Part shown: positions 1-36,606 of the stretch, in pieces
Layout of the letters: each line of letters starts with the position of its first letter
Numbering within the stretch: the stretch's first letter is position 1
Notes under the pieces: generated by a model
The model's input: the letters and a program-made list of their open reading frames with translations, nothing else
What the model was told of the DNA's origin: nothing
Database searches by the model: none
Position numbers and translations under genes: made by a program
Origin: Lutibacter sp.
Lineage (GTDB): Bacteria > Bacteroidota > Bacteroidia > Flavobacteriales > Flavobacteriaceae
Direction: 5' to 3'
NCBI RefSeq assembly: GCF_013041805.1
Contig: NZ_JABDRI010000050.1
Coordinates: 1-36,606, forward strand
DNA length: 36,606 nucleotides

Positions 1-158
1 AGAAAATATCATTCATCAAATTTTGAAATGAATTTATCAATATTACTATCAATAAAACTAATAAAAGAATATTTTACTATAGATATAATATTGCTAAAAA
101 TCTTATTTATACAAACTTTATTTGTTATTGTGAGCGAACATTCTATTTCAAAAAAAAA
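1..158. other. AT-rich edge of window, no gene seen
   Basis: This stretch is strongly AT-rich. I see no convincing reading frame, RNA gene or promoter in it. It lies downstream of the phosphofructokinase gene, beyond that gene's terminator hairpin. Confidence 0.6.
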
Positions 159-186
159 GGCTGAATTTTAAAATTCAGCCTTTTTT
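159..186. terminator. Intrinsic terminator after phosphofructokinase
   Basis: The two halves of a self-complementary 22-base stretch (GGCTGAATTTT and AAAATTCAGCC, 159-180) form a hairpin. It is flanked by an A-run on one side and a T-run on the other, so it can work in both directions. It immediately follows the stop codon of the minus-strand phosphofructokinase gene. Confidence 0.85.
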
Positions 187-187
187 G

Positions 188-1384
188 TTATTCACTTGTC
201 ATAATAAACAATGGATTCATTTCGAAGCTATTGTAATTAGGGCACAGCCTATCTGTATTATAGAATTTTTCAATATTTACTACTTTAGATTTTCCAGTAA
301 CCACATCAATAGGCACATTGTCATATCGACCATTTTTAAGCACTACCAATCGACCATGAATACCTTTTAAAATTAAATCTAACGCTAGGTTTCCATAAGC
401 CATTGGCACAATAGAATCAATCGCATCAGGATCTCCTCCTCTTACTAAATATCCTAATTTTTGATTGATCACATTGACTCTTTTTCCATTATTATATAAA
501 GGTGATTGTTCTTTTAAACGTTGGGAAACTAATTCACCTATACCACCAAGTTTAGCGTGACCAAATTGATCTTTTTCACTATCTTTAAACACCATTTCTC
601 CACCTTCAAACATCGCACCTTCAGAAACCAATACCACTGAATATTTACTTGGATTATCAAAACGATCTTCATTTAAACGTTCTGCCAACACATCAATATT
701 AAATTTATACTCGGGAATTACACATCTATTCGCGGCTCCTGCCATTGTAGGCAACATGGCTGTAAAACCTGCGTAACGACCAAACACTTCTAATACTAAA
801 AAACGTTCGTGTGAACCTGCAGAAGTCCTTAAAGTATTGGTCATATTAATAGTTCTTGTAATACAAGTACTAAAACCAATGCAATAATCCGTTCCTGGCA
901 CATCATTATCCATTGTTTTTGGAATGGCTACTACCTTCACACCTTCTTGGTATAAACGAACTCCGTAACTCAGTGTATCATCGCCTCCTATAGGAATCAA
1001 ATAATCAACTCCTAAATAATTTAGGTTACTCAACACCACACTCGTTAAATCATTGAACTCATCTTGGTATGTATCTTTTAGGTGTTTGGGAACACTTACT
1101 TTAGGTAAATGACTTGGACGTGTTCTTGAACTGTGTAAGAATGTTCCTCCAGTTCTACCCGTTTTATTTACAATGATTTGAGTTAATTCTACAAAATTAT
1201 TACTATTATCGGCTTTAGGATCTTGAATCATTTCAACAATACCTGCCCATCCACGCCTTAAACCTATCACTCTGTATCCTTCTCGTATTGCTCTAATAGT
1301 AATTGCTCTAATTGCAGGATTTAATCCTGGTACATCTCCACCGCCTGTTAATATCGCGATGGTTCCTTTCACTTTTTTTGCCAT
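188..1384 (-). CDS. 6-phosphofructokinase, probably pyrophosphate-dependent type
   Basis: This cytoplasmic enzyme phosphorylates fructose 6-phosphate to the 1,6-bisphosphate. The N-terminal glycine-rich phosphate loop reads GGGDVPGLN. The two residues that decide the phosphoryl donor in the family are Asp in GGDDT (residues 133-137) and Lys in PKTMDND (155-161). ATP enzymes have Gly at both places, so the sequence points to pyrophosphate as donor. The EVFGRYAG substrate-binding motif is present, and the length of about 398 residues suits the longer PFK clades rather than the 320-residue PfkA. A TTG at 1408 would add eight residues, but the ATG at 1384 gives the usual start just before the first beta strand. 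It is a single gene, divergent from the next one, with a terminator right behind it. The family is certain; the donor is inferred from two residues. Confidence 0.9.
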   Translation of the reverse strand: MAKKVKGTIAILTGGGDVPGLNPAIRAITIRAIREGYRVIGLRRGWAGIVEMIQDPKADNSNNFVELTQIIVNKTGRTGGTFLHSSRTRPSHLPKVSVPKHLKDTYQDEFNDLTSVVLSNLNYLGVDYLIPIGGDDTLSYGVRLYQEGVKVVAIPKTMDNDVPGTDYCIGFSTCITRTINMTNTLRTSAGSHERFLVLEVFGRYAGFTAMLPTMAGAANRCVIPEYKFNIDVLAERLNEDRFDNPSKYSVVLVSEGAMFEGGEMVFKDSEKDQFGHAKLGGIGELVSQRLKEQSPLYNNGKRVNVINQKLGYLVRGGDPDAIDSIVPMAYGNLALDLILKGIHGRLVVLKNGRYDNVPIDVVTGKSKVVNIEKFYNTDRLCPNYNSFEMNPLFIMTSE

Positions 1385-1462
1385 AGTTTCTAAATTAATT
1401 TGAGCCAATTAAATTACAAAAAAATGATCAGTTAGCTCCAACTTTTTTTCTAAATTGTACCA

Positions 1463-1939
1463 ATGAAAGCTGTTACCGCCAAAGAACTTAAAAATGAGCT
1501 TGCTAATGCTTCACAAAGTGAACTGATTGCCTTGTGTTTGCGCTTGTCGAGATTTAAAAAAGAGAATAAAGAATTGCTTACATATCTTTTATTTGAAGCC
1601 TCTTATGAAGAGGGTTTTGTGCAAAGTGTGAAGGAAGAAATTGATGCGCAATTTGAGTTAATCAATACAAAAACGTATTATTTTATTAAAAAAAGTGTCC
1701 GTAAAATCTTACGAATGATAAAAAAATACATTCGATATTCAAATAGTAAAGAGACTGAAATTGAGCTCCTCCTCTATTTTTGTCAGAAATTAACTGCTTT
1801 TAAACCATCTATAAATAAAAATACGGTACTAAAAAACATCTGTATACGAGAAATAGCAAGCATTGAAAAAAAACTTACAGCACTTCACGAAGATTTACAA
1901 TATGATTATCGGTTGGCTTTGGAAGAATTACATTGTTAA
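1463..1939 (+). CDS. Hypothetical protein, charged helical, 158 aa
   Basis: I do not recognise a named family. The protein is rich in Lys, Glu and Leu and looks all-helical, with no signal peptide and no membrane segment, so it is probably a soluble cytoplasmic protein. A basic cluster sits in the middle (FIKKSVRKILRMIKKYIRY, roughly residues 74-92), which could be an RNA- or DNA-binding surface, but that is only a guess. Codon use and composition match its neighbours. It is transcribed away from phosphofructokinase across a 78-base gap and stands alone before a converging SDR gene. The start is the first ATG of the frame. Confidence 0.75.
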   Translation: MKAVTAKELKNELANASQSELIALCLRLSRFKKENKELLTYLLFEASYEEGFVQSVKEEIDAQFELINTKTYYFIKKSVRKILRMIKKYIRYSNSKETEIELLLYFCQKLTAFKPSINKNTVLKNICIREIASIEKKLTALHEDLQYDYRLALEELHC

Positions 1940-1997
1940 TTGCATACGCTAAATTAATGCAATATTATTTTTATTTTAGTATAATTAATATAAAACA

Positions 1998-2019
1998 ACA
2001 TCTCGACTCCGCTCGATGT
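1998..2019. repeat. Small dispersed hairpin repeat (ACATC...GATGT)
   Basis: ACATC and GATGT form a 5-bp stem around the GC-rich loop TCGACTCCGCTC, standing out from AT-rich surroundings. From memory, closely similar sequences (TCTCGACTGCGCTCGA with ATG/CAT flanks) are scattered between genes in many Flavobacteriaceae genomes. Only one copy is visible here, so the dispersed nature is recalled, not shown. It lies between two converging genes. Confidence 0.5.
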
Positions 2020-2064
2020 GACAAGTTCTAATTAAACAAGTTCAATTCAACGTGAGCTAAAGAA

Positions 2065-2829
2065 CTACCTTATATGACTTCCCGCATTGATATCTATGGT
2101 TGCCCCTGTTGCGTGATCCATAAGTCCACTACACATTAAGCCAATTAATGGTGCAATATCTTCTGGTTTGGTTAATTCATTTAATGAAATTTCATTCAAT
2201 ACACGCTCTTCGCCATATTTTTTGATAAAGCTCTCAGCCATTTGCGTTCGTGTAAAACCTGGTGAAACAATAAACGATTTGATATTTTCTTTACCAAAAG
2301 ATCGTGCTACACTTCTAGCTAAAGAAGTCAATCCACCTTTAGAAGCTGCATATCCAAGATACTCTTCTGTTTCTCCTCTAAAAACCGCCCTACTACCTAT
2401 ATACACAAAAGTTCCTTTACCCTGTGTTCTAAAATGATCAATTCCTAATTTAGTTACTAAACCAACTGAATTTAGATTGATGTCTAAGGTTCGTTTCCAA
2501 ACCGACAACCAATCTTTCGTGGTTGCTGTTGTAGAATGTTGTAAAAAAACACCTGCGTTTAACACGATTACATCTAAACTTCCAAAACTAGTTATTACAT
2601 GTTCAACTAATTGAAACACTTCAGCTTCATGTTCCAAATTTGCTTTGAAAGCTTCTGACTTTGTTTCTTTAAAATTGGAAATTAATTGTTCTGCAGCTTC
2701 TTTATTGCTATGATAATGTACGGCAACTTGAGCGCCCATTTCCATTAAGAAATGGGCGACTCCTTTGCCAATACCATTAGAAGCTCCAGTGACAAGAATT
2801 TTCTTGTCAGATAAATCTAATTGAATCAT
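2065..2829 (-). CDS. SDR-family NAD(P)-dependent oxidoreductase
   Basis: This is a classical short-chain dehydrogenase/reductase with a Rossmann fold, 254 residues long. The cofactor loop TGASNGIGKG is near residue 15, the structural NAG motif is near residue 92, and the catalytic Ser (YIGSRAVF) precedes YAASK with the active Tyr and Lys. It resembles FabG-like 3-ketoacyl reductases and sugar or alcohol dehydrogenases, and the substrate cannot be told from sequence. It begins seven bases after the stop of the S9 peptidase gene, so it is probably the last gene of that transcription unit. No signal peptide is present, so it acts in the cytoplasm. Confidence 0.92.
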   Translation of the reverse strand: MIQLDLSDKKILVTGASNGIGKGVAHFLMEMGAQVAVHYHSNKEAAEQLISNFKETKSEAFKANLEHEAEVFQLVEHVITSFGSLDVIVLNAGVFLQHSTTATTKDWLSVWKRTLDINLNSVGLVTKLGIDHFRTQGKGTFVYIGSRAVFRGETEEYLGYAASKGGLTSLARSVARSFGKENIKSFIVSPGFTRTQMAESFIKKYGEERVLNEISLNELTKPEDIAPLIGLMCSGLMDHATGATIDINAGSHIR

Positions 2830-2836
2830 TTATTTT

Positions 2837-5629
2837 TTACTCTTCGATTAATTCATAATGCTGATTGATTCCTTTTTCAATTGCCGGAACTCCACTTTCC
2901 ATCCACATTGGTTTCTTAGCACCTTTTAAATAGTAATCGAAAAACTGCGCCATACGAATGTTAAAATCTTTTCTATTTTGCATTTTTAGCGGCCAGTGTG
3001 GCTCCCCATTATAATTCAACATCCAAGATGGTTTTTGAAGTCTTCTTAAAGCTGTGAAAAACTCAATTCCTTGGTACCAAGGCACGTGACCATCTGCATC
3101 ATTATGCATAATTAATAAAGGTGTATGTATTTTATCTATATTAAATATTGGAGAATTTTCAACATAACGAGCAGGATATTCCCAAGGAGTACCTCCAATT
3201 CTACTTTGTGTATGTTCGTATTGAAACTGTCTGCTTAAACCAGTCCACCAACGAATACCACCATAAGCACTTATCATATTCACCACTGGTGCTCCAGATT
3301 CTGCAGCCTTAAAGATATTTGTTCTAGTCACTAAATAGGCGATTTGATATCCACCCCAACTATGACCTTGAACACCAATATTATCTTTATCAACAAAACC
3401 TTTATCAACAAGTGCTGTTATTCCAGGTATCACACTATTAAATGCACTTTCGCCTGGATACCCATTTCTATACACAATATCAGGATTAAAAATTAAATAC
3501 CCTCTACTTGCATAAAAGCTATAATTTATACTTGAACGTCCTGGTGATGGTGCTCTGTGATTAAACAATCCGTCTGAACTTTTTTCATAAAAATTAACAA
3601 GCATTGGATATTTTTTTGTTGGATCAAAGTTTTCTGGTTTTACCAACATTCCCGTTAATTCTATTCCATCTAAAGAGATCCAATTTACTAATTCTACAGT
3701 TCCCCAATTATAGTCACCTTGTTGTGGGTTTGCATTACTTAGCTGTAACTCCTTTTTAAAACTCAAATCAGAAAGTTGAATATTTGGAAATACTTCAAAC
3801 GTTTGTTTTGTGAAAATAACTTGATCCGTATCTTTTGCTTTTATTGGTGTTGAATAGCGGTAAGGACCTGTAACTAATTGTTTTCCTTTATTATTTTTTG
3901 GATTAAATTCAAAATAACCAGCATGTTTATCTACATCTTTAAAGGTAGAAAGCAACCACTTTTTATTTGAAGAAATAGATCGTTCTTCATTATCTAGTTT
4001 TAGATAACGATATCTCGTTTTATTTTCACGTCCATTCGTAAGTCGTTTACTTGAAGCATTATCAGGGTTGAAACTCCATATGTCATATCTATCATATAAC
4101 AATATACTTTCATCATTATCTGTCCAGCCTGCTGCTCCATAAGAACTAGGATGTCTTGGAGAATCATTCATTTCATCATAAAAAACCTTATCTTTTGTAA
4201 GCTCCGTATATTTTTTGGTATTCACATTAAAAGCAAACCAAAGACTATCAACAGAATTATATCCATATGCATAGGTTCCTTGCGGACTCATTCTAACACG
4301 ACCTGTAATATTTTTTAAGGCTTCTATAGTTTCTCCAGTAGTTGTATTTACAAGTGCATAATCACGTGCTGCACTTCCTTTCCATTGACGTTCAAGTTGA
4401 TACGGTAAATCGGTACTTAGTAAACCATAGGTACTATTTCCTTCATTTCCCAAATCGATATCAGGATACGCCGTAGTTGCTAATTGAACCAATTTATGAT
4501 TGTTATTCAATAAAATAGCTGTTGTAAACGACTCTTTTTCATCATTTTTAACCTGTAATTCTTGCACGGTATACAACCTTGGCTCATTATAGGTCCACAC
4601 TTCCACATTTACAATTTCCTCATCTAATAAAGTAGTATCCTTTACAATTGGAGGTTTCGCCAATCCAAAAAACAATTTAGATTCATCTTTAGAGAATGAA
4701 ATTCTTCCATCAGAAGAAACTCTATAATTTTTAGGAGCAGTAGCGGCATCCACTAACTTCTCTGCCTTCTCTTTTCCTTTAGTCCATAGGTATAATTCAT
4801 TAGGTCTTATTTGTACTTTAGTAGTATCAGTATCCACCACAAAACCCAGGTTCTTACCTGAATCACTAAAATTTAACTGATAGTATTTTGCCTTTTCAGC
4901 ACCATAGACATGAGAAAGTTTGTTACTTTCAATATCAAGTACGTACACTCCAGCTTCAAAGGTAGAATCCTTTCCAGAAGTTGCAAAAGCGAGTTGTTTT
5001 GCTTCCTTTGCAAATGTATAATTCAATACATATTTAAAGGTATCTTGCTTTACACTATTTAAATCTTTCAACACTAAATGATATCCATTCTCCTTACCAA
5101 CTTTCTTTACTTTCTTCTTTTTTTCTTTTTTCTTTGGAGCTTCAGAAGTGTCTTTTTCTTTTTTAGCCGCAGGAATATCTTCCAAAAGATATGCTACATA
5201 ACCAGACCATTTTTCCGGACTTTTGTACGACTTTACGTTTCCAATTTTAACCAATGATTGATTGGCTAAATTAAAAATTGCTAAAGTGTCTTTCGGTAAT
5301 TTCGCTTTTTTACCTTTTGTACGTTTCAGTTCTTTAATACTATCTTTCCAAGGCTTTATAGTAAATAAGGCCATTGTTGAATTGTAATTAAACTGTGCGT
5401 TTTCACTTCGTTCATGTTCAAAAACGAGTTGAGCCTTTGAGTCTTTAATTTTTAGATGACTGTCTTTTTCACCTTTTTCAAGTTCATACAAGACAAAATT
5501 TCCATTGTTAGAAATGGTTTGATTTTGAATGGTATTCCATATGTCAAAATCTTTATGGTCTAGTACTTTTTTTTGTCCAAAAACCGTCAAGGAAATTAAG
5601 ACTAAAACAGTGGTAAAAGTTATTCTCAT
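2837..5629 (-). CDS. Exported S9-family (prolyl oligopeptidase-like) serine peptidase
   Basis: The protein has 930 residues with an N-terminal signal peptide ending near VFGQ (residue 19), so it is exported. The first two thirds should form the beta propeller that filters substrates. A Lys-rich insert (about residues 165-180) sits in it. The C-terminal alpha/beta hydrolase domain has the nucleophile Ser in GHSWGGYQ (near residue 757), an acidic residue in HNDADGH (844-846) and the catalytic His in EPHWP (near 878). Such enzymes cleave short peptides, often after Pro or Ala. It follows the cyanophycinase-like gene by 36 bases and precedes the SDR gene by seven, which suggests co-transcription. 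The specificity is not deducible. Confidence 0.93.
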   Translation of the reverse strand: MRITFTTVLVLISLTVFGQKKVLDHKDFDIWNTIQNQTISNNGNFVLYELEKGEKDSHLKIKDSKAQLVFEHERSENAQFNYNSTMALFTIKPWKDSIKELKRTKGKKAKLPKDTLAIFNLANQSLVKIGNVKSYKSPEKWSGYVAYLLEDIPAAKKEKDTSEAPKKKEKKKKVKKVGKENGYHLVLKDLNSVKQDTFKYVLNYTFAKEAKQLAFATSGKDSTFEAGVYVLDIESNKLSHVYGAEKAKYYQLNFSDSGKNLGFVVDTDTTKVQIRPNELYLWTKGKEKAEKLVDAATAPKNYRVSSDGRISFSKDESKLFFGLAKPPIVKDTTLLDEEIVNVEVWTYNEPRLYTVQELQVKNDEKESFTTAILLNNNHKLVQLATTAYPDIDLGNEGNSTYGLLSTDLPYQLERQWKGSAARDYALVNTTTGETIEALKNITGRVRMSPQGTYAYGYNSVDSLWFAFNVNTKKYTELTKDKVFYDEMNDSPRHPSSYGAAGWTDNDESILLYDRYDIWSFNPDNASSKRLTNGRENKTRYRYLKLDNEERSISSNKKWLLSTFKDVDKHAGYFEFNPKNNKGKQLVTGPYRYSTPIKAKDTDQVIFTKQTFEVFPNIQLSDLSFKKELQLSNANPQQGDYNWGTVELVNWISLDGIELTGMLVKPENFDPTKKYPMLVNFYEKSSDGLFNHRAPSPGRSSINYSFYASRGYLIFNPDIVYRNGYPGESAFNSVIPGITALVDKGFVDKDNIGVQGHSWGGYQIAYLVTRTNIFKAAESGAPVVNMISAYGGIRWWTGLSRQFQYEHTQSRIGGTPWEYPARYVENSPIFNIDKIHTPLLIMHNDADGHVPWYQGIEFFTALRRLQKPSWMLNYNGEPHWPLKMQNRKDFNIRMAQFFDYYLKGAKKPMWMESGVPAIEKGINQHYELIEE

Positions 5630-5665
5630 AATTTATAGTGTTTGATTGATTGATTTTTATTTCAT

Positions 5666-6574
5666 TTACTTTTTCGAAGTAATTACTTTTCTATTTTTTA
5701 AATCGTATTTATTTCCTTCCTTTAAGAAGTAAAATTCTCTACTTCCCACAGGTAATTTATAAATAGTATCTCTTTCAGCAGACCATCTTGTTCCATCATA
5801 AATTGCTACAAAACTTTCTCCAAATACGGTACACGTATCTCCTTTTACAATTATTCCTGTATTTTCATCCAGTCCTATTCCAAGCAATTCTGGATGTTCA
5901 TCTAAAATCTCAAATAAATCAAATTGTCTATTTCTAGCTAATAGATGTTGATCAATTGCAACGTTGGAGATAAAACCTAAACCTTCCTGATGATCTCCCA
6001 TCATAATTGTATTTTTTTTGGTATCACCTCGCGCCAAAAATGAGCCTTGAATTGTTGCTCCTGCAGAGCTTCCTGCAATAACACCTCCCCTTTTTAAAAC
6101 GTTTAAAAAAGCTTGATGTGCTTTTGTATTTAAATAAGAATCGGCGTGTCTCCATTGCCTTCCTCCACTAAACCAAACTCCTTTTGCTTGTTTAATTGCG
6201 GATATAAATTCAACTGAATTAGCCTCTACTGCACTTCGTGTATGTAGCACCGTAACATTAGTAAAACCTCTATCAATATAAGATTGCTTATAGTTATTTA
6301 AAAATTCTTCACTTAGTGTATCACTTGAAATAGCTGTTGGAATTACTACAATTGGAGCATCTGGACCACCAATTAATTCCATAAATTTTGTGTAGAACAT
6401 ATCTTTTGCAGCGCCGCCTATAATCAGCAGTGTTCCATTTTCGGGACCTATAGATTCTATTTCTACAGTCTTTTCAACGGACACTATGTTTTTATCGGTT
6501 GGATTACAAGCTACTATTCCTAAAAAAATGAGAAGAAGAAACGAGTATTTTTTAATCATATGTAGATCATTCAT
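5666..6574 (-). CDS. Cyanophycinase-like S51 peptidase lipoprotein
   Basis: This is a serine peptidase of family S51, which also holds cyanophycinase and dipeptidase E. The nucleophile is the second Ser of GSSAGA (about residue 170), with the family motifs GGAAKDMF near the start, FSGGRQWR (135-142), DQHLLARNR (208-216) and GLDENTGIIV. A hydrophobic N-terminus ends in IVAC, a lipobox, so the mature protein should be lipid-anchored at Cys23 and face the periplasm or outside. A second ATG at 6559 (MIKKYS) gives a more standard lipoprotein signal and is an equally likely start. Cyanophycin itself is not implied; isoaspartyl or beta-linked peptide cleavage is likelier. It is first in a probable unit with the S9 peptidase. 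Confidence 0.88.
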   Translation of the reverse strand: MNDLHMIKKYSFLLLIFLGIVACNPTDKNIVSVEKTVEIESIGPENGTLLIIGGAAKDMFYTKFMELIGGPDAPIVVIPTAISSDTLSEEFLNNYKQSYIDRGFTNVTVLHTRSAVEANSVEFISAIKQAKGVWFSGGRQWRHADSYLNTKAHQAFLNVLKRGGVIAGSSAGATIQGSFLARGDTKKNTIMMGDHQEGLGFISNVAIDQHLLARNRQFDLFEILDEHPELLGIGLDENTGIIVKGDTCTVFGESFVAIYDGTRWSAERDTIYKLPVGSREFYFLKEGNKYDLKNRKVITSKK

Positions 6575-6577
6575 TAC

Positions 6578-6604
6578 CTATATTTTTTAAAAATTTAAAT
6601 ATAG
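6578..6604. promoter_or_regulatory. Palindrome just upstream of cyanophycinase-like gene
   Basis: CTATATTT and AAATATAG form perfect 8-base arms around an 11-base AT-rich spacer, four bases upstream of the first ATG of the cyanophycinase-like gene. It could be an operator or a leader hairpin. In DNA this AT-rich, chance is a real alternative. Confidence 0.3.
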
Positions 6605-6710
6605 TAATTTAAAAGTAATCATCGTGTAACCATAAAGTGTTAATAAATTGATAAAATTGTTATGCTATAAACAATTTAGAATACTTCTAAATTTGATGTT
6701 TAAACCAAAA

Positions 6711-6752
6711 AAAACTGATGATGTTCTATTATCGAACGTCATCAGTTTTTTA
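6711..6752 (-). terminator. Intrinsic terminator after DEAD-box helicase
   Basis: A long hairpin, AAAACTGATGATGTTC pairing with GAACGTCATCAGTTTT around a 7-base loop with one mismatch, flanked by A- and T-runs. It lies 17 bases behind the helicase stop codon. Confidence 0.88.
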
Positions 6753-6768
6753 ATATATGAAGTGGTAA

Positions 6769-7887
6769 CTAGATGCTGACCTCCATAAATTTGATATTTA
6801 ATTGTTTCTGAATTTCATAAATTCTTTTTTCTTCCCCTGGAATAATCAACGCCAATGAAAAACCTCTTTTCCCAGCTCTTGCTGTTCTTCCGCTTCTATG
6901 TGTGTAGTATTCTAGCTGTTCAGGCAATTGATGATGGATGATAAAGGCTAAATTGTTTACATCAATCCCACGAGCAGACACATCGGTTGAAACTAGTATT
7001 TGAAGACTTTCATTTTTAAAAGCTCGCATTACTTTATCTCTTTCTTTTTGTTGCATATCTCCCTCTAATGCCTCTACTGAAAAGCCGTCTTCCTTTAAAA
7101 AATTTGCGATGTTTTGAGCTCCTAATTTTGTTCTACAGAAAATAATACCGCGCTCATTCCCTCTTTTTTCTAAAATTTGGATAAGTAATTCGGGCTTATC
7201 TTTAATAGTTGTCTTGATGTATTGGTGGGTAATATTTGTGTTTACCACATGGTTTCTATCTACTTGTACTTGTGGTGCATTGGATTGAATATAGGTTTTA
7301 ATAATACGCTTAATTTCATTGGGCATTGTTGCTGAAAATAGCCACGTATTACTTGTGTTACTTGTAAATTTTAAAATTCTATTCAAATCTTGCTTAAAGC
7401 CCATGTTCAACATTTCATCGGCTTCGTCTAGTACTAATGTAGAAATTTTCTTTACATCGATTTCTCCTCTTTCAATTAAATCTATCAACCTTCCAGGAGT
7501 AGCAACAACAATATGTGTTGTTCTTTTTAATGCCTTTATTTGTTTATCAATTTTTTCACCACCATATACGCCTTCCACAAATATTTTTTCAGGGGCATAT
7601 TTTGTGAATTTAAATAGCTGCTTTTTTATTTGTTGCACTAATTCTCTTGTTGGAGCTAAAATTAAGGCCTGAATTTCAGTATTATCAACATCAATATGAT
7701 GTAAAATTGGAAGTCCAAAAGCTGCTGTTTTTCCTGTTCCTGTTTGTGCTAAACCTATAAAATCAGTAGGTGATTTAAGTAAGGTAGGTATTGTTTTCGC
7801 CTGAATTTCTGTAGGCGATTTAATACCGAGTTCTTTGAGTCCTTGCACATATTCTTTTTGTACTCCTAAATCTAAAAATGTTGACAT
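6769..7887 (-). CDS. DEAD-box ATP-dependent RNA helicase, core-only
   Basis: This RNA helicase unwinds or remodels RNA duplexes using ATP. All core motifs can be read: Q motif (KSPTEIQ), Walker A AQTGTGKT (47-54), PTRELVQQ, TPGR, DEAD (154-157), SAT, and HRSGRTARAGKRG near the C-terminus. At 372 residues it is almost bare helicase core, lacking the basic or RGG tail of RhlE or DeaD relatives. Its neighbour upstream is a cold-shock-domain protein, so a role in RNA unfolding at low temperature or in ribosome assembly is plausible. A terminator hairpin between the two genes argues for separate promoters. Start: ATG, with the N-terminal Leu-rich F motif in the expected place. Confidence 0.93.
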   Translation of the reverse strand: MSTFLDLGVQKEYVQGLKELGIKSPTEIQAKTIPTLLKSPTDFIGLAQTGTGKTAAFGLPILHHIDVDNTEIQALILAPTRELVQQIKKQLFKFTKYAPEKIFVEGVYGGEKIDKQIKALKRTTHIVVATPGRLIDLIERGEIDVKKISTLVLDEADEMLNMGFKQDLNRILKFTSNTSNTWLFSATMPNEIKRIIKTYIQSNAPQVQVDRNHVVNTNITHQYIKTTIKDKPELLIQILEKRGNERGIIFCRTKLGAQNIANFLKEDGFSVEALEGDMQQKERDKVMRAFKNESLQILVSTDVSARGIDVNNLAFIIHHQLPEQLEYYTHRSGRTARAGKRGFSLALIIPGEEKRIYEIQKQLNIKFMEVSI

Positions 7888-7940
7888 ACTATTTTATATT
7901 TTTTGAAACTTACTAAGAATTTGTTAAACTCTTAAAATAA

Positions 7941-7972
7941 CAAAAGCTACTTTTTCAAGTAGCTTTTGTTTA
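7941..7972 (-). terminator. Intrinsic terminator after cold-shock gene
   Basis: CAAAAGCTACTT pairs perfectly with AAGTAGCTTTTG around a TTTC loop (7941-7968). It lies about 20 bases downstream of the stop codon of the cold-shock-domain gene. Confidence 0.85.
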
Positions 7973-7989
7973 CTTATTTATCTTTTTAC

Positions 7990-8430
7990 TTATACCTTTT
8001 TTACTCTCACAGCATTCATCCCTTTTAAACCACGTTCTAGCTCAAAAGTTACTTTGTCATTTTCTTTTATTTCTTCTAATAAACCACTCACGTGCACAAA
8101 ATATTTTTCTTGAGATGTGGTATCAATAATAAAACCGAATCCTTTTGACGTATCAAAGAAAGATACTTTACCAACCTTATCAGCTGTTTCTTCCTCTTCT
8201 CTATCTTCTTTTTTAGGAATTCCAATTTCTATGGTAGATGCATCTACCTTTATTTTTTTAGAAGGATCTGGGGGAGTACTCGTAAGCTGTCCAAACTCAT
8301 CAACATAGATAAATTCACTTTCCTGGCCGCTAGCTCTTCTTTCCTCTTTTTTAAGTAATTTATCTTTTTTCTTTTTTAAACGCTTTTTTTCTCTTTCTTT
8401 TTTCCCAAAGGTTTCTTGTGATCCTGCCAT
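7990..8430 (-). CDS. Cold-shock-domain protein with basic N-terminal extension
   Basis: This single-stranded RNA/DNA-binding protein of 146 residues is about twice the length of CspA. The cold-shock domain occupies about residues 85-146, with the RNA-binding motifs KGFGFI (96-101) and FVHVS (111-115) intact. The first 35 residues are extremely basic (KKEREKKRLKKKKDKLLKKEE), followed by an acidic linker (EDREEEETADK). Such extended forms are common in Bacteroidota and probably bind structured RNA. A promoter -7 box about 180 bases upstream implies a long leader, as in cold-shock mRNAs that control their own translation. The DEAD-box helicase lies next in the same direction. Confidence 0.92.
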   Translation of the reverse strand: MAGSQETFGKKEREKKRLKKKKDKLLKKEERRASGQESEFIYVDEFGQLTSTPPDPSKKIKVDASTIEIGIPKKEDREEEETADKVGKVSFFDTSKGFGFIIDTTSQEKYFVHVSGLLEEIKENDKVTFELERGLKGMNAVRVKKV

Positions 8431-8682
8431 TAATTTTTAAATTAAATTTTTATTGTTAAACATATATTTTTACCGCTTTATCTAATCTATATAAAAACGA
8501 ATGTGAAGAATTTACAATTAATAACAAACTGGAATATCAAGAGTCGCTTATATAACTAGCCTACGTAAAATAAAAAATGAAATGCATATTATTGTCAAAA
8601 CATTTCTGCAAATATAACATTTCCTATTTAATTTTTTTAATCTATTTGTTCAAAATCATTATTTTAAATTATTTAGTAAAAA
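8431..8682 (-). promoter_or_regulatory. Long leader and promoter of the cold-shock gene
   Basis: On the minus strand a good Bacteroidota -7 box, TATATTTG followed by CA, lies at 8609-8616. No clear -33 TTG is seen. Transcription from it would start near 8602 and give a leader of about 170 bases, without a convincing reading frame, before the ATG at 8430. The rest of the gap, up to the next terminator, is featureless AT-rich sequence. Confidence 0.5.
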
Positions 8683-8710
8683 AAAAGCCTGAAATAAAAC
8701 AGGCTTTTAA
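8683..8710 (-). terminator. Intrinsic terminator after Asp-box protein gene
   Basis: AAAAGCCTG pairs with CAGGCTTTT around an 8-base loop, with a T-run in the minus direction. It lies about 25 bases behind the stop codon of the large exported protein. Confidence 0.85.
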
Positions 8711-8732
8711 TTTATAATATGTCGTTATATGT

Positions 8733-11700
8733 TTACTCATTGATAAAGTCGTTAAAAGATTTTAATTGAAGATCTTTTAATTTCGCTTTCTTTTTATATT
8801 TAGTAAACATGCTCTGAGCATTATTAAAACGCTCTTCTAACATACTTAAAAAGTCAAGTTCGTTACTTGATGGTTTGTCATAACTAGAAGCCAATTTACT
8901 GTATAATTCTGATAGTTTCTCACGTAATTGTGGCTCAGCAGAACCTACATAGTTATCACCGGTAGTAATAACTAATGTTTCCTTCAACTCGTTTAGTGAA
9001 TTCTTTAATTTTTTATTGGTCACTTTTTCCAAGGTTGCATCTAACTCATACACCATATATGCTAAGTCTTGAGTCATATCATACAGTTTCATAATTGTTT
9101 GATACTTTATTTCACTTTCTTCAGCAGTTAAATTTGCGTGTTTGTCGTACACGACCTCAAACTCGTGCTCAAATGTATCTTTTCCTTTTGTTAACACTGC
9201 TTTGTAGGTTCCTTCTTTCACTCTTGGAGCTGTAAAACCTCCAAAACTAAACGTTTTTCCTTTTGCTACTTTTGGTTGTTTGATGGTGTAATTCCAATCT
9301 ACGATATTAATCCCTTTCGATTTTCCAGGAGATAAGGTTGTAATCTTTTTGCCTTCCATATCCTGAATTTCAAGTGACATTTTACCAAATGTATGACGCT
9401 TTGGAAGTAAGTATTTAATGTGAGCCGCTGTTGAAGGATTACTTCCTACAAACTGAGTCTCAGTACCAAAACTTCCTGAAAATCCGCCTTGATCTTTCAT
9501 AACAAAAGGCTTAGAATTGAAAAAGTGAACTTTTTTACTTAAAGCTTCTGAAGTTATTTCTCTCAGTGGTGAAATATCATCTATGATTATAATACCACGA
9601 CCATGCGTACCCATAACCAAATCATTTGTTTTTTTATGTAAATCAATAAAATGAACTGCAACGGAAGGCATATTATTCGTAAACTTTGTCCAACTATTTC
9701 CACCATCTAAAGTGATATACAAACCAAACTCAGTTCCTAGAAATAATAAATTAGGATTTACATAATCTTCTTGAATATTTCTTACAAATCCAACTATCTC
9801 ATCAGTAATAATACTCTTCCAAGTTTTACCAAAATCTGTTGTTTTATAGGTATATGGATTCATATCACCTGTAGAATGCCCTTCAAAAACAGCATAAGCT
9901 GTACCTTTTTCGTGTGAACTTGGTTCGATATGATATACCCAGGTATTTTTTGGTAAACCTTCGATAGCTGTAGCTGTATTTGTCCAAGTTCTTCCGCCAT
10001 CAACAGTAACTTGCATATTACCATCATCAGTTCCTACCCAAATAATATTTTGATCTAAAGGTGATTCTGCTATCGTAAAAATTGTCGTATGATTTTCTGC
10101 TCCAGAATTATCTTTTGATAGGCCACCTGAATTTTCTTGTTCTTGTTTTGTTTTATCATTCGTAGTTAAATCTGGTGAAATAATGGTCCAAGTATCTCCC
10201 ATATCTTCAGATTTGTGCAAAAACTGACTTCCCATATAAAAACGATCTGGCTGAAAATTACTAATAGCCATTGGAGCATTCCAATTGTAACGTAATTTTG
10301 CATTTCCTTTTTGCGGTAATGGCTGTATGGTTTTTAATAAATTATTCTCAACATCGTATCTCCAAACATTTTCAGCGCCTTGCATTTCAGAATAAATAAT
10401 GTTTTTAGTTGGGTGCTTTAACACTCTAAATCCGTCTCCTGCACCAATAGAATTCCAATCTCTTGCTTCAATTCCACCTGAAGATGATGAAGGCCCATAC
10501 CACGAACCATTATCTTGCAAACCTCCGTAAATATTATATGGTTCTGCATCATCCAAACTGATATGATAAAATTGTGATAAGGGTAAATTTTCAACAATTT
10601 CCATGGTTGTACCACCATTCATAGAACGATACACACCACCATCAGTTCCTGCATAGATTCTATCAGAGTCGTGAATATCAAAAACAATATCGTGAATATC
10701 ACTGTGCATATTTCCTAAACTTTTAAAAGTTTTACCACCATCTCTAGAGATGGAGCCATTTAATCCACCTTTCACAATTACATTAGGATCTCTAGGGTCT
10801 ACTACAATTCTTGAGAAATAAAAAGGGCGCACTGTAATCCCAAAATCATTGTTAAGTTGTTTCCAGTTTTCTCCGGCGTCATCACTTCTATACAACCCTT
10901 TTCGTTCGTCTTCTTCGGCTTCAATTACGGTGTATAAAATATTAGAATCTGATTTTGCAACTGCAATTCCTAAACGACCTAAATTTCCTTCAGGAAAGCC
11001 ATTATGAATTTTATTCCAAGTAGCTCCCCCATCAGTAGATTTATACAAAGCACTATTTGCCCCACCAGATTCAAAAGACCAAGGTGTACGTCTAAATTCC
11101 CACATAGAAGCATATAAAATTGAAGGATCATTTGGATCCATTGCTAAATCTGCCGCTCCAGTTTTTTCGTTTACATATAAAATTTGATTCCAAGTTTTAC
11201 CCGCATCGATACTTTTGTAAATACCTCTTTCATCACTATCTGACCATAAAGCCCCTAAAACAGCTACATAGACTTCGTTCGCATTTTTTGGATTTACAAT
11301 AATATTGGCAATTCGTTCTGATTTATCAAATCCTAGCTTTGTCCAATTAGAGCCACCATCCACTGATTTGTACAATCCATCTCCGACAGAAACGCTATTT
11401 CTAGTCCAAGTTTCACCAGTTCCTACATAAATAACATTATCTGGGTTTGTAGGGTCGATACCAACAGCGCCAATAGATTGGCAATATTCATCAAAAATTG
11501 GATTGAACGTTGTTCCTGCATCATTTGATTTCCAAACACCGCCACCTGCTGTACCTGCATAAATGATACGCTTGTTGGTAGGATGTACTTCTAAATCGTT
11601 TATTCTACCACTCATTAAAGCTGGACCAATATGACGTGCGTTTAAAGATCCAAATAAATTCTTTGCACTTAAAATATGATCTGTTTGTGCATCTACCGCA

Positions 11701-11750
11701 ATAGAAAGTAGTATCATACTCCAAACTAGAAGTGAACTCATTTTTTTCAT
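8733..11750 (-). CDS. Exported Asp-box (BNR/VPS10-like) beta-propeller protein
   Basis: The protein has 1005 residues with a signal peptide (MKKMSSLLVW... to about VDAQ). It carries at least eleven Asp-box turns of the form S-x-D-x-G-x-T-W, for example SNDAGTTF, SVDGGSNW, SIDAGKTW, STDGGATW, SDDAGENW, SEDMGDTW, TVDGGRTW, TTDFGKTW and TLDGGNSW, enough for two stacked propellers over the first 700 residues. The rest contains a beta-rich domain and a helical tail. Propellers of this kind occur in sortilin-like proteins, sialidases and cellulose-active enzymes. No catalytic residues can be identified, and annotations such as glycosyl hydrolase are not supported. It lies downstream of the LolA-like gene, separated by a terminator, and may rely on read-through or a weak promoter in the 67-base gap. 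Confidence 0.9.
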   Translation of the reverse strand: MKKMSSLLVWSMILLSIAVDAQTDHILSAKNLFGSLNARHIGPALMSGRINDLEVHPTNKRIIYAGTAGGGVWKSNDAGTTFNPIFDEYCQSIGAVGIDPTNPDNVIYVGTGETWTRNSVSVGDGLYKSVDGGSNWTKLGFDKSERIANIIVNPKNANEVYVAVLGALWSDSDERGIYKSIDAGKTWNQILYVNEKTGAADLAMDPNDPSILYASMWEFRRTPWSFESGGANSALYKSTDGGATWNKIHNGFPEGNLGRLGIAVAKSDSNILYTVIEAEEDERKGLYRSDDAGENWKQLNNDFGITVRPFYFSRIVVDPRDPNVIVKGGLNGSISRDGGKTFKSLGNMHSDIHDIVFDIHDSDRIYAGTDGGVYRSMNGGTTMEIVENLPLSQFYHISLDDAEPYNIYGGLQDNGSWYGPSSSSGGIEARDWNSIGAGDGFRVLKHPTKNIIYSEMQGAENVWRYDVENNLLKTIQPLPQKGNAKLRYNWNAPMAISNFQPDRFYMGSQFLHKSEDMGDTWTIISPDLTTNDKTKQEQENSGGLSKDNSGAENHTTIFTIAESPLDQNIIWVGTDDGNMQVTVDGGRTWTNTATAIEGLPKNTWVYHIEPSSHEKGTAYAVFEGHSTGDMNPYTYKTTDFGKTWKSIITDEIVGFVRNIQEDYVNPNLLFLGTEFGLYITLDGGNSWTKFTNNMPSVAVHFIDLHKKTNDLVMGTHGRGIIIIDDISPLREITSEALSKKVHFFNSKPFVMKDQGGFSGSFGTETQFVGSNPSTAAHIKYLLPKRHTFGKMSLEIQDMEGKKITTLSPGKSKGINIVDWNYTIKQPKVAKGKTFSFGGFTAPRVKEGTYKAVLTKGKDTFEHEFEVVYDKHANLTAEESEIKYQTIMKLYDMTQDLAYMVYELDATLEKVTNKKLKNSLNELKETLVITTGDNYVGSAEPQLREKLSELYSKLASSYDKPSSNELDFLSMLEERFNNAQSMFTKYKKKAKLKDLQLKSFNDFINE

Positions 11751-11780
11751 TCTTATAAAATTTTAGTTAGTTAAATCAAA

Positions 11781-11808
11781 AAACCTCAATAGAAATTATT
11801 GAGGTTTT
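11781..11808 (-). terminator. Hairpin terminator after LolA-like gene
   Basis: AAACCTCAATA pairs with TATTGAGGTTT around a 5-base loop, followed by Ts in the minus direction. It sits 9 bases behind the stop codon of the LolA-like gene and ahead of the Asp-box protein gene. Confidence 0.75.
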
Positions 11809-11816
11809 GAGTATAT

Positions 11817-12593
11817 TTAGTTTTTAGGAGTTTCCGTAGTTTCTATTTCTTCAGGAAACTTAAATTGTGCATCATCTATTTGAGGATTTAGCTCAATTTT
11901 ATCTAGCGTAATTCCTTGCCCTGGTTGCCCTTTTATCCCTTGTGTTAAAGAAAAAGGAAAATATATGCCATCAACTTCTTGATAATCGCTCATTTTAGCC
12001 TCTCCCATTTGCCCTTTATATGGACCTGTTTTTATTTCATTTTGAGCAACAATAGGTACAAAATTCTCAGTATCAAAATAGTAGAAAGTAATATTCTGTT
12101 CTTCTTTACCATCAATAGTAATTGGTTCTCTGGTTAATTTAATTTTAAAAGTTTCAGTTCCATCAATTGTTTCATTTCCTAATAATTCAACCTGATATCC
12201 TTTTTCCTTATAGTTTAAAAATGGATCAAGAAAATCATTCATTTCTAATTTTAAATTATCTGTAGTTTCCTTATCACTTTTTTCAGCTTTTTGAGTCATA
12301 AAATTAGTACTCCACAAGGTTTCACCATCAAATACACCTTGCTTTAATTCTTTACCTTGAAAATTAATAACGGTCATTTGTTTCCCATTTTTTAATTGAA
12401 TAATTTCCAAAGGTATTTCCATGCCTTGTTGATTCACTTTCGCACTCATTTTAACACCCTCTATAGCATTTAGCTTTTCAATACCTCCAATATTTTCAAA
12501 ATAAGTTGAAAGTATCTCATCGGCTGTTTGCGCATTAGTCTTATGAACAAAACCAATAACTAAGGCTATTACTACTATTTTTAAAATTTTCAT
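11817..12593 (-). CDS. Exported outer-membrane lipoprotein-sorting (LolA-like) protein
   Basis: The protein has 258 residues with a cleavable signal peptide (hydrophobic residues 4-16, cleavage near TNAQ). The mature part resembles the LolA/LppX-type half-barrel seen in Bacteroidota proteins annotated as outer-membrane lipoprotein-sorting protein. It starts with a short helix (TADEILSTYFENIGG), then long antiparallel strands with the typical QVELLGNETIDGTETFKIKL and IVAQNEIKTGPYKGQMGEAKMSDYQEVDGIYFPF segments. Such proteins bind a hydrophobic ligand in the periplasm; a true role in lipoprotein sorting is not shown. Alone in its unit, with a terminator directly after it and a 113-base gap from pxpC before it. 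Confidence 0.8.
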   Translation of the reverse strand: MKILKIVVIALVIGFVHKTNAQTADEILSTYFENIGGIEKLNAIEGVKMSAKVNQQGMEIPLEIIQLKNGKQMTVINFQGKELKQGVFDGETLWSTNFMTQKAEKSDKETTDNLKLEMNDFLDPFLNYKEKGYQVELLGNETIDGTETFKIKLTREPITIDGKEEQNITFYYFDTENFVPIVAQNEIKTGPYKGQMGEAKMSDYQEVDGIYFPFSLTQGIKGQPGQGITLDKIELNPQIDDAQFKFPEEIETTETPKN

Positions 12594-12706
12594 ATTTCTG
12601 ATTTAATTTATGTTATACGATTTAATATGTGCACCAAAATACAAAAATGTTACAGATTAACTATTTTTTTAATAAAAAAAGGGGTAAAAAACTTATGTTT
12701 AGCTGA

Positions 12707-13561
12707 CTAACTATTATTTAGTACTGAAAAATTTAAGGTATCTCCTACTTTTTTTTGCGCTAAAATTGCGATTGATTTTTCTGAAAGTTGGAACACACGT
12801 GGATATCCACCAGTAGTTTGAGCATCTTTCATTAGAATGATAAGTTGACCTGAAGGTACTATTTGAACCGTACCCGGTAAAACGGGTCCTGTAATCATTG
12901 ATTTGTTATGAGGAATAACAGATTCTTCCAATCTATACCCCATTCTATTGATATCTTTTGAAACGGTATACAAATTCGTAATTAGTTTTTCTTGTTCAGC
13001 TAAGGAAAACAATTCAAAATCTGGACCTTTGTAGGCTTCAATAATTTTGGTTTCAAAAAATTGTTTGTTGATTTTGAGAATTGAATTCGCCTTTTTTATG
13101 GAAGTAGTTTGTGTTTTATAAGGAATACAATCATTTTTTTTTAGTTTACTTTCTCCCGTTATCCCTTGATAAAATGATTTGCTATTTAAAATTGTTTCTG
13201 TTTGGAATCCTCCAAGAATAGCAACATAGGTAATTAAACCTTTTATGAGTTGTCCAAAACTAAGTATATCTCCACTTTTAACAGTGTATACCTTATAATT
13301 TAACATAAATTCATCATTTAATTTCGGAGACATATCGGCACCAGAAATTACTATTGCTGTTGTTTTGGTAAATTCCAAGGTAGGTCCCTGCAACATTATT
13401 TCTAGAACCGCATCATTTTCTTGGTTATTTAATAAAGCATTTGCCAAGCCACTAGAAATGGAGTCCATGGCTCCACTGTTAGGAACTCCTATATTCCTAT
13501 ATCCAAATCTACCTTTATCTTGAATTGAAGTGTATAAACCAGCCTTTAGAACTTTAATCAT
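12707..13561 (-). CDS. pxpC: 5-oxoprolinase subunit PxpC
   Basis: This is the biotin-carboxyl-carrier-independent carboxyltransferase-like subunit of the ATP-driven 5-oxoprolinase PxpABC, which opens 5-oxoproline to glutamate. It was formerly called KipA or the allophanate hydrolase subunit 2 family. Typical landmarks are KAGLYTSIQDKGRFGYRNIGVPNSGAMD at the N-terminus (Gly-rich turn), VISGADMSPKLN (92-103), MGYRLEE and SGQLIILMKDAQTTGGYPR. Length 284 is near the family norm. Its ATG overlaps the end of pxpB by eight bases, which indicates translational coupling. It is last in the order transporter, pxpA, pxpB, pxpC. Confidence 0.92.
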   Translation of the reverse strand: MIKVLKAGLYTSIQDKGRFGYRNIGVPNSGAMDSISSGLANALLNNQENDAVLEIMLQGPTLEFTKTTAIVISGADMSPKLNDEFMLNYKVYTVKSGDILSFGQLIKGLITYVAILGGFQTETILNSKSFYQGITGESKLKKNDCIPYKTQTTSIKKANSILKINKQFFETKIIEAYKGPDFELFSLAEQEKLITNLYTVSKDINRMGYRLEESVIPHNKSMITGPVLPGTVQIVPSGQLIILMKDAQTTGGYPRVFQLSEKSIAILAQKKVGDTLNFSVLNNS

Positions 13562-14291
13562 TTAACAAACTATTTTTAAGTTCGTAATTTCCTCTATCTT
13601 CTTCCAGTTCTATCGCTAGAAATTCCTCTTTTGAAATGGATTTAAAACAAATACGATCACCTGGCTTCATCTTACAAGGATTTTCTTTGGAAATATTGAA
13701 TAATGAAACCGGAGTTTTACCAATAATTTGCCAACCGCCTGGAGATTGTTGAGGATAAATTCCAGTCTGATTTCCGCCAATAGCAACAGCTCCTTTTAGA
13801 ATCTTCAAACGCGGAATTTCTTTTCTAGAGATATGTAGCTTTTTAGGTAAGCCACCTAGATATAAAAAACCTGGTAAAAAGCCAATTCCAAAAACAGTGT
13901 ATATAGCGCTTGTATGTAACGAAATTATTTCATCAATGGATACGTTTTTTTCGGTTGCCATATAAGCGATGTCGATCCCAAATTCAGGATCGTAACAAAC
14001 AGGAATATCCCAGCTAGTACTTCGAACCATTATTTTATCTGAAAATGATTTCTTATAAAGTAATTCAACTTTGTCTTTAAGCTCTAAAAAATGAATATAT
14101 TTTGAATTATATTTTATTAATAATGAATTATATACGTAATTCAGTTCAAGTATTTCTTTATAATTTTTATTTTCAATTTTAGCAACTAATATCTGAATAT
14201 CGTTCAGAATTTCTATAGCAATTTTTTGAGGCCATTCTATTAAAATCGCACTATTCCCATATGGTTTATATGTTAATTTAAATTGCTTCAA
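13554..14291 (-). CDS. pxpB: 5-oxoprolinase subunit PxpB
   Basis: This is the second subunit of the PxpABC 5-oxoprolinase (KipI / allophanate hydrolase subunit 1 family). Diagnostic stretches are GIGFLPGFLYLGGLPK (about 137-152), ISRKEIPR and GGNQTGIYPQQSPGGWQIIGKT. The only possible start is TTG at 14291: the next upstream codons run into a stop, and the N-terminus MKQFKLTYKPYGNSAILIEW matches family N-termini. It starts seven bases after the stop codon of pxpA and overlaps pxpC. Confidence 0.92.
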   Translation of the reverse strand: MKQFKLTYKPYGNSAILIEWPQKIAIEILNDIQILVAKIENKNYKEILELNYVYNSLLIKYNSKYIHFLELKDKVELLYKKSFSDKIMVRSTSWDIPVCYDPEFGIDIAYMATEKNVSIDEIISLHTSAIYTVFGIGFLPGFLYLGGLPKKLHISRKEIPRLKILKGAVAIGGNQTGIYPQQSPGGWQIIGKTPVSLFNISKENPCKMKPGDRICFKSISKEEFLAIELEEDRGNYELKNSLLND

Positions 14292-14298
14292 ATGTGTT

Positions 14299-15015
14299 TT
14301 AAGTTATTAAATTCTTATGCAAATAAGCTACAATTCTTACCGCATTTTCAGTATCGGAATGAACACAAAATGTGGTTGCTTTTATCGATACTTTTTTACC
14401 CGTAATTGTAGTCACTTTATTGAATTTATTTATTTCAGTTACATGCTTTAAAATGGCTATTGGATCGGAAATAATAGCGTCTTTTTTATCTCGGGAAACT
14501 AAGCTTAAATCATTATTATAATTCCTATCTGCAAATGCTTCATATATAATTTTAAATCCATTTTTTATCGCACATTTTTCTATTTCTGAGTTAAACGGAA
14601 TGTAGATATTCACCTCATTTTTATAGGGTAAAATAGCTTCTAAAAACACAAGTGCCAATTCTCTATTTTTTGCAATGTCATTATAAAGAGCCCCATGAGC
14701 TTTGATATGGTGTAAATTTGCTCCTTTTTCATCAATTACTTTTATCAAGCTATTTATTTGTGCTTGAATAGATTCTTTTAAATCCTCTGCTGAAATAACC
14801 ATTGTTTTTCTGCCAAAATTTAGTTTATCAGGATATGATGGATGTGCTCCAATTTTTACTTTCTGTTTTATTGCAAGTTGAACAACAGTACTCATTAGTT
14901 TTTCATCACCTGCATGACCGCCACAAGCAATATTACACGATTGAATATACGGCATTAACTGAGCTTCATTATTTACTCCTTCTCCTACATCGCAATTAAT
15001 CATAACTTGTTTCAT
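14299..15015 (-). CDS. pxpA: 5-oxoprolinase subunit PxpA (LamB/YcsF family)
   Basis: This is the subunit of PxpABC thought to bind the phosphorylated 5-oxoproline intermediate. Family motifs are NCDVGEG at the N-terminus, NIACGGHAGD, KIGAHPSYPD, HHIKAHGALYND and FCVHSDT. I chose the ATG at 15015 because the TTG at 15030 would overlap the transporter gene and adds residues not seen in the family. With this start the codon follows the transporter stop codon by one base, and a further ATG at 15003 is possible. The gene order transporter-pxpA-pxpB-pxpC recalls the Bacillus ycsF/ycsG/kipI/kipA cluster. Confidence 0.92.
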   Translation of the reverse strand: MKQVMINCDVGEGVNNEAQLMPYIQSCNIACGGHAGDEKLMSTVVQLAIKQKVKIGAHPSYPDKLNFGRKTMVISAEDLKESIQAQINSLIKVIDEKGANLHHIKAHGALYNDIAKNRELALVFLEAILPYKNEVNIYIPFNSEIEKCAIKNGFKIIYEAFADRNYNNDLSLVSRDKKDAIISDPIAILKHVTEINKFNKVTTITGKKVSIKATTFCVHSDTENAVRIVAYLHKNLIT

Positions 15016-15016
15016 A

Positions 15017-16219
15017 TTATAATAATTCAAAGACTTTTAAAATACTTTTAAAACCTAAAATCATGGTAATTAGAATAATAATTCCAGCAAAAACATTTTG
15101 TAACCATCCGTTTTTAAATGTTCCTAAAACTGCCGTTTTATTCACAATCCATACTAAAAATAAAGCAATCACTGGGAGTAAAATTCCATTTGCAACTTGA
15201 GCAAATTTAATAATTTCAATAGGATTAATTTTTAAGGAAGAAAAAAGTACCCCTAACGCCAAGATTAAAAACCAAACAAATCTAAATCTTAAACTTTTTA
15301 GGCTCGCATTCCAACCAAAACAGCTATTTGCAACATACGCAGCAGCTAATGGAGCTGTAATTGCAGAGGTAATTCCTGCAGCAAAGAGACCAATTCCTAA
15401 AAAATATTTTGCAAAATTACCATATAAAGGCTCTAATCCTTTGGCTAAATCAATTCCATTTTTTATTTCATAGCCTTGAATTGAAGTAGCTGCAATAATA
15501 ATTGCCATAGAAACAAAACCACCTAAAATAATAGAAATATACGTATCCTTTCTTGCAAAGGTTAAGTCGCTTTGTTTTTTCCACTTTTCTTTTACTAAAG
15601 ATGCGTGTAAAAACAAGTTATAAGGCACTACAGTTGTGCCTATTAAACCAATAATAGTTAACATGCTTCCTTTTGGAAAGGAAGGAATTAAAATTCCTTT
15701 AAACATCAAAGATATATCTGGTTTTGTAATTATTGCAGTTAACACAAATGAAATACTCATGGTAAGAACCAGCACTACTAAACTTCGCTCTAAAATTTTA
15801 TAATTTCCAATGTATAATAATGCAAAGGCTATTATTCCAATGCTTATTGGATAAAAAATGTAATATGATTCACCCACAATTGCAGAGATTCCTAAAGATG
15901 CTCCACTAATATTACCAGCTTCATAAGCCGCATTCCCAATTACTATTGCCGACAAAATTAAAATAATAGCTATTTTTTTTAACCAAGGGAATTTTATCTG
16001 TTCTTTTATAATATCTGCTAATCCTTTTTGAGTAATAATACCAACTCTAGCAGCCATTTCTTGTAAAATAACCGTTGCAATAATTGATAAGGTCATTGCC
16101 CAAAGAAGTGTATACCCAAAATTAACACCTGCCAAAGTACAAACTGTTACCGTTCCGGGACCAATAAAAGCGGCTGCCACCAGAACACCCGGGCCAATAT
16201 TTTTAAACCAATTTATCAT
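15017..16219 (-). CDS. Nramp-family transporter lacking the metal-binding motifs
   Basis: This integral membrane protein of 400 residues has about eleven hydrophobic helices and the Nramp (LeuT-like) fold. True Mn/Fe Nramps carry DPGN in helix 1 and a Met-Pro-His in helix 6. Here helix 1 reads IGPGT (residues 19-23) and helix 6 reads VVPYNLFLHA (197-206), so the Asp, Asn and Met ligands are all lost while the fold-breaking Pro-Gly and Pro are kept. It is therefore unlikely to move transition metals. It leads the pxp operon, with its stop one base before pxpA, so import of 5-oxoproline or a related amino acid is a reasonable inference. The Bacillus relative I recall, YcsG, lies in the same gene context. 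A -7 box TATTTTTG lies 33 bases upstream. Confidence 0.88.
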   Translation of the reverse strand: MINWFKNIGPGVLVAAAFIGPGTVTVCTLAGVNFGYTLLWAMTLSIIATVILQEMAARVGIITQKGLADIIKEQIKFPWLKKIAIILILSAIVIGNAAYEAGNISGASLGISAIVGESYYIFYPISIGIIAFALLYIGNYKILERSLVVLVLTMSISFVLTAIITKPDISLMFKGILIPSFPKGSMLTIIGLIGTTVVPYNLFLHASLVKEKWKKQSDLTFARKDTYISIILGGFVSMAIIIAATSIQGYEIKNGIDLAKGLEPLYGNFAKYFLGIGLFAAGITSAITAPLAAAYVANSCFGWNASLKSLRFRFVWFLILALGVLFSSLKINPIEIIKFAQVANGILLPVIALFLVWIVNKTAVLGTFKNGWLQNVFAGIIILITMILGFKSILKVFELL

Positions 16220-16251
16220 TTGTTCATTATAAATTTATGTAGAAGATCTTT

Positions 16252-16259
16252 CAAAAATA
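16252..16259 (-). promoter_or_regulatory. -7 box of the transporter-pxpABC operon
   Basis: TATTTTTG on the minus strand matches the Bacteroidota -7 consensus TAnnTTTG, giving a leader of about 26 bases before the transporter ATG. No convincing -33 TTG is visible. Confidence 0.45.
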
Positions 16260-16405
16260 CCTAAAAAACTTAAATAAAAGTTTTAAAACCGAAATATTAA
16301 ACTCCTTGAAAATAAATTTAATATTGTAAAATTTGAAGGCATTTGTATACGTTCTATAAATTTCTTAATTTGTAAGAACTAAATATTTACTAACTAACTA
16401 TTTTT

Positions 16406-16840
16406 ATGATGACAAATTCAACCAACAAACCTACACCTACTTTTTGGATCATAGGCATTGCAGCATTAATTTGGAACTTAATGGGGGTATCCGCCTATTT
16501 AGGACAGGCTTATATGACTGATGCAATATTAAAAGCATTACCTGAAACCGAACAATTGTATTACACAAACATACCTGCTTGGGTAACAGCGGCATTTGCA
16601 TTTGCTGTCTTTGGAGGAACTGTAGGGTGCATTTTGCTACTTTTAAAAAAGAAATTGGCTATTCAGTTATTCATTTTATCCTTATTAGGCGTTTTAACAC
16701 AATTTGTCTATAACTTTTTTATCCAAGATTATATGGAAGTTTCAGGATCAAATAGTATCATGCCGATTGTTGTTATTGGCGTAGCTGCTTTTTTAATTTG
16801 GTATTCAAAAAAATCAAAAGAGGATGGCATTATTTCCTAA
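16406..16840 (+). CDS. Small four-helix membrane protein
   Basis: The 144-residue protein has four hydrophobic segments (about 13-32, 56-80, 84-106 and 117-134) separated by a periplasmic stretch after helix 1. It resembles Bacteroidota proteins often labelled sugar transporter, but nothing in it shows transport activity and I do not assign a function. Start codons ATG-ATG are in tandem at 16406 and 16409. It is transcribed divergently from the pxp operon across 186 bases and ends in its own terminator. Confidence 0.85.
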   Translation: MMTNSTNKPTPTFWIIGIAALIWNLMGVSAYLGQAYMTDAILKALPETEQLYYTNIPAWVTAAFAFAVFGGTVGCILLLLKKKLAIQLFILSLLGVLTQFVYNFFIQDYMEVSGSNSIMPIVVIGVAAFLIWYSKKSKEDGIIS

Positions 16841-16866
16841 CAGACCAACTTATTCATTTGATAAAG

Positions 16867-16892
16867 CCTGAATCTAAATTCAGGTTTTTTTG
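16867..16892 (+). terminator. Intrinsic terminator after small membrane protein
   Basis: CCTGAAT pairs with ATTCAGG around a CTAA loop (16867-16884), followed by a T-run. Confidence 0.85.
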
Positions 16893-16916
16893 TGCAGTAT
16901 TCTATTTTTACTTTCT

Positions 16917-16924
16917 TATTTTTG
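16917..16924 (+). promoter_or_regulatory. -7 box of the glycosyltransferase gene
   Basis: TATTTTTG is an exact TAnnTTTG match, with TTTG 24 bases further upstream at 16889-16892. Transcription would begin at or next to the ATG at 16932, so the mRNA may be leaderless. Confidence 0.5.
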
Positions 16925-16931
16925 ACATGGT

Positions 16932-18164
16932 ATGAAAGACTTATTAATTATAGGGTTTGTATGGCCAGAGCCTAATTCAACGGCTGCTGGAACCAGAATG
17001 CTTCAACTTATTGAATTGTTTCAATCAGAAGATTACGAAATCACTTTTGTATGTGCAGCATCAAAAACAACCAATACGTTTAACCTAGAAAAGTTAAACA
17101 TTAAAACATTTGAAATTGAATTAAATGATTCTAGTTTTGATGTTTTTCTAAAATCTTTAAATCCGTCTATTATACTATTTGATCGATTTTTAACTGAAGA
17201 ACAATTTGGATGGAGAGTGTCAGAAACATGTCCAAATGCACTTAGAATTTTAGACTCTGAAGATTTACATTTTTTACGCAGTGCTAGAAAAGAAGCGCTT
17301 AAACAGCATAAAGAGCTTTCATTAGATTTATTAATGAATGATACTACTAAGCGTGAATTAGCAAGCATCTATCGATGTGATGTAACACTTATTATTTCAA
17401 AATTTGAATTCAAGTTGCTAAAAAAGACGTTTAAAATTGATACATCTCTTTTACATTATATTCCCTTTTTACAAAACAATATAAGCTTAGAAACTATAGA
17501 CTCTTTTCCAACCTTTCAAAACCGAAAGCATTTTATGACTATTGGTAATTTTAGACACGAACCAAATTGGAACGCTGTTTTGTACCTAAAAAAAGATATA
17601 TGGCCGTTAATTAAACAACAACTACCCGATGCGAAGATTTTAATTTATGGGGCTTATGCAACTGAAAAAGCACATCAACTTCAAAATATAAAAGAAGGTT
17701 TTATGATAAAAGGATGGGCAAAAAGTAGTGAAGATGTTTTTAAAAATGCAAGAATATGCTTAGCCCCTCTTCTATTTGGAGCGGGGTTAAAAGGAAAACT
17801 AATAGAATCCATGCAATTTGGTACACCAAGTGTAACTACATCAATTGGAGCTGAATCTATGCATCACAAATTACCTTGGAATGGGTTTATTGAGAATAAT
17901 CCTAAGGATTTTGCTAAAAGCGCAGTAACACTTTATACCAATGAAAAAATGTGGCGAAGAGCACAAATAAATGGTTTAGAAATAATTGACACCTATTATT
18001 CTAAGGAAAAATATAGTAAACAATTGCTGAAAAAAGTTAAAAATTTACAACTAAACCTTAAAGATCATCGATTACAAAACTTTATAGGTGCTGTTTTAAC
18101 ACATCATACTTTAAAAAGCACCAAATATTTATCGAAATGGATTGAAGAAAAAAATAGTCATTAA
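16932..18164 (+). CDS. Glycosyltransferase, GT4-like
   Basis: This cytoplasmic or membrane-associated sugar transferase has 410 residues. The N-terminal Rossmann half begins LLIIGFVWPEPNSTAAG, a typical loop for sugar-nucleotide-dependent GT-B enzymes. The C-terminal half holds the nucleotide-sugar region GAGLKGKLIESMQFGTPSVT (about 281-300), with the Lys and the first Glu of the E-x7-E type motif. Donor and acceptor cannot be told. It is not inside a capsule or LPS gene cluster; its neighbours are a membrane protein and a thioesterase. The 3' end overlaps that of the converging thioesterase gene by four bases. Confidence 0.88.
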   Translation: MKDLLIIGFVWPEPNSTAAGTRMLQLIELFQSEDYEITFVCAASKTTNTFNLEKLNIKTFEIELNDSSFDVFLKSLNPSIILFDRFLTEEQFGWRVSETCPNALRILDSEDLHFLRSARKEALKQHKELSLDLLMNDTTKRELASIYRCDVTLIISKFEFKLLKKTFKIDTSLLHYIPFLQNNISLETIDSFPTFQNRKHFMTIGNFRHEPNWNAVLYLKKDIWPLIKQQLPDAKILIYGAYATEKAHQLQNIKEGFMIKGWAKSSEDVFKNARICLAPLLFGAGLKGKLIESMQFGTPSVTTSIGAESMHHKLPWNGFIENNPKDFAKSAVTLYTNEKMWRRAQINGLEIIDTYYSKEKYSKQLLKKVKNLQLNLKDHRLQNFIGAVLTHHTLKSTKYLSKWIEEKNSH

Positions 18165-18568
18165 TTAGTATCCTCAGTTGTAAGAATGTTTAAAATTTCT
18201 AAAGGAATTCTAATAGGTCTCATTGTAACTTTATCCAACAAACACCAAATAGTTTTAGCTTTGGCAACTGTTTTTTTCCCTTTTGTGATTTCTACAAAAC
18301 GCTCAGATTTCACTCCATAAGAATCACCAATCCAAGTAGTTATTTTAACTTCATCACCAAGAATTAAAGCAGATACATAATCTATCTCATGCCTCAAAAC
18401 AACCCAAACAAATTTTGAATCAATTTGTTCGTTACTTATCAGCTTCCAATGTCTTTGTGCAGCAAGCTGCACCCATTCAACATAGTGAATATTGTTGACA
18501 TGTTTTAATTCATCAATCTGATTAGATTTGACTTTAAGCTCGAAATAATAACTATTTAATTTGTTCAT
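18161..18568 (-). CDS. Hotdog-fold acyl-CoA thioesterase (YbgC/4HBT type)
   Basis: The 135-residue enzyme hydrolyses acyl-CoA or acyl-ACP thioesters. The active-site helix motif D-x3-HVNNxxYxxW is clear (IDELKHVNNIHYVEWVQLA, about residues 18-36), with the conserved Asp at its start. The rest is the long central helix and beta sheet of the hotdog fold, with the usual VKITTWIGD and TIWCLLD strands. The physiological acyl chain is unknown. Single gene, converging on the glycosyltransferase with a four-base overlap of stop codons. Confidence 0.9.
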   Translation of the reverse strand: MNKLNSYYFELKVKSNQIDELKHVNNIHYVEWVQLAAQRHWKLISNEQIDSKFVWVVLRHEIDYVSALILGDEVKITTWIGDSYGVKSERFVEITKGKKTVAKAKTIWCLLDKVTMRPIRIPLEILNILTTEDTN

Positions 18569-18730
18569 TTAACCTACTAATTTGATTGGTTCAATGTTTT
18601 AATTTATAAATTAAATTTGAATACTAAATAATTGGAATTATAAATGTTATAAATTACTTTTACAAAACCTAGAAAAGTTCAAGAATATTTAATGATCCAA
18701 TATTATTTTGTAATAATATTTAATCATTTG

Positions 18731-18808
18731 CAGTCGTAATAATTTGAGCAATAAGAAATTATCGTGGGGACGACAGTTTTTTTCAAACCTATTGCGGCTG
18801 TTTTTTTT
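18731..18808 (+). repeat. 70-base hairpin element, unit 1, with T-run
   Basis: CAGTCGTAATA (18731-18741) pairs over 11 bases, with two G-T pairs, with TATTGCGGCTG (18790-18800). After a small internal loop, TTTG (18743-18746) pairs with CAAA (18784-18787). The apical part contains CGTGGGGACGACAG (18763-18776). Eight Ts follow the stem, as in an intrinsic terminator on the plus strand. An alternative fold pairs GTCGT (18733-18737) with ACGAC (18770-18774). I do not recognise it as a known RNA family. Confidence 0.6.
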
Positions 18809-18821
18809 AGAATAACATAAA

Positions 18822-18897
18822 CAGTTGTAAAAACTTAATCTTATTATACTACCGTTGTGGGGACGACATTTATAAGTTTTTTTTGCAGCTGTTTTTT
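18822..18897 (+). repeat. 70-base hairpin element, unit 2, with T-run
   Basis: This is a tandem copy of unit 1, 91 bases downstream. CAGTTGTAAAAA (18822-18833) pairs with TTTTTGCAGCTG (18880-18891), then CTTA (18834-18837) with TAAG (18873-18876) across a three-base bulge. The apical part holds GTTGTGGGGACGACA (18854-18868). Compared with unit 1 the closing stem changes a C-G pair to T-A, a compensating change. Six Ts follow. Confidence 0.6.
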
Positions 18898-19085
18898 ATT
18901 TAAAAAATGAGGACAATTTTTATTCTTTTAAAAAGTTTACAAATTCACACAATTTTTTGCGACCGTGCTTAACTTGCCCCGCTTATTTTTATAATTAAAA
19001 TTTGGCGTTAATGTATTTATATATATCAAATGAGCTTCATTTTTTACTTTTCTAACAAGATTTTTTTCGGTGGCTACCATCATCA

Positions 19086-19571
19086 CTATTTTTTGATAAA
19101 AATTTTAGTAAAATAATTTCTTCCTTGTCTATTTTGTTCAATTGAAATTCCAATATGTGTATATGAATCGTTTTCAATAATTGCTTTATGATTTTCATTA
19201 TTGAGCATAGCGTTGATTACACTTGTTGCACTACTAAAACCGTAAGCTAAACTCTCTCCAGTCCATTTAGCATTGGTTAGTGCCACGGAATTTTCCTGCT
19301 GTTCAATAAAGACATCATGATTCATTTCATCATTTATAATAGTATGAGATGATTGGGTTAATGCTACAGACGATATAATATCAAGAGTTTCGAAGGGTAG
19401 CATTCCTAATGAGATTCTATACTCATTTATTAAGTCAATTATTTCTAATTCCATTGTCGCATACTCCGTTTTAAATTCATTAAAATAAATTCCTTCATCA
19501 CCAGAGCTACAGGAATTAAAAACAGTGCATACGAGTGCAAATAGTATTAATTTAATTTTTAGGGATTTCAT
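19086..19571 (-). CDS. CAP-domain (SCP/PR-1) lipoprotein
   Basis: The 161-residue protein begins with a lipoprotein signal ending FNSCSS (Cys near residue 20), so it should be lipid-anchored and extracytoplasmic. The CAP domain follows: LIDLINEYRISLGMLPF (about 46-62), an early His (QSSH), MNHDVF, TGESLAYGFSS with the conserved Glu, and NNENHKAIIENDSYTHIGIS with the second active-site His. All cavity residues are present. CAP proteins are secreted and often interact with other cells or lipids, but the activity is not deducible. Its leader contains AACCCCAACAAC, and structured repeats lie on both sides. Confidence 0.85.
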   Translation of the reverse strand: MKSLKIKLILFALVCTVFNSCSSGDEGIYFNEFKTEYATMELEIIDLINEYRISLGMLPFETLDIISSVALTQSSHTIINDEMNHDVFIEQQENSVALTNAKWTGESLAYGFSSATSVINAMLNNENHKAIIENDSYTHIGISIEQNRQGRNYFTKIFIKK

Positions 19572-19611
19572 TGCTAGTTGTTGGGGTTATCTTTTGCTGT
19601 TTATATTAATA

Positions 19612-19682
19612 CAGCCGCAATTTTATCGTTTAAATATACTGTTGTGGGAATAGTATTTCTATAGATAAATTTTTTGCGGCTG
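19612..19682 (+). repeat. 71-base hairpin element, unit 3
   Basis: CAGCCGCAA (19612-19620) pairs perfectly with TTGCGGCTG (19674-19682), then TTTATC (19622-19627) with GATAAA (19664-19669) across a small internal loop. The apical part holds GTTGTGGGAATAGTA (19641-19655). It has the same length, closing stem and loop motif as units 1 and 2, but no T-run follows. It lies upstream of the CAP gene, within what would be its promoter or leader region. Confidence 0.6.
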
Positions 19683-19853
19683 ATTAATTCTATTAGTAAT
19701 AATATGTGTTTTATAATTCATATTATAATAACCAGACAAAACGAAAAAGTATATGCTTGAAAAAGTTGAATAGCAAAATTCACTTTCAACAAAATTACTA
19801 TTTAATGTAGTAATTAAAATACTAACTATTAATACAATTAATATTGCACTCAT
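19659..19853 (-). CDS. Possible small membrane peptide, 64 aa (doubtful)
   Basis: The reading frame starts with ATG and encodes one hydrophobic N-terminal segment (MSAILIVLIVSILITTL) followed by a polar tail. Its 3' end runs into hairpin element unit 3, and it has no recognised relatives. Directly before the ATG the minus strand reads CCCCCAAAACCCC. It may be a real small membrane peptide or a chance frame in AT-rich DNA; I lean to the second. Confidence 0.22.
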   Translation of the reverse strand: MSAILIVLIVSILITTLNSNFVESEFCYSTFSSIYFFVLSGYYNMNYKTHIITNRINQPQKIYL

Positions 19854-20064
19854 AATCTTTGGGGTTTTGGGGGTTATTATATTTTAGTTTAAAGTAAGAG
19901 GTAGAAACAAAGTTCTTACTAATCATCTAACAAAATATTGCAGTTTTTCGGATTGCTTTATATGTTTGTGACTACAGTGAGTCTACCTCTATAGATTTGA
20001 TATTTTCAAATTCTTACTAATTTAATCTAATCTTACTTACTTACTATTTATTTTATGATTTGAA

Positions 20065-20104
20065 CAAATTATAAATAATTAGGGGGATAATTATTTATAA
20101 TTTG
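20065..20104. repeat. Perfect 17-bp inverted repeat with GGGGGA loop
   Basis: CAAATTATAAATAATTA (20065-20081) is the exact reverse complement of 20088-20104. The six-base loop is GGGGGA on the plus strand, TCCCCC on the minus strand. No T-run follows closely in either direction except AAAAAA on the 3' side of the plus strand, so in the minus direction it has six Ts before rather than after the stem. It is therefore not a standard terminator. Confidence 0.75.
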
Positions 20105-20178
20105 AAAAAATCAATTGAGTTTGGGGTTGATTTATTTATTCATATTCTTCATTTTTAATTTAACTTCTTTCAATCTTA

Positions 20179-20220
20179 TTATTTAATTAAAACTAGGGGT
20201 AATTAATTTTATTTAAATAA
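20179..20220. repeat. 14-bp inverted repeat with GGGG in the loop
   Basis: The hairpin exposes a G-run. TTATTTAATTAAAA (20179-20192) pairs with 20207-20220 with one mismatch around the 14-base loop CTAGGGGTAATTAA. Confidence 0.55.
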
Positions 20221-20271
20221 TTCATTTTTAGGGTTGATTTAATTATTTACTATTATTCAATTTGGGGTTGA

Positions 20272-20718
20272 TTAATCTTTTCTAAATTTTTCCAATAATG
20301 TATTAAGAGTTTTAATTTCTGAATCGGTAAAGTTGTTAACTATGCTTTTTTCAAATTCAGCGTGCACAACATCAATTTCACTTAACAAATTTAAACCGGC
20401 CTCTGTAATTCTAATTTCAACCTTTCTTCTATTTTGCTCACTTTGAATTCGCGTTATTAAACCTTTTAATCGTAATTTTTCAACTAAACGTGTTGTATTA
20501 CTATTTTTACTAACCATTTGGTTTTGTAAAGTTAAAAGATCTGCTGGTTCACCTTTCAATACTCTTAAAGAACGTAATACTTGAAATTGTTGAATTGATA
20601 ATGCGTATTGCTTTAGATGATCTGAAAACTTCTCATTCATCCAATTACCTGTTCGCAAAATATTTGCAATTGTAAATTCAGGTAAATTTAACTCATTACT
20701 TTTATCATTATAGTTCAA
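20272..20718 (-). CDS. MarR-family transcriptional regulator
   Basis: The 148-residue winged-helix DNA-binding protein has the MarR layout: an N-terminal dimer helix (ILRTGNWMNEKFSDHLKQY), the recognition region LLTLQNQMVSKNSNTTRLVEKL (about 62-83), the wing IQSEQNRRKVEIRITEAG with the conserved Asp position replaced by Glu-Gln, and a C-terminal dimer helix. The start appears to be TTG at 20718, because no ATG exists until residue 27 and a stop closes the frame upstream. A complete promoter with a palindrome over the -7 box lies upstream, which suggests self-repression. The ligand is unknown. Confidence 0.88.
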   Translation of the reverse strand: MNYNDKSNELNLPEFTIANILRTGNWMNEKFSDHLKQYALSIQQFQVLRSLRVLKGEPADLLTLQNQMVSKNSNTTRLVEKLRLKGLITRIQSEQNRRKVEIRITEAGLNLLSEIDVVHAEFEKSIVNNFTDSEIKTLNTLLEKFRKD

Positions 20719-20750
20719 CTTCGGGGGGACAACAATTGTTTATACTACTA

Positions 20751-20794
20751 TTGTATATACATCAAATGTATGTACAAATAATTTATCATCCAAA
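20751..20794 (-). promoter_or_regulatory. marR promoter with operator-like palindrome
   Basis: On the minus strand TTTG (20791-20794), a 20-base spacer and TACATTTG (20763-20770) match the Bacteroidota promoter consensus. A palindrome, TTGTATATACAT / ATGTATGTACAA with a CAA spacer and one mismatched pair (20751-20777), is centred on the -7 box. A protein bound there would block the promoter. Confidence 0.7.
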
Positions 20795-21112
20795 CTTTTT
20801 TGTTAAAAACTTTTGATTTTCTACTGAATAACGATAAAAAAGTAAATAAACATACAGACTTATTATATTAGTATACTAATTATTAAACATTTAACACGTA
20901 ACAGTTAAAATATTATTTATCAACTATTTATGTCGATTATTATTAAAAATATTTCAACGATAATCGTGTTAAATCCTGACAAATAAACTCGATCCATGAA
21001 AAATTAAAAAAAATAATGAATATTTTAAAATTGTTAATAACTACCCGATTTGTTAATAAAGATGACGATTTTTTAAATGAATTTGTAAACTTCGTATAAG
21101 CAGTAACTTAGG

Positions 21113-21146
21113 TTGCAAATAAGAATAGTTAATACCTATAAATTTG
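21113..21146 (+). promoter_or_regulatory. Promoter of the NifX-like gene
   Basis: TTG (21113-21115), a 23-base spacer and TAAATTTG (21139-21146) match the Bacteroidota consensus. The start of transcription would be about ten bases before the ATG at 21162. Confidence 0.55.
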
Positions 21147-21161
21147 TTTAAAATCTTAAAT

Positions 21162-21590
21162 ATGAAAACAGTTGTTGCTATTGCATCCCAAAATAAAAAA
21201 ATAATTTTTGAGCATGCTGGAAAATGTAGAAATTTTATAATATACACGATTAATGATGACATCGTAGAAAGCAAAAAGATTTTAGAGCTTGAAAAAGATG
21301 AAACTTTGCATAATGCTTCCCATACTGAAAATAAAACATTTACAAGTACTTTGTTCGATGTCGATATATTATTAACTAGAGGTATTGGAAATGGACTTAT
21401 TCAAAAATTAGCTAGACAAAATGTGGCATGCTACAAAATTGAAGAAACAGATCCAGATACTGCTATTGATAAACTAATTAAAGGAACTTTGGAAGCTGTA
21501 GCTCCCGTTTCTCACGAAAAATCAGGTTGTAATTGTAATTGTGGTGGTGGACAAGGCCATAATCATGGTCAGCACCATCACCATCATTAA
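21162..21590 (+). CDS. NifX/NifB-like dinitrogenase cofactor-domain protein
   Basis: The 142-residue protein belongs to the dinitrogenase iron-molybdenum cofactor family (NifX, NafY and NifB C-terminal domain), which binds metal-sulphur cofactors. The domain fills residues 1-115 (MKTVVAIAS, FEHAGKCRNFIIY, LTRGIGNGLIQKL). A separate tail carries CNCNCGGGQGHNHGQ and five terminal His, a strong metal-binding sequence. No nitrogenase gene is near, so a general role in metal or Fe-S handling is likelier than nitrogen fixation. I reject the longer frame from TTG at 21144 because that codon lies inside the -7 box. Confidence 0.85.
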   Translation: MKTVVAIASQNKKIIFEHAGKCRNFIIYTINDDIVESKKILELEKDETLHNASHTENKTFTSTLFDVDILLTRGIGNGLIQKLARQNVACYKIEETDPDTAIDKLIKGTLEAVAPVSHEKSGCNCNCGGGQGHNHGQHHHHH

Positions 21591-21666
21591 AAATAGTATT
21601 TATTTAGTTGTAGATTTTTAAATCTTTATTAATAAGTTTCTATTAATCTTTTATTAGTACCTAATT

Positions 21667-21699
21667 AAAAAAGTCAGAAATTGAATTTCTGACTTTTTT
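21667..21699. terminator. Bidirectional terminator between NifX-like gene and guaB
   Basis: AGTCAGAAAT pairs with ATTTCTGACT around a TGA loop, flanked by A-run and T-run. It serves both converging genes. Confidence 0.88.
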
Positions 21700-21727
21700 A
21701 ATTTATTAGATAAACAACTTGTATTAC

Positions 21728-23209
<1,482 letters not shown>

Positions 23210-23227
23210 TTAGAAATTAATTGCGAG

Positions 23228-23235
23228 CAAATTTA
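23228..23235 (-). promoter_or_regulatory. -7 box of guaB
   Basis: TAAATTTG on the minus strand, giving a leader of about 23 bases before the guaB ATG. No clear -33 box and no purine riboswitch-like sequence is seen in this short gap. Confidence 0.45.
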
Positions 23236-23267
23236 CACTATTTATATTAAATACCTATTTTTTATTT

Positions 23268-24779
23268 TTATAAACTATTTAAGTATCCAATAATTGCTTT
23301 TCTAATGTCCTTTGCTACATCCGTTTTCTTATTTTCATAAACTTTAATAACCTCTTCATTATTAGGTGTTAAAAATGGAATATCATATCCTTTTAATAAA
23401 TAATCACTAAACGCAACTTTGTATACTTTAGCATCAACAATTTCTTTGTAATTTACTTTCCATAGCTTCATTGGCTCATCATAACTCACATTATAACGTT
23501 GTAAATAAGCACCTTTACCTGCTTTCAATCTACCATAATTTAAAACTTTTTTAAGCAAACTCCCTTTTAATTCTACTTTAAGAACTTCGCCTCCAAAGGG
23601 TAATACTCTAAAAATATCTATACCAGTAATATCACCTTGTAACTGGTCATCAATTCTAATAGACCCTCCATTAACTAAAGCACAATCTACTTCATTATTA
23701 AAACTATACGCCATAGCCTTTCCGATTAATAAACCTAAATTTGTTTGCTCACTTCTAATTGGAGTATCTCTTCCGTCTAATGGCTCATTAGCTGTAAAAA
23801 TTACAGCATCTGGGTTTGGAAGAATTTCTTTTATTTTTTCATCCAACAAAACATTCCATTTCTGAACAATATTGTCAACACCTTCATCCATACCTGTTTC
23901 CTTGGTAATTGGAACCAATTCGGAATTTATAATTGTTTCTTTTGTCTTTTTGTTGTAGCTAATTCTATGAACATATACTGTTTTTGCATTTGCATCAGCC
24001 TTCGTAATTTTAGAGTTCCCAACTGGAACCGACATATTTACATGTTCGTGACCTCCCATAATTAAAGGTACATCAGGTAGCATATTTGCGACCAATTCAT
24101 CTTGATCAATAGCTAAATGTGTTAAGCCAAAAACAACATCACAAGTTCTTGCTAAATTGTTATACGCAAATTTAGCTGACTCATAAAAATCACCATAATC
24201 CACATAGTCTTTCGGGTTTGAGTTTAAAGTGGCACTAAAAAAACCTATCTCTATTTCTTTACCATTTTTATTTTTTACTTTAAAGGTTACTGTTTTTGGT
24301 AGTTCTATTCGCAAGCTGTCCTTAACAACTGCAAAACGTTCAGTAGTGCTATCTTTTAATTTATGCATTGGATTTGTTGCAATCCACTGAAAATTAGATT
24401 CGTTTAATCGTTGCTGCAATTCTTCTTCATTTAAATCAAACTCATGATTTCCTAAGGCTACTAAGTCAAAATTCATAGCATTCATTACTTCAATCATTTG
24501 TTTTCCTTTAATTCTCTCTCCTTTATATTTTAAAGTTCCTAATAATGACGGGTTTAAAAAATCTCCAGCCAAAAACATAAAAGTGTTTGGGTTTTCTTTT
24601 AATAAATCTTGATGTAATTTTTCAACTCTTGCCATTCCTCCTACTTTACCGCCTTCTAATGGTGCGATTTCATACACATCATTGAGTTGTAAAAAAGTAA
24701 AATTTATAATGTCGTTTTTTGTTGAACAAGAAGCAAAAAATAGACTAATAGCAACTAAAATATAAAGTATTTTTTTCAT
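23268..24779 (-). CDS. 5'-nucleotidase / 2',3'-cyclic phosphodiesterase lipoprotein
   Basis: This two-domain metallophosphatase has 503 residues. The N-terminus is a lipoprotein signal ending FFASC (Cys18), so it is anchored outside the cytoplasm and probably salvages nucleotides. Metal-site motifs are LQLNDVYEI (30-38), GDFLNP, GNHEFD (109-114) and GGHEHVN. The first motif has Tyr where many members have His (D-x-H). The C-terminal substrate domain has ALVNGGSIRIDDQLQGDIT and VLPFGGEVLKVEL. It is the last gene after the porin and flavoprotein genes, 50 bases behind the small membrane protein. Confidence 0.93.
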   Translation of the reverse strand: MKKILYILVAISLFFASCSTKNDIINFTFLQLNDVYEIAPLEGGKVGGMARVEKLHQDLLKENPNTFMFLAGDFLNPSLLGTLKYKGERIKGKQMIEVMNAMNFDLVALGNHEFDLNEEELQQRLNESNFQWIATNPMHKLKDSTTERFAVVKDSLRIELPKTVTFKVKNKNGKEIEIGFFSATLNSNPKDYVDYGDFYESAKFAYNNLARTCDVVFGLTHLAIDQDELVANMLPDVPLIMGGHEHVNMSVPVGNSKITKADANAKTVYVHRISYNKKTKETIINSELVPITKETGMDEGVDNIVQKWNVLLDEKIKEILPNPDAVIFTANEPLDGRDTPIRSEQTNLGLLIGKAMAYSFNNEVDCALVNGGSIRIDDQLQGDITGIDIFRVLPFGGEVLKVELKGSLLKKVLNYGRLKAGKGAYLQRYNVSYDEPMKLWKVNYKEIVDAKVYKVAFSDYLLKGYDIPFLTPNNEEVIKVYENKKTDVAKDIRKAIIGYLNSL

Positions 24780-24829
24780 ATTGTTTTTTAAAGAATTACA
24801 AAATTACGCTATATTATTTATAATAGAAA

Positions 24830-25327
24830 CTAAGAGTAAGATTTTAAAAATAATAACTGATAAACAATTAAAAATGTAGAAATTATAAAAGTAAAAGTCA
24901 TTAACCCTCCTGAAAAAACAATAATATACTTAAACCATAATACACCACTCCATAGAACATAAATACCTCCAAAAGTTAAAATAATTGAAACAAAAGGCTC
25001 TATCATTAAAAAATATTTTAGCTTTTTATTGATTGAAGTAGTGGCTAAAATTAAGGAAATTAAAAAGAAAATAACAGACATTGAAAGTATGTGACCATGA
25101 ACAATTGTTAAAATTTCTCGTTCATTTTTTTTGAATTTCATTACTTCATATTCTTCATCATCTTCATTCCCTAAATAATGTTTTTCAATACTTGCTGGTT
25201 GCATAGCTGTAGTATTATTTACAAAACTTAACCCACCAAAATATCCAACACTTAATACTGAAATAAATACAAGAATTAATGCTTTAATTTCTTTCGGAAA
25301 TTTATGAATAAGTCCATGTATTTCCAT
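24830..25327 (-). CDS. Four-helix membrane protein, partner of FMN-binding protein
   Basis: I do not recognise a named family. The 165-residue protein has a hydrophobic helix at about 16-34, a polar extracytoplasmic stretch rich in Asp and Glu (GNEDDEEYEVMKFKK), then three more helices (about 72-93, 103-122 and 131-160). Helix 2 begins VHGHILSM, two His near the membrane face. Its ATG overlaps the stop of the FMN-binding gene by one base, so the two are translationally coupled and very likely work together. An electron-passing or anchoring role for the flavoprotein is an inference; no haem or quinone site is proven. Confidence 0.82.
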   Translation of the reverse strand: MEIHGLIHKFPKEIKALILVFISVLSVGYFGGLSFVNNTTAMQPASIEKHYLGNEDDEEYEVMKFKKNEREILTIVHGHILSMSVIFFLISLILATTSINKKLKYFLMIEPFVSIILTFGGIYVLWSGVLWFKYIIVFSGGLMTFTFIISTFLIVYQLLFLKSYS

Positions 25328-25851
25328 TATAGTTGCTCTTTATTGTTTAATATAGTGACTGTTTTTAAAAGTTTATTTACTTCATTCATCATAGATTTTA
25401 CAGAAACTGTAGCTCCTGAAATCCCTGCAATATCATGTTGATATTCTAAATTTTTATCAGAAGAAGTTCCTTCAAATTGTCTCAACCATCTTTTACTTCC
25501 AACTTCACCGCCGTGATCTTCTCTATACGCAACAACTTTTACTTTTGAAACTATTAACTCTTTATTAAAAATAACAATAAAATCAAAAAAATCTGCTTTT
25601 CCATATGCATTTCCAAAGTAATAATAACCTACTACAACATTATTGTGAAAAATTTTAAAAAAGTTCGTATCATTTAATTTAATAGGTAAAATGTTATTCA
25701 CCTCAGAAGAAATAGTTAAAGATTCTTTTGAAAATGCTTCGATATTAAAAACTGATAAAATTTCTTTTTTAATTATAGCATCTACTCTTTTTGATGTTGT
25801 AAAACTTGACGAAATACATACAATTATAAATATGGTTATTATTTTTTTCAT
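25327..25851 (-). CDS. Exported FMN-binding (flavinylated) protein
   Basis: The 174-residue protein has a signal peptide and an FMN-binding domain of the RnfG/NqrC type. The flavin-attachment motif is AGISGATVS (about 142-150); Thr148 would carry FMN through a phosphoester bond placed by ApbE. The residue before the motif that is often Asp is Ala here, with Asp three residues earlier. The protein should move electrons in the periplasm or at the cell surface. It lies 137 bases behind the porin gene and overlaps the membrane-protein gene that follows. No apbE gene is in the window. Confidence 0.85.
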   Translation of the reverse strand: MKKIITIFIIVCISSSFTTSKRVDAIIKKEILSVFNIEAFSKESLTISSEVNNILPIKLNDTNFFKIFHNNVVVGYYYFGNAYGKADFFDFIVIFNKELIVSKVKVVAYREDHGGEVGSKRWLRQFEGTSSDKNLEYQHDIAGISGATVSVKSMMNEVNKLLKTVTILNNKEQL

Positions 25852-25907
25852 AAGATTATTGTGCTTTTATTAATATTTGATAAAAAGTTTAGGTTGATAA
25901 TCTAATT

Positions 25908-25952
25908 AAAACATTTTAAATATCGATTATTTGTTCGAATCTAAAATGCTTT
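25908..25952 (-). terminator. Weak hairpin between porin and flavoprotein genes
   Basis: In the minus direction AAAGCATTTTA can pair with TAAAATGTTTT (one G-T pair) around a long loop. It might partly stop transcription after the porin gene. The T-run is poor. Confidence 0.3.
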
Positions 25953-25988
25953 AACTAACTTAAGATATAATTATTTAATTTAGATTCT

Positions 25989-27182
25989 TTAAAACCAAAC
26001 ACCTACGCCTGCATTAAACTGTTTTTTAGTATCACTATCAACAACCGCATTGCTAAAGAATTGGTAATCTACTTTAAAAACAACTCCATTGGCAACTTTA
26101 TAATCCAATCCAAAAGTTATTTCATCTCTATCGTAAGCTTTATTTTTGGCTAAATCTCCAACAGTTTCAGCATGTGTATCGTATTTTTCGTATCGTACAA
26201 ATGGGGTTAATTGCTGATCTTGTTTTAATGGAAAATTATACGCAATTTCTCCATACATACCAATCATTTGTGATCCAAGATCTTTATTATTAAATACATT
26301 ATAAGCATCCGTATCCGATAAATCTGTATAAATATATTGACCTCTTAATTCTAATTTTTTATACACATAACGTGCATCTAACCCTAGCATAGAAATGCCA
26401 ACTGTACTCTGTTCTAAAGAAGTATCATCAGTTTGTGTCTTACCAAAATAACCTGCTAAACCAAGTCTTAAACCTCTAATTCCATAATAATCAAATTTTG
26501 TAGAAAAGTTAGCTGATGTTACTATAGACTCTGCTCCTTTTTGACGACCTTTACGTAATCCATCAGAACCTCTTAAAACTCCAGCTCCCTCTTTATAAGA
26601 GATAAAACCATTAAAAATATACGCTTGGTATTTTAATGATGCACTGTTAATGTTTCCCGTAACGCCAATACCCAATTCTCTCCAAGTTGTTGGTACAATA
26701 TACTTATCAACATTAGGGCGCTCAACTCCGCGATATGTAGTTGGTTCGTGAAATTCATTGACAATTCCCATAGGCACCAACATTAAACCTGCTAATACGT
26801 TTATAGATGGTGCTACTTTATAAGCCACATAGGCTTGTTCTATAAAAATTTCCTTTACGTGCTCTACTTCAATTTCAGTTAAAAAACTTACTTTATCACT
26901 AAATTTATAGGCAAATAATAATACCAATCTATGCACATCAATATTCCCAGGTGTAGACCCATCTGATTCATTATAATCAATTTGACCGTAACCACCTAGG
27001 GTTATACCTTTATCTATTGGTGTGTTCAATAAGCGTTGACCCGAATTAAAATAACTACTTCCATCTCTTTGCTGAGATTGAAATTGTTTAATTGAATCTT
27101 GTAACTGTAGGTTTGAATTCTGTTGTGAATATCCAAAAAAGCTTGCCAATAATAATGCAAGCACTAATCCTTTATTTTTCAT
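25989..27182 (-). CDS. Outer-membrane porin (phosphate-selective-porin-like)
   Basis: This outer-membrane beta-barrel has about 397 residues with a signal peptide ending near GYSQ. An N-terminal coiled stretch (LQDSIKQFQSQQ) is followed by GITLGGYGQIDY, the usual first strand, alternating polar/hydrophobic strands throughout, and a C-terminal Phe (GVGVWF) as needed for barrel insertion. It resembles Bacteroidota porins annotated as phosphate-selective porin O/P; the true solute is unknown. The frame extends upstream to 27248, but a -7 box (TAATTTTG, 27224-27231) lies inside that extension, so the ATG at 27182 (MKNKGLV) is the start. It heads a set with flavoprotein, membrane protein and 5'-nucleotidase. 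Confidence 0.9.
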   Translation of the reverse strand: MKNKGLVLALLLASFFGYSQQNSNLQLQDSIKQFQSQQRDGSSYFNSGQRLLNTPIDKGITLGGYGQIDYNESDGSTPGNIDVHRLVLLFAYKFSDKVSFLTEIEVEHVKEIFIEQAYVAYKVAPSINVLAGLMLVPMGIVNEFHEPTTYRGVERPNVDKYIVPTTWRELGIGVTGNINSASLKYQAYIFNGFISYKEGAGVLRGSDGLRKGRQKGAESIVTSANFSTKFDYYGIRGLRLGLAGYFGKTQTDDTSLEQSTVGISMLGLDARYVYKKLELRGQYIYTDLSDTDAYNVFNNKDLGSQMIGMYGEIAYNFPLKQDQQLTPFVRYEKYDTHAETVGDLAKNKAYDRDEITFGLDYKVANGVVFKVDYQFFSNAVVDSDTKKQFNAGVGVWF

Positions 27183-27223
27183 TTTCAATACTTGTTTTAA
27201 TTTAGATTTAAATAAATACAGTA

Positions 27224-27231
27224 CAAAATTA
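27224..27231 (-). promoter_or_regulatory. -7 box of the porin gene
   Basis: TAATTTTG on the minus strand matches TAnnTTTG. Transcription would start about 35 bases ahead of the ATG at 27182, which decides that start. No -33 TTG is clear. Confidence 0.45.
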
Positions 27232-27339
27232 TGTAACTTAAGATACATATAAAAGGTTTATTTAGAATAATTCTTAATAGTATGACATAAATCATATTAT
27301 TAAAATAATTAAAAAAATATTATGCTGAGAAAGCTGAAA

Positions 27340-28203
27340 TTACAAATTCATGAATATTTTTAAAGCCTCATTATAAGCACTTTCAAAACTCATGGCTTGA
27401 ATATTTGTAACAGCCTTTTGTTGTGTGAAGTATGAAACAAGTTTTTCAGTTGGCATGTTACCTGTTAAATCATCTTTAGCCATTGGGCAACCTCCATAAC
27501 CTTTAATAGCTCCATCAAATCTATTGCAGCCTGCTTTATACGCAGCATCAACTTTTTCGAACCAAGTTGTAGGTGTAGTATGTAAATGCGCACCAAACTC
27601 AATTTTAGGATATTCAGGAATTAAATTTGAAAAAAGATGCTCAATAATTTCAGGAGTTGAACTCCCAACAGTATCAGATAAAGATAATATTGTAACACCC
27701 ATTTTTGAGAGTTTTTCAGTCCATTGTGAAACAATCTCAACATTCCAAGGATCACCATAAGGATTTCCAAAGCCCATTGATAAGTAGGCAACCAATTCTT
27801 TATTTGTTTTTGTTGAAATATTTAAAAGTTCATCTAATAAATCAATTGATTCTTGAATTGTCTTTCCTGTATTTCGCATTTGAAAAATTTCTGAAATCGA
27901 AAAAGGATATCCTAAATAATCAATTTCTTCAAACTGAGATGCATCGTCCGCACCTCTCTTATTCGCAACAATTGCTAATAATTTACTTTCTGTTTTACTT
28001 AAATCTAATCTAGACAACACTTCAGCGGTATCGCGCATTTGAGGAATTGCTTTGGGCGATACAAAACTTCCAAAATCAATGGTATCAAAGCCAACACGCA
28101 ATAAGGAATTTATATATTGAGCCTTTGCTTCAGTTGGAATAAAATGTGATTTTATGCCTTGCATAGCATCTCTCGGGCACTCTATAATTTTAACATTTTT
28201 CAT
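27340..28203 (-). CDS. Hydroxymethylglutaryl-CoA lyase-like enzyme
   Basis: The 287-residue TIM-barrel protein belongs to the HMGL-like pyruvate/CoA lyase family; the assigned reaction is cleavage of HMG-CoA to acetyl-CoA and acetoacetate in leucine breakdown. The metal and catalytic Arg-Asp lie in IECPRDAMQG (7-16), metal His residues in FGAHLHTTPTTW, and the active-site Cys in GYGGCPMAKDDLTGN. The last motif differs from GGCPYAPGASGN of well-studied enzymes, so substrate specificity is uncertain. It lies 24 bases behind the LysE-type gene, and its own -7 box in that gap would give a leaderless mRNA. Confidence 0.85.
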   Translation of the reverse strand: MKNVKIIECPRDAMQGIKSHFIPTEAKAQYINSLLRVGFDTIDFGSFVSPKAIPQMRDTAEVLSRLDLSKTESKLLAIVANKRGADDASQFEEIDYLGYPFSISEIFQMRNTGKTIQESIDLLDELLNISTKTNKELVAYLSMGFGNPYGDPWNVEIVSQWTEKLSKMGVTILSLSDTVGSSTPEIIEHLFSNLIPEYPKIEFGAHLHTTPTTWFEKVDAAYKAGCNRFDGAIKGYGGCPMAKDDLTGNMPTEKLVSYFTQQKAVTNIQAMSFESAYNEALKIFMNL

Positions 28204-28210
28204 CCTTGTT

Positions 28211-28218
28211 CAAATATA
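28211..28218 (-). promoter_or_regulatory. -7 box of the HMG-CoA lyase-like gene
   Basis: TATATTTG on the minus strand, eight bases from the ATG at 28203, so an mRNA from it would be nearly or fully leaderless. Confidence 0.4.
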
Positions 28219-28227
28219 CAAAACCAA

Positions 28228-28845
28228 TTAAGAAAATAATATAAAAAATGCAATACCTACAAACACTAAAATTTTAAACCATTTGATATTAGAATTGAAT
28301 CTTGGATGATTTTTTAAATACACAGCAAAACTTCCAGAAAGCACTGAAACCATAGAAAATATGAATAATGCTTGTAGCATAAATAAACCGCCTAATACAT
28401 AAAACTGAATAATTGTACTTTGCGCAGAACTATATAAAAAACCAGGAAAAAAGGCCAAAAAGAAAATAGATACTTTAGGATTTAAAACATTCATTATAAA
28501 TCCCTGTTTAAACAATTTGAGTAACCCTTTTTTTGCTGCTTTTGTTGTTAATAATAACTCTTCATCAGATTTAAAAGTTTGATAAGCGATATAAAATAAA
28601 TAGAGTGCTCCAAATAATTTGATTCCAAAAAATAAACTTTCAGATTGTTTGATAATTGCGGAAACACCAAAAGCCACTAAGGTTGTATGAATAATAATAC
28701 CTGATACTAATCCTAATGAAGTTGCAATTCCAAATTTTTTACCATTTGTAATACTTTGTACTAATACATATATAATGTCTGGACCTGGCATTATTGTCAA
28801 AAGCATAGAAGCTCCTATAAATGATATGAGAATTTCGTAATTCAA
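28228..28845 (-). CDS. LysE/RhtB-family amino-acid exporter
   Basis: The 205-residue inner-membrane protein has six hydrophobic helices. The family signature is near the start, MPGPDIIYVL (about 19-28), followed by the GIATSLGLVSG helix and NPKVSIFFLAFFPGFL. Such proteins export amino acids or derivatives; the substrate is unknown. The start must be TTG at 28845, one base after the pyrD stop codon, since the first ATG lies inside helix 1. It is thus probably coupled to pyrD. Confidence 0.9.
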   Translation of the reverse strand: MNYEILISFIGASMLLTIMPGPDIIYVLVQSITNGKKFGIATSLGLVSGIIIHTTLVAFGVSAIIKQSESLFFGIKLFGALYLFYIAYQTFKSDEELLLTTKAAKKGLLKLFKQGFIMNVLNPKVSIFFLAFFPGFLYSSAQSTIIQFYVLGGLFMLQALFIFSMVSVLSGSFAVYLKNHPRFNSNIKWFKILVFVGIAFFILFS

Positions 28846-28846
28846 A

Positions 28847-29881
28847 TTAATTTTTTGCCAAAATTGCTTTATTAATTTTTTTAATTAGTGAAGGACCTTC
28901 ATAAATAAAACCTGTATAAATTTGAACTAAATCAGCTCCTGCGCTCAGTTTTTCAAGTGCATCTTCTGAAGAATGAATACCTCCCACACCAATTATAGGA
29001 AAAGATTTATTAGATTTTTCGGCTAAATATTTTATTACTTGTGTGCTTCTGTCTTTTATAGGTTTTCCACTTAAGCCTCCATATCCAATTTTATCTAATT
29101 CTTCTTCTGTAATCTTTAAACCTTCTCTACTAACTGAAGTATTAGAAGCTATAACACCTTCAATTCCAGTTTCTTCAACTAGTTCAATAATTTCATCTAA
29201 TTGTACTGTATTTAAATCAGGTGCAATTTTTAATAATATAGGCTTTTGTTTGGGATACGTATTATTTACTTTCTGAACTTCAGTAATTAATTCTATTAAA
29301 TACTCTTTATCATTCAGTTTTACATGACTACCAACATTTGGACAGCTTACGTTTAACACAAAATAATCTACATAAGGATGCAATTCTTTAAAACAAGTTA
29401 CATAATCTTCAGTATAACTATTTGGTAGTGTTGCCGTATTTTTTCCAATATTACCACCAATTATTACTTGACCATTGTTCTTTTTTAAATTTTTAATTAC
29501 AGCCTCAATACCATTATTATTGAAACCCATTCGATTGATCAAACCATTATCCGCTTTTAACCGAAACACTCTTTTTTTAGGGTTTCCAACTTGTGCTTTT
29601 GGAGTTACTGTTCCTATTTCTATAAAACCAAAACCAAAATTTACCAATTCGTTATACAATACAGCATTTTTATCAAAACCCGCAGCTAAACCAACAGGAT
29701 TTTTAAAAGTAAGTCCAAACAAAGTGCGTTCTAATTTTTCATCGTTTACTTGATATAAACTTCTAAAAATAAATGGTATACCAGGAATTTTTGAAACTAT
29801 TTTTATAAGTGAAAATGTAAAATGATGAATTTTTTCTGGGTCAAAAAGAAAAAACAAAGGCCTAATAATACTTTTATACAT
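28847..29881 (-). CDS. pyrD: Dihydroorotate dehydrogenase, class 2 (quinone)
   Basis: This FMN enzyme oxidises dihydroorotate to orotate in pyrimidine synthesis and passes electrons to quinone at the inner membrane. The N-terminal helix pair ([19 protein letters not shown]) marks class 2. FMN-site motifs [48 protein letters not shown] and GVGGI are all present. Where E. coli PyrD has the base Ser in SSPN, this protein has Cys (LNVSCPN, residue 180), the residue typical of class 1. I chose the ATG at 29881; the longer frame from TTG at 29899 starts inside the -7 box TAATTTTG. Confidence 0.95.
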
Positions 29882-29896
29882 TGAATATGGTTTGTA

Positions 29897-29904
29897 CAAA
29901 ATTA
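29897..29904 (-). promoter_or_regulatory. -7 box of pyrD
   Basis: TAATTTTG on the minus strand. It abuts the terminator of pheT and leaves a leader of only a few bases, which supports the ATG at 29881. Confidence 0.5.
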
Positions 29905-29909
29905 AAAAA

Positions 29910-29945
29910 AAAGCCTTTAGAAAAAATTTCTGAAGGCTTTTTAAT
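29910..29945 (-). terminator. Intrinsic terminator after pheT
   Basis: AAAGCCTT pairs with AAGGCTTT, extended by GAAA/TTTC, with T-runs on the minus strand. It sits 18 bases after the pheT stop codon. Confidence 0.85.
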
Positions 29946-29958
29946 TAAGTAATTTTAA

Positions 29959-32385
29959 CTATCGCAATGTTGCTCCCACATTTTTTTCAAATGTTTGCTG
30001 TAACTTTTGCATTATTTTATCTATTTGGGTATCGTTCAATGTTTTATTTTCATCTTGAATTAAAAAACTAACAGCGTATGACTTTTTCCCCTCTTCTATA
30101 TTATCACCTTCATAAACATCAAACAAATCAACTTCTTTTAAGAATTTTTTCTCTGCTTGAAATGCTAAATTATAAAGTTCACTAAAAGTAACCTCTTTAT
30201 CTAATAACAATGCAAAATCTCTTTTTACCGCTTGAAATTTAGATATTTCTTCCACTTTTACTTGTGACTTCCCACCAACTTTTAATACATTTTCCCAATT
30301 AAAATCGGCAAATAAAACTTCTTGTTTAATGCCAAACTCTTTTAAAATTGGACGTTTTACAACTCCTATATCTACTAATTTTATTTTTCCTAAACTTAAA
30401 GTAATTCCTTCTGAAAAAATATCGTTTTTAGTTGGAGTTGTTTTTAATTTATTTATTCCTAAACGCTGTAATAATGCAACTACAATTCCTTTTAAATAAA
30501 AGAAGTCTGAAGCTTTATTTGAAATGTTCCAGCTTTCTTTGGTTCTATTACCAGAAACAAAAAGGGTTAAATGTTTTTGCTCCTTATAGCCACTTTCAAA
30601 TTTGTGATATGTTTTTCCAAATTCAAAGAATTTTAAAGAGTTATTTTTTCTGTTGATATTATAAATAACTGATTCTAACCCACTAAATAAAAGCGATTGA
30701 CGCATCACACCTAAATCACTACTTAAAGGGTTTAACATGGTAACGTTATGGCTTTCATCTAGCAGTTCTGTTAAAGATAAGTAGTCCGCTTTTGTCAATG
30801 AGTTTGCCATTGTTTCATGGAATCCTTGAGAAACTAGCTGGTTTCCAACTACATTTTCTATTTTAACCGGATCAAATTCTGAAAAAGATATAGAGGTGTT
30901 TAATTTGTGAGAAAACTCAACATTATTATAACCATATACACGTAAAATTTCTTCAATTACATCAGCTTCTCTTGTCACATCTACTCTATATGATGGTATG
31001 GTTAAACCTATACCACCATCTGTAACACTATTAAATTTAATTTCTAAAGATGCCAATATATTTTTAACTGTTTCTCTTGGAATCTCTGTCCCAATTAAAC
31101 GATCCATTTTTTCGTATGATAAAAACACTTGAAAATCTTCAATTTTTGATGGATACATGTCAACAATTTCAGACGAAATTTTCCCTCCAGCCACTTCTAA
31201 TATTAAATTAGCCGCTCTTTTTAATGCATATTCAACGCTATTTGGGTCAATTCCTCTTTCAAATCTAAAAGAAGCGTCTGTATTTAATGCATGCCTTTTA
31301 GCCGTTTTCCGTATAGCTACAGGATTAAAATAAGCACTTTCTAAAAATATTGAAGTGGTGTTTTCTGTAACTCCTGAATTCAAACCACCAAACACTCCTG
31401 CTATACACATTGGTTCTTCATTTCCATTACAAATCATTAAATCTTCTTCATGCAACTCACGTTCAACACCATCTAGTGTAACAAATTTAGTTCCCGAAGC
31501 CAACGTTTTAACAATTACTTTATTTCCTTTAACTTTTGCAGCATCAAAAGCGTGCAAAGGCTGCCCTAATCCGTGTAAAACGTAATTTGTAACATCAACA
31601 ATGTTATTTATTGGTGTTAAACCAATAGCTTTTAATTTATTTTGAATCCATTCTGGAGAATCTTTTACTGTTATACCAGAAATTGTAACACCTGCATATC
31701 TTGGTGCTTTTTCGATATCTTCAACTTCTACATCAAATTTTAACGTTCGATCGTCTACATGAAATTCACTTACCGAAGGAGAGATTAATTCTACCGCAAC
31801 ACCTTGTTGCAATAACCCTGCTCTTAAATCTCTTGCAGTTCCCAAATGACTCATAGCATCAGCTCTATTAGGTGTTAATCCTATTTCGAACACCTGATCT
31901 TTTTCAATATTAAAAACTTTAGAAACAGGAGTTCCTGAAAGAAGTGCATCATCTAATACAAGAATTCCTTCGTGACTTGAACCTAAACCTAATTCGTCCT
32001 CAGCACAAATCATTCCGTGACTTTCTTCTCCTCTAATTTTACCCTTCTTAATTTTAAAAGGCTCACCTTTATCATCATATAAGGTAGAACCAACAGTAAC
32101 AACAGGTACAGTTTGTCCAGCCGCAACATTAGGTGCACCACATACAATTTGCACAGGCTCTCCATTACCTAAATCTACTGTTGTTAATTTTAATCTATCA
32201 GCATTTGGATGTTGTTCACAAGTTAATACCTTCCCAACAACAACACCTTTTAAACTTCCTTTTATCGACTCTACAGTTTCAATACCCTCAACTTCAAGTC
32301 CTAAATCAGTTAACAATTCCCCTGTTTTTTCAGCTTCCCAATCAACCTTTAAAAATTGTTTTAACCAATTATATGATATTTTCAT
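29959..32385 (-). CDS. pheT: Phenylalanine-tRNA ligase beta subunit
   Basis: This is the beta chain of the alpha2-beta2 phenylalanyl-tRNA synthetase, 808 residues, the normal length for bacteria. Domains in order: N-terminal MKISYNWLKQFL, the EMAP-like tRNA-binding OB fold (about 40-150, VVGKVLTCEQHPNADRLKL), B3/B4 editing domain (about 215-390, with FDAAKVKG), B5 domain (about 400-475), the catalytic-like core (475-690) and the C-terminal FDX-ACB anticodon-binding domain (about 715-808, KFQAVKRDFALLLD). pheS is not next to it, as is common in this phylum. It follows recG with a 48-base gap and has a -7 box TATCTTTG there (32410-32417). Confidence 0.97.
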   Translation of the reverse strand: MKISYNWLKQFLKVDWEAEKTGELLTDLGLEVEGIETVESIKGSLKGVVVGKVLTCEQHPNADRLKLTTVDLGNGEPVQIVCGAPNVAAGQTVPVVTVGSTLYDDKGEPFKIKKGKIRGEESHGMICAEDELGLGSSHEGILVLDDALLSGTPVSKVFNIEKDQVFEIGLTPNRADAMSHLGTARDLRAGLLQQGVAVELISPSVSEFHVDDRTLKFDVEVEDIEKAPRYAGVTISGITVKDSPEWIQNKLKAIGLTPINNIVDVTNYVLHGLGQPLHAFDAAKVKGNKVIVKTLASGTKFVTLDGVERELHEEDLMICNGNEEPMCIAGVFGGLNSGVTENTTSIFLESAYFNPVAIRKTAKRHALNTDASFRFERGIDPNSVEYALKRAANLILEVAGGKISSEIVDMYPSKIEDFQVFLSYEKMDRLIGTEIPRETVKNILASLEIKFNSVTDGGIGLTIPSYRVDVTREADVIEEILRVYGYNNVEFSHKLNTSISFSEFDPVKIENVVGNQLVSQGFHETMANSLTKADYLSLTELLDESHNVTMLNPLSSDLGVMRQSLLFSGLESVIYNINRKNNSLKFFEFGKTYHKFESGYKEQKHLTLFVSGNRTKESWNISNKASDFFYLKGIVVALLQRLGINKLKTTPTKNDIFSEGITLSLGKIKLVDIGVVKRPILKEFGIKQEVLFADFNWENVLKVGGKSQVKVEEISKFQAVKRDFALLLDKEVTFSELYNLAFQAEKKFLKEVDLFDVYEGDNIEEGKKSYAVSFLIQDENKTLNDTQIDKIMQKLQQTFEKNVGATLR

Positions 32386-32409
32386 TTGTTATAATTTTTT
32401 TTCGAACTG

Positions 32410-32417
32410 CAAAGATA
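32410..32417 (-). promoter_or_regulatory. -7 box of pheT
   Basis: TATCTTTG followed by CA on the minus strand, a strong match to the common flavobacterial form, about 25 bases ahead of the pheT ATG. Confidence 0.5.
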
Positions 32418-32433
32418 AAAAATTGAATCTATT

Positions 32434-34533
32434 TTAACTGATATTTGACCAAATAGTACTGTTTTTACTAACTTCTTTATATGCAATTTTTATAAAGATA
32501 TTTTCGGGTTCCTTTAAAGTGGGATCAGTTGTCAATAAATCAATAGCTATATTTCTTGCAGAAGTTAATAGTTTAGAATCTTTTACAATATCTGCTATTC
32601 GCAAGTTGAGCACACCGCTTTGTTGCGTTCCCATTAAGTTTCCAGGGCCACGAAGTTTTAAATCTACTTCAGCAATTTTAAATCCATCGCTTGTACTTAC
32701 CATTGTTTCTAAACGCACTTTTGCATCACTTGACAGTTTAAAACTTGTCATTAAAATACAAAAACTTTGTTCTGCTCCACGCCCAACTCTGCCTCTTAAC
32801 TGGTGTAATTGGGATAAACCAAAGCGTTCAGCACTTTCAATAACCATAACACTTGCATTTGGAATATTTACGCCAACTTCAATAACCGTTGTAGCAACCA
32901 TTATGTGAGTTTCGCCTTTTATAAAGCGTTGCATTTCATATTCTTTGTCTGCAGGTTTCATTTTTCCGTGAACAATGCTAATTTGATAGGTTGGCTTTTG
33001 AAATTCTCTAGAAATACTTTCATAACCATCCATCAAATCTTTATAATCCATTGCTTCGGATTCATTAATTAACGGATAAACAATATAAACCTGTCTTCCT
33101 TTTGCAATTTCTTCTTTTAAAAATTTAAAAACAGATAATCTATTTGCATCATATCTATGTGCAGTTTTTACTTCTTTTCTTCCAGGAGGCAATTCATCAA
33201 TAATAGAGATATCCAAATCTCCATATGCACTCATTGCTAATGTCCGTGGTATTGGGGTAGCTGTCATTACCAATATATGCGGAGGCAACTCGTTTTTCTC
33301 CCATAATTTTGAGCGCTGTGCTACTCCAAATCTGTGTTGTTCATCTATAATTGCAATTCCTAAATTTTTAAATTGCACTTTGTCTTCTATGAGTGCATGA
33401 GTACCAATTAAAATATTTAATTCACCCGATTCTAATTGTTCATGAATAATTCTACGTTGTTTTACCTTCACCGATCCGGTGAGTAATTTTACTGAAATAT
33501 CCAACCCATCTAATAATTCAATTATAGAGTTATAGTGCTGAGTTGCTAAAATTTCGGTAGGTGCCATGAGCGCTGCCTGATAACCATTATCTATTGCTAT
33601 AAGCATAGTTAATAAAGCTACAATAGTTTTTCCAGAACCTACATCACCTTGTAATAACCTATTCATTTGAGCGTTTGACCCTACATCCTTTCTAATTTCT
33701 TTTAATACCCGTTTTTGAGCATTTGTTAAGTCAAAGGGAAGTTTACTCTTATAAAACTTATTAAACTTATCGCCTACCTTTTCAAAATTAAACCCTTTTA
33801 TTTTAGCTTTCCGAACAATTTTTTTTCGTATTAACTGTAATTGAATAAAAAATAATTCTTCAAATTTTAACCGTTTTTGTGCTTTGGCTAGTAATTCCTG
33901 ACTTTTAGGAAAATGAATATTCAACAGTGCTTCATTTTTTGAAATTAAATCTAATTTCTCTAAAATTGCAGCAGATAATGTTTCTTGAAATTTTCCTTGC
34001 AACTCCTCAAATAAATTTTGAATCATATTCGAAACAATTTTATTTGAAATTCCTCTATTTATTAATTTTTCGGTAGATGGATACACTGGCTGCATCGCAG
34101 AACGTAACTTTTTTTTATACGACGATACCAATTCCATTTCTGGATGAGGCATTGAAAATAACCTATTAAAGTAGTTGGTTTTACCAAAAATCACATAAGG
34201 CGTATTTATTTTAAGGGAATCTTTAATCCATTTAGCTCCTCTAAACCAAACCAATTCCATAGAGCCTGTTTCATCTACAAAAGTAGCTACTAACCTACTC
34301 CCTCTTTTTTGTTGTACTGTTTTAATACTTGTAATTTTTCCAACAATTTGAATTTCAGAGGAATTCTCTTGTAATTGGTTAATCTTCAAAAATTGTGATC
34401 GATCAATATATCGATTCGGAAAAAAATTAAGCAAATCATTAAATGTAAAAACTCCTAGCTCGGACTTTAATAAATCGGCTCTACTAGGTCCTACACCTTT
34501 TAAATATGAAATAGAAGTATTTAGATTGTACAA
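32434..34533 (-). CDS. recG: ATP-dependent DNA helicase RecG
   Basis: This helicase remodels stalled forks and branched DNA in repair and recombination. The 699-residue protein has the N-terminal wedge OB domain (about 55-150), then the helicase core: LLQGDVGSGKTIVAL (Walker A), MAPTEILATQHY, DEQHRFGV (Walker B), ATPIPRTLAM, VATTVIEVGVNIPNA and LRGRVGRGAEQS. The N-terminus SYLKGVGPSRADLL fits the family. The start is TTG at 34533, as no ATG is present before the conserved region. It is divergent from the rRNA methyltransferase gene. Confidence 0.96.
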   Translation of the reverse strand: MYNLNTSISYLKGVGPSRADLLKSELGVFTFNDLLNFFPNRYIDRSQFLKINQLQENSSEIQIVGKITSIKTVQQKRGSRLVATFVDETGSMELVWFRGAKWIKDSLKINTPYVIFGKTNYFNRLFSMPHPEMELVSSYKKKLRSAMQPVYPSTEKLINRGISNKIVSNMIQNLFEELQGKFQETLSAAILEKLDLISKNEALLNIHFPKSQELLAKAQKRLKFEELFFIQLQLIRKKIVRKAKIKGFNFEKVGDKFNKFYKSKLPFDLTNAQKRVLKEIRKDVGSNAQMNRLLQGDVGSGKTIVALLTMLIAIDNGYQAALMAPTEILATQHYNSIIELLDGLDISVKLLTGSVKVKQRRIIHEQLESGELNILIGTHALIEDKVQFKNLGIAIIDEQHRFGVAQRSKLWEKNELPPHILVMTATPIPRTLAMSAYGDLDISIIDELPPGRKEVKTAHRYDANRLSVFKFLKEEIAKGRQVYIVYPLINESEAMDYKDLMDGYESISREFQKPTYQISIVHGKMKPADKEYEMQRFIKGETHIMVATTVIEVGVNIPNASVMVIESAERFGLSQLHQLRGRVGRGAEQSFCILMTSFKLSSDAKVRLETMVSTSDGFKIAEVDLKLRGPGNLMGTQQSGVLNLRIADIVKDSKLLTSARNIAIDLLTTDPTLKEPENIFIKIAYKEVSKNSTIWSNIS

Positions 34534-34590
34534 CGTGCTTTTTTTGATTTACGAAGATAATAATTCAAACAGCAATAAACAATTAGAAAA

Positions 34591-34617
34591 TTGCTACGAA
34601 CTAATTTTGTATCTTTG
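34591..34617 (+). promoter_or_regulatory. Promoter of the rRNA methyltransferase gene
   Basis: TTG (34591-34593), 16 bases, then TATCTTTG (34610-34617) followed by CC. The spacing is a little short, but the -7 box is exact; a second TAATTTTG overlaps just upstream (34602-34609). The leader would be about ten bases. Confidence 0.5.
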
Positions 34618-34634
34618 CCACCTTAAATTTTACC

Positions 34635-35843
34635 ATGAGATTACACAGAAACCTAGTATATACAGTTGTTGCTTCAATGCGACTTATTTTTAATGAAGAA
34701 GAATATGCCGATAAAGTTGTAGAGAAAGCGTTAAAACGTGATAAACGTTGGGGAGCAAGAGATAGAAAATTTGTTGCAGAAACTATTTATGAAATGGTTC
34801 GCTGGAAACGTTTATACAATGAAATTGCAGGGACAAAGAATCACTATACCAATGAAAATGTATGGAAAAACTTTGCTGTTTTTGCCATATTAAAAGGCTA
34901 TAAATTACCTGATTGGAATCAGTTACAAGGCGTACCTGAGAGAAGAATTAAAGGTAAATTTGATGAACTTCAAAAACAACGTGTTTTTAAAGAATCTATC
35001 CCAGATTGGTTAGACGAATTGGCTGTAAAAGAATTAGGAGAAAAACATTGGACTAAAGAAATTGCTGCCTTAAACGTCCAAGCAAGTGTTATTTTAAGAG
35101 CTAACACCCTAAAAACTAACAAGCTTTCATTGCGAAATAAATTAAGTGAAGAAGGTATTAATACTGAATTCATTCCTGGCCATCCTGATGCATTGAAATT
35201 AGTGGAGCGTGCCAATGTATTTGTTACACAATGCTTCAAAGATGGTTTATTTGAAGTGCAAGATGCTTCATCTCAATTAGTTGCTGAATATTTAGATGTT
35301 AAACCTGGTATGAAAGTAATTGATACCTGTGCTGGCGCAGGTGGTAAAACATTGCATTTGGCAGCCTTAATGGAAAATAAAGGTCAATTAATCGCTACCG
35401 ATATTTATGAGAGTAAATTAAAAAAATTAAAAAAACGGACGCGCAGAGCTGGTGTTCATAATGTAACTACAAAACCTTTAGATTCTTCTAAAGTAATGAA
35501 GAAAATGAAAGGAACTGCCGACAGAGTTTTAATAGACGCTCCGTGCAGCGGTATTGGTGTTTTAAGACGTAACCCAGACAGTAAATGGAAATTACAACCT
35601 GAATTTGTTGATACTATTAAAAAAACACAGGCTGAAATATTAGAAAATTACTCTGCATTAGTTAAAACTGGTGGAAAATTGGTGTATGCAACCTGTTCAA
35701 TTTTACCTTCTGAAAATGAAAATCAAGTGCAACTCTTTTTAAATAACCATCCTGAATTTCAATTTGTGAAAGAAAAAAAAGTTTCTGTTCATAAATCTGG
35801 TTTTGATGGATTTTATATGGCTTTATTAGAGAAAGTGACTTAA
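34635..35843 (+). CDS. RsmB/NOP-family rRNA (cytosine-5) methyltransferase
   Basis: This SAM-dependent enzyme places a methyl group on C5 of a cytosine, probably in 16S rRNA. It has 402 residues, with a NusB-like helical N-terminus (about 1-130), a PUA-like bridging segment and the methyltransferase domain. Motif I is VIDTCAGAGGKT (about 231-242), motif IV is DAPCSGIGVLRRNPD with one catalytic Cys, and motif VI is YATCSILPSENE with the second. Both Cys are needed for reaction and product release. Whether it acts at the RsmB site or another is not certain. Confidence 0.92.
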   Translation: MRLHRNLVYTVVASMRLIFNEEEYADKVVEKALKRDKRWGARDRKFVAETIYEMVRWKRLYNEIAGTKNHYTNENVWKNFAVFAILKGYKLPDWNQLQGVPERRIKGKFDELQKQRVFKESIPDWLDELAVKELGEKHWTKEIAALNVQASVILRANTLKTNKLSLRNKLSEEGINTEFIPGHPDALKLVERANVFVTQCFKDGLFEVQDASSQLVAEYLDVKPGMKVIDTCAGAGGKTLHLAALMENKGQLIATDIYESKLKKLKKRTRRAGVHNVTTKPLDSSKVMKKMKGTADRVLIDAPCSGIGVLRRNPDSKWKLQPEFVDTIKKTQAEILENYSALVKTGGKLVYATCSILPSENENQVQLFLNNHPEFQFVKEKKVSVHKSGFDGFYMALLEKVT

Positions 35844-35861
35844 TTTGATGGTCAATAAATT

Positions 35862-36536
35862 TTAATCAATTAGTGAAACTCCGTTCAAATCGGTTGTGAG
35901 TATTTCACTCATATAATTAAAATAAGGGCGCATTGCTTTAAACGATGCGTCTATTTCATTTAAAAAATTAGGACTTAGTACTTCTTCATCTGTAAATTCA
36001 CGAGTTACAATAAATTGTTTAAGTCTAATTAAATCAATGTCTTTATGTTCTTTATCAAAACCTCTTGGTGCTGTTTTTAAAGCAGTTCCTTTTAATGTTC
36101 CAAAATGATTAACAAATGTTTTATCATTAATTATTTCACGAATTTCAGTAGCATCCATTTCAAATTCTTTGCGAATACGTAATAAATCATCTTTATTAGG
36201 CTCCCAAAAGCCACCAGCTAAAAAACTTTCTCCAGGTCTAATTCTTACATAATAACCACCTCTCAATCGATTTGTTGCTCTTACAAAATTTCCAGCAAAA
36301 TGAGATTTATAAGGTGTCTTATCTTTTGAGAAACGGACATCACGATAAATTCTAAATAGTTTCATTTTCTCAATGTCATCATGAGTTCGTAGCGTATTTA
36401 ATACTGAAGTATAAAATTCTTTTACTTTTAGCTGTTCTGCTTGAAAAACTGATTTATGCTCTTGAAACCATTCTCGCGTATTATTTTTCTTTAATTGTTT
36501 TAAAAAATCTAAGGTAGATATTGAAATTGAACTCAT
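35862..36536 (-). CDS. DUF2461-family protein
   Basis: The 224-residue soluble protein belongs to the family known as DUF2461 (TIGR02453). Typical stretches are LDFLKQLKKNNTREWFQEHK at the N-terminus, FRIYRDVRFSKDKTPYKSHF (about 61-80), GGYYVRIRPGESFLAGGFW and RGFDKEH. The function is unknown in the family; conserved Arg, Lys and His suggest an enzyme or a nucleic-acid-binding protein. It converges on the methyltransferase gene with an 18-base gap and shows no terminator. Confidence 0.9.
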   Translation of the reverse strand: MSSISISTLDFLKQLKKNNTREWFQEHKSVFQAEQLKVKEFYTSVLNTLRTHDDIEKMKLFRIYRDVRFSKDKTPYKSHFAGNFVRATNRLRGGYYVRIRPGESFLAGGFWEPNKDDLLRIRKEFEMDATEIREIINDKTFVNHFGTLKGTALKTAPRGFDKEHKDIDLIRLKQFIVTREFTDEEVLSPNFLNEIDASFKAMRPYFNYMSEILTTDLNGVSLID

Positions 36537-36606
36537 TTATTATGTTTTTTAGAATTTTAAAAGTAATAAAAATTAATTTCAACACTATTCCTCTTTTTAC
36601 TAGTAA

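Follow-up and report, generated by a model that had tools for sequence, protein, structure and literature searches.

The window, a stretch of 36,606 nucleotides from Lutibacter sp., contains a compact locus that encodes a MarR-family regulator and a CAP/SCP-domain lipoprotein and carries three hairpin units, here termed U1, U2 and U3 (Table 1). One strand bears, in this order, the MarR gene, a set of C-rich boxes, a possible upstream ORF, U3, the CAP gene and a small ORF, and U2 and U1 are convergent to them on the opposite strand. This arrangement is kept in several loci of the genus, and some copies of the locus have no recognisable CAP gene. Other units come after a pair of PorP and PD40-OmpA genes (identified by scanning in locus L018, and deduced from gene lengths elsewhere). 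The protein of OmpA type in this pair does not reach the NCBIfam cut-offs for PorE or CHU_0125. In several loci, the units behind this pair face a CAP or a peptidase M3 gene. A third unit subtype is found near glycine dehydrogenase and pyruvate dehydrogenase E1 genes.

Table 1. Positions and supporting evidence of the features of the hairpin locus in the window.
Feature	Position	Strand	Evidence
AT-rich hairpin just 5′ of U1	18691..18728	+	AATGAT..ATCATT, AATATTATT..AATAATATT; sequence
U1 hairpin RNA	18730..18801	+	outer stem CAGTCGT/GCGGCTG, apical TCGT-GGGG-ACGA
T-run after U1	18801..18808	+	sequence
U2 hairpin RNA	18821..18892	+	outer stem, internal TATACTACC, apical GTTGT-GGGG-ACGAC
T-run after U2, terminator-like	18892..18897	+	sequence
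Small ORF 3′ of CAP gene	18937..19080	-	47 aa (..IYINTLTPNFNYKNKRGK..); 19 distinct versions in fetched loci
CAP/SCP-domain lipoprotein gene, proposed target	19086..19571	-	PF00188, E 2.9e-8
C-rich CAP translation start region	19574..19590	-	ACCCCAACAAC, CCCC about 12 nt before ATG
U3, probable inverted relative in CAP 5′ leader	19612..19682	-	outer-stem wobbles, pair counts, consensus fold
Possible upstream ORF ending inside U3	19659..19853	-	64 codons; C-rich start CCCCCAAAACCCC, 19861-19873
Second conserved element, MarR-CAP intergenic	19895..20003	-	long stem AGAGGTAG..CTACCTCT around conserved AGCAATCCGAAAA
C-rich boxes, intergenic after MarR gene	20082..20268	-	CAACCCCAAA and similar; family D1
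MarR-family regulator gene, proposed target	20272..20718	-	PF01047, E 5e-9
MarR leader	20719..20765	-	GTAGTATA, complement of U2 TATACTAC

The versions of the small ORF measure about 46–60 aa and share the motif IYINTLxPxFxYxN; those scanned gave no Pfam or NCBIfam match. The upstream ORF starts 171–182 nt before U3 in 12 loci and ends inside U3 in most of them. Its position and its C-rich start are conserved, and its peptide is poorly so. We compared it with type I toxin–antitoxin systems, and this idea was weakened because it did not hold across loci: the peptide is hydrophobic and alike only in some of the 12. The second conserved element between the MarR and CAP genes yielded 22 raw matches in the fetched loci, two of them unrelated, with up to three per locus (L010). 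It has no Rfam match and a fold z-score of -2.2.

The initial annotation had described three hairpins of about 70 bases at this locus, and its coordinates, lengths, closing stems, base changes, GTGGG cores and two T-runs all match the sequence. The hairpins also go beyond chance. When the plus-strand RNA of each unit was folded against 200 dinucleotide shuffles, U1 (-22.6 kcal/mol, z -4.7) and U3 (-24.3 kcal/mol, z -5.9) clearly outperformed them, with 0/200 shuffles as good in either case, and U2 did so modestly (-14.9 kcal/mol, z -2.1, 8/200 as good). The reverse strands of U1 and U2 fold far less well, and that of U3 somewhat less well. In an alignment of 10 U1 orthologues, 95.4% of 260 stem cells are paired. 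The covariance model R1 recognises U1 with an E value of 2.9e-4 and U2 with 6.2e-12, the latter being also one of its training sequences. Several U1 orthologues show, on reading by eye, an inverted repeat of differing sequence in the same place as the AT-rich hairpin 5′ of U1.

A lineage-restricted family of structured RNAs

A wider pattern retrieved 59 units that fall into three subtypes: 37 U2-like, 10 U1-like and 12 U3-like. Most U2-like units share a common outer stem, GCAGUCGUA..UGCGGCUGC and variants thereof, followed by a variable inner stem, the segment UACUACC and an apical hairpin GUUGU-GGGG-ACGAC. We aligned 36 of the 37 (alignment A1, which leaves out the divergent second unit of L131 as well as U1, U3 and the type-B units). 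Of their 504 stem cells, 99.8% are paired; just one cell of the outer nine-pair stem is unpaired, and changes on both sides occur at 5 of its 9 pairs, 29 cells in all. Thus, the compensating changes claimed from the three units of the window hold in relatives. Sliding the partner columns by one to three positions lowers pairing to 22–79%. None of 500 column shuffles reached the observed paired fraction, the number of double-change cells or the covariation score; the number of double-change pairs was reached by 8/500 and the number of pair types by 190/500. At the centre of the loop, GGGG is present in 36/36 aligned units and in one orientation.

Units of a further kind, type-B, were seen in L001, L054, L079 and L085 and combine the shared core with other stems; in L001 and L085 they stand in tandem. 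They adjoin glycine dehydrogenase or pyruvate dehydrogenase E1 genes, and in L085 they lie after an OmpA-type gene. In Lutibacter sp. C9 (L063, 6280-6640), four core repeats are spaced by about 70–140 nt beside duplicated CAP genes.

Scanning public genomes for a 15-base core returned at least 117 stretches, many of them in unrelated bacteria. After these unrelated matches had been removed by base composition and a flanking motif, at least 50 distinct low-GC units remained. Within the genome of the window, the covariance model gives six matches at E up to 0.01, namely U1, U2, U3, one on contig C89 on the 3′ side of an OmpA-type gene and two on contig C26. Weaker matches are U3 on the minus strand and one on contig C54 (E 0.32). 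The model search of Flavobacteriaceae genomes that the initial annotation had proposed did find further copies, in 7/397 genomes and 3/237 genera (a Lutibacter-like genus and two others), and among 395 genomes of the class it found one, the window's own; these scans used strict filters, by which weak copies can be missed. On these counts, a wide spread of the family was rejected.

The sequences also match no catalogued family, as had been suspected. Rfam 15 returned no match for the whole window and none at E up to 1 for 18600-20800, and its 13 matches in the loci of seven relatives all lie below the gathering threshold. Literature searches on small or structured RNAs of Lutibacter, on the core sequence and more broadly found no such RNA family.

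The wobble pairs of the outer stem bear on the strand on which the units are read. In the outer nine pairs of U1 and U2, the plus strand carries 41 G.U wobbles versus one A-C, whereas U3 carries 3 G.U versus 7 A-C (Fisher P 7e-6, for sequences that are related and not independent). Judged by these wobbles, U1 and U2 are plus-strand RNA hairpins. Of the two possibilities left by the initial annotation, structured RNA under selection is thus supported, by the one-sided wobbles together with the additional, compensated copies in relatives, and a DNA hairpin becomes less likely for U1 and U2, since a single strand carries their G.T wobbles.

The treatment of the three units as one equivalent set is doubtful where U3 is concerned. 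Read on the minus strand, the first eight pairs of U3 are free of mismatches in 13 loci, C-A being replaced by U.G, and the U3 consensus fold reaches -10.2 kcal/mol, versus -5.5 on the plus strand. A single homogeneous plus-strand family is weakened by these values and by the excess of A-C over G.U in U3. U3 is therefore probably a diverged, inverted relative of opposite polarity that lies in the CAP leader on the minus strand. This assignment carries a caveat, since single-sequence folds favour the plus strand in 9/12 cases and so disagree on the strand, and the covariance model, itself built from plus-strand units, scores U3 better on the plus strand (E 0.0025) than on the minus (0.056). Support for the U3 helix is modest (56/500 shuffles). 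The minus-strand segment TTCCCACAACAGTA of U3 is complementary to the U2 core over CCCACAAC, which is invariant in 13/13 U3 loci and followed by GGT in 12. U3 is located 39–53 nt before the CAP start in six loci. In 6/12 loci no CAP gene follows, and U3 may thus serve the whole message rather than CAP alone.

Complementarity to the starts of CAP and MarR genes

The GGGG loop has a counterpart in the leaders of the neighbouring genes. CCCC occurs at most 60 nt upstream of the start in 17/19 CAP genes that have a unit convergent to them at no more than 700 nt, compared with 1/5 other CAP rows of the group and 0/27 CAP genes of other Flavobacteriaceae; in this count L180 enters twice, with two start choices, and one leader of L014 is scored as unit-less though its downstream side lies outside the locus, where L063 shows units. 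GGGG is found in 0/51 of the CAP leaders examined. The C-runs of the unit-adjacent leaders often lie near -10. When these 19 leaders were shuffled 2000 times by mononucleotide, a mean of 1.9 and at most 8 of them bore CCCC. Moreover, predicted duplexes with the consensus core have a mean energy of -12.5 kcal/mol for 20 unit-adjacent CAP start regions, compared with -8.4 kcal/mol for 27 outside CAP genes and -8.0 kcal/mol for 331 other genes (Mann–Whitney P 2e-6 and 7e-5). In genome G310, the CAP start GTCCCCACAACAATG complements the genome's own RNA over 15 nt including the start codon, with 14 Watson–Crick pairs and one wobble. This RNA reads UAUUGUUGUGGGGAC where U2 of the window reads UACCGUUGUGGGGAC, that is, UU for CC beside the seed.

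Complementarity to the seed is strong in some proposed targets and amounts to little more than CCCC in others, which several CAP leaders exemplify; 2/19 have no CCCC. By longest contiguous run, pairing with the seed that spans at least 8 nt and includes five or more G-C pairs is seen in only 6/19 CAP leaders. Longer runs rich in G.U, up to 12 nt, exist in some control leaders; the score counts G.U pairs and in several leaders settled on a stretch away from the C-run. This test fails to tell all proposed targets apart from controls.

In MarR leaders, a C-run is present in 3/3 cases from unit-bearing genomes and in 0/27 elsewhere. The motif GTTGTCCCCC precedes a TTG start in 12 distinct fetched MarR leaders, and in the MarR leader of the window TGTTGTCCCC complements GGGGACGACA with one G.U pair. 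The three best duplexes among the 331 non-CAP genes (-32.3, -32.3 and -25.2 kcal/mol) belong to genes identified as MarR by Pfam, with GTCCCCACAACAATG at the start. One of these three, from L061, can adopt a hairpin whose loop is CCCC. Duplex energy alone does not separate targets, because the L246 MarR leader, which has no CCCC and comes from a genome in which no unit was found, scores -21.2, near the -22.5 of the window's own leader. A second block of complementarity in MarR leaders (GUAGUAUA) is significant in same-genus pairs (P 0.019 or less each, not independent), and the version from the other genus is not. Co-change of this block between genera was non-significant by shuffles (0.16 and 0.20) and was not used as evidence. 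As the two blocks follow the RNA's own 5′–3′ order, they cannot form one continuous duplex with it.

Within-genome comparison adds three CAP genes (L280, L281) and three MarR paralogues without CCCC. Conversely, a C-run without a unit in the stretch examined was seen in L276 (both the MarR and the CAP gene), L277 (the CAP gene) and L278 (two CAP genes), the stretch being short for L277 and for one of the L278 genes. C-rich leaders without a nearby unit are allowed if the RNA acts in trans. We also considered a genome-wide code of C-rich leaders. In the window's own genome, CCCCA shortly before ATGAAA occurs 27 times and the reversed control 21 times, and for a pattern of two C-runs the counts are 3 and 3; there is thus no general excess of C-rich leaders, and the code was rejected. 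Units and C-rich leaders share a clade, so their associations are not independent.

Possible function and relation to known systems

Most likely, the units give rise to base-pairing small RNAs that act on start regions, including several close to the units themselves. More specifically, we think it rather probable that U1, U2 and their paralogues are small RNAs that repress MarR and CAP messages through loop-to-start pairing. U1, U2 and the paralogues elsewhere in the genome would be expressed as regulatory RNAs of about 70 nt, or as processed 3′ ends, with terminator-like ends. A TAnnTTTG promoter box was found in the 75 nt upstream of only 1/10 U1 and 0/37 U2-like units. The variable paired stem would hold up the invariant apical GUUGU-GGGG-ACGAC, mostly with UACUACC before it, and the GGGG loop with its flanks would serve as the seed. 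The C-rich translation starts of two genes could be bound by this seed: that of the convergent gene for the CAP lipoprotein, where the C-rich sequence is often near -10, and that of the MarR gene in the locus. The inverted hairpin U3 in the leader is perhaps a further partner. Pairing at the start would block ribosome access, and the predicted effect is repression rather than activation.

Alternatively, the units could be protein-binding RNA hairpins, either a sponge of the CsrB–CsrA kind or a processing signal, with GGGG as the protein site and no relation to the C-rich leaders. A sequence-conserved hairpin inside a variable stem and the frequent tandem arrangement would suit such a role, which however does not predict complementary CCCC at the adjacent CAP and MarR starts, and we regard it as unlikely. 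It is still less probable that the MarR protein uses the GTTGT-NNNN-ACAAC palindrome as a DNA operator and that RNA structure matters only for termination. Palindromes like TTGT-ATAT-ACAA do occur in many MarR leaders across the family, and the half-sites of the U2 core resemble them. An operator of this kind is at odds with the invariant, singly oriented GGGG centre, with the C-runs at CAP starts, which lack the left half-site, and with U1, which has no GTTGT half-site.

We see little chance that the units are ordinary terminators between convergent genes. U1 and U2 do have the stem and following T-run of an intrinsic terminator, at least six T are present in the ten bases after the stem in 29/37 U2-like and 4/10 U1 units, and a position behind the PD40-OmpA gene, or facing the 3′ end of CAP, would be fitting. 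A terminator, however, has no need for an invariant loop of more than 10 bases within a changing stem, and the conserved loop is not explained by this function despite the stem and T-run. Integron attC sites carry the core boxes RYYYAAC and GTTRRRY. Mobile or recombination DNA hairpins (attC-like or REP-like) that spread between genes, suggested by the multicopy, palindromic and intergenic nature of the units and by the inverted copies flanking the CAP gene, are very improbable given the one-sided wobbles of U1 and U2, the T-runs after many units and the positions kept between species. On reading by eye, no attC core boxes were noticed in the stem ends of the units.

For base-pairing small RNAs, the closest analogue that we met is FopS/GibS of Bacteroides thetaiotaomicron (PMC11697453). 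Like the units, these are short multicopy sRNAs of the same phylum; their members are described there as intergenic, antisense or 3′-UTR-derived, and FopS represses the translation of mRNAs for surface proteins through a seed that binds beside their start codons. Association with RbpB is a further mark of FopS sRNAs. The FopS seed lies in a single-stranded 5′ stretch before the terminator hairpin, whereas the conserved core of the units is an apical GGGG hairpin within the closing stem. The units also differ in their proposed targets, a CAP lipoprotein and MarR, and in having an inverted relative in a leader. LhrC1-5 of Listeria is likewise a multicopy sRNA that blocks translation of a surface-protein mRNA via redundant short sites (PMC4132741). 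LhrC uses CU-rich sites, and the units would reverse this polarity, with a G-rich loop against C-rich starts. A study of the Flavobacterium psychrophilum transcriptome reports sRNAs such as Rfp18, states that Flavobacterium has no Shine–Dalgarno sequences and mentions the Flavo-1 RNA motif (PMC9723704). Flavo-1 is likewise a structured RNA motif from Flavobacteriaceae; the units give no Rfam match.

Beyond the pairing itself, we tentatively propose a locus-bound RNA circuit made of inverted copies of one hairpin gene, some serving as the regulator and another as one of its target sites. U1 and U2, as the sense copies, would give rise to small RNAs with a GGGG loop; U3, as the antisense copy, would reside with a complementary C-run in the leader of the CAP gene (or of a small ORF), and the MarR gene of the same locus would be a second target. 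A further copy, in the 3′ UTR of an outer-membrane operon of PorP/OmpA type, could feed the expression of that operon into the same control.

To our knowledge, the Bacteroidota, whose messages lack Shine–Dalgarno sequences, have so far yielded few families of small RNAs with predictable targets. The short exact seed, the candidate targets in its own neighbourhood and the natural variants of seed and target make loop-to-start pairing without a Shine–Dalgarno sequence directly testable in this family. The locus further suggests that a target site may arise by inverted duplication of the regulator itself.
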